Shown here piece by piece: positions 1-64,000 of a stretch of 64,000 nt of DNA (the first letter of the stretch is position 1; each line of letters opens with the position of its first letter). The notes below the pieces were generated by a model. The model did not search any database. It worked only from the letters and a program-made list of their open reading frames with translations, and was not told the DNA's origin. The stretch comes from Methanolobus vulcani (GTDB lineage Archaea; Halobacteriota; Methanosarcinia; Methanosarcinales; Methanosarcinaceae), in NCBI RefSeq assembly GCF_006546655.1, contig NZ_VIAQ01000019.1, positions 186,001 through 250,000 of the forward strand. The letters run 5' to 3'. Made by a program: the position numbers and the translations under genes.

Positions 1-80
1 CCTGATACGAATACAGCAAGGACAAGTGCAATCACAAGAAATAAAGTAGAAGCTAATTTAATTGTCTTTGTGTGATTCAC
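1..80 (-). CDS. N-terminus of a secreted or lipoprotein precursor, cut by the window edge
   Basis: Reading leftward from a GTG at 80, 26 codons are open to the window edge. They encode a short basic start (NHTKTIK) followed by a hydrophobic stretch ending in FVSG, which is a secretion signal. The FVSG end is like the lipobox of the lipoprotein at 5761-6624, where a Cys follows, so lipid attachment is possible but the next residue lies outside the window. An AGGTGG ribosome site lies 4 nt upstream of the GTG. An overlapping ATG reads directly into TGA and cannot be the start. A TATA-rich stretch at about 121-145 is placed for its promoter. The mature function cannot be read here. Confidence 0.6.
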   Translation of the reverse strand, partial: MNHTKTIKLASTLFLVIALVLAVFVS

Positions 81-192
81 ATTACCACCTATAATAATGT
101 TAGATAATTTGTTTGCATGAGCCTATATATTATATATATTTCTACAATCCGCAAGATATATACCCTAATGAGGATAATGATGAGATTATATT

Positions 193-206
193 TGCCCAAC
201 TGGGCA
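193..206. promoter_or_regulatory. Inverted repeat TGCCCA-AC-TGGGCA in front of the HTH gene
   Basis: A perfect 6-bp inverted repeat with a 2-nt centre lies just downstream of TATA-like sequences at 152-164 and 183-192 and about 25 nt before the HTH gene. The position suits an operator, perhaps for autoregulation by the regulator itself. This is inferred from position and symmetry only. Confidence 0.4.
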
Positions 207-229
207 GCTGATATGCAGGGGGATAAAGA

Positions 230-751
230 ATAAGCACTGTAGATAAGATAATAGATGCTGTTTTTGAATCTGATGACGATTTTAGGAGAATCCTTTCTAC
301 TACTATAAAAGAAGACTTGAATTTGAATATGGCGGAATTCGCTGAGCAAGCTGGCGTTCCTGCCAGTACACTCTATAAAATCATGTCAGGAAAAAGAGAA
401 CCTAATGTCAAGACATTGAGACAAATTATCAAAACAGTAAAAAGACTGGAAGGTTCGGAAAAGGGAGAATTCATTGCGGTAATCGCTGCAAGACCGGTAC
501 TTGACAACATAAGTGAAACTAAAAGAAAAATATGCGGAAACCTTTGCACTATTAGAGAGTATTCTGCGACTTCCATGGAAGAAGCTATTATTGCAGCTGT
601 GCGTGCCGAAAGAGATGGAGCAAAAGCCCTTGTATGTGCACCTATAGTAAGCCCTACAGTAGAAAAAATACTGAGGATACCTGTTGCAACCATTATGCCA
701 AAGAACAGTCTCTTTGATGCTATCGAACTTGTAGCTAAGAAAATTAGCTAA
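230..751 (+). CDS. XRE-type HTH transcriptional regulator with a C-terminal sensor-like domain; start codon abnormal
   Basis: The protein has a lambda-repressor-like helix-turn-helix (NMAEFAEQAGVPASTLYKIM and the following KREPN turn) and a C-terminal domain of about 85 residues (GAKALVCAP, then VEKILRIPVATIMP) that resembles effector domains of archaeal regulators. It is probably a cytoplasmic DNA-binding protein. The frame is open and looks coding from 227 (ISTVDKIIDAVFESDDDF), but there is no ATG, GTG or TTG before a TTG at 317, which sits almost inside the HTH. I start it at ATA 230, about 7 nt after GGGGG. Other readings are the TTG at 317, or an ATG at 213 joined by a one-base indel in the A run at 225-227. 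The exact regulon is unknown. Confidence 0.7.
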   Translation: MSTVDKIIDAVFESDDDFRRILSTTIKEDLNLNMAEFAEQAGVPASTLYKIMSGKREPNVKTLRQIIKTVKRLEGSEKGEFIAVIAARPVLDNISETKRKICGNLCTIREYSATSMEEAIIAAVRAERDGAKALVCAPIVSPTVEKILRIPVATIMPKNSLFDAIELVAKKIS

Positions 752-807
752 CTCAGAGCATAACAAGATTTAAAACTAAAAATAAAAAAGGTAAAAAGAG
801 TTATCGG

Positions 808-3800
808 TTATTTCCCGATCAACTCTTTAACTGCTTCTATTGCTTCAGCAGCCTTTGCCTGTGCTATTTCTACTGTCCATCCACCTGCTGTGAACAAATA
901 TGCGGCTCCACCTACAGCTGCAAGACCAATTGCTCCAAGTACATACCAGATAGTACCGGATTTCTCAAAAACCTCATAGGTTGTTGTAAGATCTCCCACC
1001 TGAACCTCATAGGTGCCAGGTTCTTCTTCTTCGTGAGTGAACTCAACAGTTGTAGAATCACCAATGGAAAGTGTTATTGTCTGAGAATCTACAACTACGT
1101 CATTTACAGCAAGTGTAACATTGTAGGAACCTTCGGCAGTACCTGTGTTAGTAACATCAGCAGTGATTGTTGCTTCCTGTCCCTGTTTTATCTCTTCGGG
1201 GAGTATTTCCAGGTTGCTGAAGTCGAATTCTGCAGCCAGTTCATTTACTTTGAAATCAATCTCTGCATCATTCATGCCAGACTTTGTAGCCCCAATTGTG
1301 TGAGTTCCTGCTTCAGTTGAAGTATAAGTGACACTTCCATCACTATCAGTAGTACCTATTGAACTACCATCAAATGTCACTGATGCACCTGATATAGCAT
1401 CGCCACCTATTGAAGCCAAGACATAGATCGTCATTGATGAACCCTCGTACACATCATCTGGAGATACTTCAATGCTCATGGCACGGGTCTCATCATCCTC
1501 GTCGATGACCTCGATGTCCTCTGAACCTGTTGTATAACCTGACTTTACAGCAGTTATTTCAAATTCTCCTGCCTCTGAAGGTGAATATTCATAAGTACCG
1601 TCATCATCTGTGGTTCCAAGAGTTGTACCATCCAGTTTAATGGTTGCATCGGCAATGGTTGCACCACGTGCAGTTACAGTTATCGTAACGTCATCTCCCA
1701 TGGCAACTGTAGAATCACTAAGCTCAATATTTAAAGTGTAGGATGTTGAACTTGTTTCTTCAACGTAGGGATAATACCTGAGTGTACTTGAATCTGCAAC
1801 CATTATTCCTACTTCACCCATCAGTGTGATATCCTTGTCTTTGCTAAGAGAGATAGAATCCTCGTTCTCCATTACAATTGAAGTGTCACTGAAACTTGTA
1901 ATTTCCATTTCATCGTAACTATCTCCATCTTCAAGTTCAAGATAGTCATCAGATATCTGGAATATACCCTCTATGAAAACAGCATTGGATTCTCTACCAG
2001 AGAAGACATTGTTGAAGTGAACTATTATGATAGGAACATCGTCAGCATCGCCAAGATCTTCTTTATAGACGTAATCGGAATTTGCATCGATGACATCAGT
2101 ATCAACCTCATCACCATCCTTAGTCAGTACGATAAGAACACTATCACCATTGATATCTACTTCGTCTATCTCAAGAGCATAGCCCTCTTCAAGTTCAAGT
2201 GAATTACCAGAGAATATTGAAACTTCATCATCATCGTCAATCAGAACCTTAGAAAGCATACCGTTTGATAGCAGACTTACTTCATCAACAACAGTATCGT
2301 CTTCGTAACCTGCAAAGTACTTTTCAGCCATAAATCCAATTACATTGAATGTTCCCCAACTGGAATATTCGAAATCAACCGAATCAGCTGTGCTTGTATA
2401 TACGAGGTCACCATCATCGATTGTCCTTCCGGAAATTTTAGTCAGCTCAAGTGTTTCTGTCTGTATACCTTCATCGATATCATAATAGAATCCTTCAAAG
2501 TTCAGAGGAGTCCATGTAAGAAGATCACTTTCTTCGGCAACAGTACCACGGAGCTCGTATGTTCCAGGCTCTGACATATCCACGTATGGAGCAAATCTGA
2601 GATCACTATTATCAGCAACTATCAGGTTAATACTGCCCATCAGATTGATGTCATTTCCTTTAGAAAGAGAAACGGTACCATCGTTCTCCATTTCAATCAG
2701 GTCATCACTGATAGAAGTGATTTCCATTTCACCAAAACTCTCTCCATCATCGAGATCTTCATAGTCCTCTGAAATCTGGAATATACCATCTAAGAAAACA
2801 GCATTGGATTCTATACCGGAGAATACCCTGTTTACATGCACAGCGACTATAACAACATCATCTGCATCTCCAAGGTCGTCTTTGTAGATATAATCATCAC
2901 CACTTTCTACGACTCCAGAGTCCAGATCATCACCATCTTTTGTGAGAGTTACGTATACACTGTCCCCATTAACATCGACTTCAACAATATTGAGTTCATA
3001 TCCTTCTTCGAGTTCAAGTGAGGAACCCGAATATATTCTCTCTTCATCATCACTATCAATGAGAACCTTTGATAATTGACCGGAAGACATCATACTTACT
3101 TCGTCAGCATCGTCGATGTCTGTATCATCTGTATAGCCTGCAAAGTATTTCTCTGCCATAAATCCAATTACCTGATATGATCCCCAATCCGAGTACTCGA
3201 AATCAGTCTCAACAGGACGTGTCTGATAAACAATGTCACCTTCACCAAGTGAACGGTCGATATTATAGATTGTCATGTTCTCGGAACTTAAACCGGATTC
3301 AAGATCGTAGAAGAATCCTGAGAAAGACTTTGCATCCCAGATATATTTATCCTCTGACTGGTTTGCATTCTCGTCCCAAATCCTGTCACCGGTGTAATAG
3401 GTCTTTGAATACACTGTGATGGTTGTTGCATCAGTTGTGTCGTCTCCGTCACCATTTGTAGCCTTCAGAGTCACATTGTAAGTTCCAACTGTATCGAATG
3501 TGTGTATTGGATGTTGCTCTGTTGAAGTCTCACTGTCACCAAAATCCCAGTACCATTCATCTGGACTATTGGTAGAGGTATCGTTAAACATTACAGTTAA
3601 CGAAACGGTACCTTCAGTTACATTTGTGTCAAAAGATGCAACTGGTGGATTGGATGAGGAAGAAGCTGCATTTGTTTCCACGGTATTATTTATCCAGTCA
3701 CCGATATTATTAGAGGTATCAAATGTCCTAATACTTATTTTATAAGAAGTGGATTCACTGAGCCCAGTGGCATTGTAAGAATCATCACTGCTGGAAAGAT

Positions 3801-4566
3801 TTATTTGGAAGACACCATCAAGATAGATCATAGTACCATCAAAATCAGAATCTCCAGGATTGGTCCAGCTCCACTCAATCCAACTGTCACCTTTTGAATT
3901 ACCCGTCACTGTTACAGAATCGGGAGCAGTTGTATCTGATCCACTTGACGCATTTGTTTCCACGGTATTATTTATCCAGTCACCGATATTATCAGAGGTA
4001 TCAAATGTCCTAATACTTATTTTATAAGAAGTGGATTCACTGAGCCCAGTGGCATTGTAAGAATCATCACTGCTGGAAAGATTTATTTGGAAGACACCAT
4101 CTAAATAAATCATGGTACCATCAAAATCAGAATCAATAGGATTGGTCCAGCTCCACTCAATCCAAGTGTCACCTTTTGAAGTACCTGTCACTGTTACAGA
4201 ATCGGGAGCAGTTGTATCTCCTGCTGCAGCAGTCTCAGCTGTATCATTGGCCCATGAAGCAGGGTCACTCTCTCCTGTTAAATTTGTTGTAATAGTACTT
4301 ATTTTATGAGAAGTTGACTCTGAAAATCCAGTAGCATTGTAGAATTCTGTAGAATTATCCAGAGTAATTACATATGAATCATCAATGTAAATGTCTATTT
4401 CGTTGAAATCAGCGTCACCAGGGTTATTCCATTCCCAATAAATCCAACTAGAACCAGTAGAACTTGCACCAAGACCTGTTACCGGACCGGGCAAACCTAA
4501 TGCCAGACCAGTAAGCAGTATGAAAATTAGTGAACTAGATATAATAAATTTAAGCTTATTTCGCAT
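808..4566 (-). CDS. S-layer-type surface protein with Fn3-like, PKD and Ig-like domains
   Basis: This 1252-residue exported protein has a signal peptide (about residues 1-24). Three fibronectin-III-like repeats follow (about 28-305), then a PKD domain (about 310-390; WYWDFGDSETST). Two copies of the Methanosarcina S-layer domain (DUF1608 type; both contain FYYD/FFYDL and GFMAEKYFAGY) span about 395-945. Carboxypeptidase-regulatory-like Ig domains and a CARDB-like domain come next, then a transmembrane helix near 1200-1220 and a short amphipathic tail. It is very acidic and rich in Ser, Thr and Asn, with many N-glycosylation sequons, as expected for a cell-envelope protein anchored at its C-terminus. 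A strong ribosome site (AAGGAAGG) precedes the ATG. The DUF1608 pair suggests it is an S-layer component or S-layer-linked adhesin; which of these cannot be told. Confidence 0.9.
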   Translation of the reverse strand: MRNKLKFIISSSLIFILLTGLALGLPGPVTGLGASSTGSSWIYWEWNNPGDADFNEIDIYIDDSYVITLDNSTEFYNATGFSESTSHKISTITTNLTGESDPASWANDTAETAAAGDTTAPDSVTVTGTSKGDTWIEWSWTNPIDSDFDGTMIYLDGVFQINLSSSDDSYNATGLSESTSYKISIRTFDTSDNIGDWINNTVETNASSGSDTTAPDSVTVTGNSKGDSWIEWSWTNPGDSDFDGTMIYLDGVFQINLSSSDDSYNATGLSESTSYKISIRTFDTSNNIGDWINNTVETNAASSSSNPPVASFDTNVTEGTVSLTVMFNDTSTNSPDEWYWDFGDSETSTEQHPIHTFDTVGTYNVTLKATNGDGDDTTDATTITVYSKTYYTGDRIWDENANQSEDKYIWDAKSFSGFFYDLESGLSSENMTIYNIDRSLGEGDIVYQTRPVETDFEYSDWGSYQVIGFMAEKYFAGYTDDTDIDDADEVSMMSSGQLSKVLIDSDDEERIYSGSSLELEEGYELNIVEVDVNGDSVYVTLTKDGDDLDSGVVESGDDYIYKDDLGDADDVVIVAVHVNRVFSGIESNAVFLDGIFQISEDYEDLDDGESFGEMEITSISDDLIEMENDGTVSLSKGNDINLMGSINLIVADNSDLRFAPYVDMSEPGTYELRGTVAEESDLLTWTPLNFEGFYYDIDEGIQTETLELTKISGRTIDDGDLVYTSTADSVDFEYSSWGTFNVIGFMAEKYFAGYEDDTVVDEVSLLSNGMLSKVLIDDDDEVSIFSGNSLELEEGYALEIDEVDINGDSVLIVLTKDGDEVDTDVIDANSDYVYKEDLGDADDVPIIIVHFNNVFSGRESNAVFIEGIFQISDDYLELEDGDSYDEMEITSFSDTSIVMENEDSISLSKDKDITLMGEVGIMVADSSTLRYYPYVEETSSTSYTLNIELSDSTVAMGDDVTITVTARGATIADATIKLDGTTLGTTDDDGTYEYSPSEAGEFEITAVKSGYTTGSEDIEVIDEDDETRAMSIEVSPDDVYEGSSMTIYVLASIGGDAISGASVTFDGSSIGTTDSDGSVTYTSTEAGTHTIGATKSGMNDAEIDFKVNELAAEFDFSNLEILPEEIKQGQEATITADVTNTGTAEGSYNVTLAVNDVVVDSQTITLSIGDSTTVEFTHEEEEPGTYEVQVGDLTTTYEVFEKSGTIWYVLGAIGLAAVGGAAYLFTAGGWTVEIAQAKAAEAIEAVKELIGK
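3668..4219. repeat. Tandem 282-bp near-identical repeat inside the surface protein gene
   Basis: The segments 3668-3937 and 3950-4219 differ at only a few bases and are offset by 282 bp (94 codons). They encode the second and third Fn3-like domains. The first Fn3-like repeat, near 4240-4480, is clearly diverged. Near identity at DNA level points to a recent duplication or ongoing gene conversion. Confidence 0.9.
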
Positions 4567-4632
4567 TCTAAACCTTCCTTAAATCTTAAATTAAACTGTA
4601 TGATTAAATATCGTAAACTAATCCTGCCTAAT

Positions 4633-5625
4633 CTAATTCCCCAATTGCAGATAACCTTTTCGATTTATCGTCAGGTTTTCTCCGCTATAGCACCTAAGGA
4701 CAGTACCAACTTCCCGGTCAACTACATTTCCTATAACATTTAAATAACATACGCTTTGGGCCACCTCCAGCATATCAGGAGAAACTGTGCAAAGTAGCTC
4801 AAAATCACCACCTGTATAAAGTGCAAAATCAGTAAGCTCTGAGCGTTCAGTCGTTACAAAATCTGCGATTTCCTGCTGCATAGGGAGAGAATCCTCATTA
4901 ATTGTGAAACCTACAGTATTAAGGTTAGCAAGGTCGTGAAGTGACATTGCCAGCCCATCACTTGTGTCCATCATGCTAGTCACGGCACCTGTACGGGCAA
5001 GTTCCTGAGCTTCATTCACCCGGGGAATCGGTTCAAGAAGCCTATTCATTAGACTATCAGGAATATCTATATTATTTTCAAGGGCATGCAGTGCAGCTCC
5101 GGCAGAACCTGCAAAACCAGTCACACAGATAAAATCACCAGGCTTTGCACCCCTTCGTGTCAAAAGTTCCGATTTGCTTACTTTTCCAAGAGCTGTGCCG
5201 GTGATGGTAAGTTCATCATGGGTGTCAATATCACCACCTATAACAGAAGTTCCACAAAATTTTGCACAATCATTCATTCCTCTTGAAATCTCATCAACAA
5301 ATGAAAGATCAGTATCTTTAGAAAAACCCATAGCTGAGAGAAAACCTATCGGCCTGGCACCCATTGATGCAACATCACTGAAATTAACAGCAGCAGACAT
5401 CCATCCAATCTGCCACGGAGTCATGCAAAGAGGAAAATCTGTTTTGCGGTGCAACATGTCCGTTGTTATCACCATATACTCATTTTCAGAAATATCGACA
5501 ACGGCGCAGTCATCAGGCCCTGCACCCAAAGGAACATCAGGATTATAAACTGAACCGAAAACACCGGATAAACGACTTATCAGAGGACGTTCACCAAGTT
5601 CGGATACGGAAATAGGATCATTCAT
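4633..5625 (-). CDS. thiL: Thiamine-monophosphate kinase
   Basis: ThiL phosphorylates thiamine monophosphate to thiamine pyrophosphate with ATP, the last step of cofactor synthesis. The 330-residue protein has the AIR-synthase/ThiL fold with the N-terminal GAGPDDCAVV motif, the DMLHRKTDFP segment, VNFSDVASMGARPIGFL (the conserved Asp/Ala-Met-Gly region), GGD and MDTSDGLAMSL. Length matches the family. It is the same superfamily as PurM at 26464-27468, but GPDD and the MDTSDGL region fix it as ThiL. It ends 66 nt before the S-layer-like gene on the same strand, which seems to have its own ribosome site and leader. TPP made here would also serve the ComDE decarboxylase encoded later in the window. 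Confidence 0.95.
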   Translation of the reverse strand: MNDPISVSELGERPLISRLSGVFGSVYNPDVPLGAGPDDCAVVDISENEYMVITTDMLHRKTDFPLCMTPWQIGWMSAAVNFSDVASMGARPIGFLSAMGFSKDTDLSFVDEISRGMNDCAKFCGTSVIGGDIDTHDELTITGTALGKVSKSELLTRRGAKPGDFICVTGFAGSAGAALHALENNIDIPDSLMNRLLEPIPRVNEAQELARTGAVTSMMDTSDGLAMSLHDLANLNTVGFTINEDSLPMQQEIADFVTTERSELTDFALYTGGDFELLCTVSPDMLEVAQSVCYLNVIGNVVDREVGTVLRCYSGENLTINRKGYLQLGN

Positions 5626-5760
5626 AGTATCTGCTATTTTAACGTGCTATATATAACTACTTGACTAAGATGAGTTGTTTAAAACTTAATACTCAAAACT
5701 GAAAAATTAGTTTTGCTGGCAGTTGAATACCAGCTTAAAACAAAAGTCCGACTAAAAAAT

Positions 5761-6624
5761 CTATCTTCTAATCCTCCTTTTGATAAACAGACCAGCTCCA
5801 CCAAAGAATATCAAAACAATCACCAGTGGCAGCAAATAGCCAACTAATATTATCAAGGCATTGACCATTGATATGAAACCATTTACCGATTCAGATACTG
5901 CATCCCTTATACCCCATGAACGGGTTATTGGCCTTGGTTCGGTCACATAGATATTAATTGTTGAAAACTCAATCCTATCATCAAGATAATTGAGCCTTCC
6001 TGTAAGACTCTCTATCTCACCACGAACCCTTTCAAGTTCCTTTTCAACTGCCAGGACATCCTCAACGGTTTCAGTCATATTAAGGATTTCCTGAAGACGA
6101 GTCTCCTGTCTTTCAAGATTATCCAGACGTGCACTCACATCAATATACTCTTCTGTAACATCCTGTGCACTTACACTCTTACCTGTCACTTCACCCAGTT
6201 CAGCTACATCCTCAAGGAAAGATGAGTATTCGGACTCAGGAATCCTGACAGTGATGTATCCGTTTTTGCCTTCGTATGAATCATAATATGAATCGTAGAT
6301 AGAGGAACTGGATACATATCCACCTGAAGCTACCGCCATTTTAGAGATTTCATCAACACCTTTAGCCGCATCACTAACCTGTATTGTCATGTCCACAGTG
6401 GTTATTGTCTTACGATCAACTGAATCAGTTGAAGCATCTCCATAGTCAGTATATCCGGACTCATCCATAACAGCGTTTCTTGCATATGAATCATCATAAT
6501 CTTCAACAGCCATGTAATCAGCAGACTGCACAGAGGATTCTTTATAGCTGCTCGCACAGCCAGATACAAAAGTAGCTGCAAGTAAAATAATTAGTACTGC
6601 AATGCTACTGAATTTTGCATTCAT
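5761..6624 (-). CDS. DUF4349-family membrane lipoprotein
   Basis: A 287-residue protein with a lipobox signal (FVSGCASS, Cys at about 23), an extracellular DUF4349 domain (about 75-245) containing a coiled-coil segment (YIDVSARLDNLERQETRLQEIL and the following VEKELERVRGEIESL), and a C-terminal transmembrane helix (about 255-280) ending in RRRIRR. It is probably tethered at both ends, with the central domain outside the cell. DUF4349 has no known biochemical role and occurs widely in bacteria and in Methanosarcina. It stands alone between thiL and the nrd operon. A GC stem at 5715-5734 may end its transcript. Confidence 0.85.
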   Translation of the reverse strand: MNAKFSSIAVLIILLAATFVSGCASSYKESSVQSADYMAVEDYDDSYARNAVMDESGYTDYGDASTDSVDRKTITTVDMTIQVSDAAKGVDEISKMAVASGGYVSSSSIYDSYYDSYEGKNGYITVRIPESEYSSFLEDVAELGEVTGKSVSAQDVTEEYIDVSARLDNLERQETRLQEILNMTETVEDVLAVEKELERVRGEIESLTGRLNYLDDRIEFSTINIYVTEPRPITRSWGIRDAVSESVNGFISMVNALIILVGYLLPLVIVLIFFGGAGLFIKRRIRR

Positions 6625-6690
6625 TTAATCACACCTTTTTAAAGTATAATTAAATGATTGACAGGAAAGTATTAAAAAATTGTTTAAACT

Positions 6691-7479
6691 TCAATCTGAT
6701 TCGAAGTTAAGCCGTTCGTTGCCTTTCTCTTTTGTTCTGACATATATATTGTCAAGGAATTCATGGGCAACATCCGCAAGCTCAATAAGTTCATCCCTGC
6801 TTAACGGCTTTATATCCCGGAGCGATTCCATCATTGCATTTTCTCCAAAACCCTGCTGGAGGACATAAACAGGTTCACGACTACCGGTAAGTTCATAAAT
6901 TGATTTTGCAATTTCCGAGACTTCATCGGAACTTCCCATGAAATCCCTTATGATTGTTGTTCTCAGTTCGAGTTCAAGATTCTTTTCCAGAGCAAGATTA
7001 ATGGATTCACAAACTCTTTCAACCACGTTTTGTGGATCAATATGAATGTCACTATAATCCATACACCCGATTGCCTTTGCATACTTTTCAGCATCACTTA
7101 GCGGAGCTTTCACATCGATGAAGAATTTGTCCACAAGCCCTTCTTTGATCAGTTCGGCCATTACATGAGGATAATAGCCGTTGGTATGGATGCCGACGAG
7201 CAGACCTATCTTTTTGACGTATTTTGCAAGATGGATCACAGCATCCTTTTGCATCAGAGGCTCTCCGCCTGAGAAAACCACGCTGCTGACAAAAGGCCGG
7301 GACTCCTTCATCTCTGCTTCAAGTACGGAAGCTTCCACCATGTTGCTTTCAAAAAGAAGCTCATGGTTCTGGCAATAAGGACACCTGTAAGGACATCCTC
7401 GTAAAAAGAAGACGATTGACACCTTTCCGTGCCAATCTACTGTTGATATGGGAACAGTGTTCCCATAATTTACTTTCAT
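6691..7479 (-). CDS. nrdG: Anaerobic ribonucleoside-triphosphate reductase activating protein
   Basis: Radical SAM enzyme that creates the glycyl radical on NrdD. The SAM-cluster motif CPYRCPYC is at residues 29-36 (C29, C33, C36), followed by the GGEPLMQ SAM-binding segment and HTNGYYP. The length (262 residues) fits the archaeal pyruvate-formate-lyase-activase-like form rather than the shorter E. coli NrdG. It starts only 10 nt after the nrdD stop on the same strand, so it is co-transcribed and its partner is NrdD. Assignment to NrdD rather than to another glycyl-radical enzyme rests on that neighbour. Confidence 0.92.
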   Translation of the reverse strand: MKVNYGNTVPISTVDWHGKVSIVFFLRGCPYRCPYCQNHELLFESNMVEASVLEAEMKESRPFVSSVVFSGGEPLMQKDAVIHLAKYVKKIGLLVGIHTNGYYPHVMAELIKEGLVDKFFIDVKAPLSDAEKYAKAIGCMDYSDIHIDPQNVVERVCESINLALEKNLELELRTTIIRDFMGSSDEVSEIAKSIYELTGSREPVYVLQQGFGENAMMESLRDIKPLSRDELIELADVAHEFLDNIYVRTKEKGNERLNFESD

Positions 7480-7489
7480 ATTCCCAGAT

Positions 7490-9889
7490 TTAGATCATGT
7501 CTGAAGAACCATAGCGCATCCTGTCCGCAAGTTCCTGCTTCTTACCATTGTTCCAGCCACTTACTGCCTGCACATATCCGGTTACCCTGGACATCTGCTC
7601 GACATTGGTGGAACCACAGTTCTCACATGTGCACTTAAGACCTGACATCATGTGGAAGTCATTGAGACACACAGTCATATCCTTGGTGAAAGCAAAGTAA
7701 CCAATCTGAGTGTTCCTTGCAATGTTCATTGCAAATTCCTTAAGTCCCTTTGCATCAGGTGAACCTTCACCCATCCAGATGTGACAGATGTTTCCTCCGT
7801 CAACGATCGGGAAGAACACATGCTCGATGTTTATCCTGTCAATAAGTGAGACATTAGCTCCAGGTGGTACATGAGTACCGTTGGTGTAGTATACCGGAAG
7901 ATCAGTAGTCTTCCTTAGATTTGCAAGAGCAGCTTCCTTGTCACCCTTGACAACTTCAAGTACACAGTCCCTGTACTCATCATGGAGCATGTCGGATACT
8001 GAGAATCTCTGACCTGTAGTTTCAGCAGGCGTACGTGCAAGAGCGATCTCAAGGCCGTACTTCTGACTGAGCTCATGTGCGTACATTTCCATCTCAGTCA
8101 TTACCCTGATTGCAAACTTGAATGCATCTCTTGATTCATGCAACTCTGAACCAGTGTGGTACTGGACCATTTCATTGATACCTACAACACCGATGGTGCA
8201 TACAAGTGAATCAATATCCACTGCAACACATCCCTTCTCACCTGTTACAGGGTCCTTTGGCCTCTGTGTTGCAAATGGCATCCTGTTGTTCTCAATGATA
8301 TTCTCCATCCAGTTGCGCTTTGTCTTGAACAGAGTTATACACTGATCCATCAGTTGTTTGAGATCAGCAAACAGAGCAGAATCATCCCCATTCGCCCTGT
8401 ATGCTGCTCGTGGGCAGTTAAGAGATACTACCTGCCAGGAACCCATTGAGAAATGTTTTCCATCCTTGAACAGGAGTTTATCATCAAAACTGTCATCTGC
8501 ATCAGCATTTGCTGAGAACTGGTATGCACAGCACTGATAGCAGGATATGCCCTCTCCTGCACCTCTGTATTCTGGTAACTGATTATCGAAATATGGAGTA
8601 CCGAACTTTGCTGCAAGTTCGAAGGTCATGTCATAGAGTTCCTCATAACCTGGCAGATCAGGATGTGCCTTGTTGAAGAACTCATCCTCCTGCATGAAGT
8701 CAGGTTCAATGGAAATCTCAGGCTTTGGGAAATTGAAAGGCTTACCCCAGTTGTCACCCTCAATCATTACATCCATGAGTGCCTTGAATGCAAGACGGAC
8801 CTCACGCTCAAACTCACCATATGTGCGTTCCTGAGTACCGTTCTCGCCATTGTGGACACGTCCCTTGTAAACAGCTGGCTTGTCCTTCCAGAGCTTTGGC
8901 ACACCTGGAGAAAGCTGGACTGAGGAGAATACTACCTGTCCGCCGCGGGCTACCATCATCTGGGTCATCTCATACACGAACATCTGCATGAGCTGTTTTA
9001 CATCACTGTAAGTCTTACCCTCAAGATATGGAGCAAGGAATGTAAGGAAATTATAGAATCCCTGACCACCTGCAAAGTTTGTCTGGGCGCTTCCCAGAGC
9101 CTTCACTGCGTGGAGGATTGCAACTTCTGCCTTCATTGCAGGGCCAGCTACACTTGCCTTGGCACCTGAACCGTCTGGCATGAGACCATAGTAGAAGAAA
9201 TACCTGAGATCCCAGTCCTGACAGAATGCACGGGTTCCAAGATATTCAAGATCGTGAATGTGAAGGTCACCATTAAGGTGGAGATCTGCAAGCTTTGGTG
9301 GCAACAGAAGAAGATACTGTTCCTTTGAGATCTTATCTGCCTTCTTCTTGTGAGATGTTTCTGCATTTTCCTGAAGGTTTGCATTGTCATTTGCCTCAAA
9401 GCCGCTTCCAAGATCAATCTCACATGCATCATATACAGGAGTACCTATTCTGGTAGAAATATTCCTCCATTCAACATGACCTCTCTGCAAGAGCTCCATA
9501 TTGACGATTTCCCTGATAAGCGGACCTGAAAGGAATTTGAGATCAAGGCTTCTGATACGGCGCTCTACATCTTTTGCAATGTCAAGTGCTGCGTCCTTTT
9601 CGATTCCAGGCTTGCCGTGGAATCTCTCAGCAAGTTTTGTTTCCTTTAACAACTGGTCCACAATGATACTGCGATCCCAGTCCACCATATGCCCTGCAGT
9701 GGTACGCACCTTAGGCATTATAGAAATATCATGACCATCGAGTGTCTTCTGTATAGCATGCTGTTTTGTGAGTGTTGTCATACTGGTATCTGTCCTTTCG
9801 TCTTCCTCTGCGCAAACCTGCATGTCAGTTCCCAACTCTGCATTTTCAAGTTCGACCTTTTCCTTAATATTAGTAGCACATACGTCCAT
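7490..9889 (-). CDS. nrdD: Anaerobic (class III) ribonucleoside-triphosphate reductase
   Basis: NrdD reduces ribonucleotides to deoxyribonucleotides without oxygen, using a glycyl radical. The 799-residue protein has an N-terminal ATP-cone (about 60-145; KVRTTAGHMVDWDRSIIVDQ), the class III catalytic barrel (HIHDLEYLG, CYQCCAYQ), a C-terminal zinc site formed by Cys residues around KCTCENCGS, and the glycyl radical loop SRVTGYVQ near the C-terminus. I chose the ATG at 9889, which has AGGTGG 5 nt upstream; a GTG at 9898 lies within that ribosome site. It is the middle gene of the operon redoxin-nrdD-nrdG, consistent with a strict anaerobe. Confidence 0.96.
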   Translation of the reverse strand: MDVCATNIKEKVELENAELGTDMQVCAEEDERTDTSMTTLTKQHAIQKTLDGHDISIMPKVRTTAGHMVDWDRSIIVDQLLKETKLAERFHGKPGIEKDAALDIAKDVERRIRSLDLKFLSGPLIREIVNMELLQRGHVEWRNISTRIGTPVYDACEIDLGSGFEANDNANLQENAETSHKKKADKISKEQYLLLLPPKLADLHLNGDLHIHDLEYLGTRAFCQDWDLRYFFYYGLMPDGSGAKASVAGPAMKAEVAILHAVKALGSAQTNFAGGQGFYNFLTFLAPYLEGKTYSDVKQLMQMFVYEMTQMMVARGGQVVFSSVQLSPGVPKLWKDKPAVYKGRVHNGENGTQERTYGEFEREVRLAFKALMDVMIEGDNWGKPFNFPKPEISIEPDFMQEDEFFNKAHPDLPGYEELYDMTFELAAKFGTPYFDNQLPEYRGAGEGISCYQCCAYQFSANADADDSFDDKLLFKDGKHFSMGSWQVVSLNCPRAAYRANGDDSALFADLKQLMDQCITLFKTKRNWMENIIENNRMPFATQRPKDPVTGEKGCVAVDIDSLVCTIGVVGINEMVQYHTGSELHESRDAFKFAIRVMTEMEMYAHELSQKYGLEIALARTPAETTGQRFSVSDMLHDEYRDCVLEVVKGDKEAALANLRKTTDLPVYYTNGTHVPPGANVSLIDRINIEHVFFPIVDGGNICHIWMGEGSPDAKGLKEFAMNIARNTQIGYFAFTKDMTVCLNDFHMMSGLKCTCENCGSTNVEQMSRVTGYVQAVSGWNNGKKQELADRMRYGSSDMI

Positions 9890-9914
9890 TATTCCCACCT
9901 TAATTAAATTGCAC

Positions 9915-10166
9915 TTAAAGTATGCTACCCAATGCTTCCAGGTTCACGTCAGGACCCTTGAACAGTTCCTTATGAGTTAAAAACTCATCGCCGATCTGGA
10001 GTACAGGGGCAGTCATGGTGAAAACACCATTGAATTTTAGTTCGGTCAAAGCTTCAGGAGTAGACATATCTGCTGTTGCAAATGCAACTCCCTTCGATTT
10101 AAGTACCTTTTTTAATTGCTCGCATTTCGGGCAAGTCTGTGTTGTATATATAACCACTTCAACCAT
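9915..10166 (-). CDS. Glutaredoxin/NrdH-like redoxin, likely electron donor to NrdD
   Basis: An 83-residue thioredoxin-fold protein with the CPKC redox motif (residues 12-15) after VVIYTTQT and a cis-Pro segment (MTAPVLQIGD). The size and the CxxC match NrdH-type glutaredoxins. I start it at ATG 10166, which has GAGGG about 9 nt upstream; a longer reading to 10265 has no support and would put a poorly conserved tail before the fold. It lies 25 nt upstream of nrdD, so it is probably the disulfide reductant of NrdD. For Methanosarcina barkeri such an NrdH-like protein is known to feed electrons to the class III enzyme. Confidence 0.88.
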   Translation of the reverse strand: MVEVVIYTTQTCPKCEQLKKVLKSKGVAFATADMSTPEALTELKFNGVFTMTAPVLQIGDEFLTHKELFKGPDVNLEALGSIL

Positions 10167-10783
10167 TTTCTCGCGTCCCTCGATTGTATATAAATAAACT
10201 ATTATATTAGTCCCATTCTGGAGAGGAACAGCAATGCCAGATTGAAAAACGCACACATCCGACATTACAGTTATCGAAACTCCTGTTTCCAGAAGGTAAA
10301 TTATACAAATGGGTTTTAGCTTAATAATGGTTTTTCAAACTGCATTTGAATATATAATCGAGTATATCACACCAGCATTGTTATCAAATGTGAAACACAC
10401 AATAAACAAATATGATCAAGTGGATGAAACATACATGATTACTACCAAGTTGGCCCAAACAGAAAGAAGCCATTTTGAGAAAAAACACAGAAATAAAAAA
10501 CAAACTAAAAGTTCATAAATAACTTAAGTAATCCTAAAGGGTCCGGCAAAACCGACGTTTTCCCACAAGATATAGCAAAATAATTTACATAATACCCCAG
10601 AATATTTTCTTCGCAGAAATTTTGTAGAATCAGCAGCATGACTTCAATAAGCATTGGATTATTATACAGTGTTCTACGGAGCCTAAAAAGAAAAACGCAT
10701 AAAAGAAAAAATGCACCAACGGTGCCAAAAGATGTATATTATAAACCCTATTATAGCAGATAATCCTAGCAAGAGGTGTAAAG
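10167..10783. other. Intergenic region between the nrd operon and radB
   Basis: This 617-nt AT-rich stretch separates two divergent units. On its left edge lie TATA-like elements for the minus-strand nrd operon (about 10187-10215). On its right edge a TATA box (GTATATTATAAA, about 10733-10745) is placed for radB. A GC stem at 10541-10556 followed by GTTTTCC could be a terminator, and a weak 69-codon ORF (10309-10518) ends 22 nt before it, but that ORF has no family features or convincing ribosome site. I see no tRNA or other known RNA. Confidence 0.6.
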
Positions 10784-11449
10784 ATAACTAAACAACTAAG
10801 TTCCGGCTGCAAGCCTATTGATGATCTTTTAGGCGGAGGATTTGAGGCAGGCGTAGTCACACAGATATTTGGAGAACCAGGAAGCGGAAAAACAAATCTG
10901 TGCCTCCAGCTTGCAGTGGAATGTGTCAAAAAAGGAAAAAAAGCTATCTATATAGATACTGAAGCAATCTCACCGGATAGGTTCAGGCAGATTGCCGGAG
11001 AGAATGCTAAAGAGATAGCCCAGCAGATAATTATCTTTGAACCTCATAATTTTGAAGAACAATATGCAGCAGTAAAAGAGATCGAGAAGCTCATATCAGA
11101 CAAAGTGGGACTGATACTCATAGACTCCGCAACTGCTTTTTACAGGTTCGAGCTTGACCAGGAAGAATCAGGAATAAGGACAAGAAGAGAGCTTGCAAAC
11201 CAGATAGGACTTATACATGCCATTGCACGCAAACACAGAATAGTTGCTGTCATGACAAACCAGGTCTACAGCGATATGGCAGGTGGCGTAAGACCCATAG
11301 GCGGCAGTGGAATAGAGCACATCTCAAAAACTATTATCCAGCTTGAAAAGACAGGAGATAGCAAGAGACGTGCAAAACTCTGGAAACACCGCTCACTTCC
11401 CGAAGGCGGCACCTGTGAGTTTACCATCACCAATGAAGGTGTAAGGTAA
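10784..11449 (+). CDS. radB: DNA repair and recombination protein RadB; AUA start
   Basis: RadB is the archaeal RecA/RadA paralogue that assists homologous recombination. The 221-residue product has the family N-terminus (QLSSGCKPIDDLLGGGF), Walker A GEPGSGKT at residues 30-37, Walker B (VGLILIDSATAFYRFEL) and the loop GVRPIGGSGIEHISKTII. There is no ATG, GTG or TTG in frame between the upstream TAG at 10754 and a GTG at 10916, which lies after Walker A. The family N-terminus matches a start at ATA 10784 with GAGGTG 5 nt upstream and a TATA box about 40 nt upstream. The assignment is firm; the AUA initiation is inferred and could be a sequencing change of ATG. Confidence 0.93.
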   Translation: MTKQLSSGCKPIDDLLGGGFEAGVVTQIFGEPGSGKTNLCLQLAVECVKKGKKAIYIDTEAISPDRFRQIAGENAKEIAQQIIIFEPHNFEEQYAAVKEIEKLISDKVGLILIDSATAFYRFELDQEESGIRTRRELANQIGLIHAIARKHRIVAVMTNQVYSDMAGGVRPIGGSGIEHISKTIIQLEKTGDSKRRAKLWKHRSLPEGGTCEFTITNEGVR

Positions 11450-11485
11450 GTTCAAAATTGGATCAAATTAAAAAATAAAAATCAT

Positions 11486-12238
11486 TCAGGCTCTTGCTAT
11501 TGTTATAAAGCCTGTATGCCCTACTTTTGACGTAGAAGGACGAGTTCCTCTTGACGAAAATGAAATTTCCCGTTCAGAGAATTCCATTGTTGTAACTTCA
11601 TCGAAACCTTCAGCATCAAGTGCATCACGTATTTCCTTTGTCTGCTCAAAGAAAGGAGAATACGTTGCAATGAAACCACCTGGATAAAGTACACGTTTTA
11701 CATTAGGAATAACGTCCTTGGTATTCTGTGTATCAAGAGTTATAACATCAAACTTTTCATCGATGTTCTTTATCTCATCAACAATATTACCACAGCGGAG
11801 TTCCACATTATCAAGACCAGCGCTCTGCACGTTTTTAGCTGCGACCTTCATGAATTCCTCATTCACCTCGTATGTGACAACTCTTTTTGCAATAGAACCA
11901 AGGTACATTGTGAGTATTCCGGAACCGGTGCCTGCATCGAGCACAACATCATTCTTGTTAAGACCGGTATAAGCAATGATCATGCCAATGTCCTTTGGCA
12001 TCATAGGAGCCCCGGTTCTTTTTGCATGACGGAAGAAATCCGGCATTTTGGGACGCTGAATTGTGAATTCCTGACCCATGTGAGATACAACTGTGTCCCC
12101 TGGCTCCTTATCCACAAGAGATGACAGCTCAATTATTCCAAAATTCGTGTGCAACTGGTCATCGGAAACTTTCGCAATGAACTCCTTGACCCTGTCCCTG
12201 TGGGAGGTCTTCAGCAAAACCAACTCGCCTGTTAACAT
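11486..12238 (-). CDS. trmI: tRNA (adenine(57/58)-N1)-methyltransferase
   Basis: A 250-residue class I SAM-dependent methyltransferase of the TrmI family, which makes m1A at positions 57/58 of tRNA. The N-terminal beta domain (about 1-65) is followed by TGAPMMPKDIGMI, a TrmI signature, then motif I VVLDAGTGSGILTMYLG (about 100-116) and the acidic VVTYEVNEEF. Its ATG shares one base with the stop of the upstream HD-domain gene (TAATG), so the two are translationally coupled. Archaeal TrmI is a tetramer stabilising the tRNA core. Confidence 0.93.
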   Translation of the reverse strand: MLTGELVLLKTSHRDRVKEFIAKVSDDQLHTNFGIIELSSLVDKEPGDTVVSHMGQEFTIQRPKMPDFFRHAKRTGAPMMPKDIGMIIAYTGLNKNDVVLDAGTGSGILTMYLGSIAKRVVTYEVNEEFMKVAAKNVQSAGLDNVELRCGNIVDEIKNIDEKFDVITLDTQNTKDVIPNVKRVLYPGGFIATYSPFFEQTKEIRDALDAEGFDEVTTMEFSEREISFSSRGTRPSTSKVGHTGFITIARA

Positions 12239-14085
12239 TATTTTACACCTATGGACCGTTTTTTAGCTACATACCTGTTTGAAGGGATAGTAACTATATC
12301 CCTTTTGATAGAATGTTTGACCATTGAAAGATGAGACATCATTTCCTCAAATTCAGGACGATATGCATCTGCAAGTGTGCCTGCATATTCAACCCCTTCC
12401 CATGTAAGCACATATTCATAACTCTGCCGGAACCTTCCATCTTTTTCATAATAACGAAGATCCTCGTCAACGATACCCATAGCAACAAGAACCTGGATAT
12501 CCTCAAAGACCTTTTCAGAATACGGGAAACCATACCTATCATGGAAAGAGTAATCAAAGAGATTCTTGAGTCTTGGGAAAGTACCGAGTTTTTGAATAGT
12601 GCGGTAGAGCCATGTTATGTGCCTTAGCCTTGGAATTGAAACAAATCCCGGTTTTTCGTCCACGAAAATACTGTGAACTGCATAGAACAGCAGGATTATA
12701 CCCTCGATAGGAAGATACTGATCCTCCCTTGTATAATGCAGAAGTCTTGGAGAAAGATCATCGACAATCCTGCGAAGTTCTGAGAGTACAGCAGATGAAT
12801 CTTTATTGATGACAACATCAGGATGTGAAAATGCTGTAAGTGAGAGCTGGCGCGATATTGCACGGACCAGACCATTGGCAAGTGCAGATTCATCATAGAA
12901 GAAGCCATCCTCATCATCCATTGCAACACGCATGCTTTTTGGAACACCCGAAGCAACTGTCAAATCCACAAGCACATCACCAAGTTCCTTTGCAAGCCTT
13001 GTTTCAAGTCTTTTTGTAGCCACGCCATGCCGGGCAATTGTTGAAAGCGACATCCGGGTTGATGGCCTGAGTATCTTCTGACTGAGCCTTGCAACGGGTC
13101 CATACAACCTGCCTTCACGGAGATTATCAAGTAAAGAAAGTGATTTTTCAGATGCATTTGACCTTATGAAATTGAGCAGGTCGTTATCATTATATTCCGT
13201 GAAAAAGCGGACAATCTCATCTTTTGCTGCATCCGTTCCTGATTTGTTTTTGAATTGCTCAAGAGCATCTTCAAGTGCGTAGAGCAGCATGACCCTGGCG
13301 GCCTGTGTCTTTGGATTATGAATTATTGCAGTATAGTGATGGGCACGGGATATAAGCATGGATTCTGCAGCAGTTAATGCCATATCATTTCCATAGGTGG
13401 AACCATCCGTACTTCCAAGAACGATATTTTCATCCTTTATGATTAGACTGCTGATTATTTGATCCACATCGATAAGTCCGAAGGACACACCAGTATGATA
13501 TGAATCACGCAGCAGGAAATCTATTCTGTCAGCATCCACATCACCTGCAATAACCTGTGCAAGATACGGTTTTGAAATGGAATGTGAATCACCGGTTGCT
13601 ATCTTTGATATTTCATCAAAAAAGTCGAATGCATCTGTAGCAAATTCAGATTCCACATAGCCTGCAATGTAATTATCCTGAGGCAGTATCCTTGAAATGA
13701 TATCTCTAGAAAAAGCCTCGTGCTTTATGAACTTCTTCCCCTCGATTACCGGCTGCAACTGAGGATTACGTTTGAGCACATTCTCCACTGCATGCGAGAA
13801 TGCTGAATGACCTACATCGTGAAGAAGTCCTGCAAGCCTTATTTTGCGAATATCTTCTTCTTCTTCAAGTGAGAGTGAACGACCTATGATGGATGCCATA
13901 TGCATAGTACCGATACTGTGCTCAAAACGAGTATGATTGGCACCCGGATAGACATGATCCACAAGTCCAAGTTGCTGAATATTTCTTAGCCTCTGGACAT
14001 GTTTTGTATTTAGAATCATCTGCTCGAACTCGTCGAGTATGATAGTCTTATGTACCGGGTCGTGAATTATCAGGGGTTTTTGCAT
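12238..14085 (-). CDS. HD-domain metal-dependent phosphohydrolase (dNTPase-like)
   Basis: A 615-residue member of COG1078. The HD catalytic set is visible: FEHSIGTMHMA (His), GLLHDVGHSAFSHA (HD at about 87-88) and DVDADRIDFLLRD (Asp, about 190). Such proteins hydrolyse phosphate esters, and bacterial relatives are dNTP triphosphohydrolases; the substrate here is not known. It has a long C-terminal extension (about 440-615) with no motif I recognise, as in other Methanosarcinales members. It is the first gene of a two-gene unit with trmI. The ATG at 14085 has no clear ribosome site, so a leaderless transcript is likely. Confidence 0.85.
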   Translation of the reverse strand: MQKPLIIHDPVHKTIILDEFEQMILNTKHVQRLRNIQQLGLVDHVYPGANHTRFEHSIGTMHMASIIGRSLSLEEEEDIRKIRLAGLLHDVGHSAFSHAVENVLKRNPQLQPVIEGKKFIKHEAFSRDIISRILPQDNYIAGYVESEFATDAFDFFDEISKIATGDSHSISKPYLAQVIAGDVDADRIDFLLRDSYHTGVSFGLIDVDQIISSLIIKDENIVLGSTDGSTYGNDMALTAAESMLISRAHHYTAIIHNPKTQAARVMLLYALEDALEQFKNKSGTDAAKDEIVRFFTEYNDNDLLNFIRSNASEKSLSLLDNLREGRLYGPVARLSQKILRPSTRMSLSTIARHGVATKRLETRLAKELGDVLVDLTVASGVPKSMRVAMDDEDGFFYDESALANGLVRAISRQLSLTAFSHPDVVINKDSSAVLSELRRIVDDLSPRLLHYTREDQYLPIEGIILLFYAVHSIFVDEKPGFVSIPRLRHITWLYRTIQKLGTFPRLKNLFDYSFHDRYGFPYSEKVFEDIQVLVAMGIVDEDLRYYEKDGRFRQSYEYVLTWEGVEYAGTLADAYRPEFEEMMSHLSMVKHSIKRDIVTIPSNRYVAKKRSIGVK

Positions 14086-14214
14086 TGGCTGATAATACGA
14101 ATAGAGAGTATATAAATGAAAGGCAAATGAACCATTTGTCCTGAATAAAATGGAGGATTTAACTTCAACCTTTACATTTTTATCCCGGTTCTGACATTTA
14201 GAGAGGCAGATAGC

Positions 14215-15234
14215 ATGAGAACCATAGACTGGAATGATGACTCTAATTCAATCGTAATGATAGACCAGACACTCCTTCCGATGGAGTACAAGGTCATTGA
14301 ATGTAAAACGCTTGCTTCCCTTTGTGAGGCAATAAAATCCCTGCGCGTGAGGGGTGCTCCAGCCCTTGGAGCTGCCGGTGCCTATGGTATCGCACTTGCC
14401 GCAACCCTGAGCAGTGCAAGTGATATGGAAGCACTCATAAGAGATCTGAATGTAGCTGCAAAAACCATCAAGGCAACAAGGCCTACAGCAGTTAACCTTG
14501 CATGGGGAGTTGACAGGACAATAGGTGCAATCTCAGATGCATACGACCTCAGCGGTATCAAGGATGTAGTGCTGGCTGAAGCTAAGAACATCGCTGATGA
14601 GGACGTGGAGACTAACAAAAAGCTTGGCAAATATGGAGCTAAATTGCTTGAAGATGGTGACACTGTTATGACACACTGCAATGCCGGAAAGATGGCATGT
14701 GTTGACTGGGGAACCGCACTTGGAGTTATCCGCTCTGCTGTTGAGGCAGGTAAAGATATCAAGGTCATTGCCTGTGAGACAAGACCACTTAACCAGGGTG
14801 GCAGAATAACAACATGGGAACTCATGCAGGACAATATCGACGTGACACTCATTTCTGACTCTATGTCCGGGCATGTCATGAGCAAAGGCATGGTGGACAA
14901 AGTGATTGTCGGAGCTGACAGGATTACAGGAGATGCAGTGTTCAACAAGATAGGAACCTACACACACTCAGTCCTTGCAAGAGAACATGAGATTCCATTC
15001 TTCGTTGCTGCACCAATATCAACTTTTGATCCGAACAATTGGGAAGATACTGTCACCATCGAACAAAGAGATGCAAATGAGCTTCGCTTCTTCAAGGATG
15101 CACAGATTGCACCTGCGGATGTCAAGGTTTACAACCCTGCATTCGATGCTACACCAATGGAAAATGTCACTGCAGTGATTACAGAGAAAGGCGTATTTTA
15201 CCCACCGTTCCTGCTGGATGAAATCCTGGCATGA
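14215..15234 (+). CDS. mtnA: S-methyl-5-thioribose-1-phosphate isomerase (aIF-2B-like family)
   Basis: A 339-residue eIF2B-related isomerase that turns methylthioribose-1-phosphate into methylthioribulose-1-phosphate in methionine or methylthioadenosine recycling. MtnA motifs are intact: RVRGAPALGAAGAYGIALA, THCNAGKMACVDWGTALG (with the candidate catalytic Cys), ACETRPLNQGGRITTWEL, DSMSGHVM, VIVGADRI (catalytic Asp) and NKIGTYTHSVLA. Ribose-1,5-bisphosphate isomerase is the main alternative within the family, but the NKIGTY and GADRI contexts favour MtnA. No other methionine salvage gene is nearby. GAGAGG about 9 nt upstream of the ATG is the ribosome site. Confidence 0.87.
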   Translation: MRTIDWNDDSNSIVMIDQTLLPMEYKVIECKTLASLCEAIKSLRVRGAPALGAAGAYGIALAATLSSASDMEALIRDLNVAAKTIKATRPTAVNLAWGVDRTIGAISDAYDLSGIKDVVLAEAKNIADEDVETNKKLGKYGAKLLEDGDTVMTHCNAGKMACVDWGTALGVIRSAVEAGKDIKVIACETRPLNQGGRITTWELMQDNIDVTLISDSMSGHVMSKGMVDKVIVGADRITGDAVFNKIGTYTHSVLAREHEIPFFVAAPISTFDPNNWEDTVTIEQRDANELRFFKDAQIAPADVKVYNPAFDATPMENVTAVITEKGVFYPPFLLDEILA

Positions 15235-15287
15235 ATGCACAATCTTTTAAATCATTAAAGACATGAAAGGGTCAGGTAAATTAATAA

Positions 15288-15324
15288 TAACCACCATAAA
15301 TGGTTAATATAAAGTTTATATATT
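15288..15324 (+). promoter_or_regulatory. Promoter of secG with an upstream inverted repeat
   Basis: A TATA box (TTTATATATT, 15315-15324) lies about 40 nt before the secG ATG. Just upstream is TAACCA-7 nt-TGGTTA (15288-15306), a perfect 6-bp inverted repeat overlapping the expected BRE/activator zone. The function of the repeat is unknown. Confidence 0.45.
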
Positions 15325-15361
15325 ACTCATTAAACAATCATTAATACTAAATGGAGATATT

Positions 15362-15541
15362 ATGGCACAAAAGAAATCCAGTGGTAATGGCTTGATGTCA
15401 TCTGCCGGTCTTATGAGATATTACGAAGCCGACAAAAAAGCAATACATGTAGATCCTAAAACAGTGGTCGCTGTCGGTGTTGTTATTGGTCTTGCTATTC
15501 TTGTACTTGATGCAAACTTTGGAATGTGGCCAGTAGTATAA
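15362..15541 (+). CDS. secG: Preprotein translocase subunit SecG (Sec61 beta)
   Basis: A 59-residue archaeal Sec61-beta protein. The sequence has the family N-terminal motif [16 protein letters not shown], then HVDPKTVV and a single transmembrane helix (about 35-52). It is the small third subunit of the SecYE translocon in the cytoplasmic membrane. The length is typical. The ATG has GGAGAT 6 nt upstream. It stands alone, between mtnA and the convergent srp19 gene; export partners SecD and SecF are at 33984-36586. Confidence 0.95.
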
Positions 15542-15626
15542 GGTCAAAACTGCATGTTGCTAGCGCAACAGCCACATTTACATTCTTTTTTAATAGAAAT
15601 AAAAATAAAAAATATAGTGGATGCTA

Positions 15627-15938
15627 TTAGGAACGCATTTCCTTAATAGCTGAACATATCCTTCTGCAGTGATGAGTCTTTGGTGCAGTATTATCAATAA
15701 GTACTCTGCCTTTTGTATCCCACCAACTTTTAGGATAGGCTTTATCTGCTTCTACTTCAGGATTCAGCCCAAGCTTTGTTGCTGCCTGATTAATCTCAGT
15801 AATTGTAGGGGATTCTACAGAGGTCTTTCTGGAAACAATACGACCATCCTTTCTGGATTTGGTCTTATCGATGTATGCCGGCCAGATGACCAGTTTACCC
15901 CTGTCTTTCATCATCATGGGTTTTAGAATACAACTCAT
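15627..15938 (-). CDS. srp19: Signal recognition particle 19 kDa protein
   Basis: SRP19 binds the 7S RNA of the signal recognition particle and prepares it for SRP54. Motifs are KLVIWPAYIDKTKSRKDGR, the SPTITEINQAATKLGL helix and KSWWDTKGRVLI. The protein has 103 residues from the ATG at 15938. Three successive ATGs (about 15917-15909) lie downstream, just before KDRGKLVIW where family members begin, so the true start may be shorter; none has a good ribosome site. Confidence 0.93.
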   Translation of the reverse strand: MSCILKPMMMKDRGKLVIWPAYIDKTKSRKDGRIVSRKTSVESPTITEINQAATKLGLNPEVEADKAYPKSWWDTKGRVLIDNTAPKTHHCRRICSAIKEMRS

Positions 15939-16000
15939 TCGATTTAAATTTGCCTTAAACTTGTCCTAAATCGCCTGGAAAAAAGAGATGATTGACTTTT

Positions 16001-16321
16001 TTAAACCTCATTGAATTCAATATTAATTCCACCTGATTTTTTAACCAGAGATTTTGCAAGGAAACCTGCCTCCATCCTGCAGAGATTGATTACCGCACAT
16101 GGAACCAGACAATTTGCAGAACATCCTGCTTCATGTGCCCTGTCAATAACATAATTGTTCTTTATGTCCAGAATTTCCATCATCGGAACCTCCATATGAG
16201 AGATATTTTTTATCTTTTCGCAAGGGGTTTCGATATCAACAATGATTGTTTTTCCGTCTTTAACACCACGTACCTTATGAACAAAATCACAAACTGTGGA
16301 ATTTACAGTAAATTCAGCCAA
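16001..16321 (-). CDS. Conserved methanogen protein with a Cys cluster, function unknown
   Basis: A 106-residue soluble protein. It has C11, the pair TPCEKIKNI in the middle, and a cluster GCSANCLVPCAVINLC near residues 66-81, a spacing that could bind metal or form a redox centre. The N-terminal part is beta-rich (FTVNSTVCDFVHKVRGVKDG). I recall similar proteins only from methanogens but cannot name a characterised one. GGTGAT lies about 4 nt upstream of the ATG. It is flanked by srp19 on the same strand, 62 nt away, probably as a separate transcript. Confidence 0.7.
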   Translation of the reverse strand: MAEFTVNSTVCDFVHKVRGVKDGKTIIVDIETPCEKIKNISHMEVPMMEILDIKNNYVIDRAHEAGCSANCLVPCAVINLCRMEAGFLAKSLVKKSGGINIEFNEV

Positions 16322-16511
16322 TTTATCACCTTTTTTAAGAAACTTAACTTTGATTTGATAATAGAGTATAGAGAGTTTTTGGATAAGATTAAAAACTAAA
16401 TATGCTACTGCCAGATAAAATATTAAGCGACTAATCCCGAGCTTAAAATTGCAATATTGAATATAACGGATGGATAAAACTTAAGTACCATTATATTACT
16501 GCCTTCTACCC

Positions 16512-16784
16512 ATGATAGACGCACCAAGAGAAATAAAGGTAGAAACAGAAGTTGAGGATTTTATCCGTAAAGCAAAGAAAGATTACAGACTCTGCACAAC
16601 CTGCGGAGGACCTGCAATTGTTCCTACTGACATGAGTATGCCGAAGGATTCAGACATAAAGATCAAAATCGGAGATAATACCCTGCATGTATCTAAAGTA
16701 CAGGCAAGGTACATCAGACAAATAGAGATGAGAATGCTTCTTGGATATCTCAACTACTGCGACAGAAATGAGATTGAACCCTGA
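16512..16784 (+). CDS. Small conserved protein with a CTTCGG knuckle, function unknown
   Basis: A 90-residue protein starting IDAPREIKVETEVEDFIRKA, with a CTTCGGP turn at about 29-35 and a predicted beta segment (DIKIKIGDNTLHVSKVQA) followed by a helix (RYIRQIEMRMLLGYLNYC). The single CxxC could be half of a zinc site in a dimer. No ribosome site precedes the ATG, so a leaderless transcript is likely. It is convergent with the DUF5806 gene. No function is recognised. Confidence 0.65.
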   Translation: MIDAPREIKVETEVEDFIRKAKKDYRLCTTCGGPAIVPTDMSMPKDSDIKIKIGDNTLHVSKVQARYIRQIEMRMLLGYLNYCDRNEIEP

Positions 16785-16822
16785 GAGTGCATAATTCTGA
16801 TTTTACTTATTTTTGATTATTT

Positions 16823-17293
16823 TCAGTAATAATCTTCATCCAGAGATTCGTTGATATTTCTCAAGACCTCGGCAACAAGCATCTGAACCTCGGTTGCATG
16901 CTCTTCCGGCACTTCACTTCCTTCAGTGTCCATGAGTTTTTTGATATCTTTCACCATCTGATGGATCATTTGCAGCATTTCTTCCTGTGTGATAAGACCT
17001 GCATAATATGCGTAAAAGAATGTTGTGCCGCTACGCTGGATTTTTTTCTTGAATGAAGCACGTGCGTTTGATACTTCCTGCCGGGAATATTGTTCATCCA
17101 TGAAAGGAACAAGTTCCGGGAGGTTCTCACCTATCCAGGTCATTTCTGAGTGGTTGGAGAGATTCTTGAAGTCTGCACACATCCGGGAGATTACCCACTC
17201 ACGTGCAGTGAGATGAGTAGTTTCTTTCAGAAAACGAGTTACATCGGAGTAACTTTTGTTATCCATTTTTTTGAATTTCTGATACTTATTCAT
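16823..17293 (-). CDS. DUF5806 family protein
   Basis: A 156-residue all-helical cytoplasmic protein. The N-terminal NKYQKFKKM, then TAREWVISRMCADFKN, GENLPELVPFMDEQYSRQEV and ARASFKKKI match the DUF5806 family of haloarchaea and methanogens. The acidic C-terminus (ESLDEDYY) is typical. I use the ATG at 17293, with GGTGA 6 nt upstream; another ATG two codons before touches that ribosome site. Function is unknown. Confidence 0.8.
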   Translation of the reverse strand: MNKYQKFKKMDNKSYSDVTRFLKETTHLTAREWVISRMCADFKNLSNHSEMTWIGENLPELVPFMDEQYSRQEVSNARASFKKKIQRSGTTFFYAYYAGLITQEEMLQMIHQMVKDIKKLMDTEGSEVPEEHATEVQMLVAEVLRNINESLDEDYY

Positions 17294-17409
17294 CACCATT
17301 CACCCATGTAAGAATTTATTTGCAGCATACAAATGATATGTATTGCAGCCACTGCATTACACAATGGTTCCAACATATTTAATAATAACCTGTACAATTC
17401 ATTTTTTGA

Positions 17410-17817
17410 ATGAAATTACTCATACCAACCGACGGCTCGATATATTCATCAAATGCTGCAAAAGTAGCTGCAAAGATAGTCCAGAAGCATGATTACAGAC
17501 TTATTGTCCTTCATGTGGTTCCTGATAAGGGTTTTACCAGAAAGACCTGGCAGGATGAAGGAGCAAACAGTGCTATTTCCACCATCAAAGATATCCTTTT
17601 AGAGGCAGGATGTGATGAAGAAAGGATTGATACTATAATAGAGGATGGTAGTGCACCTGAAAAAATAGTTGAAATTGCCAGAAAAGAAAGAGTAGACCGT
17701 ATAGTCATTGGCACACATGGAAAAAACGGCTTTAAAAAACTAATTGGATCCGTTACCGAAAAAGTACTTCAAATATCTGATGTGCTTGTACTTGTGGTAC
17801 CGCCCAACTACAAATAA
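17410..17817 (+). CDS. Universal stress protein (UspA family)
   Basis: A 135-residue UspA-fold protein. It begins KLLIPTDGSIYSSNAAKVA, with the nucleotide-binding Asp, and ends with the ATP-binding pattern GTHGKNGFKKLIGSVTE (G-x2-G-x9-G-S) and VLVLVVPPNYK, so it is probably an ATP-binding member. A TATA-like box (about 17373-17383) lies 27-37 nt upstream and there is no ribosome site, which suggests a leaderless mRNA. The role is stress or nucleotide sensing, without a known partner here. Confidence 0.92.
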   Translation: MKLLIPTDGSIYSSNAAKVAAKIVQKHDYRLIVLHVVPDKGFTRKTWQDEGANSAISTIKDILLEAGCDEERIDTIIEDGSAPEKIVEIARKERVDRIVIGTHGKNGFKKLIGSVTEKVLQISDVLVLVVPPNYK

Positions 17818-17842
17818 TAATACGATTTACTGTAAATTGACC

Positions 17843-18664
17843 TTAAGCATTAAGGGCTTTTTTCAGAGTTGCCTTTCCAGTGCGCACATCATCCATGGAG
17901 AAAACCTCCATATTAAATATTCCTTTATAATTCTCATTCTTCAATTCCCTCAGGACAGTATAATCTATAGTACCTACTCCAGGGGCGAGGTGCTGGTCAC
18001 CATCATATTCATCAGTCCAGACTCCGCCATTGTCGTGAACATGGACATGAATTACATGTGGTGCAATGGTTTTTACAAACTGCAAGAGCTTGTTTTTGTC
18101 GCCGCCACAGGTAAGATTTGCGTGGCCAATATCGAATGTTGCACCAAGGCTATCAGAATTTACATCTTCAACTGCACGCGCAAGTTCTGCGGCGTCACAA
18201 CACAGATTGCCAGTAGAAGTGCCTTCCTTGTTCTCAAGACCAAGCATCACTCCTGAATCCTGCGCATCTGATGCCAGAATTTTCAGATTAGCTACCATTT
18301 TGTTAAAACATGATTCGTGACCATCCTCAGTCCCAAATCTGCCGGGATGCAAAACTATTGCATTGGATTCCAGCCGGGATGCCAGTTCAATAGATTCACG
18401 TATCAGGCGAAACTCCCTTTCACCCATTGAAGCCATATCAACCACTACATCTTTTGGATAAGTTGGAACATCTGCAAAATAAGGTGCATGAAGTGAGGTT
18501 TTTAAATCAACCGTTGAAAGGTCATCGAGTAATGATTCAAGAATATCTTTCTGCAATATGGAATCCTTATACACGCCAAGTTTGGGCATGTAAAGTTCAA
18601 CGGATTGTAATTCAGAAGCAATATCATAAAAACTTCCTGCAAATGATGAGGCACCAAGAATCAT
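17843..18664 (-). CDS. Sugar phosphate isomerase/epimerase-like TIM-barrel protein
   Basis: A 273-residue xylose-isomerase-like barrel (AP endonuclease 2 superfamily). It contains metal-ligand patterns of that fold: LHAPYF, NAIVLHPG, LGLENKEG (Glu), ATFDIGHANL (Asp/His), VIHVHVHDN and HLAPGVGTIDY. These suggest a divalent-metal isomerase or epimerase; the substrate is unknown. It could instead be an endonuclease IV relative, but it lacks the full nine-ligand zinc set. It starts about 90 nt from the divergent U32 gene. Confidence 0.8.
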   Translation of the reverse strand: MILGASSFAGSFYDIASELQSVELYMPKLGVYKDSILQKDILESLLDDLSTVDLKTSLHAPYFADVPTYPKDVVVDMASMGEREFRLIRESIELASRLESNAIVLHPGRFGTEDGHESCFNKMVANLKILASDAQDSGVMLGLENKEGTSTGNLCCDAAELARAVEDVNSDSLGATFDIGHANLTCGGDKNKLLQFVKTIAPHVIHVHVHDNGGVWTDEYDGDQHLAPGVGTIDYTVLRELKNENYKGIFNMEVFSMDDVRTGKATLKKALNA

Positions 18665-18754
18665 GAATTATTGGTCATTGTAGTAATTGATAAGACTTTT
18701 GCTTTTCAGAGGGAACCAAAATACTTATCTAAATTAAAGAGCACCAGCAAAGCA

Positions 18755-19786
18755 ATGAAACTGTATGCGCCACACGTAGGACACCTTGAAGCACTTGAGG
18801 AGCTGCTTGCTGGTTCCAAAGACATCTATGGCATCTACATGGCAGGCACACCTGACTATGTAGGCACCGGGAGAACTAACCTAAGTTCGCCGGGACTTGA
18901 AGAGATCGCTGAGCAGACAGCGCGTGCCCACGAGGAAGATGTGAAGATGGAAGTGGTTCTGAACAGTTCATGTATGGGTGGCCAGCACCTTACCCCTGAA
19001 GGATATAACAGGGTAAACTGGTATTTTACACAACTCCATAACATTGGTGTTGATGCAGTAACTGTTGCTGAGCCTTATTTTATAGAGATGCTGTCAAAGG
19101 ATTTCGATATGGAAGTCGTTGTTTCAGTACTGTCCTTTGTAGATTCACCGCAAAAGGCTGAATTCTATGAACAACTTGGTGCTGATACTATAGTAATAGA
19201 CCCTGTAATAAACAGGGATTTTGAAAAACTTGAAGCAATAAGAGACGCAGTATCCTGTGACCTGAAACTTCTCGTTAACGAAGGATGTCTTTACCAGTGT
19301 CCTTTCAGGTATGCGCACTTCAATTTCTTTTCCCATGCCAACGGCCCGGGACCAAAACTGAATGTTCTGGATGACTATTATTACTACAAGTGCCTTTCAC
19401 TCAGAATCAGTGATCCCCAGCAACTTATCAAATCTCCGTGGATACGACCTGAAGACCTGAAAGAGTACAAACATATTACAGATATCTTCAAGATTGGAGG
19501 AAGAACACACTTCCCTAACTGGATACTTAACAATGTGCAGGCTTATGCAAACGAATCTTATGATGGTAACCTCATGGACCTGCTTGATTGTCCAAGAGAT
19601 ATCCGTGACCTGTTCTACATACCTAACAAGGAACTGGACGGTGCCATTAACCAGTGGAAGCAGTGCAGTAAAGTCTGCAACAAATGCGGATACTGTAAAA
19701 GACTTGCAGAGAAGATAATTAAGGTATACACTGCAGATGGATGCGGGAATGTACTAAAACCCCTGAAGAGCGAAGGTGGGCAATAA
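18755..19786 (+). CDS. U32-family peptidase-like protein
   Basis: A 343-residue member of the U32 family, whose bacterial members act in tRNA/rRNA hydroxylation or collagen degradation. The barrel starts KLYAPHVGHLEALEELLAG and contains EVVLNSSC, DAVTVAEPYF and the Cys motif NEGCLYQCPFRYAHFNF. A C-terminal cluster CSKVCNKCGYCKRLAEK could complete an iron-sulfur or zinc site. I begin at ATG 18755, where the fold starts, with a TATA-like element about 30 nt upstream; a TTG reading from 18671 adds an unconserved 28-residue tail. Its stop overlaps the next gene by one base, so the two act together. Confidence 0.82.
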   Translation: MKLYAPHVGHLEALEELLAGSKDIYGIYMAGTPDYVGTGRTNLSSPGLEEIAEQTARAHEEDVKMEVVLNSSCMGGQHLTPEGYNRVNWYFTQLHNIGVDAVTVAEPYFIEMLSKDFDMEVVVSVLSFVDSPQKAEFYEQLGADTIVIDPVINRDFEKLEAIRDAVSCDLKLLVNEGCLYQCPFRYAHFNFFSHANGPGPKLNVLDDYYYYKCLSLRISDPQQLIKSPWIRPEDLKEYKHITDIFKIGGRTHFPNWILNNVQAYANESYDGNLMDLLDCPRDIRDLFYIPNKELDGAINQWKQCSKVCNKCGYCKRLAEKIIKVYTADGCGNVLKPLKSEGGQ

Positions 19787-20172
19787 TGACAATTATAGAT
19801 ACACTGGCAAAAAACCGTGGTGAGCTTGAGAATAAACTAAGGAATCTGCTTGCAAAGCCAGTCTTCCTTATTGAGATGGATGCCTTTGCTCTTCCATGTG
19901 GATGCAAAGGTTTAACCATCAATACCAGAGGGTTGCAATTAGATGATCTGGAGATATTTGAGGAACATATTAATGAATATATGAAAAAAACATCTGAGGA
20001 TCTTGAAGTTGAACCATCATTTCTCTTTGCAAGACTTGTGCCTGGTACGGCAGAAGTAGCATCATTAAATAGTAGAGTACTTTGCAATAGGTGTTACATG
20101 GACTTTGCGCGAGGAACCGGCAAACAACCCAGACCAGACATATATATACTTAACTTCTCACGCAGGGAATGA
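19786..20172 (+). CDS. Unknown protein coupled to the U32 gene, with paired Cys motifs
   Basis: A 128-residue protein, TAATG-coupled to the U32 gene, with GGTGGG just upstream. It has an N-terminal helix (IIDTLAKNRGELENKLRNLL), a central LPCGCKG and a C-terminal CNRCYMDFARG. Two CxC/CxxC pairs suggest a metal site. I do not recognise the family; the coupling makes it a likely partner or accessory of the U32 protein. Confidence 0.7.
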   Translation: MTIIDTLAKNRGELENKLRNLLAKPVFLIEMDAFALPCGCKGLTINTRGLQLDDLEIFEEHINEYMKKTSEDLEVEPSFLFARLVPGTAEVASLNSRVLCNRCYMDFARGTGKQPRPDIYILNFSRRE

Positions 20173-20195
20173 AATCCTGCTTTCCGTATTTTTTG
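20162..20195 (+). terminator. Intrinsic terminator after the U32 operon
   Basis: GCAGG and CCTGC (20162-20166, 20176-20180) form a stem whose loop contains the TGA stop codon of the preceding gene, followed by TTTCCGTATTTTTT. Confidence 0.55.
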
Positions 20196-20297
20196 AAATA
20201 TATATTTTTACCGTTGGTTGCTATTGGTGTTATTTTAACTGCCAATATAAAAAGACCCGTATTTTGGCTTGTTCCATTCGAAAGGTTTAAGAAGTAT

Positions 20298-20427
20298 TTA
20301 ATATAATGCAAACCACCTGACGTTAGTCTACGCCATACTAATTATGATAAAATATTCGAAGTAAGAATATTTTACTTTTGGCACGATTTACGCTTAATTT
20401 ATACAATACAAAAAGGAGGAAATGTGA
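20298..20427 (+). promoter_or_regulatory. mtr operon promoter and leader with a hairpin
   Basis: A TATA-like element (TATTTAATATA, around 20298-20308) should start transcription near 20330, leaving a leader of about 100 nt before mtrE. Within it, TAAAATATTC and GAATATTTTA (20348-20357, 20365-20374) form a perfect 10-bp stem with a 7-nt loop. An AAGGAGG ribosome site lies 8 nt before the mtrE ATG. The stem could be an operator or an RNA element. Confidence 0.55.
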
Positions 20428-21342
20428 ATGGAACCGCTCACAGGTATGGGCGTACTGGCACTTATGGGAGCAGCCGCAACTATTGCAGGTGCCTCTGAAG
20501 ACCTTGAATCAGATGTAGGGTCACAGAGTAACCCAAACTCTCAAGTGCAACTTGCGCCTCAGATGATGTATCCACACAGGATCTATAACAAAGCTGTTTC
20601 TGGTGAACCACCATCAAACGCACTTATGTGTGCAATCGGTGGAACAACCGCAACCGTATTGATGAACACTGGTGCATCTGCTGCCCTGGCATTGGTCATT
20701 GGAGCAATTGTCGCTGCAGCAATACACGGTACATACTCAGTAACATCATATTTCGGCAGATCAGCAAGTCAGAAACGTTTTAAACAACCAATTTATTTAG
20801 ATATAATTAGAAGTCACACACCCGTCATCATGGGATATGCATTTATCACAACATTCTGTATCCTTGTGGTATCATATCTTATGGTAACTGCAATGGCACA
20901 CCCATTCTCACTGCCACTTCTGGCATTCATTTGGGGAATTACCGTTGGTGCAATCGGTTCATCAACTGGTGATGTACACTACGGTGCAGAACGTGAATTC
21001 CAGGCTGTCGAGTTCGGATCCGGCCTTAACGCTGCAAACTCCGGTAACATCGTGAGGAAAGCAGAATCCGGTCTTAGAAATGGTATCGACAACTCATGGT
21101 TCTGTGCAAAGTTCGGTGGACCAGTAACTGGTCTTGCTTTTGGAATGACCGTATTCCTCAGTGGTTGGGTCACAGCAGTTTTTGATGCAAGCAGAGGAGA
21201 TGCAATCGGCTGGGTTTCAGTCCTTGCAGGTGTAATTATTGTACTTATTCTTATATTATGGAACAGAAACATTGAAGTTGCTGCCCGCGCTGCATATGGA
21301 ACATACAAAGAAGACGAAGCAGAAGCAGAGGTGGCTGCATGA
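20428..21342 (+). CDS. mtrE: Tetrahydromethanopterin S-methyltransferase subunit E
   Basis: First gene of the mtr operon. MtrE is one of the three large membrane subunits (with MtrC and MtrD) of the complex that transfers a methyl group from methyl-tetrahydro(sarcina)pterin to coenzyme M while pumping Na+ out. The 304-residue protein has about six transmembrane helices and the family segments [20 protein letters not shown] and [18 protein letters not shown]. Its stop overlaps the mtrD ATG (ATGA). Confidence 0.98.
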
Positions 21343-22058
21343 TTGATGTAGCAGGAATTTTAATGCAGAATATACTCTACGTGATTTTGATCACATTAGG
21401 TGGAGTATTAATTTCATGGAGTGTTCACTTCGTACCAGTAGGTGGTGCTCCAGCAGCTATGGCACAGGCTACAGGTATCGGTACAGGTACCGTACAGCTC
21501 GCAGCTGGTGCAGGTCTTACAGGTCTGGTTACAGCTGGTGCAATGATGCAGATAACAAACAATGCAGCACTTGTAATTGCATCCGGTGCAGTCGGTGCAA
21601 TGATCATGATGTCTGTAACAATGATCGTAGGAACATGGGTTTACGCATATGGTGTCGGATGTCCTCCAGCATCAGCAAAGGTAAAGTACGACCCAATTAC
21701 AAAGGACAGGCAGGACCTTTATGTATCACAGGGTACTGAGGGACACGGACTTCCAACCGTATCATACGTAAGTGGTGTAATCGGTGGTGCTCTTGGTGGT
21801 GTCGGTGGTTCACTTGTATACTACGCACTTATGAGCATTGAGAACGGACTTCCACTCGCAGACCTTGTAGGTATTGCCAGTGTTTTCGCAGTAGGTATCT
21901 TCTTTGTGAACGCAGTAATTCCATCCTATAATATTGGAGGAACTATCGAAGGTTTCCATGACCCTAAGTTCAAGAGATTCCCAAAGGCAGTTCTCGCATC
22001 ACTTATAGCAACTTTCTTCTGTGCACTTATCAGTGTACTATCAATAGGAGGTCTGTAA
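21339..22058 (+). CDS. mtrD: Tetrahydromethanopterin S-methyltransferase subunit D
   Basis: A 239-residue integral membrane subunit with six predicted helices, rich in Gly and Ala. Diagnostic stretches are [20 protein letters not shown] near the N-terminus and [20 protein letters not shown] in the cytoplasmic loop. With MtrC and MtrE it forms the membrane globe where Na+ is thought to pass. The start overlaps mtrE by 4 nt, and mtrC begins directly after its stop. Confidence 0.98.
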
Positions 22059-22868
22059 ATGTCAGCAGGTGGAAGTGGAGCAGCCGCAGAGGCAATTCCA
22101 CAGAACAATATAATGGCCTTCGGAGTATTAGGCGGACTTATAGGAGTATACGGAGCATACTTCCTTGTAGGTATGGTCGGACAGTATATGTCCTTCATCG
22201 GTGCCCTTGGCGCAATATGCGGCATGGTATGGGGTGCAGCAGCAGTTAGAAGAGTAGCAAGTTACGGTCTTGGTACCGGTGTACCTTCAATTGGTATGCT
22301 TGCACTTGGTATGGGAGTTATTGCAGCAACATTCGGCCTTGCAGTAGGCGGTGTTGCAGGACCAGTAGTTGCACTGGTAGTAGCAGCAATCATTGGTCTT
22401 ATGATCGGTGTCCTGGCAAACAAAATCCTTAAGATGGGAATCCCTATAATGGAAGTATCCATGACAGAGATCGCAACAGCAGGCACAATCACTATTCTTG
22501 GACTTTCAGTTGCAATGACAGGAACATTTGACTTCCCAGTCGTACTCAGCCAGGTAATTTCCACAGGATACATTGCAGTGATCTTCATTGCAGGTGGTCT
22601 TGCAATCCTTCACCCATTCAACGCATGCCTTGGTCCAGACGAGAAACAGGACAGGACACTTATGTGTGCAGTAGAGAAAGGTTCAATCGCAATGATCGTT
22701 GCAGGAATTGTTGCAACCACTAATCCAAATGCATCAGGTGCTCTCACAATCCTCATAGGAATCGCACTCTGGTATGTAGCATTCAGCGGATTCTATGACC
22801 GTACAAAGAGAGACGCATACGATGTTGTAGGAGCTGGCATGTTGCCTTCTAAGGAGGAATTGGAATGA
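22059..22868 (+). CDS. mtrC: Tetrahydromethanopterin S-methyltransferase subunit C
   Basis: A 269-residue membrane subunit with about eight hydrophobic helices. It begins [20 protein letters not shown] and contains [20 protein letters not shown], a typical MtrC cytoplasmic loop. AGGAGG lies upstream within the end of mtrD. It overlaps the next gene, mtrB, by 4 nt. Its Na+-translocation role follows from its place in the complex. Confidence 0.98.
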
Positions 22869-23179
22869 GTATGGTACACGCAGCCCCAGAGGCACACCTT
22901 GTACTGGACCCACTCACCTCACTTCTTGCAGAAGAGAGAGAAGACATAATCCAGTATTCAATGGATCCTATAATGGAACAGCTCGACGAACTTGACAAAA
23001 TAGCTGATGACCTCATCAACTCCCTGTCACCAACCAAACCACTCATGAACTCATATCCAGGTCGTGAAAACACCTCATACAGTGCAGGTTTCTATGGTAA
23101 CTCATTCTACGGAGTAGTAGTAGGTCTGGCCGTTGCAGGACTTATGCTCCTGGTCATGAGCGCATTAGGAGTGATGTGA
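22865..23179 (+). CDS. mtrB: Tetrahydromethanopterin S-methyltransferase subunit B
   Basis: A 104-residue subunit with a hydrophilic N-terminal part ([20 protein letters not shown], then a helix [17 protein letters not shown]) and one C-terminal transmembrane helix (about 80-101). It is one of the single-helix stalk subunits with MtrA, MtrF and MtrG. GAGGAATTGG gives the ribosome site inside mtrC. Confidence 0.97.
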
Positions 23180-23180
23180 A

Positions 23181-23909
23181 ATGGCAGATAAAAGAGAACC
23201 AGCCCCAGGATGGCCAATACTTAAAGGAGAGTACGATGTTGGCGACGTCAATAACTGTGTCGCAGTCGTAACATGTGGTTCACACCTTGCAGCAGGCCCA
23301 CAGCTCGATGCAGGTGCATGTCTGACAGGTCCATGTAAGACTGAGAACCTTGGTCTTGAAAAAGTGGTTGCACACGTAATATCAAACCCAAACATCAGAT
23401 ACCTCCTGGTAACAGGTTCTGAAGTAAAGGGTCACATTACCGGTGAAGCAATTGTCATGATCCACAAGAATGGTATCAAAGACAACAGGATCGTCGGTGC
23501 AACAGGTGCTATCCCTTACGTAGAGAACCTTTCGGAGGAAGCAATCGCAAGATTCCAGGAACAGGTCGAATGTATCGATTTCATCGGTACCGAAGACATG
23601 AATGCCATTACTGCAAAGATCAAGGAATATGCAGCAAAGGACCCCGGAGCTTTCGACGCTGACCCACTGGTACTTGAAGTCGGAGAAGGTGGCGGAGAAG
23701 ACGAAGGAGAAGCTGGCGGACTTAAACCAATGGCAGCTGAACTGGCAACCGTCAGAAGCAGGATACTGAGCATCAACAAGGAAATGATGGCAATTGGTAA
23801 CCTCAATAAATTCCACTCCGGTGTACACGCAGGAAAGGTAGAAGGAATAATGATTGGTCTAGCAATCACATTGTCACTTCTAGGTATGCTACTGTTCGGA
23901 GGTAACTGA
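23181..23909 (+). CDS. mtrA: Tetrahydromethanopterin S-methyltransferase subunit A (corrinoid carrier)
   Basis: MtrA carries the cobamide that takes the methyl group from MtrH and passes it to coenzyme M. The 242-residue protein has the cytoplasmic cobamide-binding domain (about 1-170), with the axial-ligand histidine in [11 protein letters not shown] (His85 here, His84 in the studied homologue), an acidic linker ([13 protein letters not shown]) and a single C-terminal membrane helix (about 221-240). It starts one base after the mtrB stop. Confidence 0.98.
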
Positions 23910-23910
23910 G

Positions 23911-24138
23911 ATGGCAGATGAAGAATATGGAAAAGGCGTACCAATGGTCATTACCCCCCAGATGGGACCCATTGAAGCTGTAGTCGAAGATATCCGTTAC
24001 AGAGCCCAGCTCATTGCAAGGAACCAGAAACTTGACTCTGGTGTTTCCGCAACAGGAGTAGCTGGATTTATTGCAGGATTCGTATTTGCAATCGTAATGG
24101 TAGTTATCATCCCTATGTTCGCTTGGAAGGTGATGTAA
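23911..24138 (+). CDS. mtrF: Tetrahydromethanopterin S-methyltransferase subunit F
   Basis: A 75-residue subunit similar to the C-terminal part of MtrA. It has a short cytoplasmic segment ([21 protein letters not shown]) and one membrane helix (about 48-70). It begins one base after the mtrA stop and ends one base before mtrG, so translation is coupled throughout. Confidence 0.96.
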
Positions 24139-24139
24139 G

Positions 24140-24376
24140 ATGACCGAAGATAGAAGCGACAGGGTACCAAGTGTAGTCACTAACCCGGAGGACTTCCAGG
24201 AAGTACTTGAGAAACTCAACATGATTGATGAGAAGATCGAGTTCGTAAACAGTGAAGTTGCACAGCGTATTGGTAAGAAAGTTGGAAGAGACATAGGAAT
24301 ACTTTACGGAGCTGTTGTCGGAATAATCATGTTCCTGCTTTACGTACTGTTCCTTGCACCTATGCTCGGTATTTAA
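24140..24376 (+). CDS. mtrG: Tetrahydromethanopterin S-methyltransferase subunit G
   Basis: A 78-residue subunit with an N-terminal amphipathic helix (FQEVLEKLNMIDEKIEFVNS), a conserved QRIGKKVGRDIGILYG segment and one transmembrane helix at the C-terminus. It forms part of the stalk helix bundle with MtrA, MtrB and MtrF. Confidence 0.96.
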   Translation: MTEDRSDRVPSVVTNPEDFQEVLEKLNMIDEKIEFVNSEVAQRIGKKVGRDIGILYGAVVGIIMFLLYVLFLAPMLGI

Positions 24377-24392
24377 TAAAGAGGTTATTCAT

Positions 24393-25349
24393 ATGTTCAA
24401 ATTTGACAAGAAACAAGAGGTATACGATGTAGGCGGTGTCAAGTTCGGTGGCCAGCCTGGACAATACCCTACAGTGCTTGTAGGAACAATGTTCTACAAC
24501 AGGCACAAGATCGTGACTGATGAAGACAAGGGTGTCTTCGATGTAGATGCTGCAAACAAACTCTGGCAGGGAATGGTTGACATGGGCGAAGTTACAGGTA
24601 ACCCAATAGTAAACCAGATTGTCGGAGAAACACCAGAAGCAATCAAGAAGTACATCGACTGGTTCGTAGAGGTTGATGATAAGACACCATTCCTTATCGA
24701 CTCATCCGCTGGTGATGTTCGTGCAGCAGCAGCAGAGTATGTAACAGAAATTGGCGTAGCTGACAGAGCAATCTACAACTCAATCAACGCCAGTGTTCAC
24801 GCTGACGAGATCGAGGCAATCAGAGACAGCGACATCACTGCATCCATTGTCCTTGCATTCAACGCAACAGACCCAAGCGTAAAGGGTAAGCTTGAGATCC
24901 TTGAATCCGGTGGTACCGGTCAGGAGAAGGGTATGCTCGAAATCGCAAAAGAATGTGGAATCACAAAGCCACTTATCGATGTAGCAGCAACCCCACTCGG
25001 AGCAGGTTCCGGTGCATCCATGAGAGCAGTTATTGCAATCAAGGGACACCTCGGACTTCCTGTTGGTGGTGGATACCACAACATGGCTTCCGCATGGGAC
25101 TGGATGAAGGCATACAAAAAGCAGTTCGAAACCAGAGAACAGAAGCAGGCAATCTACATGCCAGCTGATATCGGAACAAACCTTGTACCACAGGTGCTCG
25201 GTTCAAACTTCCAGCTCTTTGGCCCTATCGAGAACACTGACAAGGTATTCCCTGCAACAGCAATGGTTGACATTATGCTTGCAGAGACTGCAAAGGAACT
25301 CGGCCTTGAGATCATGGACGAGAACCACCCAATCAACAAGCTGGTTTAA
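24393..25349 (+). CDS. mtrH: Tetrahydromethanopterin S-methyltransferase subunit H
   Basis: MtrH is the soluble TIM-barrel methyltransferase subunit that moves the methyl group from methyl-tetrahydro(sarcina)pterin to the corrinoid of MtrA. The 318-residue product starts FKFDKKQEVYDVGGVKFGGQ and contains PFLIDSSAGDVRAAAAEY, SINASVHADEIEAI and VGGGYHNMASAWDW. I use the ATG at 24393; a longer in-frame reading from 24354 runs back into mtrG and is not supported. The stop codon lies within the palindromic terminator. Confidence 0.97.
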   Translation: MFKFDKKQEVYDVGGVKFGGQPGQYPTVLVGTMFYNRHKIVTDEDKGVFDVDAANKLWQGMVDMGEVTGNPIVNQIVGETPEAIKKYIDWFVEVDDKTPFLIDSSAGDVRAAAAEYVTEIGVADRAIYNSINASVHADEIEAIRDSDITASIVLAFNATDPSVKGKLEILESGGTGQEKGMLEIAKECGITKPLIDVAATPLGAGSGASMRAVIAIKGHLGLPVGGGYHNMASAWDWMKAYKKQFETREQKQAIYMPADIGTNLVPQVLGSNFQLFGPIENTDKVFPATAMVDIMLAETAKELGLEIMDENHPINKLV

Positions 25350-25373
25350 ACCAGCTTTATTCTTTCTTTTTTC
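25338..25373 (+). terminator. Perfect 20-bp palindromic terminator of the mtr operon
   Basis: AAGCTGGTTTAAACCAGCTT (25338-25357) is a perfect palindrome containing the mtrH TAA stop, followed by a T-rich tract (TATTCTTTCTTTTTTC). It would form a 10-bp inverted repeat in the RNA and end the operon transcript. Confidence 0.75.
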
Positions 25374-25579
25374 TTCAAAAATAAAAAGTAAAGAGCCGCA
25401 GGCATAATTGGAATCCCACCCCACAACCTGTATCAGCCATTCTCACAAAGTAGATGAGTACAGCAAAAATACAGAGTATATAATATAATGATTACGAGTA
25501 CTTCAAGATAACAGAAGTATTGATGAGATACGTTTTCGATAGCAGAAAATAATTAAAGAAACAAATACTATCAACAAAC

Positions 25580-26146
25580 ATGACCGAGGCAATGCTTGTA
25601 TGGGACAATCCTTTGTTGTTTGAAAAACTATTCACTGAACATGGCATCAAATGCCAGAGAATAGTGTCCGATTCCATAGGCACACCCTTCACCCCTCCAT
25701 GCAAATGTGTTGTAATTCCCACAGGATTTGCAAATAAAACATATACCCACATCTTACCAGGCATTGAGAGAAATGCCAAAAGCTTTGAGAAATTCGTGAG
25801 AGGAGGAGGAAATCTAGTAATATTCAGTCCTGTTGTCTTCGAATATGAATATAAGTGGCTGCCAATGGAACTTGAATACAAACAACAATATCAGGTTACC
25901 CATATCTGCAAAGAAAAAGAGCATGAAGCCCAATGTATTGTTGAAGACACATGTCCTGAAATCGAGTTTGACGGCTATTTCACAAAAACAGACGGGGAAG
26001 TTATATTCAGAAGCGATGAAGGAAATCCCCTAATGGTGGTAAAAGAACTGGGAGAAGGCAAGATAATTGCCACAACAATTCATGAATTCCCCACCGGAAA
26101 ATTCCTTAAATGGATAATTGAAACTGCAAAAATGAGCAAATTGTAA
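25580..26146 (+). CDS. Conserved protein with a class I glutamine-amidotransferase-like fold
   Basis: A 188-residue soluble protein with a flavodoxin/GATase1-like order: EAMLVWDNPLLFEKLFTEHG, KCVVIPTGFANK, a GGGNLVIFSP strand-turn near the centre and GEGKIIATTIHEFPTGKFL. The GGG-N-L-V-I-F pattern and the C-terminal region match ThuA/BPL-N-like proteins, but I see no catalytic Cys nucleophile elbow, so activity is doubtful. It is a single gene between the mtr operon and the convergent DUF1894-like gene. Confidence 0.65.
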   Translation: MTEAMLVWDNPLLFEKLFTEHGIKCQRIVSDSIGTPFTPPCKCVVIPTGFANKTYTHILPGIERNAKSFEKFVRGGGNLVIFSPVVFEYEYKWLPMELEYKQQYQVTHICKEKEHEAQCIVEDTCPEIEFDGYFTKTDGEVIFRSDEGNPLMVVKELGEGKIIATTIHEFPTGKFLKWIIETAKMSKL

Positions 26147-26171
26147 TTCAAAAATATACATAGATTACAAT

Positions 26172-26450
26172 TTACTTTTTGAAATCCTTCTTTAATTGCT
26201 CTGCAATATCTGCAGCATCTACAACCTTAAGAACAAAAATACCAAAGCATGGCTTGATAAACTGGAAGAAAACCTCATCTCCCTTTACACCTACCGGAAC
26301 ATTATCACCCATCAGTGCCACACCACGCAATCTATAACCACCAGGAACATGGTAAACTGTATCTGACTTTTCCTGGATCAACTTCTCTGCCTGTGCAGGA
26401 GTAGCGCCTTTAATAAGAATCTCGAAAGGAATGTCATTGATACAAGCCAT
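26172..26450 (-). CDS. DUF1894-like methanogen protein
   Basis: A 92-residue soluble protein (ACINDIPFEILIKGATPAQA, then YHVPGGYRLRGVALMG and FIKPCFGIFVLKV). The sequence matches my memory of DUF1894, a small family of methanogenic archaea with no known role. It lies 13 nt downstream of purM on the same strand and is probably the last gene of the aspartokinase-purM unit. Confidence 0.7.
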   Translation of the reverse strand: MACINDIPFEILIKGATPAQAEKLIQEKSDTVYHVPGGYRLRGVALMGDNVPVGVKGDEVFFQFIKPCFGIFVLKVVDAADIAEQLKKDFKK

Positions 26451-26463
26451 GATAATACCTACT

Positions 26464-27468
26464 TTATTCCACCATTACAAGATCGCTAACTTTAATTCCT
26501 TTTTCTGTGATACGACCAACTATTTTACCACCGGTCATGCTGGCAGCTTTCTCTGCCTGATCCTGAGGCAAAATAACAACAAAGCCCATTCCCATGTTGA
26601 AGGTCTTATACATCTCAAAGTCATCGACATTACCCTCTTCCTGAAGGAACTTGAAAATATCATTTGGCTCTATCGGATCGTAGAAATCAAATCCAAGACT
26701 TGTAACCCTCTTCAGCTTTAACAGACCACTGCCTGTTATGTGAGCAAGTCCATGGACATCACATTCTTTAATGACATCAAGAACTTCCATATAGATCCTT
26801 GTTGGAATCAGAAGCTCATCACCAATTGTGGTGGATTCATTATATGGGAATTTGTCATGATAAGAGTATGATGACTGTTCCATGATATTTCTCACAAGAG
26901 TATACCCGTTACTGTGAACACTGTCAGCAGGAATACCTACAATCGCATCCCCAAGCTGAACTTTTTCTCCTGTAATGATGTTTTCTTTCCTGACCATTCC
27001 AAGACAGGTTCCTGCAAGGTCAAAGCCGTTTATAATATCAGGAAGTGTTGCGGTTTCGCCTCCAACTATGGACATGCGGGATATCTCTGCGCCTTTTCTT
27101 AGACCTTCACCGATCTGGGCAGCGAAATCCTTATCGTGTTTCTCAAGTGCAAGATAATCCACAAATGATATTGGCTCTGCACCTATTGCCAGCAGGTCAT
27201 TTACATTCATTGCAATACAATCAATACCCACTGTGTTCCAGCGTTTCATCTCATTTGCAATAAGAACCTTTGAACCAACACCGTCCGTAGCAAGTGCAAG
27301 GGCGTATTCTCCAAAGTCGATTAGTCCGGCATAGTGACCTATACCGGTCAAAGGTGCACCCAGACCCTCACGCTTATAGTCCATACCCTTTGTGAGTGCC
27401 TTAATGGTCACTTCTTCCTTTTCGATGTCTACCCCAGATTCTGCATACGTAAGGTGCTTATCTTTCAT
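26464..27468 (-). CDS. purM: Phosphoribosylformylglycinamidine cyclo-ligase (AIR synthetase)
   Basis: PurM closes the imidazole ring in purine synthesis (FGAM + ATP to AIR). The 334-residue protein has the family markers HLTYAESGVDIEKEE, ALATDGVGSKVLIA, GIDCIAMNVNDLLAIGAEP, VGGETATLPD and SNGYTLVRN. I start it at ATG 27468, which overlaps the aspartokinase stop by 4 nt and has GGGG upstream; an in-frame reading from 27483 lies within the aspartokinase gene. Confidence 0.96.
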   Translation of the reverse strand: MKDKHLTYAESGVDIEKEEVTIKALTKGMDYKREGLGAPLTGIGHYAGLIDFGEYALALATDGVGSKVLIANEMKRWNTVGIDCIAMNVNDLLAIGAEPISFVDYLALEKHDKDFAAQIGEGLRKGAEISRMSIVGGETATLPDIINGFDLAGTCLGMVRKENIITGEKVQLGDAIVGIPADSVHSNGYTLVRNIMEQSSYSYHDKFPYNESTTIGDELLIPTRIYMEVLDVIKECDVHGLAHITGSGLLKLKRVTSLGFDFYDPIEPNDIFKFLQEEGNVDDFEMYKTFNMGMGFVVILPQDQAEKAASMTGGKIVGRITEKGIKVSDLVMVE

Positions 27469-28877
27469 TGATATCCCCTGCATTGTTTGTCTAATTCAAA
27501 TTCGCAGTGTAAGGTCTTAACAGCTTCCAATGCCTGCTCGGAACTTACCACAAAAGAAATATTGTGCTGTGATGAACCCTGACTGATCATAATAATATTT
27601 ATACCGGACACGCCAAGTGAATTGAATACTTTTCCTGCAACTCCCGGAATGCCATCCATGCCAGCACCTACAACAGCCACGACACATACGTCACGGTCAT
27701 AGGCAACATCGCCTACAACATTTGTTGTAAATTCAGACCTGACCGCTCCAACTGCTGCTTCAAGGTGATCCTCATTGACCACCAGTGACATGTTAGCTTC
27801 TGATGAACCCTGACTGATCATAATAATATTTACACCGGCCTTTGCGAGTGCGGAAAATACTCTTGCAGCAGTTCCTATGGTGCCAACCATGCCTGCACCA
27901 CTTATATTGATGAGTGCAACTTTGTTAATGAGAGTTACAGCCTTGACTACATCATGTACCTTTTGCTGCTCTGCAACAATAAGAGTACCCGGGAAATCCG
28001 GATCAAATGTATTCTTCACACGTACCGGGATCTTATGCCTGATAGCAGGTTCGATGGTCCTTGGATGAAGCACCTTTGCTCCGAAAAATGAAAGCTCCAT
28101 AGCCTCAATATAAGATATCTGAGGAATCGGACTTGCATCCGGTACGATCTTAGGATCTGTTGTCAGAATTCCGTGGACCTCTTTCCACAACCAGATCTCA
28201 TCAGCATCAACTGAAGCACCGATTATAGATGCGGAGAAATCAGAACCACCCCTTCCAAGAGTTGTAATGATATCCTGTTCGTTCTGGGCAATGAAACCGG
28301 TCACAACAGGAATGTGGTCTGCAAGCAGAGGACACAATCTTTCATGAACTCTGGTATAGCTGTCCTCCAGAGGCTTGGCATCACCATAATTGGAATTTGT
28401 GAGAATACCTGCCTCTCCTCCTGTAAATGCTTTGGATAAAATACCGAGTGAACGGAGAGAACCACTTACAATAGGAGCGGCAAGACGTTCACCATATGAG
28501 GAAATATAATCAATTGAACGAGTGCTGAGCTCCCCTAAATAACAAATTCCTATCAAAGCCTTTTCCAGCTCATCGACCCTGCTATCTATTACCTCTACAC
28601 ATTCTGACCTGATATTTTCATCATCAATTGCAACATTAATAGCATCGTAATGTTTCTTACTAAGGTCCGCAATGAATTCTTTTACCTGGCTAACTTTCCC
28701 ATTTTCGGATACATCTTTTGCTGTGCTAAGTAAACCATCTGTAACTCCACCGAGTGCAGATGTCACTGCTACAAGTTCATTGCCATCCATGCGGAACTGT
28801 CTTAACAGTTCTGCCACATGTCGGATCTTTTCGCCGTTTTCCACGGAAGTCCCGCCGAACTTCATTACGATTCTCAT
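27465..28877 (-). CDS. Aspartokinase
   Basis: Aspartate kinase makes aspartyl phosphate, the entry to threonine, methionine and lysine. The 470-residue protein has the N-terminal KFGGTSVENGEKIRHV, TLGRGGSDFSASI for ATP and aspartate binding, and two C-terminal ACT repeats, each with a nearly identical INIIMISQGSS helix, for feedback control. It is monofunctional, with no homoserine dehydrogenase part. The aspartyl phosphate it makes leads to aspartate semialdehyde, the substrate of the DUF39-type homocysteine route known in methanogens. It overlaps purM by 4 nt. Confidence 0.95.
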   Translation of the reverse strand: MRIVMKFGGTSVENGEKIRHVAELLRQFRMDGNELVAVTSALGGVTDGLLSTAKDVSENGKVSQVKEFIADLSKKHYDAINVAIDDENIRSECVEVIDSRVDELEKALIGICYLGELSTRSIDYISSYGERLAAPIVSGSLRSLGILSKAFTGGEAGILTNSNYGDAKPLEDSYTRVHERLCPLLADHIPVVTGFIAQNEQDIITTLGRGGSDFSASIIGASVDADEIWLWKEVHGILTTDPKIVPDASPIPQISYIEAMELSFFGAKVLHPRTIEPAIRHKIPVRVKNTFDPDFPGTLIVAEQQKVHDVVKAVTLINKVALINISGAGMVGTIGTAARVFSALAKAGVNIIMISQGSSEANMSLVVNEDHLEAAVGAVRSEFTTNVVGDVAYDRDVCVVAVVGAGMDGIPGVAGKVFNSLGVSGINIIMISQGSSQHNISFVVSSEQALEAVKTLHCEFELDKQCRGYQ

Positions 28878-28989
28878 GATACAACCACGTTTAGTTTGTC
28901 AGCTAATTGCGTCTATAAACAATAAAGAGTAATATAAAGATTATGTGTAAACCTATGTTCCAAAAAAGTATCAATAGAAGAATATAGGC

Positions 28990-30243
28990 TTACCTGAACT
29001 TATTAAAGAACTTAAAGAATAACAGGAAAACACCTGCTGTGACTATGAGGGAAAACGCATTTGAAACTCCTGTAGATGAAGTCCATGAAGATAGAGATAC
29101 ATCTGAATCCTGTGATTCAGAAGATTCTTCTGTGTCTGCTGATGAATTCGTTGTTAGATTATAAGTGTTTGATATTTCACTTGCTGCCGTATTTGCAATC
29201 TTGACGATAGATTCTGTAATGTTGTCTTTAATATTCACGGACACAGAGAATTCCTCAGAATAATAAGAAGACTCATCATCCTCGTTTATAGTTATCAGGG
29301 TTGCCTTATGGATACCAGCATCCATTTCATCGGTTACGGCCTTATATACACCCGAACTTACATTATGCCTAGAATCCAGAACTTCACCGTCTACCAGAAT
29401 ACGTACCTCTGAAAATGACTCGTCCAGAGAATAACTGACAATTGCAATCCTTCCGGCTTTAAGTCCTCCATCTACCGGTGAAGAAACATCAATATCCAGG
29501 CCGTTGGGAAGTTCATCTGAAGAAGACTGACTTTGTTTCAATGATACATGATTTAGGAATACAGTTACTTCATCGCCAGACTCAAAAAATGCTTTTACGT
29601 TAGCAAGGAAAAGAGTTTCAGGATTTCCATCTGAATAAACTGTGTAATAGAAGTAGTCATCCGCCTCTACCTCATCCTCTTTCAGCAGTTTCCCATCAAG
29701 CCTCAGCTCAAGAGTAACTTCATCATCATCCACATCTGTGGCTTCTAATGTGTAGATACCTGACAATTCCAGTTCAGAGTCAGTTTTCAGTGAATAACTT
29801 TTGTCAAGCAGAAGATAATCCCCTATATCTTCGACGGGATCCATATACTGCTCAACATAGATAGTGGAATATACAACTCCATCTTCTTTATCCACATCAC
29901 CGTCAGTAGTAATTCTCAGTATAAAATAATCAACTTCTTCTTCGTCATCATCCTCATCTTCAACAACCGAGCGAACATATTCGAGTGGTTCGTCCTCCCT
30001 GGCAAAATTGTCATCAAGCTCCACTTCATCCCCGTTAAGATAGAGTTCGATCCAGATATCACCACTTTTGCTATTCATGTCCAGCACTTTGAACGAGTAA
30101 CCCTGCTCAAGAAATATCTCATCCTGTACTGTTACCTGAGGTTCAGAATAATGGATCATCGTCTTCGTAGTCACACCGGATGCAGGAGACACACATAGCA
30201 AAAGGATACATACAGAGATAATTACAAAATGTATATATTTCAT
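28990..30243 (-). CDS. Secreted S-layer-like surface protein with a C-terminal membrane anchor
   Basis: A 417-residue protein with a signal peptide (about 1-23), two beta-rich repeats resembling the sub-domain of the large S-layer-like protein at 808-4566 (both carry an EQGYSF/LELEEGY-type strand followed by D/E-rich loops), an acidic run (VVEDEDDDEEEVDYF), an Ig-like domain (about 255-340), a Ser/Thr/Asn-rich stalk and a membrane helix (about 393-411) followed by KFFNKFR. Its function is structural or adhesive by inference. It is divergent from apgM, sharing a 106-nt intergenic region. Confidence 0.8.
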   Translation of the reverse strand: MKYIHFVIISVCILLLCVSPASGVTTKTMIHYSEPQVTVQDEIFLEQGYSFKVLDMNSKSGDIWIELYLNGDEVELDDNFAREDEPLEYVRSVVEDEDDDEEEVDYFILRITTDGDVDKEDGVVYSTIYVEQYMDPVEDIGDYLLLDKSYSLKTDSELELSGIYTLEATDVDDDEVTLELRLDGKLLKEDEVEADDYFYYTVYSDGNPETLFLANVKAFFESGDEVTVFLNHVSLKQSQSSSDELPNGLDIDVSSPVDGGLKAGRIAIVSYSLDESFSEVRILVDGEVLDSRHNVSSGVYKAVTDEMDAGIHKATLITINEDDESSYYSEEFSVSVNIKDNITESIVKIANTAASEISNTYNLTTNSSADTEESSESQDSDVSLSSWTSSTGVSNAFSLIVTAGVFLLFFKFFNKFR

Positions 30244-30349
30244 CGAAACCTCACTCTTAGAACCAACAAAATGACAGGACTTCTACCATTTCCATGGCAT
30301 TATTACTGTCTTATTGTTTTTATTGATTTCTATTAATATAGGTGAAAAT

Positions 30350-31555
30350 ATGAAATATGTAGTACTCATCGGAGATGGCATGGCAGATGAGCCTCTTGAA
30401 GAACTTGGTAACATGACAGTTCTTCAGAAAGCAAACACATCCAACATGGATTATCTTGCCAAATACGGCAGGGCAGGACTTGTACAAACAGTTCCTGAAG
30501 GTATGCACCCCGGAAGTGATGTGGCCAATATGTCAATTGTAGGGTACGATCCGAAAAAGTACTATACAGGCAGGTCACCACTTGAAGCAGCAAGCATGGG
30601 TGTGGAACTTGAAAAAGACGATGTCGCCTTTCGCTGCAACCTGATAACTATCAAAGATGACATGATAGCTGACTACAGTTCCGGACATATTACCAATGAG
30701 GAAGCAAAGGAACTGATAGAAAGCATTGATGCAGAGCTTGGAGATAACAAAGTCCGTTTTTATCCCGGAATTAGCTACCGTCACCTCATGGTAGGTAAGA
30801 AAGGACTTGGAGCAAACACAGAATGTGTACCGCCTCACGATGTTATTGATGAAAGCAGATTCGAGCATATGCCAAAAGGCGAAGACAGTGAACTCATCTG
30901 TGAGCTGACCGAAAAATCCATGGAGATTCTGAAAGACCATCCTGTCAACCTCAAAAGAATGGAGGAAGGAAAGAACCCTGGAAACTCCATCTGGCTCTGG
31001 GGACAGGGATATGCACCTGCATTCACACCTTTTGGAGACTTATACGGACTCAAGGGAGCTATAATATCAGCAGTGGACCTTGTTAAAGGAATAGGAATCT
31101 ATGCAGGGCTCGATGTTATCGAAGTACCTGGTGCTACAGGATACCTTGACACCAATTATCTTGGCAAGGCAGAATACGCAATTGACGCACTCAAAGACCA
31201 TGATTTTGTTTTCGTGCATGTTGAAGCTCCTGATGAGGCAGGACACATGGGCAATATGAATGCAAAGATTCAGGCTATTGAGGATTTTGATGAGAAAGTA
31301 GTAGGCACTGTCCTGAATGCAGCAAAGGAAATGGATGAAGATGTAACTATTATGGTGCTTCCTGACCATCCAACACCCATTGTACTGAGAACTCACACAT
31401 CCAACCCGATTCCGGTAGCAATCTATTGCACTTCTGAAAAGGCATCCGACGATGCGGATGCATTTAATGAGGACTCTGTAAAGAAAGGCACTCTTGGAAC
31501 GGTTTATGCAGCAGATCTTGTGAGAAAACTGATAGATGGCGAGTGGGCTCAATAA
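30350..31555 (+). CDS. apgM: 2,3-bisphosphoglycerate-independent phosphoglycerate mutase (archaeal type)
   Basis: ApgM interconverts 3- and 2-phosphoglycerate in gluconeogenesis/glycolysis. The 401-residue protein belongs to the alkaline-phosphatase superfamily, with [17 protein letters not shown] (metal Asp), [14 protein letters not shown] (nucleophilic Ser), [25 protein letters not shown] and [10 protein letters not shown] use the ATG at 30350, with GGTGA 4 nt upstream; a reading from 30314 would add a non-conserved hydrophobic tail. Confidence 0.94.
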
Positions 31556-31699
31556 CCCACTACACAACCTCTTGAATTCGTTTTTTACAAAGCTAATTGG
31601 CTCATTATTTATATATAGAACCACTGAGATATTGTTTTATAGTGGGAGTATCTGTTTTTGCGGATAGTTCCATCTCTATATAAAAAAGAGAGTGGTAAA

Positions 31700-32161
31700 A
31701 TGAAGTTTGGACTAACACCATGGTCACCATCTACAGCCTCAAGATGGGATCCATTTGATGAGATGAGGCAGATACAGGAACGTCTTAACCGTTTGTTTGG
31801 AGAAAGTGAGAGCAGCTCAGAAATGATGGATATTGACACCCTTTCCCCCCTTGTCGACATTAAGGAGGAGGATAACAACATTATTGTCACAACAGATCTT
31901 CCTGGCGTCAGCAAAGAGGATGTTGACATAGACATCAAGAATGATAGGGTCTGGATCAAGGCAAACACGCACAAGGAGTCAAAAGAGGAAAAAGAAGGCT
32001 ACCTTATGCGTGAGAGGACATACAGCAGGTTTGCAAGAGCATTTAACCTTCCATCTGCAGTAAAAGAAGATGCAGCAAGTGCAAAGCTTGAGGATGGTGT
32101 GCTTACTATTACAATGCCAAAGGCAGAGATAGAAGAAAAGCACAGGATAATGATCGAATAA
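31700..32161 (+). CDS. Small heat shock protein (Hsp20 family)
   Basis: A 153-residue ATP-independent chaperone of the alpha-crystallin type. The N-terminal segment contains RWDPFDEMRQIQERLNRLFG. The alpha-crystallin domain (about 50-145) includes VDIKEEDNNIIVTTDLPGV, the ERTYSRFARAFNLP motif and LEDGVLTITMPK. The C-terminal I-x-I anchor is weak or absent. I use ATG 31700, the common family start. A TATA box (TTTATATATAG, about 31609-31619) implies a leader of about 60 nt holding TCTCT/AGAGA pairing next to the ribosome site. Confidence 0.93.
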   Translation: MKFGLTPWSPSTASRWDPFDEMRQIQERLNRLFGESESSSEMMDIDTLSPLVDIKEEDNNIIVTTDLPGVSKEDVDIDIKNDRVWIKANTHKESKEEKEGYLMRERTYSRFARAFNLPSAVKEDAASAKLEDGVLTITMPKAEIEEKHRIMIE

Positions 32162-32174
32162 AATTTTAATTAAT

Positions 32175-32200
32175 GTCCGACCATTCGGACTTCCTTTTTT
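32175..32200 (+). terminator. Terminator after hsp20
   Basis: GTCCGA-CCAT-TCGGAC (32175-32190) forms a 6-bp GC-rich stem followed by TTCCTTTTTT, a classic stem plus U-tract 14 nt after the stop. Confidence 0.7.
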
Positions 32201-32670
32201 GATTACCCCTTTTTTATTTGATTGATTTTAATTGCGGCATCAGTTAGAAATATCATCATCCTTTGCTCAGTCGGGGTAACTGTCATCATCACCGCAAAAA
32301 TGTACAATGCAAATATAGTATATTACTTTTCGCTGACAAAGAATATAGAGAATTAATTCAAGAACCTCAATGCCAGACATTTAAACAACAATAGGAACAT
32401 GAACATATACGCAGAAATCAGACATTGAAACTTTGTGATGGTAAGGAAGTAAGTACAAGGGTTGTTATGACTTTGCTTCAATATAACTGGTTGGTTGATA
32501 ATTTATAGATTAAAACTTGTACTTACTTCAGTAAGTCACTCCCAATATATACTATTAGATGATTCACATATAAACTAAACTTGTATGAATTTAACATAGC
32601 ATTGTTAATTAATACTAGAGCATTATTCACAATATCATTACCATACATATTGGAGAATCCCAAATTGAAA
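32201..32670. other. Intergenic region between hsp20 and cofE with long inverted repeat
   Basis: About 470 nt without a credible ORF. A perfect 14-bp inverted repeat (arms 32446-32459 and 32516-32529, 56-nt spacer) is followed by an overlapping short hairpin (ACTTAC-TTCA-GTAAGT, 32521-32536). TATA-like sequence near 32549-32555 may serve cofE. It could be a small RNA gene or a leader with alternative folds. Nothing else is seen. Confidence 0.5.
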
Positions 32671-33423
32671 ATGCAGGTATTTACTGTAGAAAACATACCC
32701 CTGATAAAAGAAGGGGACGATATTGCATCGATCATCTGTGAAAATACTACCATAGAAGACAATGACATTGTTGTAATAGCCTCCACCATCGTTGCCAAGG
32801 CAGAAGGCAGGATGTTCAGACTGGAAGACATAATCCCCGGAGAGAAAGCATTAACTATTGCCTCAAAGCACGACCTTGATGCAAGATTTGTACAGGCTGT
32901 GCTTGATCGCAGTAAAGAAGTGCTGGTAGACTATCCGATATTCCTGGTGGAAACACATAACGGACATGTCTGCATCAAAGCAGGGATCGATGAATCAAAT
33001 GTTGATACAGGCCATCTGGCTGACCTGCCCTCTGATCCGGATGAGAGCACAGCCAGAATTGGTTCGGCTATCGAGCAGATAACAGGAAAGAATATCAGTG
33101 CCATACTTACAGATACAAACGGCAGGGCATTTAAGATAGGACAAACAGGCATTGCCATTGGAGTTTATAACATTCATCCTGTAAAGAACTGGAAAGGACA
33201 GAAAGACCTTTTCGGGAACATACTTGAGATTACAGAAGAAGCAATTGCAGATGAGATTGCAGGAGCTGCAAACCTGCTTATGGGAGAAGGTGATGGCGGA
33301 TACCCGGTAGTTATCATAAGAGGACTGGAACTTCGATCTGAAGAGTCATCCATTCAGGAAATGTACCGCAGTGACCGAGAAGATATAATTAAAAAAGGAC
33401 TTCGCTGTTTAAGCAAAGTCTGA
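32671..33423 (+). CDS. cofE: Coenzyme F420-0:L-glutamate ligase
   Basis: CofE adds gamma-linked glutamates to F420-0 using GTP, giving the redox cofactor F420 used in methanogenesis. The 250-residue product begins QVFTVENIPLIKEGDDIASI and contains DIVVIASTIVAKAEGRM, ETHNGHVCIKAGIDESNV, TDTNGRAFKIGQTGIAIG and GEGDGGYPVVIIRG, all CofE hallmarks. I use ATG 32671; a TTG two codons upstream (32665) has better spacing to GGAG (32652) and is an alternative. Its 3' end overlaps the convergent deaminase gene by 15 nt. Confidence 0.94.
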   Translation: MQVFTVENIPLIKEGDDIASIICENTTIEDNDIVVIASTIVAKAEGRMFRLEDIIPGEKALTIASKHDLDARFVQAVLDRSKEVLVDYPIFLVETHNGHVCIKAGIDESNVDTGHLADLPSDPDESTARIGSAIEQITGKNISAILTDTNGRAFKIGQTGIAIGVYNIHPVKNWKGQKDLFGNILEITEEAIADEIAGAANLLMGEGDGGYPVVIIRGLELRSEESSIQEMYRSDREDIIKKGLRCLSKV

Positions 33424-33870
33424 TATCGGGATGTTTACCACTTCCACCCCGGATTCCTCGAAGAAAACAAGTGAGTCTGCATCCGGGTAAGGCTGGATAT
33501 AAACAACCTTTTTGATATTTGAATTAATTATCATTTTTGCGCAGAGTATGCATGGCTGGTGTGTACAGTAAAGTGTTGCACCATCTGTGCTGACACCATG
33601 CAGGGCAGCCTGGATAATAGCATTCTGCTCGGCATGTACCGCACGGCATTTTTCGTGACGGGTCCCTGAAGCAATATTATTTTGCTGCCTGATACAGCCT
33701 ATATCGAGACAATGCTCCATATTTCTCGGTGCGCCATTATAACCCGTGGAAAGTATACGTTTATCCCGGGCAATCACAGCTCCAACCCTATTTCGCAAGC
33801 AAGTGGAGCGTTTGGCCACAACCGTAGCAATCTCAAGAAAATACTCATCTATACTTGGTCTTTCAGTCAT
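33409..33870 (-). CDS. dCMP deaminase family protein
   Basis: A 153-residue zinc deaminase of the ComEB/dCMP deaminase group. The zinc motifs are CRAVHAEQNAIIQAA (H-A-E with the catalytic Glu) and CTHQPCILCAKMI (P-C-x2-C). CRxRVGAVIA-type sequence (LRNRVGAVIARD) is present. It converts dCMP to dUMP for dTMP synthesis. It converges on cofE with a 15-nt overlap. The start is the ATG at 33870, with a TATA box (TTATATATACC on the minus strand) about 25-30 nt upstream and a very short leader. Confidence 0.92.
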   Translation of the reverse strand: MTERPSIDEYFLEIATVVAKRSTCLRNRVGAVIARDKRILSTGYNGAPRNMEHCLDIGCIRQQNNIASGTRHEKCRAVHAEQNAIIQAALHGVSTDGATLYCTHQPCILCAKMIINSNIKKVVYIQPYPDADSLVFFEESGVEVVNIPISDFA

Positions 33871-33983
33871 CCTTTAAATGAAGCAGTAAGAGGTATATAT
33901 AAGTTGTAGTGTAAGAATGTATTCACCAATTTTAATTACTTAAATATCGGAATTGAGAATTTATATTCCCGGAGCATAGAAAC

Positions 33984-34886
33984 ATGAAAGTCGGTTTGAC
34001 TGAACGTTTAGATTCTTTTGTTAGAAAACATAACGATCGTCAGCTTGCAGCATTACCGCTTATTGTACTTGTTATTTCATTAATTATACTTGCAATTACT
34101 TTTGCAAGCAGCGGAGCACCTGTAAAGCTTGGAATGGATTTTGAAGGCGGAACTATGATCTCGATGGCTAGCCAGGAAAGTGTGGCAACCATTCAGCAGA
34201 AGTATGCAGATTACCCAATTACAGACGTCAGACAGGCCGGATCACGTATTATTATGCAGTTTGGGCCAATGAGCGATGAACTGCAAGAACAACTTGTAAG
34301 CGATGTGATTGAGTCCTATGAAAATGTTGAGATAAATCAGGTGGGACCGGTATATGGTGCAAGCCTGCAGAAACAGGCAGTTAAGGCAGTTATAGTATCA
34401 TTTATAGGAATGGCTATTGTAGTCTTTTTGATTTTCAAGACATTTGTCCCTTCTGTAGCTGTTGTTATTTCTGCATTGTCTGATATTGTTATCGCAGCAG
34501 CATTCATGAATATTGTAGGGATTGAACTGTCACTTGGTACAGTTGCAGCTCTTCTGATGCTTATCGGTTATTCGGTAGACAGTGATATTTTGCTTACAAC
34601 AAGGGTGTTGAAACGACGCGGAACCCCGCAGGAGAACATTAGCAACGCAATGCACACTGGTGTCACAATGACAACAACAACCCTTGCAGCGCTTGTTGCA
34701 ATGTACATTATTTCAACATTCTCCTACGTCCTCAGCCCAACATTTTCACAAATTACTCTTCTTTCAAACATTTCTATCGTCCTTATCTTCGGACTGGTGG
34801 CAGATATGATGAACACCTGGATGCTTAACACATCAATCCTCAGGTGGCATGTCACAAGTGTTGGCACAAGGAGGAGAAAAGCATGA
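33984..34886 (+). CDS. secF: Protein-export membrane protein SecF
   Basis: SecF with SecD assists late steps of Sec export using the ion gradient. The 300-residue protein has a first helix, a periplasm-like loop beginning GMDFEGGTMIS, and five further helices containing the RND-type signature MLIGYSVDSDILLTTRVL. As in other Euryarchaeota, secF precedes secD. GGAG lies 9 nt upstream. The stop overlaps the secD ATG (ATGA). Confidence 0.95.
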   Translation: MKVGLTERLDSFVRKHNDRQLAALPLIVLVISLIILAITFASSGAPVKLGMDFEGGTMISMASQESVATIQQKYADYPITDVRQAGSRIIMQFGPMSDELQEQLVSDVIESYENVEINQVGPVYGASLQKQAVKAVIVSFIGMAIVVFLIFKTFVPSVAVVISALSDIVIAAAFMNIVGIELSLGTVAALLMLIGYSVDSDILLTTRVLKRRGTPQENISNAMHTGVTMTTTTLAALVAMYIISTFSYVLSPTFSQITLLSNISIVLIFGLVADMMNTWMLNTSILRWHVTSVGTRRRKA

Positions 34887-36586
34887 GAGACGATGAAAAA
34901 CAGCAGAGCCTGTTAAAAGATGCAAGAGTGATCGTATTCATTATTGCAATACTCGGTTCCATAATATTCATACATCCCGGGTACTCTTCTGATGAGGGAT
35001 TCACAACCAATCTCAACTATGGACTTGACCTTGAAGGCGGTTCCTGGCTTCAGCTCAAACTTCAGGGTGCTGTTGCACAGCTTGACGCTGACAGCGGACT
35101 TCTTGTAAAAGAAATTGTTAATTTGAACCTTGATGAAGATGTTACAATTGCATCTGTGAATGAAGGAGAAGATGATGTTTCAGTAACTTTCACAACATCT
35201 TCGGTGCTCAACAGCAACCAGATGGACCAACTTGGTGTTGGTGAAACGACCATCTCACGAAGTAATAACGTAACCCAAATAGTACTTCATTCCACAAAGC
35301 AAACACTTATCAGCACATACCTTGCTGATTCACTGAAAACAGAAGTACTTCCGACACTTGTTTCCGATGGTGTGGAATATGAAATAAGAACAGCAATCAC
35401 ACAGGAAGAACTTGAAACTCTGATGGAGAAAGTTGGAGGTTCCATAGTAACTGACATCAATGGAGATCCAGCCTACAAGGAAGGAGTTACAACCGAAACA
35501 AGAGACCTTACAAAACAGATCCTCAGTGATAAGCTTAATTCTCTCGGACTTAAGGACATCCCTGTAAAAACAGTTGGAGATGACTATATCCTTATTGACT
35601 TTGCAGGAATTGATCTTGCAACAGCCAAGAACATTGCAGAGAAACCGGGTAAATTTGAGATAAGAATTGTAACTCAGGGTAATGAATCAAAGCATGTTCT
35701 TTACGGCGATGAAATTGAATCTGTAAGCATTGTAGGATATCATGAAGACCAGGGACAATGGTATGTACCTTTCACATTGACAGATGAAGGTGCCCAGGCA
35801 CTTCAGGAAATTGCCATCGAGACTGGCGCAATACAGGATCCGATGTCACATAACCTTGTAATGTATCTGGATGATAACGAAGTTTACAGCGCACCGCTTA
35901 GTTACTCTGCAGCAGCAAAACTGGAACAGGCCCCAATATACTCATGGCAGGCATCAACTGGTGCTGATGAAGAAAGCAAGGTAAGGGCAGATGAATTACA
36001 GATCCACCTGCGTGCAGGTGCATTACCTGTGAATGTTGAACTTATGGGTTCAGGACACGTTGATGCAGCTCTTGGACAGCAATTCAAGACACAGGCAGTC
36101 ATTGCAGGACTGATTGCACTTCTTGCAGTCGCATTCGTGGTATTCAGGAAATACAACAAACCTGCTATACTCATACCAATGGTCAGCACATCCATCAGTG
36201 AAGTAATAATGATCCTTGGTTTTGCAGCAGCAATCGGATGGCAACTCGACCTTGCAAGTATTGCTGGTATCATCGCAGCCATAGGAACAGGTATTGACCA
36301 CCTTGTGATCATTACTGACGAAGTACTCTACGAAGGAAAGCTACCCCCAAGGAAAGTTTATCTTTCAAGGATAACAAAAGCATTCGGAATTATATTTGCA
36401 GCATCTGCAACAACCATTATTGCAATGTCACCACTGGTGATCATGGGATTTGGAAGCCTGAAAGGATTCGCAATTACAACAATTGTTGGTGTGCTTATCG
36501 GAATACTGATCGCAAGACCAGTGTACGGAAAAGTTATCCATGAAGTACTAGCATCAGGTGCAGAAGCTGAAGCAGAATCTGCTTAA
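34883..36586 (+). CDS. secD: Protein-export membrane protein SecD
   Basis: A 567-residue partner of SecF with six membrane helices. The first helix is followed by the large extracytoplasmic domain (about 40-390; LNYGLDLEGGSWLQL) and the C-terminal helices containing AAIGTGIDHLVIITDEVL, the SecD counterpart of the SecF motif. There is no ATPase; function depends on the membrane potential. I start at ATG 34883, overlapping secF; a longer reading from 34844 lies in secF. Confidence 0.95.
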   Translation: MRDDEKQQSLLKDARVIVFIIAILGSIIFIHPGYSSDEGFTTNLNYGLDLEGGSWLQLKLQGAVAQLDADSGLLVKEIVNLNLDEDVTIASVNEGEDDVSVTFTTSSVLNSNQMDQLGVGETTISRSNNVTQIVLHSTKQTLISTYLADSLKTEVLPTLVSDGVEYEIRTAITQEELETLMEKVGGSIVTDINGDPAYKEGVTTETRDLTKQILSDKLNSLGLKDIPVKTVGDDYILIDFAGIDLATAKNIAEKPGKFEIRIVTQGNESKHVLYGDEIESVSIVGYHEDQGQWYVPFTLTDEGAQALQEIAIETGAIQDPMSHNLVMYLDDNEVYSAPLSYSAAAKLEQAPIYSWQASTGADEESKVRADELQIHLRAGALPVNVELMGSGHVDAALGQQFKTQAVIAGLIALLAVAFVVFRKYNKPAILIPMVSTSISEVIMILGFAAAIGWQLDLASIAGIIAAIGTGIDHLVIITDEVLYEGKLPPRKVYLSRITKAFGIIFAASATTIIAMSPLVIMGFGSLKGFAITTIVGVLIGILIARPVYGKVIHEVLASGAEAEAESA

Positions 36587-36597
36587 GGAGATGAATA

Positions 36598-37638
36598 ATG
36601 AAGGACCTGTGGACTGTAAAATACCGACCTAAAACCTTTGATGAGATTATAGGAAACGAGCAATCCCTGGACATGATCAGGAAGCTGGCCATGTCCAACA
36701 ACCTTCCTCATCTTGTGTTCCACGGCCCGGAAAACACAGGCAAGTCAAGCACAGCCTTTGCGCTTGCCTTTGAACTGTACGGAGATGATTACGAACGGAA
36801 CCTGGCATACTTTAATGCGTCTGATTTCTTTGAACAGGGGAAAAGTTACCTTGTACGTGACAAGAGATTCCTTCGCATTATAGGGACTGATGATCCTAAA
36901 AAGATCTCCAGCAGTGTAATCCACATCTTCAAAGAGGTAATCAATGAATACGCCAGCATGGCACCTGTGGATGCTGACTATAAGATAATATTCATTGACA
37001 ATGCGGAATCACTGAATTCTGATTCCCAGCATGCCTTAAGGAGAATTATGGAGAAATACACGACTACCTGCCGTTTCATCCTCTCCACCACACAGCCTTC
37101 AAAACTTATCACCCCTTTAAGATCCAGAGGACTTCAATTGTTCTTTACACACATATCTGATGATAAAATTACAAAGTTCATTTCAGATGTTGTGGAAAAT
37201 GAGGGACTTAATGTCAGCACAGATGGTATTGCTGCACTTGTATACCATGCAAAGGGCAATGTTGCCAGGGCTCTAAACACTTTACAGGTTGCTTCAATCC
37301 AGCCTGGAAATGAAAGCATAGATACACAACAAATATATGATGCAGCTCTGGGAGAACAATCCGAAAATGTTAACAAACTCTTTGAGTCCATGATTGGAAA
37401 GAATATTCTTGAAGCCAGGAAGTATATTGATGAACTTATCCTGGGAGAAGGATTATCCGGACAGGAGATCCTGCTTCAGTTACATCAGGCTACCGTTAAT
37501 TCTAACGAACCTGATGACATTATTGCCAGATGGGTCACAAAGATAGCTGACACTGACCTCTATCTTACAGAGAGTGCAAACGAAAGAATACAGATCGAAG
37601 CCCTTGTTGCAGGATTTTGTCAGCAGGATGCCAATTGA
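36598..37638 (+). CDS. Replication factor C small subunit, second type
   Basis: A clamp-loader small-subunit paralogue of 346 residues that helps load PCNA on DNA. It has the RFC N-terminus LWTVKYRPKTFDEIIGNEQ, Walker A GPENTGKS (43-50), sensor and HALRRIMEKYTTTCRFIL. Walker B reads IIFIDNAESL (D134-N-A-E137), not DEAD/DEAx, and the usual SRC motif is PLRSRG. It may therefore bind ATP without acting as a normal ATPase. This fits the three-subunit clamp loaders of Methanosarcina, which carry a second small subunit. GGAGATGA lies 12 nt after secD. Confidence 0.87.
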   Translation: MKDLWTVKYRPKTFDEIIGNEQSLDMIRKLAMSNNLPHLVFHGPENTGKSSTAFALAFELYGDDYERNLAYFNASDFFEQGKSYLVRDKRFLRIIGTDDPKKISSSVIHIFKEVINEYASMAPVDADYKIIFIDNAESLNSDSQHALRRIMEKYTTTCRFILSTTQPSKLITPLRSRGLQLFFTHISDDKITKFISDVVENEGLNVSTDGIAALVYHAKGNVARALNTLQVASIQPGNESIDTQQIYDAALGEQSENVNKLFESMIGKNILEARKYIDELILGEGLSGQEILLQLHQATVNSNEPDDIIARWVTKIADTDLYLTESANERIQIEALVAGFCQQDAN

Positions 37639-37657
37639 TAACCTGATTTGATGGCTC

Positions 37658-39304
37658 ATGACTGATAACGATAAGACTAATTTTGAAGCAGCATGTCGAA
37701 AGATACTGGACATGGTGCTGGATGGCAGCATTAAGGATGAGAAAGAGCTCAATAATGCCAAGAAGAAAATTGCAAAGGATTTTCGCCTTTCCACCCTTCC
37801 AAAGAATGCTGACATCATCATATCAGGAAATGATAAAGAGCAGGAGACTGTCAGGGCTGTCCTTCAGCGCAAACCTGTCAGGACGATTTCAGGAGTAGCG
37901 GTTATTGCTGCAATGACATCACCTGCACCATGCCCTCACGGAATATGTGTCCCATGTCCCGGAGGACCTAATTCTGAATTCCATTCACCACAGAGCTACA
38001 TGGGAAGAGAACCTTCCACCATGAGAGCCATTCAATTCGAATACGACCCTTATAAGATTGTAACAAACCGACTGACCCAGCTAAAGCAAATAGGCCATGA
38101 GGTTAAAAAAGCCGAACTGATAGTTATGGGAGGAACATTTTCCGCCAGGTCGATAGATTATCAGGAGTGGTATACAAAACGTTGTCTTGAAGCCATGAAC
38201 GACTTTTACGGAGATTCATGGAGACAGGACGCACACCCAATTGGAAAGACAATTCCATACTACACCATTGAGGACGTCCAGAAAGCAAATGAGACAGCTG
38301 AGGTAAGAAACACCGGAATTACCTTTGAAACGCGTCCGGACTGGGCAAAAACACATCATATTGATAAGATGCTTGAACTTGGTGCCACCAAGGTTGAAAT
38401 CGGCGTCCAGAGCACCTACGATTTCATACTTGAAAGAATGAAACGTGGCCATACTGTTGCTGAAAGCATCGAGGCTAACAGGATACTGAGAGACAGCGCC
38501 CTGAAGGTCGGGTTCCACATGATGCCAGGACTTCCCGGGACTGACATGGAAATGGAGATAAGGAACTTTAAGCGCCTTTTTGAGGAAACGGGATTCAGGC
38601 CGGATTACCTGAAGATATATCCAACTCTGGTAACTGAAGGTACTGAACTTCATCGGATGTGGAAAGAGGGAAAATATCAGGCAATCAGAGATGATGAAGC
38701 AACACTGCTGCTTTCAGAGATAAAATCATTCATCCCTAAGTGGGTTCGTTTACAACGCATACAAAGAGATATCCCCTCACCCCAGATACTTGCAGGAGTT
38801 CGCAAAAGCAATATACGACAGCTTGCACACGAACATCTGGAAGAACATGGTGGAAAATGCCGTTGCATCAGATGTCGTGAGGTTGGACACAATATATTAA
38901 AGGGGAACGAGCCTGACATAGACAACATAGAGCTAACTGTGGAGTCGTATGAGTGTTGCGGCGGAAAGGAACACTTTATTAGCTTTGAGGATACAGAAAA
39001 AGATATTCTTATAGGATTTTTGAGGTTAAGATTCCCGGCAAGACCCCACCGTGAAGAACTTTCTGGTGCAGCTCTTGTCAGAGAGCTACACATATACGGT
39101 TCAACTGTAGCTGTCGGAAAGGAAGCTGGCATGAATGACTGGCAGCACAGGGGCTACGGAAGAGAATTAATTACACGTGCCGAAGAACTTTCAAGAAATG
39201 CAGGTTACAATAAATTGGCCATAATAAGTGGTATCGGAGTTCGCGGCTACTATAGAAAAATAGGGTACGAACTGGAAAAAACATATATGGTAAAAAGATT
39301 GTAA
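37658..39304 (+). CDS. elp3: Elp3: tRNA uridine(34) acyltransferase (radical SAM + GNAT)
   Basis: A 548-residue enzyme that starts the cm5U-type modification of the tRNA wobble uridine from acetyl-CoA. The radical SAM cluster is CPHGICVPCPGG (C-x4-C-x2-C), with EIGVQSTYD, FHMMPGLPGTDMEMEI, a zinc-binding segment (GGKCRCIRCREVGH) and a C-terminal GNAT domain (about 455-548; QHRGYGRELITRAEEL and GIGVRGYYRKIGYE). Full length. It starts 20 nt after the RFC gene, probably in the same transcript. Confidence 0.95.
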   Translation: MTDNDKTNFEAACRKILDMVLDGSIKDEKELNNAKKKIAKDFRLSTLPKNADIIISGNDKEQETVRAVLQRKPVRTISGVAVIAAMTSPAPCPHGICVPCPGGPNSEFHSPQSYMGREPSTMRAIQFEYDPYKIVTNRLTQLKQIGHEVKKAELIVMGGTFSARSIDYQEWYTKRCLEAMNDFYGDSWRQDAHPIGKTIPYYTIEDVQKANETAEVRNTGITFETRPDWAKTHHIDKMLELGATKVEIGVQSTYDFILERMKRGHTVAESIEANRILRDSALKVGFHMMPGLPGTDMEMEIRNFKRLFEETGFRPDYLKIYPTLVTEGTELHRMWKEGKYQAIRDDEATLLLSEIKSFIPKWVRLQRIQRDIPSPQILAGVRKSNIRQLAHEHLEEHGGKCRCIRCREVGHNILKGNEPDIDNIELTVESYECCGGKEHFISFEDTEKDILIGFLRLRFPARPHREELSGAALVRELHIYGSTVAVGKEAGMNDWQHRGYGRELITRAEELSRNAGYNKLAIISGIGVRGYYRKIGYELEKTYMVKRL

Positions 39305-39345
39305 CAGGACTTGACCAGAAAGTTTTATTAGTAACTATACGGATA

Positions 39346-39359
39346 ATTGTATATACAAT
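39346..39359. promoter_or_regulatory. Perfect palindrome ATTGTATATACAAT over a TATA box
   Basis: A 14-bp perfect palindrome covers the probable TATA box of the winged-helix gene that begins 53 nt downstream. A repressor bound here would block TBP, so autoregulation by the downstream regulator is plausible. A palindrome of this AT-rich type can also occur by chance. Confidence 0.45.
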
Positions 39360-39411
39360 CATACATAGATATGTTGTAAAATTCTGATGATGAAATACAG
39401 GAGACAAAATA

Positions 39412-39771
39412 TTGGACTCTGAACTCCTTGAACAAATTGTCACCAATTTAAAAGAAATAAACTCTAAACTTGACAAACTGATAGTACAGGTCGAGAACAG
39501 GGATGAACAGATCAGTGAGAAAGAAAGAATCATGGCTGAATCCCTGGACGTAATTACATTATTGTCTCTCCCTGACCACTTAAGAACAACTGCAACAACA
39601 CTATTTGAGATTGGGCCTGCAACGGCAGATGAGATATCAAAAATCACAAATAAGGAAAGAGCAGTTGAAAGTAACTATCTTAATCAGCTTGTCAGGATGA
39701 ATCATGTTCGAAAATACAGGGAAGGAAGGAAAGTATATTTCCGTATTAACGACAGCTTAAAGAAAAAATAA
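39412..39771 (+). CDS. Winged-helix regulator with an N-terminal coiled coil; TTG start
   Basis: A 119-residue protein. The N-terminal coiled coil (LEQIVTNLKEINSKLDKLIV, continuing to about residue 40) probably dimerises it. The C-terminal winged helix has LPDHLRTTATTLFEIG, TADEISKITNKERAVESNYL and a wing HVRKYREGRKVYFRI. The start is TTG with AGGAGA 7 nt upstream; there is no in-frame ATG before mid-coiled-coil. Its target is probably its own promoter and perhaps the ParA-like gene that follows 77 nt later. Confidence 0.8.
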   Translation: MDSELLEQIVTNLKEINSKLDKLIVQVENRDEQISEKERIMAESLDVITLLSLPDHLRTTATTLFEIGPATADEISKITNKERAVESNYLNQLVRMNHVRKYREGRKVYFRINDSLKKK

Positions 39772-39848
39772 TATATGATAATATATATGCTACATTCTGA
39801 ATATTTGAGATATAGAGATACAACAATCGGACTAATCGATGATTTAAC

Positions 39849-40595
39849 ATGACACTTACATTAGCAATCCATTCTTCCAAAGGCGGTACAGGGAAAACCA
39901 GTATTGCGATGAACCTGGCAGTCGCTTTTGCATCTGCCGGAAAAGATACGTGTCTTATAGACCTTGATCTCAGAGGACCGTCACTCTGCTCCATGTTTGA
40001 GCCAAAAAAACATTTCTGGATTAATGACTTTCTTTCAGGTAAATGCAGTATGAAGGATACACTTACCGATGTCAGTGAAGAAATGAATACAAATGCTCAT
40101 TTATACCTGAGTTTTTCAAATCCGGATATCAAAGAGATAAGAGATCTGGTAAGCAAAGATCGTGACTGGCAGGCCAGTGCCCTTAAGGCCCTGATTAACG
40201 GAAAGAGAGAGCTTGTTGAAAAGGATCTGGACGTAATAATATTTGACACCAGTCCGGGAGTTGAATATGAATCTGTCAATGCAGTGGCAGCATCTGACAT
40301 GGTACTCATAGTACACAATGAAACAAATGCCTGTACCAGCTGTACGGAACAACTTATCAGCGGTGTTTATTCCCTTCTTGACAAAAAATGTGGTATTATT
40401 GACAATATGTCCCATCAAAATTATGTTGACATTGTTGATAGGGAAAGATACGGAGTACCCGTTCTTGCAACAATCCCATGTATGTGCGAGATAGCAACCA
40501 GAGGTAAGGACGAAATCCTTGTCCACACTGACCCTGACCACCTGTTCTCAAAAAGCATACTCTCGATCAAAGATAAAATAGAATCAATGAAATAA
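39849..40595 (+). CDS. MinD/ParA-type ATPase with extra cysteines
   Basis: A 248-residue deviant-Walker P-loop ATPase (HSSKGGTGKTSIAMNLAVA, residues 8-26; Walker B VIIFDTSPG). It lacks a clear C-terminal membrane helix. A CxxC pair (C162, C165; ACTSCTEQ) and a CxC pair (C211, C213; PCMCEI) are unusual for MinD and could bind metal or a cluster across a dimer, as in NifH-like relatives. Its role (partitioning, positioning or metallochaperone) cannot be decided from the sequence. There is no ParB-like gene nearby. Confidence 0.78.
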   Translation: MTLTLAIHSSKGGTGKTSIAMNLAVAFASAGKDTCLIDLDLRGPSLCSMFEPKKHFWINDFLSGKCSMKDTLTDVSEEMNTNAHLYLSFSNPDIKEIRDLVSKDRDWQASALKALINGKRELVEKDLDVIIFDTSPGVEYESVNAVAASDMVLIVHNETNACTSCTEQLISGVYSLLDKKCGIIDNMSHQNYVDIVDRERYGVPVLATIPCMCEIATRGKDEILVHTDPDHLFSKSILSIKDKIESMK

Positions 40596-40612
40596 TTGTT
40601 CACTTAATATCT

Positions 40613-41425
40613 TTATTTTTCTTCTTTTTTCAGAATATCAAGAACATCATTTTTGATATATTCATCCAGATCGTGAGACTTACGATTACTAATATCCTGT
40701 TCAATACTCTCTGATGAAAGAACTATGTCTTTGAAAACAACTACCAATACATACATCAGAAAAGCCGGGAAGAATGCAAGTATAGTTCGTTCTACAGGAT
40801 ACACCAATATTACAGAGTTATATGCACTTGCAGGAAGATCATACAATAGATAATATGCTATACTTCCAGCCATATGATCGGTTAGAACGCCTAATAATGA
40901 TGCAAAAAACAATGAAATAAATACGAATAGTTTCGATGTGATGCTTTTTTTAATGATCGTATTGTGGAAATACACAAAAGCCCCCAGAACCAGCAAGTGA
41001 TACCATGGATATAAATAGGCAGTCCTGCCCACATCTAACAAATACCAGATACAAATAAAAGAAAAGAAAATTGTCTTTGCAGCTTTATACTCCCTATTAA
41101 CAACCAGACCTGAAACTATTGAAGCCATAGCATTGAAGATTAATGAGAGTAACGAAAAAGCACTCATTGTGAAAAATGTTCCTGCGGTTATTTTGTATAA
41201 AGAGATACCAGATAAAGTTACCAAAGCACCCCAAAATGGCCCGAATAACATACCATTCAGCGCACTAAATGATACAGTTGAACTTATCTGAACATTATCA
41301 ATACCAGCCACTTCCATAAAGTCGGGCATGTATACCGAAAAATAGGTTAAAACTATGCCAAATACAATGTAAACTACTTTTACATCATTTTTTACCCTTA
41401 ATTTTGGCAACAGTTTTGAATACAC
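40613..41425 (-). CDS. Multispanning membrane protein resembling an ECF transporter S component
   Basis: A 270-residue protein with about six to seven hydrophobic helices. The stretch SALNGMLFGPFWGALVTLSG near residues 53-72 is the kind of membrane loop seen in substrate-binding S proteins of ECF transporters. The hydrophilic C-terminus (KSHDLDEYIKNDVLDILKKE) is cytoplasmic. No ECF ATPase or T component lies adjacent, so it would share a general module. The substrate is unknown. It could be another small membrane family. Confidence 0.55.
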   Translation of the reverse strand: MYSKLLPKLRVKNDVKVVYIVFGIVLTYFSVYMPDFMEVAGIDNVQISSTVSFSALNGMLFGPFWGALVTLSGISLYKITAGTFFTMSAFSLLSLIFNAMASIVSGLVVNREYKAAKTIFFSFICIWYLLDVGRTAYLYPWYHLLVLGAFVYFHNTIIKKSITSKLFVFISLFFASLLGVLTDHMAGSIAYYLLYDLPASAYNSVILVYPVERTILAFFPAFLMYVLVVVFKDIVLSSESIEQDISNRKSHDLDEYIKNDVLDILKKEEK

Positions 41426-41961
41426 GTATCTTAAATTAGAAGCTTGTTTATATAAAGTTTTACATCCGAATAAATAGGATAATAAAAAATCGTCCTTTTA
41501 GCATTTCTTTTTGACATATGATTAAATTAGCAGAAATACCAGTTGTATATACATTGGAACTATAACAGAGAATGTATTTGTATAATACAAATACGCATAT
41601 CATGAATTGTTCATGAACAAAAAGAATTTTTTAACGGGCAAGTGAATAATAGTAATATCGATTGTAAAATATAAATGAATCATTTAATATTGTTTTATAA
41701 AAAAATATAGAAGTCATGTTAAAAAAGCAACAAATAACAATAATTAAAAAATAGATAAGAACCGTAAGAGGCTGTTTTTTAAGTCGAACAACAATATAAA
41801 TTAATTAAAGAATTATACGATGGAACTTTTTTATAACATCAATATAACGTTATACTGGCAACCTTTAAATAAAAGTTTGTATATACACTAATTTTTAGAG
41901 AGTAAAATTCTCAAACATTTCCAATAAAAAAATGCGAAAAAACACAAAAGGAAGGTAAAAC
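41426..41961. promoter_or_regulatory. Divergent intergenic region with two adjacent inverted repeats
   Basis: About 536 nt, very AT-rich, between the membrane-protein gene (leftward) and the DUF1699 gene (rightward). It holds GTATTTGTAT-A-ATACAAATAC (41574-41594) and TCATGAA-TTG-TTCATGA (41600-41616), perfect inverted repeats only 5 nt apart. A TATA box (TTGTATATAC, about 41877-41886) precedes DUF1699. No credible ORF is seen. Confidence 0.5.
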
Positions 41962-42360
41962 ATGAAAATCAGAGTTGTAAGTTCAAAAGAAGAGATCAAT
42001 TCACTTGGTCCAAACGAAGAGATTATCCACCTTGCATTCAGACCATCAAACACGGATATCTTTTCACTTATAATGAAATGTCCAAACGTAAAAGCACTCC
42101 ACATCCCAAGCTCATACAAGAGAACCATCTCAAACTCCGCAAAGATGTACCTTGAAATGCAGGGAATAGAACTCCTTGAAGGAGACGTATGGGGCCACAG
42201 AAAGGACATCAACGAATACTCTGAAGTATCACAGAGTGTATATGACCGTATTGCACAGTACAAGCAGGAAGGACTTACAGACGAAGATGTCGAAGACAAG
42301 ATGACAAGGGAAACAAGACTTAGCCCTGACTTTGTCAAGTTCCTCGTGAAACAGGGATAA
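41962..42360 (+). CDS. DUF1699 family protein
   Basis: A 132-residue soluble protein. KIRVVSSKEEI, IIHLAFRPSNTDIFSLI, SYKRTISNSAKMYLEMQ, LLEGDVWGHRKDINEY are the DUF1699 pattern, a family expanded in Methanosarcinaceae. The N-terminal half looks like a small alpha/beta domain and the C-terminus a helix-turn-helix-like segment (LTDEDVEDKMTRETRLSPDF). Function is unknown. The ribosome site GGAAGG and strong codon bias towards common codons suggest good expression. Confidence 0.88.
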   Translation: MKIRVVSSKEEINSLGPNEEIIHLAFRPSNTDIFSLIMKCPNVKALHIPSSYKRTISNSAKMYLEMQGIELLEGDVWGHRKDINEYSEVSQSVYDRIAQYKQEGLTDEDVEDKMTRETRLSPDFVKFLVKQG

Positions 42361-42371
42361 AACTCACTCAC

Positions 42372-42406
42372 TTCCGGCAAAAGCCGGAAAACTCTTTTCT
42401 TTATTT
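42372..42406 (+). terminator. Terminator after DUF1699
   Basis: TTCCGGC-AAAA-GCCGGAA (42372-42389), a 7-bp GC-rich stem, followed by AACTCTTTTCTTTATTT. Confidence 0.75.
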
Positions 42407-42450
42407 ATTCTTATACACATATAGTACAGTAGTAAACTGTTAGCTGTACC

Positions 42451-42870
42451 TTATTCTCCATATACCTGAACAAAGATTTTTCTGGAACGTGGTCTGTTGT
42501 CCATATCCACCAAAATTATCTGTTGCCAGGTCCCAAGAAGTAATTTCCCATCCATCAGTGGAAATGACTCACTTTGGCCGATAAAAGAAGCACGTATGTG
42601 AGAATGACCATTTCCATCATGCCATTTCCCATTATGCTGATAAACCAATCCTTCAGGAGCAAGTCTTTCAAGAGCTGCCTTCAGATCATGTATTAACCCA
42701 GGTTCATATTCAATAGTAGTTATAGCAGAAGTAGAACCAGGAACAGAAACAAGAACAATACCATTGCTCAGACCTGATGACGTCACAAGGTCTGAAACCT
42801 CAGGCGTTATGTCAATTATATCTGCATTTCCTTTTGTATCTATACCAAAGCTTCCGCTGTAAACTGCCAA
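42451..42870 (-). CDS. YjbQ/UPF0047 family protein
   Basis: A 139-residue protein of the YjbQ fold. The signatures GIVLVSVPGSTSAITTIEYEPG, HNGKWHDGNGHSHIRASFIG (metal-type His cluster) and GTWQQIILVDMDNRPRSRKI are intact. Bacterial members have weak thiamine-phosphate synthase activity, but the physiological role is unsettled. The start is TTG at 42870 with GAGG 8 nt upstream. It follows a small membrane protein gene by 10 nt. Confidence 0.9.
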   Translation of the reverse strand: MAVYSGSFGIDTKGNADIIDITPEVSDLVTSSGLSNGIVLVSVPGSTSAITTIEYEPGLIHDLKAALERLAPEGLVYQHNGKWHDGNGHSHIRASFIGQSESFPLMDGKLLLGTWQQIILVDMDNRPRSRKIFVQVYGE

Positions 42871-42880
42871 TTATCAGGCC

Positions 42881-43063
42881 TCACTGCATTTCGTTGAGCT
42901 TCAAGCCAATAACAGACATGACAAGTATGAACACCACAAGTGATACAATAAATCCATATTCCTGTGAAATGGAATCTCTCATCATGTGTGAAAGAGCAAA
43001 CATTATGATCAATAGAACTACTGAACCTACTGAAGATATGATTTCCAGGTTTTTCTTAGTCAT
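42881..43063 (-). CDS. Small two-helix membrane protein
   Basis: A 60-residue protein (from ATG 43063) with two hydrophobic helices (about 11-27 and 37-55) separated by MMRDSISQEYGF, a hairpin membrane topology. It is just upstream of yjbQ on the same strand and likely co-transcribed. No family recognised. A longer reading from 43090 is possible; neither start has a strong ribosome site. Confidence 0.55.
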   Translation of the reverse strand: MTKKNLEIISSVGSVVLLIIMFALSHMMRDSISQEYGFIVSLVVFILVMSVIGLKLNEMQ

Positions 43064-43214
43064 CACTGCTAATTGAGTAAAGATATACATGAATCTATCG
43101 AACAGCGGAAAGTTTCAGTTTACATGAAATAATACAACATGAATACTTTCACCCTACAGTGCAATATTAAATATAACATCAAAAATAATATAAATCAAAA
43201 AACGTGATTAACCA

Positions 43215-43712
43215 ATGACAGAATTTGAAAGGGAACTTGTTAAATCATTCAACGCATTTTTTGAAGAGAATAAAATGAAAGGTGTGGCCTACCGCCTGAA
43301 ACAACACAGGTTCACCTCACAATTTCTGGATGTTCTTGTAGATTCGCTTGACCCTGATCATTACATGGGAATTGAATGTAAAAGCATATCAGTGGATAAA
43401 GGTGCAAAAGCACTTTATTTCACGCAGCACTTCACAATAGATAAGAACGGTGTGCATCAGATAGAGAGAATATCTGATTTCCTGCTAAAATCCGGGAGAA
43501 CAGGATTCCTTGCAGTTGAACTTAGAATGGGAGTAGGACGTACACGAGAAGCATACATGGTCCCATGGACCGAACTGTGTCGAAGATATCACGATGAAGG
43601 AACTGCAAAGATCACAGTTGAAGAGATACAGGGATATCCCCGGATAGAGAGAGAGAGGAATAAATACCTGATAGATCCAAAAGGATGGAAGAAACTCAGG
43701 TTGATACAATAA
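43215..43712 (+). CDS. PD-(D/E)XK nuclease-like protein (Holliday-junction-resolvase-like)
   Basis: A 165-residue protein with a probable nuclease core: Glu in FERELVKSF, D39 (QFLDVLVDS) and E54-C-K56 (GIECKSISV), the PD-(D/E)XK spacing, then a helix (IERISDFLLKSGRTGFLAVEL). It resembles archaeal Hjc-like resolvases but is not standard Hjc. The next gene, a RecJ-like nuclease, starts 10 nt downstream, which supports a DNA repair or recombination role. Confidence 0.7.
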   Translation: MTEFERELVKSFNAFFEENKMKGVAYRLKQHRFTSQFLDVLVDSLDPDHYMGIECKSISVDKGAKALYFTQHFTIDKNGVHQIERISDFLLKSGRTGFLAVELRMGVGRTREAYMVPWTELCRRYHDEGTAKITVEEIQGYPRIERERNKYLIDPKGWKKLRLIQ

Positions 43713-43722
43713 GGGGATGAAA

Positions 43723-45099
43723 ATGTCTGAAACCATGGTAATGATGGCAGAAAGAGCCAGGGAATGTGCTGAAGAGATAAAAAAATATGACGAGGTACAG
43801 TTAGTATCACATATTGATGCAGACGGTATCACTTCAGGAGCCATCATTGCAAAAGCCCTCGAAAGAGCAGGCATCGGATATGATATGATGTTTGTCAAGC
43901 AACTTGATGAAACTATTGTAAAGGAAATTGCAGACATCAATCCCGAACTTACAATATTCACTGACCTTGGAAGCGGCCAACTGGAACATATCACAAATTA
44001 CGGAGTACATGCCGTTGTTTCAGACCACCATAGACCACAGGGAGATACAAAATTCCACCTTAATCCCCATCTTTTCGGAGCCAATGGTTCATACGAAATA
44101 AGTGGTTCAGGCACTACATTCATACTTGCGACCCAACTTGGAAATAACCGTGACCTTGCAGACCTTGCAATTGTAGGATGTGTCGGGGACATGCAATACA
44201 GGAAATATGGCAAACTCGTCAGTCTTAACAGAATGATACTGGATGCAAATCCCGGAGTTATTTCATCAGTTACAGATATTTCACTTTTCGGAAAACAGAC
44301 AAGACCAGTATATAAGATGCTGCAATTCTCATCTGACCCTTTCATTCCAGGACTTACAGGTAATGAAGATGCATGTATTGATTTTCTGGCAAGGGTGGGG
44401 CTTCAGTTCTCAAACGATGAAAAGTGGAGAAGGTGGATAGACCTTTCCGAAGATGAAAAGAAAAAAGTCACATCATCCATCCTGCAGCATGCAATACAGA
44501 GCGGCATGTCTTCTTACAATATTGGCCGACTTGTATCAGAAGGATATATTCTGCTTTCGGAGCAGGAAGGTACCGAAATGAGAGATGCAACCGAGTATTC
44601 GACGCTTCTGAATGCAACCGGAAGATACATGCAGGCGGAGGTTGGAATGCAGGTTTGCATGGGAGACAGGGCAGAAGCTTACGGAGAAGCCCAGGACCTG
44701 CTGCATAACCACCGTAAGAACCTTGTTGATGGACTTAATTTTGTAAAAGATAACGGAATAACAGAACTCTCACACCTCCAGTACTTCGATGCAGGAAGCG
44801 CAATTCCAGAAACTATTGTAGGAATTGTTGCCGGAATGAGTCATTCTTCTGCTGGCAATCGAAAACTACCGATCATTGCCTTTGCGGACAAGGATGATGG
44901 TTATAAGGTTTCAGCAAGAGGAACACAGGAACTGGTAAACAGAGGACTTAACCTTGCAGAAGCACTGAGTGTTGTTTGCCAGGAACTTGGAGGAGCAGGC
45001 GGTGGACATGATATCGCTGCCGGAGCCACAGTACCATTTGGCAAAAAAGAAGAATTCATCCAGAAACTCAACTCGGCTATAGCCGCCCAGTTAAGCTGA
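43723..45099 (+). CDS. RecJ-like single-strand exonuclease (DHH family)
   Basis: A 458-residue DHH phosphoesterase. Motif I is HIDADGITSG (D32, D34), then FTDLGSG, VVSDHHRPQGD (DHH) and VGDMQYR, with a C-terminal DHHA1 domain ending GGAGGGHDIAAGATVP. This is the archaeal RecJ/GAN group, some of which work with GINS at the replication fork. I use ATG 43723 with GGGG 6 nt upstream; the ATG two codons earlier abuts that site. It follows the PD-(D/E)XK-like gene closely. Confidence 0.9.
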   Translation: MSETMVMMAERARECAEEIKKYDEVQLVSHIDADGITSGAIIAKALERAGIGYDMMFVKQLDETIVKEIADINPELTIFTDLGSGQLEHITNYGVHAVVSDHHRPQGDTKFHLNPHLFGANGSYEISGSGTTFILATQLGNNRDLADLAIVGCVGDMQYRKYGKLVSLNRMILDANPGVISSVTDISLFGKQTRPVYKMLQFSSDPFIPGLTGNEDACIDFLARVGLQFSNDEKWRRWIDLSEDEKKKVTSSILQHAIQSGMSSYNIGRLVSEGYILLSEQEGTEMRDATEYSTLLNATGRYMQAEVGMQVCMGDRAEAYGEAQDLLHNHRKNLVDGLNFVKDNGITELSHLQYFDAGSAIPETIVGIVAGMSHSSAGNRKLPIIAFADKDDGYKVSARGTQELVNRGLNLAEALSVVCQELGGAGGGHDIAAGATVPFGKKEEFIQKLNSAIAAQLS

Positions 45100-45102
45100 A
45101 AT

Positions 45103-45127
45103 CTGAAAATAAGGTTTTCAGTTTTTT
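45103..45127 (+). terminator. Terminator between recJ-like and nrpRII genes
   Basis: CTGAAAA-TAAGG-TTTTCAG (45103-45121), a 7-bp stem followed by TTTTTT, sits between two convergent genes. It serves the plus-strand recJ-like gene. Confidence 0.6.
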
Positions 45128-45134
45128 AAGCATA

Positions 45135-45896
45135 TCAAACAAGATCATTGATGTGAGACAACTTGTTTATATCGATCAGAGTGGACATTGCATTTGTCCT
45201 GATAGGAATTCCATGTTCCTGAACAATAGCCATTGGATTTGTACCGCCTATTACCACGATACCAAGGTGATCACGCTCAACCGGAACATCAAGTATTCTG
45301 GTATTTGGTTCTCCTACCTCAAGAATTCCGTTTATTCCGGCATCAACCATGTCAGCCAGCGTGCTGTCAATGACATCTCTGGCAACCATTGGAGCCTCAC
45401 GCAGGTTCGCAAGGATCTTACCGGAACCTGTTTTGAGCATACTCATCACAGAGGTCAGCTCCTGTGACATGAGAACCTCAAGAGGATCGATTGTAGTACT
45501 ATGATATGTCAGCACATTTGTGAAACGTACAGGTTCGCCATCACGAATCTCAACAAGGCCTCCAAAGCGTGGTTTTACCATGACACCGGCTTTGAGGAGA
45601 AGACCATCGATGGTTATACTGCACACCGTCGCAAAACCAACCTCACCTTCACCGACCTTCCTGCCACTTATTGAATCCCCTTCGTGAAGGATTTTAAGCA
45701 ACGGACTTACAGCAAGTCCGCTGTTGATGGCCATACTAAAGATCTTGAGAACATCATCAAAGTCCTGCTTATCAATAAGTGAAAGGTTCACGATAACGTC
45801 ACCTTCCATTGTTTTAGGATTGAAGGTGGTCCTGAACATCAGATCTTCTATTTTAGACGATGTGAACTGAATACGCTGGTTGCTCTGCAAAGACAT
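45135..45896 (-). CDS. NrpR-type regulatory domain protein without HTH (NrpRII)
   Basis: A 253-residue DUF128 (NrpR domain) protein. NrpR represses nitrogen-assimilation genes and is released by 2-oxoglutarate. The DUF128 pattern is seen in [55 protein letters not shown] and [17 protein letters not shown]. There is no N-terminal winged helix, as in the NrpRII of Methanosarcina mazei, which acts with a separate DNA-binding NrpRI. The NrpRI partner is not in this window. Confidence 0.87.
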
Positions 45897-45985
45897 ACCT
45901 CTACCATTTTGTAATTGCTTTATTTCTAAAGTAAGTAACTGCCAGACATTTATAGTTTCGCATAAGTTTAAAAAAGAACAGGGAT

Positions 45986-46717
45986 TCAGACAGATATAAC
46001 CTGTCCGAATATTTCAGGATGGTCCTGTGGATGAACAAGGAAATCAAGTTTTTCAATCTCCTTTACCATTACGTACATGTCTGTTCCGCAGAAAAGCCCT
46101 GCCTCAGGATAATCATGTGGTTCCTCATACCTTATCCCAGGTACTGATAGATACTCCGGATTCTTTACAAAGCCATCTTTTAACAGATAGTAAGCTCCAC
46201 CAGACAGTTTCTTGATAGGGTCATAAAGTGATGAGAAATCACGACACACCCAATTAGCCATTTTCAATGTTTCCTGCGTTTTATTGATAGTTATATGTCC
46301 GTAACCCGGCGGCACAAGAACAAGATCTCCTGCGGTTGCCTCGTAGACGATCACATCAACAATCTTCCCATGTTCAGCTTTCTGAAGAAGATAGGTTGCT
46401 TTGCCTTCAAGCACCTGATAAAGTTCAGCGTATGAAAGGTTATGACCTTCCACAGCCGGATGATAGTGACCGGCTGTCTTGACATACTCATCGCTAAGCA
46501 TTGCAGGTGGAATTATTGTAATGTCATATCTAAGCCTGTTATCTACTATTTTTTTGTGATCATCCCCATTTGCGGAGAGATCGCGATACATATAATAGAG
46601 TTCAATATTGTCCTGTGAGCGAAGCCACGCCTGATCATGTACTACCTCATCCATATCGTGTAACATCCTGATATCAGGACTATGCGTTTTCCCGTAAAAC
46701 TCCAGTTCATTTCCCAT
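45986..46717 (-). CDS. pgiA: Glucose-6-phosphate isomerase, cupin type
   Basis: The archaeal cupin phosphoglucose isomerase interconverts glucose-6-phosphate and fructose-6-phosphate. The 243-residue protein has cupin motif 1 [20 protein letters not shown] (His, His, Glu for metal) and motif 2 [16 protein letters not shown]. Its metal is usually Fe2+ in homologues. The protein is longer than the Pyrococcus enzyme by a C-terminal extension (about 190-243). It is a single gene with its own leader. Confidence 0.93.
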
Positions 46718-46810
46718 TTAATCACACTATTAAGTTTACCAAAATTTATCCAAATCAATATTGGAGCCTACAGTATTTATTTTTGCCGCAAATAGATTAA
46801 GTAGATTTGA

Positions 46811-48607
46811 TTATTTGTTTAGATGAGCCAGTATCTTCCGGGCAAGATTTTCGCTAATTCCATCAAGAGATGAAATATCCTCCACTGATGCCATTCTTAT
46901 CTTATCGATGGAGTCGAAATTCTCAAGCAAGGTCTTCTTTCGTGAAGAACCTACACCAGGAATAGAATCCAGCTCAGAATGCGTAAGACTTGCAGAACGC
47001 CTCCTGCGATGAGAACTCACAGCAAACCTGTGGGCTTCATCACGAATTTGCATCAGCAGTTTTAGTGCAGGTGAGCTGTGAGGGAGAATTATAACCTCAT
47101 CAGGTCCTTTCTTTGTAGTAATTATATGCTCGAACCTCTTAGCCAGACCGATCATGGGGATGGCAAGTCCCAGAGCATCAAGAGACGATTTTGCAGCACC
47201 AACCTGTCCCGGACCTCCGTCTATAAGAATCAAGTCCGGCAGTTGTTCTTTATTCTTCAGTAAACGCGAATACCTTCTGTGAACAACTTCAGCCATCATG
47301 GCAAAATCATCAATTCCCTTTACGGTTTTGATGTTGTGCTGCCTGTATTTGCTGTTTGCAGGTCTTCCATTCTCAAAATAGACCATTGAACCTACAGGAT
47401 TTGTTCCGGAAATATTGGAAATATCAAATCCTTCAATATGCAGAGGAAGCGTTTCAAGAGAGAGAACATCCTTCAATGCTTCCAGCGCTTTAATGGCAGA
47501 TTCCGATGGTGTTGATTTCAATCCAGCCATCCTCTTTGACATCTCAGCATTCCTTGCAGCCATTTCCACCAGTTTTTTCTTGTCCCCTTTCTGTGGAACA
47601 TGAACACGAACATCCCTTCCGGAACGCTGGCAGAGCCATTTTACTATTAGTTCACTGTCAGGAAGCTCGTACTGCACAAGGATCTCAGGCGGGATTGGAG
47701 AATCCTGATAATATTGCTTGACAAACTGAGCCATGGATTCCTCAATACTTTCTGAAGTATTGGCACCCAATAGTGTGAAATCGGCCTTACCAACCATATT
47801 TCCCTGGCGAACATAGAATACCTGGATGTAAATGGATTTCTCATCTGCAACTGCTGCAATAACATCACGGTCATCAGTTCCTGATGTTGCTATCTGCTGC
47901 TCGGAGACGGATTTTACAGATTCGATCTGGTCCCTGATAATTGCTGCAGACTCATAATCCTGCTGTTCTGCAAAGGAACGCATCTTTTTGTCCAGTTCCT
48001 TCAGAAGACCTGAAGTCTCACCTTTCAGGAGCCGGACGGCTTCCATGACTCTTCTGCGATACTCTTCTTTATCCAGACCTTCTTTACACGGAGCCATGCA
48101 ACGTTTGATATGGTAATTGAGACATGGTCTTGTTTTTCCGGGTTCGATCTTCTTTTTGCACTGCCTGAGCATGAAGATGCGGGAAATTATATCAAGAGTA
48201 GTGCGGATGGCTTTTGCGTTTGTGTAAGGACCAAAGTAGATAGCTCCATCCATTAGCCGCCTTCTGGTCAGGAATATGCGAGGGAATTCTGAATTAATAG
48301 TGACCTTGACATACGGATAGCGTTTGTCATCTTTCAGGCGGACATTGTAACGCGGCTTGTACTTTTTAATAAGGTTTGCTTCAAGTACAAGGGCATCCAC
48401 CTCAGAATCAGTAATAATATACTCAATATCATCTATGTGTTTTACGAGAGTAACAGTTTTAGGAGAAAGATTCCTCTTTGACTGGAAATACTGGCGTACC
48501 CTTTTATCCAAGGATTTGGCCTTGCCTACATAGATCACATCACCGGAATCATCCTTCATCAGATACACACCGGGAAGTGCAGGAAGTGTTTTCAGGTCGA
48601 ACTTCAT
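46811..48607 (-). CDS. uvrC: Excinuclease ABC subunit C
   Basis: UvrC cuts DNA on both sides of a lesion during bacterial-type nucleotide excision repair. The 598-residue protein has a GIY-YIG domain (LPGVYLMKDDSGDVIYVG, about 8-90), the UVR UvrB-binding helix (about 200-235), the RNase-H-like 3' nuclease domain (EGFDISNISGTNPVGSMV; LILIDGGPGQVGAA) and C-terminal helix-hairpin-helix motifs (LDSIPGVGSSRKKTLLENF). uvrA and uvrB are not in the window. It follows a YprB-like nuclease gene by 19 nt. UvrABC in Methanosarcina is regarded as acquired from bacteria. Confidence 0.96.
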   Translation of the reverse strand: MKFDLKTLPALPGVYLMKDDSGDVIYVGKAKSLDKRVRQYFQSKRNLSPKTVTLVKHIDDIEYIITDSEVDALVLEANLIKKYKPRYNVRLKDDKRYPYVKVTINSEFPRIFLTRRRLMDGAIYFGPYTNAKAIRTTLDIISRIFMLRQCKKKIEPGKTRPCLNYHIKRCMAPCKEGLDKEEYRRRVMEAVRLLKGETSGLLKELDKKMRSFAEQQDYESAAIIRDQIESVKSVSEQQIATSGTDDRDVIAAVADEKSIYIQVFYVRQGNMVGKADFTLLGANTSESIEESMAQFVKQYYQDSPIPPEILVQYELPDSELIVKWLCQRSGRDVRVHVPQKGDKKKLVEMAARNAEMSKRMAGLKSTPSESAIKALEALKDVLSLETLPLHIEGFDISNISGTNPVGSMVYFENGRPANSKYRQHNIKTVKGIDDFAMMAEVVHRRYSRLLKNKEQLPDLILIDGGPGQVGAAKSSLDALGLAIPMIGLAKRFEHIITTKKGPDEVIILPHSSPALKLLMQIRDEAHRFAVSSHRRRRSASLTHSELDSIPGVGSSRKKTLLENFDSIDKIRMASVEDISSLDGISENLARKILAHLNK

Positions 48608-48626
48608 GCTGAGATTATTGAGATAA

Positions 48627-49376
48627 TTATTGAGAGAACTTGTTTTCGATAAAACGCGGAAGTGTGAGATCGATTATAGTCTTAAGATTGACAATATCCT
48701 CACGGTTGTACTTCAAGAGCAGGTCAAGAGCTTCTTCATCACCGCGTTCATACTGGTGCCACAGACGTACAGCATCAAAACCACTGATACCCACAGTTTC
48801 CTCTGCCCTTGAGATACCAAGGTCACATTCTATCTTTTTCAGGCCGCCTGTGAGTTTTATGCGGCGCAGTGGATACATCAGGTCTGCATGGAGCTGGTTG
48901 AACTCGATCTCAGGGAATTCACGCTTTATAAAAGGCAGATCGAATCTTGCTCCATTGAATGTAACAAGATATTCGTATTTTGGGAATATGTCCACAATAT
49001 CATCAAGATCAATACCTTTTACAAATGTCCTGGCTTCTTTTCCGTCATATATCCCGACAACAGTGATGAATGAACTGCCTGGAGAAAGGCCTGTGGTTTC
49101 TATATCCACATAAGCTACTTTATCTGAGAATTCCCTGAAAGCTCTCCAGTGTTCGGATGATGGCAGTGATTTTGCAAAGAACTCGAAATCTCGAGCCTCA
49201 AGAGGTTCTACAGAATCCCGGATTCCTGTCATTATCATGTCTTTTTTGGAAGGCGGTATCAGGAGACAATCATGATTCTCCATGAACTCGTCCCAGGTTC
49301 TGATCCCATTTGACCAGATCTTTTTTTCCACGGCTGCACCGATCCGCGGCATGTGAATGTAAGTACTTGTAAGCAT
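48627..49376 (-). CDS. RNase H-like exonuclease, YprB family
   Basis: A 249-residue protein with a DEDD-type exonuclease core: VAYVDIETTGLSPGSSFI (D-x-E), YLVTFNGARFDLPFI (D) and YNREDIVNLKTI (Y-x3-D). The N-terminal 65 residues (PRIGAAVEKKIWSNGIRTWD, then FMENHDC) are the ribonuclease-like helical lead-in seen in YprB homologues. The linkage to uvrC suggests a repair role. The substrate is untested in this family, as far as I know. Confidence 0.87.
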   Translation of the reverse strand: MLTSTYIHMPRIGAAVEKKIWSNGIRTWDEFMENHDCLLIPPSKKDMIMTGIRDSVEPLEARDFEFFAKSLPSSEHWRAFREFSDKVAYVDIETTGLSPGSSFITVVGIYDGKEARTFVKGIDLDDIVDIFPKYEYLVTFNGARFDLPFIKREFPEIEFNQLHADLMYPLRRIKLTGGLKKIECDLGISRAEETVGISGFDAVRLWHQYERGDEEALDLLLKYNREDIVNLKTIIDLTLPRFIENKFSQ

Positions 49377-49558
49377 GATGTATTTCCTTTTTCAGTTATA
49401 ATGGAGGATATTGATAACTATGTTTACTAGCTGCAAGTGCTAAATAAAATAAGCTCCGATATATACATATTGGATTCAATTCCCACTATTTGATGAAGTA
49501 ACTATACTGTAATTACGTACTAAATCATATATTAAATCAAACCCATCAGGAGATTAAC

Positions 49559-50482
49559 ATGAATAAAGTTGCAGTTATCGGTTCAGGTAATGTAGGTGCC
49601 ACCACAGTCCAGAGACTTGCAGAACTTAACATAGCAGATGTCGTCATGGTTGACATTGTTGAAGGACTGCCACAGGGAAAAGCGCTTGACATACTCCAGG
49701 CGGCTCCGCTTATGGGTTACGATGTTGATGTAACAGGGACTAATGACTATGCAGACATTGCAGACTCAAATATAGTCGTGGTAACCGCAGGAATTGCACG
49801 CAAGCCAGGAATGGACAGAAGTGACCTGCTGGCAACTAACATCAAGATCACACAACAGGTTTGTGAGAATATACAGAAATATGCACCGAATTCCATAATA
49901 ATGACCGTAACAAATCCTCTTGATATTATCACCTACGCAGCACTTCGTTGCACACAGTTTGACAGGAACAGAGTATTTGGAATGAGCGGTCTTCTTGATT
50001 CAAGCCGCTTTGCATCATTTATTGCAAAGGAAATGAACTGTTCTGTGAGGGATGTTAATGCCATGGTACTCGGAGGACATGGAGACTCAATGGTACCGCT
50101 TCCTGAATATTCAACTGTATCAGGAATACCTCTGAGCAAACTCATGGACGATGAAACTATCAACAGAATAGTCGACAGGACCGTAAATGCCGGTGCTGAG
50201 ATAGTGGGACACCTGAAGAACGGAAGTGCTTTCTATGCACCTTCTGCAGCTATCACAATAATGGTTGAAGCCATACTCAAAGATACAAAGAAAATAGTCC
50301 CTGCATCCGCATTCCTTAATGGTGAATACGGCCAGCATGATATCTGCCTCGGAGTACCTGTAAAACTTGGAAGATCAGGAGTTGAGGAAATTATAGAACT
50401 GGAACTCACTGATGAGGAAGCAAGTGCTCTGCAAAGGTCAGCTGAAGCAGTTAAGAAGGGAATTGAAACAATCAGGACATAA
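49559..50482 (+). CDS. mdh: Malate dehydrogenase
   Basis: The 307-residue NAD(P)-dependent malate/lactate dehydrogenase interconverts malate and oxaloacetate. It has the Rossmann GSGNVGATT, VMVDIVEGLPQGKALDI (Asp for NAD+), GIARKPGMDRSDLLATN (the substrate-binding Arg residues of malate dehydrogenase), VTNPLDIITY and the catalytic LGGHGDSMVPLP. The Arg in ARKPGM marks malate rather than lactate specificity. AGGAG lies 7 nt upstream. Confidence 0.95.
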   Translation: MNKVAVIGSGNVGATTVQRLAELNIADVVMVDIVEGLPQGKALDILQAAPLMGYDVDVTGTNDYADIADSNIVVVTAGIARKPGMDRSDLLATNIKITQQVCENIQKYAPNSIIMTVTNPLDIITYAALRCTQFDRNRVFGMSGLLDSSRFASFIAKEMNCSVRDVNAMVLGGHGDSMVPLPEYSTVSGIPLSKLMDDETINRIVDRTVNAGAEIVGHLKNGSAFYAPSAAITIMVEAILKDTKKIVPASAFLNGEYGQHDICLGVPVKLGRSGVEEIIELELTDEEASALQRSAEAVKKGIETIRT

Positions 50483-50594
50483 GTAAGATAGAATATATAA
50501 GGAGAATGTCCTGAAAACAGGATATAAGATACGAAATTTCCGACTTACATACAAATATTCATATATAAGTAAAATAAAAGAGGGTAGGGATATC

Positions 50595-50864
50595 ATGCGT
50601 GCAGACATAACTTCACTTTTTGGATTGAACATTTATACCGAAACAGGTACATATGTAGGTAAGGTCGCTGACCTTGTGTTAGATGTTGACGAGAGAAAAG
50701 TAAGAGGGCTTGCTGTTTCTGACATCAACAAAGATATTTTTGACGTTACTTCAAGAGGAGTTATACTTCCTTACAGGTGGGTTATCACCGCAGGAGATAT
50801 CGTACTTGTGAGAAACGTTGTTAACAAGTTCAGAAAAGCCAATAAAGTGGTAGAAGAAGACTGA
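50595..50864 (+). CDS. PRC-barrel domain protein
   Basis: An 89-residue single PRC-barrel (ITSLFGLNIYTETGTYVGKV, then VLDVDERKVRGLAVSDIN and GVILPYRWVITAGDIVLV). These small barrels are common in Euryarchaeota; roles in RNA processing and cell division (CdpB-type proteins) have been described for relatives. The thg1 start is 3 nt after its stop, so the two are coupled and a role near tRNA metabolism is possible. Confidence 0.88.
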   Translation: MRADITSLFGLNIYTETGTYVGKVADLVLDVDERKVRGLAVSDINKDIFDVTSRGVILPYRWVITAGDIVLVRNVVNKFRKANKVVEED

Positions 50865-50867
50865 GCC

Positions 50868-51608
50868 ATGAAAAGGCGAGAGATCTATTCAGATCTGCGT
50901 TGTATACCGCCTGTGGTCGTGCGCATTGATGGCAGGAATTTTAAGAATGCGCTGTCACGCATGGGTTTTGAGAAACCTTATGACGAAAGGTTCACATCCG
51001 CAATTGTAGAGGCTATTGAGGCCTTTTTTAAGAAAAGCGGATTGAGCCCTGTTTTTGCTTATACTTTTTCCGACGAGATCAGTTTCTTTTTCAGAGACAA
51101 TGCCTTTGATGGCAGGATTGAGAAACTGGATTCTATAATTCCATCTTATATTAGCAGCGCTTTTACGCTGGCACTAAATCCTGAAGAGCCGGTGTCCTTT
51201 GATTCAAGAATTATTCCAATCCATGAGGAAGATATTCGTGAATATCTCATCTGGAGACAGGATGAAGCATGGCGCAATTGCATTAACTCCCACGCATACT
51301 ACTCCCTTATCTCAGAGGGCATGGAGGAGCAAGAAGCTGCAAAGATGCTTAAGAACAAAGGAGCATCGGATATGCATGAGTTGCTTTTTGAAAGAGGAAT
51401 AAACATCTCTAAAGTTCCCACGTGGCAAAGGCGTGGAATTATGATAATGAAAAAAGAGACTGAGATAGAAGGATTCAACCCTCACCTTAATGTCAAAACC
51501 ACCAGTATAAGGACAAAAGTATTCACAGAATACGACGTTCCTTTATTCTCTTCTGAAGAAGGAGAGGCTTTTCTTGATAAACTCCTTGCTAAAAACGCAG
51601 ACGAATAA
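50868..51608 (+). CDS. thg1: tRNA(His) guanylyltransferase (Thg1 family)
   Basis: Archaeal Thg1 adds nucleotides 3' to 5', repairing or completing 5' ends of tRNA. The 246-residue protein has the catalytic RIDGRNFKNALS (metal Asp), AYTFSDEISFFF (second metal site) and WRQDEAWRNCINSHAYY. The Methanosarcina acetivorans homologue is known to contain an in-frame UAG read as pyrrolysine; here the ORF has no internal TAG. It is coupled to the PRC-barrel gene upstream. Confidence 0.93.
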   Translation: MKRREIYSDLRCIPPVVVRIDGRNFKNALSRMGFEKPYDERFTSAIVEAIEAFFKKSGLSPVFAYTFSDEISFFFRDNAFDGRIEKLDSIIPSYISSAFTLALNPEEPVSFDSRIIPIHEEDIREYLIWRQDEAWRNCINSHAYYSLISEGMEEQEAAKMLKNKGASDMHELLFERGINISKVPTWQRRGIMIMKKETEIEGFNPHLNVKTTSIRTKVFTEYDVPLFSSEEGEAFLDKLLAKNADE

Positions 51609-51747
51609 AATAAGTGCTTTGTCTGATTTTTCTTAATTCAGCATGATAAATACGCATGTATTATTTTAAAAATCAAATAATATTTACAAATTTAAATTAC
51701 ATGTGTGATTAAAAATTTTTAAATAATTGCTACATTTACTATAATAT

Positions 51748-53121
51748 ATGAGGATGCGTAAATTTATTTTAATACCTTTACTATGTTTATTTGCATTTCT
51801 TTGTGCAGGATGTGTTGAAAACACAAATACAAATAATTCTTCTGCGAATATTTCTTTAGAGTCAAATGTTTCATCTAATTCAACTAATCTGACAAATATA
51901 GATTCTGTAGAAATTAACGAATCAGTAACTAATGAAAATACAATTGATATTAACTCTACAATAAATGCAGACTCAGTTGAGAACTATGATATTGCAACTG
52001 CAAATAATGCTTTTGCCTTTGATATGTATTCAAAGATCATAGTTGAAAATGAACAAAACGTTTTCTTTTCTCCGTACAGCATTTTCACTGCAATAGCAAT
52101 GTGCTATGATGGTGCTGAAAACTCTACGGAAGAGCAAATCGCAAATGTGTTCAATTTTCCTCTTAACAAGACCATACTAGAAATAAGCTCTAAATCAATG
52201 ATTAGTGAAATAAACTCTGGAAATGGAGAATATGAACTTGAAACTGCAAATGCACTATGGATACAGACGGACTATCCAATAAAAAATCAATACATTTCTA
52301 ACGTTGGAAATTACTATTCTGGAAAAGTGACAAAACTTAACTTTGTGAATCAACCTGAAAATTCAAGAGTTCTGATAAATGATTGGATTGAAAACAAGAC
52401 AAATGATAAAATAAAAGATCCTATTCCAAATGGTGTAATCAACTCTGAAACTCGATTAATCCTCACAAATACTATTTATTTTAATGGAATATGGAAAAAA
52501 GAGTTTGACATAGAAAATACACAAAATCAGCCGTTTTATCCATCAAAAGATGAAGAAATAAGTGTAGAAACCATGTATGCAAAAAAGTATTTTAGCTATG
52601 GTGAAAGCTCAAATGCAAAAATACTGGAATTACCGTACAAGGGAAACGATCTTTACATGTATATTGTTCTTCCAAACGAGAATGAAATTGGAGATTTTGA
52701 AACATCTTTTTCACTTAATGATTACAATACGTTAAAATCAAATATGGATTCTAAGTACGAGGTCAGGACATGGCTTCCAAAATTCAAATTTGAAACAAAG
52801 ACCGATCTATCCAACTCACTGATAAAAATGGGCATGATAGATGCTTTTGATGATACTAAATCAACCTTTAGTGGAATCTCTGATGAAAAGTTAACAATAT
52901 CCAATATAGTTCATCAGGCTTTTGTTGATGTCCAGGAAGAAGGAACTGAAGCTGCGGCAACAACAGTTATGTATTTTACTGGAAGTCCGGCGCCTGGAAC
53001 TGAACAACCGGAAATTGTAACTTTCAAGGCTGACCATCCGTTTATATTCCTGATTGAAGATAAGAGAACTGGATGTATTCTGTTTATGGGTAAAGTGGAA
53101 AGTCCTGAGTATGATGAGTAA
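51748..53121 (+). CDS. Lipid-anchored serpin (first copy)
   Basis: A 457-residue serpin protease inhibitor with a lipobox signal (FLCAGC, Cys22), an Asn/Ser/Thr-rich linker (about 24-75) and a full serpin domain (NNAFAFDMYSKI; FFSPYSIFTAIAMCYDGAE; LTNTIYFNGIW; ADHPFIFLIEDKRTGCILFMG). The hinge EEGTEAAATT is inhibitory-type. The reactive loop runs VMYFTGSPAPGTEQ, about five residues longer than in alpha-1-antitrypsin, so P1 is uncertain. It is outside the cell, presumably guarding against secreted proteases. Its DNA is AT-richer than the neighbours. There is no ribosome site, so a leaderless mRNA is likely. Confidence 0.92.
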   Translation: MRMRKFILIPLLCLFAFLCAGCVENTNTNNSSANISLESNVSSNSTNLTNIDSVEINESVTNENTIDINSTINADSVENYDIATANNAFAFDMYSKIIVENEQNVFFSPYSIFTAIAMCYDGAENSTEEQIANVFNFPLNKTILEISSKSMISEINSGNGEYELETANALWIQTDYPIKNQYISNVGNYYSGKVTKLNFVNQPENSRVLINDWIENKTNDKIKDPIPNGVINSETRLILTNTIYFNGIWKKEFDIENTQNQPFYPSKDEEISVETMYAKKYFSYGESSNAKILELPYKGNDLYMYIVLPNENEIGDFETSFSLNDYNTLKSNMDSKYEVRTWLPKFKFETKTDLSNSLIKMGMIDAFDDTKSTFSGISDEKLTISNIVHQAFVDVQEEGTEAAATTVMYFTGSPAPGTEQPEIVTFKADHPFIFLIEDKRTGCILFMGKVESPEYDE

Positions 53122-53146
53122 ATGTCATTGACATTTACTTTGTTTT
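53117..53146 (+). terminator. Terminator enclosing the serpin stop codon
   Basis: Perfect 11-bp arms (AGTAAATGTCA at 53117-53127, its complement at 53129-53139) around one base, followed by TTGTTTTTTC. The TAA stop is within the left arm. Confidence 0.7.
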
Positions 53147-53277
53147 TTCATTTTATCGCTCTCCCGCAATAACAATCCTCGACTGAAAAGTATCCAATTT
53201 TTCAGAAAAGCGTGAAAGAAGAAAAAGCATTTAAAGACAGATGTGTTTATAGATTCCACGATTTATAAGGTGAACCT

Positions 53278-54228
53278 ATGGATAAACTTGAGCTTATAAA
53301 AAGAAATGTGCAGGAAATAGTGACTGAGGACGAACTTAAACAGCTTCTGGAAACAAAGGAGCATCCTACAGCCTATGTCGGATATGAGCCAAGCGGTAAG
53401 ATCCATATGGGACACGTCCTTACTGTGAACAAGCTTCTCGACCTTCAGAAAGCTGGTTTTAAGATTACTGTACTTCTCGCTGACGTACACGCATACCTCA
53501 ACAAGAAAGGAACACTTGAAGAGGTACGTGTGATTGCAGATTACAACAAAAGATGCTTCATTGCGCTGGGACTTGATGAAGAAGAAACCAGATTCGTCTA
53601 TGGTTCCGATTACCAGCTTGGGCAGGAATACATCCTTAATGTGCTGAAACTTACCCGCAGCACAACCCTGAACAGGGCAACAAGGAGTATGGATGAAGTC
53701 GGAAGGAAAATGGATGATCCTGCAGTATCCCAGATGGTCTATCCTATCATGCAGGCAATCGACATTGCAATGCTTGGTGTTGATGTTGCTGTAGGTGGAA
53801 TTGACCAGAGGAAGATTCACATGCTTGGAAGAGAAGGACTTCCCGGACTTGGTTTTAAGGCACCTCTCTGTATCCACACACCAATACTTCTTGGACTTGA
53901 CGGGGAGAAGATGTCCTCATCAAATAACAACTTTATATCAGTGGACGACACTGAAGCAGATCTAAAGAAGAAGATGAAGAAAGCATTCTGCCCTGCCGGA
54001 CAGGTTGAAGATAATCCTGTAATGGAGCTTTTCAAATACCACATCTGCCCAAGATATGAAAAGATAGTCTTTGAAAGACCTGAAAAGTTCGGTGGCAACC
54101 TTGTGTGCAAGGGGTATGAGGAACTGGAGAAAGTATTCGCAGCCGAGGAACTTCATCCAATGGATCTGAAGAACGGTGCTACAAAGTACATGAACATGAT
54201 ACTTGAAGTGGTTAGAAGCGTAATCTAA
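53278..54228 (+). CDS. tyrS: Tyrosyl-tRNA synthetase
   Basis: A 316-residue class I synthetase charging tRNA(Tyr). It has the archaeal/eukaryal type features: YVGYEPSGKIHMGHVLTVNK (HIGH-like HMGH), VYPIMQAIDIAMLGVDVAVGG for tyrosine and tRNA contacts, and GEKMSSSNNNF (KMSSS). Length is normal. AAGGTGA lies 4 nt upstream of the ATG. Confidence 0.96.
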   Translation: MDKLELIKRNVQEIVTEDELKQLLETKEHPTAYVGYEPSGKIHMGHVLTVNKLLDLQKAGFKITVLLADVHAYLNKKGTLEEVRVIADYNKRCFIALGLDEEETRFVYGSDYQLGQEYILNVLKLTRSTTLNRATRSMDEVGRKMDDPAVSQMVYPIMQAIDIAMLGVDVAVGGIDQRKIHMLGREGLPGLGFKAPLCIHTPILLGLDGEKMSSSNNNFISVDDTEADLKKKMKKAFCPAGQVEDNPVMELFKYHICPRYEKIVFERPEKFGGNLVCKGYEELEKVFAAEELHPMDLKNGATKYMNMILEVVRSVI

Positions 54229-54307
54229 AATACGCTTCATCCCCTGAGTGGTAATTTATATATTACATCTGCAAGAATATAAGATTAAAAACAAGACGGG
54301 GATTAGG

Positions 54308-55441
54308 ATGAAATATACATTTCAGGACTCTACCGAACTACCTTTACAAAGAGATTTTATCCAGGACCTTAACAATTTCATAGAAATGGCAAAGAAGGTC
54401 CTGCCACTTGAGAACTCTGCTATTGAGCTTAGCGAAGAGGAAACTGAAGAGATATCCTCTCTTGAAGCAAGGATCAGGGAAATTGAAGCATTCAGCAAGG
54501 ATGTCCAGCAATATGTTGATGAACGTTCAAAGGGTGCAGAGGACAAGGAAATACTTGAATGCAGGAACTCAGTTATCGATGCATGTGTTGAAACCGCTGA
54601 CAAAGGACTCAAGGAACTAAATCTGAAGTTGGAACAGATCAAAAGACAATCCGAAAGCGGCATTTATAAAATAGAAATGGACCTGCTGAACAATCTGAAT
54701 CCTCTTTTTGAATCAGGCATCTACGGTGCAAACAAAGCATACTCCGTATCATCAAAAGACGGAACTCTGAAAGGTACTCTAAAGGCATCGTTCTCTGGAA
54801 TGGAATATTCCTGCGACCTTGCTTATGCCCATGATGTTCTTCCTGTAAGGGTGCTTTCTGGAGAATTGTCCCTGCCAACCTGGACAAAAGCTGGTATTTT
54901 TTCCAAAGAGAACAAAGTGAAAATGATTGAGGTTTCTGAGTACACCATTACTTCAATGAACTTTGATGGTGACAAGCACGTTGATTTAAGCTTTGTTAAC
55001 AAGAAAGGTGACCAGAAATTCAAGATCGTTTCTGATAATGACACTTACCAGATATACCAGGGCGAATTTGAGATAACCGGTGATGAGAAACTCTTGCAGT
55101 CACTGAACATCGACAACATTGCCGGTGTTGTGGATGAGGTTAAAAAGTACTTGGAACACAATGTAAAGTTCCAGAAACTAAACCATATTCTTCTTGATGG
55201 TGAGGATGCAGTTCGCAACAATGAGGTTTTCGACTGTCTGAAGCTCATTGCCGAGCAATACGGTGAAATTGTAAGTGAATCTCTGGACAAAGGTTACGTC
55301 AAGAATGAGATCACAATCAAGATCGAAGCTGAAGACGGAACCAGAACTGAGAAATACATCACCAAGGAAGAGGCATTCGACCAGCTTGCAGAACTTGGAA
55401 GCGAAGGTCTGGAGCTTGCCAGCATTCTTGGTGTAGATTAA
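54308..55441 (+). CDS. Conserved coiled-coil protein, function unknown
   Basis: A 377-residue soluble protein. The N-terminal 120 residues are long charged helices (EEETEEISSLEARIREIEAF and following KELNLKLEQIKRQSES), likely a coiled coil. The middle (about 145-270) is a beta-rich domain (TLKGTLKASFSGMEYSCDLA). The C-terminal part (about 285-377) is helical and ends EAFDQLAELGSEGLELASIL. No catalytic motif and no membrane segment are seen. I do not recognise the family. It is transcribed after tyrS with an 80-nt gap. Confidence 0.75.
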   Translation: MKYTFQDSTELPLQRDFIQDLNNFIEMAKKVLPLENSAIELSEEETEEISSLEARIREIEAFSKDVQQYVDERSKGAEDKEILECRNSVIDACVETADKGLKELNLKLEQIKRQSESGIYKIEMDLLNNLNPLFESGIYGANKAYSVSSKDGTLKGTLKASFSGMEYSCDLAYAHDVLPVRVLSGELSLPTWTKAGIFSKENKVKMIEVSEYTITSMNFDGDKHVDLSFVNKKGDQKFKIVSDNDTYQIYQGEFEITGDEKLLQSLNIDNIAGVVDEVKKYLEHNVKFQKLNHILLDGEDAVRNNEVFDCLKLIAEQYGEIVSESLDKGYVKNEITIKIEAEDGTRTEKYITKEEAFDQLAELGSEGLELASILGVD

Positions 55442-55581
55442 TGCAGCAATCGCTGCAACCTTTTTTTACTTTGAAGATCATATTTACTTACGCTTGAATT
55501 GAGATTTTCTGGCACTTAGGCTAAGCCATGTTCCAGAGATCAAATTGAAGCAGACCATATAATTATTTACGAGGGATACTT

Positions 55582-56862
55582 GTGGAACGTTCAGTAGCTG
55601 AGATTAGGGAGAAATTAGAGAAGAAAGAAGCTGTTGTAATGACAGCGCAGGAGATATCCGAACTTGTGGACAAAGGAGAAGATGTCTGCAACATGGATGT
55701 GGATGTTGTCACAACCGCAACAAGAGCTATTATGAGCGGAACTTATGCTGTCCTGTCCTTTCCTGTCAACTCCCCTGTTAGTTTCAAACGAGCTTCAAAA
55801 GTGCTTCTGAACGGCGTTCCTGCTCATGTGGGACCCTGCCCGAACGAAAGCCTTGGAATTCTTGATGTGATCGTTTTTGGAACCGCACATTCAGTACTCA
55901 AACACAATTATGGTGCAGGTCATCTTTTCAGGGAACTTGTTGAAGGAAAAGAAGTTGATGTTTCTGTTGTAACAAATGAGGAAGAGACAATCGAAAGTCA
56001 GGTTAAACTGGAAGAAATGCCTTATGCAAAACTCTACGCCACAAGACATTCATTCAAGAATTATGCTGCCTTTGTCAATGTTTCCGATAAAGCGGTAAAC
56101 ACAATATTCCACGCAACACAATTCAGCCCAGATATGCACGGTGCAACACTTTCCGGTTGCGGAGAGATAAATCCGGTTCAGAACGACCCACAGATGGAGA
56201 CTATCGGAATCGGCACACGTGTACTCATGAACGGAGCCGAAGGTTTCGTAATCGGAGAAGGAACACGCAGCAGCCCTGCAAAACCAAATCTTACAGGAGT
56301 TGCCGATATGCACAAGATGGACGCAGCCCTCATGGGTGGATTTAAGACATCCGCCGGACCTGAATGCATAGCCTCGTGGGCTGTTGCAATACCTGTAACA
56401 AGCCAGTCTGTGCTTGATGCTATCCTGCAGACTGACAACGACATCCCAATGGTTGTGAATGATGTCGATAAAAGAGTGATGATCGGCAGCAGTACCTATG
56501 CAGACGCATGGAAGAATACCGACCGTGCAATAAACTTCAATCCTGATGCTTGCCTTGATTGTGAAGTTTGCAAACCAATCAGGGATTGTCCCATGGAAGC
56601 AATTCAACGCAAAGACGACAGGATGATGCTGAACAGATACCAGTGCTTCAATTGCGGATTCTGCTTAACTGTCTGTCCGGGAGGAGTTTTCACTGCTGAA
56701 CTTGGAACCCTTCACTTTGAAATGGAAGGAAAACACCAGGATGTGCCTATTGTCCTGCGGCAGTCAGACCGCAAGAGAGCAGAAGAACTGGCAGAAAAAT
56801 TAAAAGAAAAGATATTGAGCGGAGAATTTACGCTCAATGAGATGGTTGAGAGGATATATTGA
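55582..56862 (+). CDS. Methanogenesis marker 16 protein (DUF39 + ferredoxin), candidate ComF
   Basis: A 426-residue protein with a DUF39 (COG1900) domain (about 1-310; NSPVSFKRASKVLLNGVPAH, then HATQFSPDMHGATLSGCGEINP) and a C-terminal 2x[4Fe-4S] ferredoxin (CLDCEVCKPIRDCP and CFNCGFCLTVCPGG). This architecture is the methanogenesis-marker-16 family. Related DUF39 proteins convert aspartate semialdehyde to homocysteine, and a Methanocaldococcus homologue has been reported to convert sulfoacetaldehyde to coenzyme M. Its location 1.8 kb from comDE fits that role. The start is GTG 55582, with GAGGGAT upstream. Confidence 0.88.
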   Translation: MERSVAEIREKLEKKEAVVMTAQEISELVDKGEDVCNMDVDVVTTATRAIMSGTYAVLSFPVNSPVSFKRASKVLLNGVPAHVGPCPNESLGILDVIVFGTAHSVLKHNYGAGHLFRELVEGKEVDVSVVTNEEETIESQVKLEEMPYAKLYATRHSFKNYAAFVNVSDKAVNTIFHATQFSPDMHGATLSGCGEINPVQNDPQMETIGIGTRVLMNGAEGFVIGEGTRSSPAKPNLTGVADMHKMDAALMGGFKTSAGPECIASWAVAIPVTSQSVLDAILQTDNDIPMVVNDVDKRVMIGSSTYADAWKNTDRAINFNPDACLDCEVCKPIRDCPMEAIQRKDDRMMLNRYQCFNCGFCLTVCPGGVFTAELGTLHFEMEGKHQDVPIVLRQSDRKRAEELAEKLKEKILSGEFTLNEMVERIY

Positions 56863-56867
56863 ATGTT

Positions 56868-56892
56868 TTGGCGTTTAGCCAACTTATTTTCA
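56868..56892 (+). terminator. Terminator of the marker-16 gene
   Basis: TTGGC-GTTTA-GCCAA (56868-56882) plus CTTATTTTC, directly after the TGA stop. Confidence 0.6.
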
Positions 56893-57009
56893 AAATTTAT
56901 AAGATTAAATTGGGTACGTATTTACTACGACTTACCATAGCAACACCCCATACATCACTATCAATTTCATGTAATGTATCCAAATAGCTACCATATTTTG
57001 AAATAATAA

Positions 57010-57032
57010 GGGAGAGATTTAAGGTCTCGCCC
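57010..57032 (-). terminator. Terminator of the second serpin gene
   Basis: On the minus strand GGGCGAGA and TCTCTCCC pair (one mismatch) around a 7-nt loop, followed by TTATTATTTC, 33 nt after the serpin stop. Confidence 0.6.
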
Positions 57033-57064
57033 ATGAATGTTGCACTATCACAGCTTCAAAAAGC

Positions 57065-58363
57065 TTATTGTTCAACCGGCTTTTCCAGTTTACCCATGAA
57101 TACAATACAACCGTTTCTATTGTCTTCAATTAAGAACATGAAAGGATGATTAGCCTTGAATTCTATTATTTCAGATTGTCCGGGGGCCCTGCTTGTGGTT
57201 GCATCAATACCGGTTGCTGCGGCCGCTTCTGTGCCTTTTTCTTGTACATCAATAGAAGTCTGGTGAATTATTTTTTCCAAAGACAGAGAGTAATTCTCAG
57301 ATGACATATTGATATCATACATACCCGAGAAATTTGCTGAAGGTCCAAATGCATCCACCATCCCCATATTAGATAGTGAGCCTGACAATTCATATTTGGT
57401 ATCAAATGTAAACTTTGGCAACCACAACTTTACCAGATTTTCTGAATTCATTGCAGATTTGAGATTGTTGTAATCTACATATGAAAAATTATTACTGTAA
57501 TCAGAATTATTATTTTCTTTTGGAAGAATGATATACATTGACAAATTTCCTATATATGGCAACTCTATTATTTGATCTTTTTCATTTTCAGCATAGTTGT
57601 AGAACCGCACATTGTACATTGTTTCTACTGAAAAAGTATTTCTATTTGAAGAATAAAATGGCTCTTTCTGATTATCCTGTTCGTCAAATTCATCGACCCA
57701 TTCTCCTTTAAAGTAAATCGTATTTGTGACAATCATTGTTGTATTTTCGTTTATAGAGTCAATCATATTGTCTATTTTACCATTTGTTTTTTCTTTAATC
57801 CATTCATTTATGATGTTTGCAGATTTCTCAGATTCACCAAAATCAAGATTTGTTACATTAGCGTTATAGTAGGTCTTTGAATTGAGAACGAATTGCGTAT
57901 TAAAAGGGAATTCTTTCTGTACCCAGAGAGCATTTGCAGTGTTCACGTTACTTTCATCGGAGTTTATTGTGTCCATTAATTCTTTTGAACTCGTTTCAAG
58001 AACCGAGTCATTGAATGGATAGTTAAAAACGTTCTTTATTTGTTCTTTTGTGGAATCTTGAGCCCCTTCATAACAAATAGCCATTGCAGTGGAAATACTA
58101 TATGGTGAAAAAAAGACATTTTTATCTTTTGTTTCAATGGTGTTATACATGTCAAATGCAAATGCATTATTTGCAGACGCAATATCATAATCATCTGAAC
58201 TGTTTGTAAGTCTATTTTCTATAATAGTGCTTGAGCTTATTTCAGTCCCATTTAACTCAATTTGTTCTGTGCTATTGTCTTGAGAGGATATGCAGCCTAC
58301 ACATAAGACAAGTACAACGCTGAATAATGAAACATACACGTATTTATTCCATCCTTGATTCAT
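57065..58363 (-). CDS. Lipid-anchored serpin (second copy)
   Basis: A 432-residue serpin with a lipobox signal (VLCVGC, Cys24) and a complete fold (NNAFAFDMYNTIE; FFSPYSISTAMAICYEGAQD; VTNTIYFKGEWVDEFD; ANHPFMFLIEDNRNGCIVFMG). The hinge EKGTEAAAATG is inhibitory. The reactive loop IDATTSRAPGQS carries an Arg near the expected P1, hinting at a trypsin-like target, unlike the first serpin. It is a paralogue of 51748-53121 but diverged. It sits on the opposite strand between the marker-16 gene and comE. AAGGA precedes the ATG. Confidence 0.92.
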   Translation of the reverse strand: MNQGWNKYVYVSLFSVVLVLCVGCISSQDNSTEQIELNGTEISSSTIIENRLTNSSDDYDIASANNAFAFDMYNTIETKDKNVFFSPYSISTAMAICYEGAQDSTKEQIKNVFNYPFNDSVLETSSKELMDTINSDESNVNTANALWVQKEFPFNTQFVLNSKTYYNANVTNLDFGESEKSANIINEWIKEKTNGKIDNMIDSINENTTMIVTNTIYFKGEWVDEFDEQDNQKEPFYSSNRNTFSVETMYNVRFYNYAENEKDQIIELPYIGNLSMYIILPKENNNSDYSNNFSYVDYNNLKSAMNSENLVKLWLPKFTFDTKYELSGSLSNMGMVDAFGPSANFSGMYDINMSSENYSLSLEKIIHQTSIDVQEKGTEAAAATGIDATTSRAPGQSEIIEFKANHPFMFLIEDNRNGCIVFMGKLEKPVEQ

Positions 58364-58649
58364 TTCATCCTTCCTAAAAATCTACAAAATAAAAAATAGT
58401 TTGGACTCCTCATCCACATTATTTCAATGCATCATTACAAAAATATTTGCAATTGTATTTAAAAAGTATGGCCATTAATTAAACTATGTACTAAAAGTAG
58501 AATTATAGATTATAGTTGTCCAAAATTAACGTTCATGACTCTGGATAAATATCAAAATCAATAGCTAGAATTCTACAAAAATAAATATTATTTATGTCAA
58601 CATAAAGATGGCTTATTGACTTGAATAATTACTTTAATTAAGAGATTTG

Positions 58650-59204
58650 TTACAGAGCTGATTTCTCCATAAACCTCTTAATTATTCTCTCAGGTGTCAT
58701 TTCAATTACCGGAGCATCAGTATTACCCGGCTCTGCTTTTGCAACAATGATACCTTTGTCCGTGCTTTTCAGCACATCCCTGAGTTCTTCAGGAGTGGAT
58801 ACTTCAAAAACATCCTTATTGCCAGCGCCTCTTGCAACTGCTGCAAGGTCAGTAACTACAGACGTGGCGGTGGGCTGGTTTCCTGTTGAACCGTAAGCAC
58901 CGTTATCAACTATTACCAGCAGGTAATTTTCAGGACTCTGTGTAGCTATGGTTGCAAGGGTTCCCATATTCATGAGAATGGAACCGTCGCCATCTATTGC
59001 GACAACCTTTTTGTCAGGTCGTGCCAGTGCAAGACCAAGCCCGATTGAAGATGCAAGTCCCATGGAACCAAGCATGTAGAAATTTGTCGGAACATCACAG
59101 ACATGATGAATCTCTTTACATGGAATACCGATATTGCCTATGAGCAGGGCTCCGCTTTCCTTAACCTTTGCCGCAATCTCATTGATAGCATCTATGCGTT
59201 TCAT
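58650..59204 (-). CDS. comE: Sulfopyruvate decarboxylase subunit beta
   Basis: ComE with ComD decarboxylates 3-sulfopyruvate to sulfoacetaldehyde for coenzyme M. The 184-residue protein is the TPP-binding half: MGLASSIGLGLALARPDKKV, then GDGSILMNMGTL with the partner NGAYGSTGNQ (GDG...N motif). I start at ATG 59204, which overlaps the comD stop (ATGA) and has GGAGG 8 nt upstream; a longer reading to 59276 lies inside comD. Confidence 0.94.
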   Translation of the reverse strand: MKRIDAINEIAAKVKESGALLIGNIGIPCKEIHHVCDVPTNFYMLGSMGLASSIGLGLALARPDKKVVAIDGDGSILMNMGTLATIATQSPENYLLVIVDNGAYGSTGNQPTATSVVTDLAAVARGAGNKDVFEVSTPEELRDVLKSTDKGIIVAKAEPGNTDAPVIEMTPERIIKRFMEKSAL

Positions 59205-59725
59205 GCCTGCTTCCTCCAGAATGGAATTGGTAAAAGCACTGCAACTGGTTTTTTCTGCTCTGCTGCAGTATTCCATGCTTTAACAATAAGGTCTGCGGGA
59301 TCGACGTCTTTCTCCGGCATGAAATAAGGAATCTCCATCGTATCAAGTAACTTTGAAGTTAGCTCACCCATTGGAACCTGAGCTACAATTGGTTCGCCTT
59401 CCACACCCCTGTGGCTTACTATCATCAAAAGCGGGATATTATAAAGCTGATTAAGAGATGCAAGAGCGTTGATAGAATTTCCAAGGCCGGAATTCTGCAT
59501 GAGCATAGCAGTCTTTTTTCCGCCCATATAGGCTCCGGCACAGATTCCAACGCCTTCTTCCTCTCGGGTTACCGGAAGATGGAGCATTTCAGGAGCTTCA
59601 TCAACCATTGGAATGAGTTCCTTGAGATTGGCACAGGGAACACTTACAATAAAATCAATTCCTGCATCCTTTATTCCTTTGAATACAGCCTCGGATGGAG
59701 TGAAGATTTTCAACGAATCTGTCAT
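59201..59725 (-). CDS. comD: Sulfopyruvate decarboxylase subunit alpha
   Basis: A 174-residue protein, the PYR-domain half of the TPP enzyme: PSEAVFKGIKDAGIDFIVSV, LPVTREEEGVGICAGAYMGG (with the conserved Glu that activates TPP), NSGLGNSINALASL and VSHRGVEGEPIVAQVPMG. The start is ATG 59725, with GGTGAT upstream. In Methanosarcina the two halves can be fused, so separate genes here are worth noting. It lies 13 nt after the iron-sulfur gene. Confidence 0.94.
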   Translation of the reverse strand: MTDSLKIFTPSEAVFKGIKDAGIDFIVSVPCANLKELIPMVDEAPEMLHLPVTREEEGVGICAGAYMGGKKTAMLMQNSGLGNSINALASLNQLYNIPLLMIVSHRGVEGEPIVAQVPMGELTSKLLDTMEIPYFMPEKDVDPADLIVKAWNTAAEQKKPVAVLLPIPFWRKQA

Positions 59726-59738
59726 GAAATCACCTTCT

Positions 59739-60380
59739 TTACCATACTTTAAGATCAATAGCTTCAATACGCACATTTTTACCTTCAACTCCAACAACCA
59801 TGCCGGAGTGGACTTTCTGCATCATGCAGTACTCAGGTACAAAACGCACTGTTTGGCCTACTTTAGGGATCTTTCCCTTTGCCACTTTACCGTCAAAGGC
59901 CAGAATCATACAGAGACCAACATCTTTGAACTTGAAATCATCATTACCGAGTCTGTGAAGCGGGCCAACCATGTGTACCGTGTATATTCCAGGTACTTTG
60001 TCAATGACCTTTGCAAAGTGAGTTACAGGGCATCCCAGTGGCCTGTAACGAAGTATGTCACCAACTTCTATTTCAATGGAACCGTCAAATGGGTGGATAT
60101 CCTCCCTGCATGAGCATTCATCCTTCAGAGGTGCAAGTGTGAAATCAGCTTCAAGACCATCAATTATGCCGACGATCATTTCAGCCATTGGAACATCTTT
60201 TCCAAGAAGAACGAGGATCTTATCCACATTATCCTTGAAATTATCACGGGCTAGGAATGGACATTTATGCAGGTCTTCAGCATTTTTCGTCTCTGAAAGT
60301 TCCGCTGCAAAGTCCCTGCACTGGCGGAAGCCACAGCTTCCACAGTTGTATCCCGGAAGCAATTTTTCAATTTCACTCAA
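59739..60380 (-). CDS. 4Fe-4S protein of the coenzyme M operon, function unknown
   Basis: A 213-residue protein with an N-terminal Fe-S domain of the RnfB/AcsD type (GYNCGSCGFRQC; C13, C16, C21, then C40), as in the domain PF04060. The rest (about 60-213) has a Cys pair (DECSCRED), RPLGCPVTHFAKV and a beta-rich end (VGQTVRFVPEYCMMQKVHSG). The start is TTG 60380, with GGGGG about 10 nt upstream. It is 3 nt downstream of the GTPase gene. Such domains donate or store electrons; by context it could serve reductive thiol formation or maturation of a metalloenzyme. Confidence 0.8.
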   Translation of the reverse strand: MSEIEKLLPGYNCGSCGFRQCRDFAAELSETKNAEDLHKCPFLARDNFKDNVDKILVLLGKDVPMAEMIVGIIDGLEADFTLAPLKDECSCREDIHPFDGSIEIEVGDILRYRPLGCPVTHFAKVIDKVPGIYTVHMVGPLHRLGNDDFKFKDVGLCMILAFDGKVAKGKIPKVGQTVRFVPEYCMMQKVHSGMVVGVEGKNVRIEAIDLKVW

Positions 60381-60383
60381 GGG

Positions 60384-61082
60384 TTATTCCCCCTTGTATT
60401 CCATGAAACCATCAAGGTTTCTCAGAACTCCCATGTGATGCTTTCTTGCAACTCTGGTCTCACCGGTACAGAGAGAGCATATTGCAAGCGGCGGATTGTA
60501 ACGCAGGAGCATATCGTCAACAGCATCTGGCCCGGAGCGAATAAGTTCTGCAAGTTCGAATGCACCTTTACCGGTCAGTCCGTTGGCTTCAACAATGTTA
60601 CATTCAGGATTGACTTCAAGTACACGTTCCCTGAAAACCTCACGCTCTGCCTGTGAAACAAGGTCGCCTTTTGTCATGACAACTACGTCAGCGGTTGTGA
60701 GTAGCGGTCCAACCTTCAACGGAGTGTTCGGACCTGTTGTAACATCAATAACACATACAGCAAGGCATTCGTCAGGATATGGAGCACAGCGCAGGCAAAG
60801 ACCGGCTGTTTCACTCAACAGGACATCGGCACCTTCTGCTTCTGCCCACCTGAGCATTTCCTCAGTGTTGTAAATAGTAAAATGATCAGGACACATGTCC
60901 TTGGCAAGCCCTACATGCACAGGGATGTCCAGCCTCTTGAAACGCTGGTCATCGTCAGTCCAGAGACAGTCTACCTTGACCACAGAAGGACGTTTCTCAT
61001 TTCTCATGAGAGCTTTTATGGTGTGTAAGAGAACAGAGGTCTTTCCTGAACCCGGTGTGCCTGCAAGTACTACCAGTTTCAT
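60384..61082 (-). CDS. G3E-type P-loop GTPase (HypB/CobW-like) of the coenzyme M operon
   Basis: A 232-residue P-loop protein: VVLAGTPGSGKTSVLL (Walker A 8-15), a DCLWTDDDQRF region, LLSETAGLCLRCAPYPDECL with several Cys and VVVMTKGDLVSQAE (the NKxD position as TKGD). It ends ICSLCTGETRVARKHH. The motifs resemble the G3E metallochaperone GTPases (HypB, UreG, CobW), which insert Ni, Zn or cobalt. The substrate is unknown. Its start overlaps the ABC gene by 4 nt (ATGA). Confidence 0.82.
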   Translation of the reverse strand: MKLVVLAGTPGSGKTSVLLHTIKALMRNEKRPSVVKVDCLWTDDDQRFKRLDIPVHVGLAKDMCPDHFTIYNTEEMLRWAEAEGADVLLSETAGLCLRCAPYPDECLAVCVIDVTTGPNTPLKVGPLLTTADVVVMTKGDLVSQAEREVFRERVLEVNPECNIVEANGLTGKGAFELAELIRSGPDAVDDMLLRYNPPLAICSLCTGETRVARKHHMGVLRNLDGFMEYKGE

Positions 61083-61843
61083 GCAACCTGCTCCACAATA
61101 TCGCCCCGCCTGATGGTTTCCCTCAGGGACATGAGCCAGTTGTCAACTTCACTTATCTTGCAGCAGACATCCTGCTCTTCCTGGCTTGTAGTGATAATGT
61201 CAACCATACCACCGTTCCTGATAACTATCCTGCGTGAGGACATGAGTGCAAGTACAGGGTCGTGTGTGACGACAACAACGATCTTTCCCTCACCTGCAAG
61301 TAACTGGAGAGCTTCCTGTTTCTTGATACCCGCATTCTCAACTTCGTCAATAAGAACCACAGGTGAATCGCTTATTACTGCAATATCCGCTGTCATAAGT
61401 GACCTGGACTGGCCACCGCTAAGAGCTGTGAGGTGGTGGTGGGGAGCAATAGGCTCACCTGTGAGGGTGTTTGCAAGTTCGATGACCCTTGAGACAAGAC
61501 CCTCATCCTTACCCCTGCTGCGGGCGTGCATTTGCAGGAATTCCTCAACGGTCATATCTGCAAGGAAATGCATGTTCTGAGAAAGCTGAGCAACAAGTTT
61601 CTTGCGTGGGTCCACACGTATGTTTGCATCCGGTTTTTGTCCGTTAACAAGAATAGTCCTGCCGGTTGGAGTGTCACCCTGGGCAAGTTGTTCAATATCA
61701 TCGATAAGAGTACTTTTTCCTGAACCTGTGGGACCTACAATGCCCACGATCTCACCACTGCAAATTTCTACTGACCTTATTGGCTCGTCAGCTCCTTCTT
61801 TGTTGACGCCACCCAGTATAGTAAGGTTGATTATTTCACTCAT
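61079..61843 (-). CDS. Soluble ABC ATPase of the coenzyme M operon
   Basis: A 254-residue ABC ATPase without membrane partners: GIVGPTGSGKSTLIDD (Walker A), Q-loop QLSQNMHFL, signature TALSGGQSRSLMTADIAVI, Walker B VVLIDEVENAG and VVTHDP (H-loop). All active residues are intact. No permease gene lies nearby, so it is probably not a transporter. The start is ATG 61843, with GGTG upstream, 15 nt after the cysteate synthase stop. Confidence 0.82.
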   Translation of the reverse strand: MSEIINLTILGGVNKEGADEPIRSVEICSGEIVGIVGPTGSGKSTLIDDIEQLAQGDTPTGRTILVNGQKPDANIRVDPRKKLVAQLSQNMHFLADMTVEEFLQMHARSRGKDEGLVSRVIELANTLTGEPIAPHHHLTALSGGQSRSLMTADIAVISDSPVVLIDEVENAGIKKQEALQLLAGEGKIVVVVTHDPVLALMSSRRIVIRNGGMVDIITTSQEEQDVCCKISEVDNWLMSLRETIRRGDIVEQVA

Positions 61844-61858
61844 ATTGAACACCAATCA

Positions 61859-63109
61859 TCAAATTCCAAATACTTCTGCTACCTTTTTTACTACCCTGTC
61901 TTCAGCATCTTCATCTTCTGCCGATAACTCGAGTGAAACAGGTAATTGTTTTAATTCATAATCCTGCATCAGGCGTTTTTTTCCGCCGCCGGTGATATTC
62001 AGGACTATTTTTTCATCTGGTTTTACTGCCCCAGCTTCGATAGCCTGCACAAGTGTTGCAACTGCAACCGCAGCAGCCGGATTGAGATCAATTCCCTCGG
62101 ACTTCTCAAAGAGTTCCTGAGCAGCGGATGCTTCTTCGTTAGTTACAGCGTAAATGTCGCCTCCGCTTGCTTCAATAACATCCTTTACGCCGCCTTTTAG
62201 GGCATACGGTGGCTTCCTGTTGAAGAGAACATCATCATAAATACCGTCCGGACATGCAGCATCTACCGCATCCTCGCCTTTCCATAGTGAATACAAAGGT
62301 GCACATGGCAGACTCTGGCCTAAATGGAGTTTTGGCAGAGTTTCTCCAAACCTGCCGTCATCAAGTAATTTTAGGGATGCTTCCCATGCGGAGATTCCAC
62401 CGGTTCCGCTTCCTACAGCCTGGAAGTAGTGGTCAGGAATCTTACCTGACGTCAGTACAGCATCAAGCATAACAGTGCCCATACCATCACGTCTTGCTAC
62501 GTTCTTGGCACCGCCTTCATTAACAAATCCATCCCTGGCAGCAATCTTGCCTGCAAGGGATATCGCATCGAAATAATCGCCTTCAACTGTTACAAGGCAA
62601 ACTGAATGATTGTCATCATGTATGCTCCATAATCTGTGGACACTTTCTTTTGGAACTACAAGGAGAAGTGGCTGTCCAGTTATACTGCAAACATTGGCAA
62701 ATGCCCTTGCAGTATTTCCTGCGGATGCCACCACCATTATCCTCTTTTCTTCCTGCTCCCTGATTCTCTGCATTGTCGGGAATGACTCAAGATCCTTGAA
62801 AGTGCAGGTCATCAGATTGGCACCTTTTTCCGGCCAGTAGCCGTTGAAGGCAATCCACAGGTCATCAAGTCCCAGTTCAGAAGCTAAAGCCTCGCTTTTG
62901 TAAGTTACAGTTCTGCCGGAGCCTTCTTCAATAATACCGTCAACAGGAAGCCAGTTGTAATATTTCCAGATACCTGGCATGTCAGTAGGAATTAACTGTT
63001 TTGCTGTGTAATACGCACGAAGAAGAGACTGATCCCCGTTCTTACAATTCAATGAGTAAGGATCGTGAACTTCGCCACACAGCAGGCATTTTACACTATA
63101 CTTGTCCAT
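61859..63109 (-). CDS. Cysteate synthase
   Basis: A 416-residue PLP enzyme, related to threonine synthase, that makes L-cysteate from phosphoserine and sulfite, the first step of the Methanosarcinales coenzyme M route. It has a zinc-like start (CLLCGEVHDPYSLNC), TCTFKDLESF (PLP lysine), AGNTARAFANVC, GSGTGGISAWEASL (phosphate loop) and NITGGGKKRLM. I name it by this sequence pattern and by the linkage to comDE, known in Methanosarcina. A true threonine synthase would have SFKDRG at the PLP lysine. It heads the operon. Confidence 0.9.
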   Translation of the reverse strand: MDKYSVKCLLCGEVHDPYSLNCKNGDQSLLRAYYTAKQLIPTDMPGIWKYYNWLPVDGIIEEGSGRTVTYKSEALASELGLDDLWIAFNGYWPEKGANLMTCTFKDLESFPTMQRIREQEEKRIMVVASAGNTARAFANVCSITGQPLLLVVPKESVHRLWSIHDDNHSVCLVTVEGDYFDAISLAGKIAARDGFVNEGGAKNVARRDGMGTVMLDAVLTSGKIPDHYFQAVGSGTGGISAWEASLKLLDDGRFGETLPKLHLGQSLPCAPLYSLWKGEDAVDAACPDGIYDDVLFNRKPPYALKGGVKDVIEASGGDIYAVTNEEASAAQELFEKSEGIDLNPAAAVAVATLVQAIEAGAVKPDEKIVLNITGGGKKRLMQDYELKQLPVSLELSAEDEDAEDRVVKKVAEVFGI

Positions 63110-63229
63110 ATAAAGAATGAGGAAAAAGCTGTTATAAAAGTTACCCTAAAAAGACAGGGGTTTTCCTAAAATGGATTATTTGATGAGAATAAACGTACAA
63201 AACGGCCATTAATATTACAGTTCCTTACA

Positions 63230-63255
63230 AAAACTTGAGGAAAACCTCAAGTTTT
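63230..63255 (-). terminator. Terminator of the TPR gene
   Basis: AAAACTTGAGG (63230-63240) and its 11-nt complement (63245-63255) enclose a 4-nt loop, directly after the TPR stop on the minus strand; the far arm ends in TTTT. Confidence 0.65.
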
Positions 63256-63258
63256 AAT

Positions 63259-63981
63259 TCATGACTTATTTTCCAGTATTTCATGGTAAATCTCTTTACC
63301 TGCAAAATTGCCCATCATATAGAAATTACAAACTTCAGGCCCAAGACCGTCCATTATATGTGTAATTGAATCAAAGCTTTTTGATAATTTCTCTGCCTGA
63401 CCCTCAGTAATTGATTCTCCCTTCTCATGGTCAAAATAATCCTTAAGAAGGCCATCGATGACCCCTTTGAAGTGCCAGTCCTGCGGTGATGATGGTGTTA
63501 TGGAAATTGAAGTTTTATAGATCTTAAGCACTTCACCATGCCTTCCAAGCCCTATAAGAGCTATCAACTTCCCGGAAAGTGATTCAAGGGATTTGGGACT
63601 ACTTTCCAGTAATCCATCATAGATTGAAAGAGCGTCCTCAAACTTTGAACTCTTATTTAAGAGCATGCCATGATGGTTCTTTATCTGTGTATCTTCTGGA
63701 TATTTATCCATAGCTTCGGTAAGGTAAGAAAGAGCTTCTTCATTCAGATCCACCATCTCAAAGATCATGGATGTCTGAAGCAGTTTTTCCTTTTCATCCT
63801 CAATCTGCATAAGGAACGCTTCTGCAAAACCTATGCCTCGCTCGGTCATATCAAGCCCATGATAAGTGGCAACTATCTGGAGAAGGAACTCCATGCTGGG
63901 AGTTTCACGGAAACTTTCTTTCAGGCTTTGAAGATTATCCATTAATACATCTTTCATGTCAGGTTCGCTTTTATATTCCAT
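63259..63981 (-). CDS. TPR-repeat protein
   Basis: A 240-residue soluble protein built of tetratricopeptide repeats: LNEEALSYLTEAMDKYPEDT, NKSSKFEDALSIYDGLLESS and IGLGRHGEVLKIYKTSISI (about 90-200). TPRs mediate protein-protein binding; no partner is evident. The start at ATG 63981 lacks a ribosome site and lies near the window end; a Met at residue 9 is an alternative. It has its own terminator and is 149 nt upstream of cysteate synthase, so it is probably a separate unit. Confidence 0.75.
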   Translation of the reverse strand: MEYKSEPDMKDVLMDNLQSLKESFRETPSMEFLLQIVATYHGLDMTERGIGFAEAFLMQIEDEKEKLLQTSMIFEMVDLNEEALSYLTEAMDKYPEDTQIKNHHGMLLNKSSKFEDALSIYDGLLESSPKSLESLSGKLIALIGLGRHGEVLKIYKTSISITPSSPQDWHFKGVIDGLLKDYFDHEKGESITEGQAEKLSKSFDSITHIMDGLGPEVCNFYMMGNFAGKEIYHEILENKS

Positions 63982-64000
63982 GCTAGATAATATAGAACAA

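Follow-up and report, generated by a model that had tools for sequence, protein, structure and literature searches.

Organization of the radB locus and its start region

The window analysed here, a stretch of 64,000 nucleotides from Methanolobus vulcani, carries on its forward strand the DNA-repair gene radB (10784..11449), of 221 codons plus stop, whose stop codon (11447-11449) closes a frame opened after an in-frame TAG at 10754..10756. Its product passes the curated equivalog model TIGR02237 (244.3 bits vs. a cut-off of 172.4) and is matched by the Pfam Rad51 family (PF08423) and by the solved RadB structure 2cvf (E = 8.7e-36); a second RadB model, NF006861, yields 228 of 278 bits, which is under its cut-off. 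The protein shares 98% identity with the RadB recorded for M. vulcani. As in RadB proteins generally, a RecA-like core with a Walker A motif (GEPGSGKT, residues 30-37, located at 10871..10894 on the forward strand by translation and family alignment) occurs without the N-terminal domain of RadA, the alignment to RadA running from residue ~87 onward. The radA gene of the same genome starts with ATG.

Between the TAG and a GTG at 10916..10918 (forward strand), the radB frame contains no ATG, GTG or TTG, and the GTG lies past Walker A; inspection of the sequence thus bore out what the preliminary description had claimed on both points. The match to NF006861 begins at residue 12 of the open reading frame, which corresponds to model position 3, so that by an extrapolation of two positions the first position of the model falls on residue 10, an ATA codon at 10784..10786. 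This is the codon that had previously been placed where the family starts. The Shine-Dalgarno (SD) sequence GAGGTG reported 5 nt upstream of it is indeed present on the same strand at 10773..10778, separated from the ATA by the spacer TAAAG, and the TATA box described at about 40 nt upstream can be identified with a TATA-like element, TATATTATA (10735..10743, forward strand), whose centre lies ~45 nt 5' of the ATA and which constitutes a putative promoter element. An A-rich, BRE-like stretch directly precedes this element, and most Methanolobus species and related genera have AAAAGATGTATATTAT or a near variant at its position. From the ATA codon, the predicted N-terminus of RadB would read (M)EKLLSSGCKPLDELL. 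No Rfam element was found in the region searched (10300-11000). Coupling of radB to an upstream gene was ruled out, as the open reading frames at 7490-9943 and 9915-10334 are on the opposite strand.

Since GTG 10916 is the first in-frame canonical codon in the window, a start there or at a similar downstream codon could be considered, in which case the N-terminus and Walker A would be missing from the protein. The residues encoded 5' of this GTG, however, are among the most conserved in the RadB family, and the position of the GTG itself is not conserved, being absent in some close relatives (e.g. L006 and L010). With Walker A deleted by such a start, we rejected the GTG and regard a downstream start as exceedingly improbable.

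Conservation of the start codon across Methanosarcinaceae

The start region of radB was examined in 109 Methanosarcinaceae species representing 14 genera, among them Methanolobus, Methanosarcina, Methanococcoides, Methanohalophilus, Methanomethylovorans, Methanosalsum, Methanimicrococcus and ANME-3-like MAGs. The start codon is ATA in 103 of the 109 species and ATC in six (Methanimicrococcus). Looking for ATG in the radB of close relatives had been proposed as a check in the preliminary description; not one of the 109 species has it. A sequencing or assembly error at 10784, conceivable in a draft genome given that ATA and ATG differ by one base, is refuted by the occurrence of the same codon in more than 100 independently sequenced genomes and can be dismissed. 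Canonical codons are absent from the upstream stop to the AUH (AUA, AUU or AUC) codon in 57/109 species, through the conserved xSG motif in 51/109 and through Walker A in 20/109, and a stop is located no more than 3 codons 5' of the AUH codon in 26/109. Of the 109 species, 96 have GAGGTG as the SD core and nine GGGGTG, with a spacing of 5-7 nt.

Changes were counted on a tree built from nucleotide sequences of 105 species. The first two bases of the start codon have undergone zero changes and the third a single one, from A to C, with none to G. Fourfold sites show a mean of 24.1 changes (range 13-36, n = 33), and the conservation of the AUH codon therefore exceeds synonymous drift. The SD bases have changed 2-9 times and the leader bases 5' of the SD ~11-26 times, the latter without codon periodicity. 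That ATG never appears at this codon, although it is one transition away from ATA and is the usually favoured start, suggests selection against AUG, which remains an inference. Among closely related prokaryotes, a change from AUG to AUU has been recorded once in 61,358 ancestral AUG starts (PMC5622118).

If translation began instead at the GTG within the SD (GAG-GTG), or at another canonical codon upstream, the ATA would be an internal isoleucine codon. At -9, the GTG of the SD lies in the radB frame in 55/109 species and, in up to ~30 of them, is not followed by a stop and could in principle serve as a start; likewise, the radB frames of Methanosarcina open far upstream and some include a TTG or ATG at -60. 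These last codons, however, coincide with the TATA box. As for the GTG within the SD, the window and about half of the species have it out of frame, and a stop follows it in most Methanolobus species; in most of the species examined, one or the other applies. The 57 species noted above lack any upstream canonical codon. An internal isoleucine codon would also be expected to drift among ATA, ATC and ATT, as is the case in nine other Ile-rich columns of radB, where the three codons are mixed and 12-27 changes have occurred. Finally, the missing codon periodicity of the leader speaks against its being translated, and the use of the GTG as start would leave radB without an SD. An upstream start is very improbable.

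Start codons in Methanoperedenaceae and other archaea

Among 30 Methanoperedenaceae species, radB starts with ATA in 18, ATT in six, ATC in one and ATG in five, i.e. with AUH in 25/30. Near-identical pairs differ at the start codon itself (GGAGGGAAAGTTATAAAAAACACC vs. GGAGGGGAAGTTATGAAAAACACC), and this exchange of ATA and ATG at one codon, which marks ATA as the start, is the best comparative evidence available for it. The ATG-started genes are spread over four positions in the tree; on a tree of 107 rows, the minimum number of AUH/AUG changes is 10. With ATG tolerated in about four lineages of Methanoperedenaceae, the constraint on the radB start is not absolute.

Editing or special decoding of the codon, for instance A-to-I editing of AUA to AUI that is then read as AUG, would permit efficient initiation at AUA. 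Such editing cannot yield AUG from the AUC of Methanimicrococcus or from the AUU and AUC of Methanoperedenaceae, however, and encoding ATG would be simpler; we consider this explanation highly improbable. The proposal of the preliminary description that radB starts at AUA is, in contrast, strongly supported by comparison, with ATA or ATC in 109/109 Methanosarcinaceae species, and we conclude with high confidence, from sequence evidence, that AUA (more generally AUH) is the functional start of radB.

Ordinary ATG or GTG starts are found in the radB of Methanotrichaceae, most ANME-2c, haloarchaea and others. ATC is located at the radB start position in one ANME-2c genus (L149, L154, L155, L157, L159), and ATC or ATT in some Methanocellales-like MAGs (L292-L294, L300), with GGTGGTG, GGGGTG or a similar sequence 5' of the codon. 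Because canonical GTG codons are in frame upstream, these cases are ambiguous: radB may start at AUH here too, or at a GTG in the ordinary way.

Strength of the Shine-Dalgarno sequence

With a duplex energy of -9.7, the SD of this radB is stronger than those of ~93% of 330 genes of the same genome, for which the median is -4.6. The median SD to anti-SD duplex energy of AUH-started radB is -9.7 in Methanosarcinaceae and -8.8 in Methanoperedenaceae, and -6.6, -3.5, -4.7 and -6.2 in four groups of AUG/GUG-started radB. The SDs of AUH-started radB are much stronger than those of the first three AUG groups (p = 4e-13), a value that overstates independence because the species are related. This pattern agrees with a general trend for weaker start codons to be paired with stronger SDs (PMC5622118).

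Other candidate non-canonical starts

In a comparison of 304 conserved genes between this genome (386 kb of it) and a second Methanolobus, radB was the clearest instance of protein conservation without a canonical start. There were a few further candidates, and these were less deeply examined. The frame of a putative HTH regulator (ISTVDKIIDAVFESDD...) at 230-748 (+) of the window starts with ATA directly after TAA-AGA; every other alignable Methanolobus copy has ATG at that codon, and the ATA represents either a sequencing error or an ATG-to-ATA change specific to this lineage. Elsewhere in the genome, a CbiG-like gene (G000:C17, 21.2-21.8 kb, minus strand; L414-L438) has in its start region GGGAGGTCTTACTTATACGGAGTGGCACAAGAACCGCTGTCATAACCTTT, a sequence conserved nearly base for base across Methanolobus, synonymous sites included. 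There is no canonical start nearby, and the sequence could be either a further AUA start or an element acting as RNA. A Csl4-like exosome gene (G000:C16:283063-283866, minus strand; L358) has a conserved N-terminal extension, GILIRIRNRRKTSRRKIK..., and its first 50 codons lack ATG, GTG and TTG in both Methanolobus compared. In a kinase-like gene (G000:C17:57532-58443, plus strand; L362), the N-terminus ISHVYTISETF is encoded from an ATA; this codon is ATG in the second Methanolobus, where the protein begins MSRVFAISETF.

A model for the translation of radB

We infer that the strong GAGGTG would anchor the 30S subunit at radB and that the initiator Met-tRNA would pair with AUA via a third-position mismatch; initiation would be slow, and RadB would begin with Met. 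Discrimination against non-canonical starts has been reported for archaeal aIF1 (PMC6237735), and initiation at the radB AUA should consequently be slow but possible. Selection keeping the weak codon would then hold RadB, as a RadA-loading recombination mediator, low relative to RadA. The RadB of H. volcanii is a recombination mediator that loads RadA (PMC5480776), and the level of P. furiosus RadB is given in the same paper, at second hand, as ~200-fold under that of RadA. Lower RadB synthesis from AUA, as suggested in the preliminary description, would fit this low level in another archaeon, the conservation of the codon (with ATG absent from the family) and the compensating strong SD.

The AUA might, on the other hand, act as a sensor, with RadB synthesis following initiation stringency (the level of aIF1/aIF2, growth, stress) instead of being only constitutively low. 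It falls in the same codon class (AUA/AUU/AUC) as the start of bacterial infC, the AUA of S. aureus ccpN delivers from ~10% to 30% of AUG output depending on the medium (PMC13009471), and archaeal aIF1, as noted, reportedly discriminates against non-canonical starts. There is, however, no direct evidence for a sensor, RadB is no translation factor, and a constitutively low output accounts equally well for the radB data, so that we retain this only as an unlikely possibility. It is quite doubtful whether in Methanosarcinaceae the AUA forms a regulatory checkpoint, at which output would vary with start-codon stringency (aIF1/aIF2, growth state, stress) and homologous recombination capacity would be coupled to initiation fidelity. 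Our preferred explanation, in which we have good confidence, is that radB is translated from the AUA at 10784 and that the weak start combined with the strong SD would hold RadB low. That low or tunable RadB dosage is the selected effect appears reasonably likely, the dosage being inferred in the absence of expression data.

Significance and comparison with known AUH starts

The start codons named in a review of archaeal initiation are AUG, GUG and UUG (PMC7531240). We found no earlier report of a conserved AUA start in archaea in the accessible literature, and the only archaeal AUA start encountered was that of a haloarchaeal nadA whose ATG had been changed to ATA by an accidental mutation; priority is uncertain, as subscription papers and annotations were outside our scope. 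Translation is known to be limited by AUH starts in bacterial genes (infC, pcnB, ccpN), and the archaeal case is apparently undescribed in the literature searched. That this radB codon is held as AUA in one family and exchanges with AUU, AUC and AUG in a second indicates that AUH starts are usable by archaeal ribosomes and that one such start has been maintained in evolution, probably where low output is wanted. Gene finders that accept only ATG, GTG and TTG are bound to miss radB, to truncate it or to give it a wrong start in no fewer than half of the species (57/109). In the genetically tractable Methanosarcina, radB offers a natural system in which to study how aIF1 and aIF2 handle AUH starts and why a RadA-loading factor is kept at a low dose.

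The gene resembles bacterial infC, which encodes IF3 and starts with AUU, AUA or AUC, and E. coli pcnB, which starts with AUU, in that an AUH-class start has been kept in one gene family during evolution, and it fulfils the sequence criteria for cases of this kind: no canonical start is available, an AUH codon preceded by an SD occupies the position where the family starts, and this codon is conserved beyond synonymous drift. Unlike infC, whose product IF3 is a bacterial factor, radB is translated by an archaeal ribosome without IF3 and its product is a recombination mediator, so that autoregulation of the infC type is not directly applicable, although aIF1 might fill the role of IF3 in archaea (PMC6237735). 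The infC of S. aureus starts with AUA, a start thought to limit its translation (PMC13009471), and the AUU of E. coli pcnB is cited in that paper. In S. aureus, ccpN (AUA), cvfC1 (AUU) and citZ (AUA) have strong extended SDs and yield ~10%, and as much as 30%, of the output obtained with AUG (PMC13009471); the AUH starts of ccpN and cvfC1 are conserved in staphylococci and, like that of radB, are accompanied by strong SDs. Within the RadB family, the proteins of H. volcanii, T. kodakarensis and P. furiosus have an N-terminus that begins at the same place, but the relatives examined in other families have ATG or GTG starts and usually a weaker SD, unlike the radB of Methanosarcinaceae. Whereas the S. 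aureus AUH starts are bacterial and extend over staphylococci or fewer strains, that of radB is found throughout one archaeal family and in most of another.
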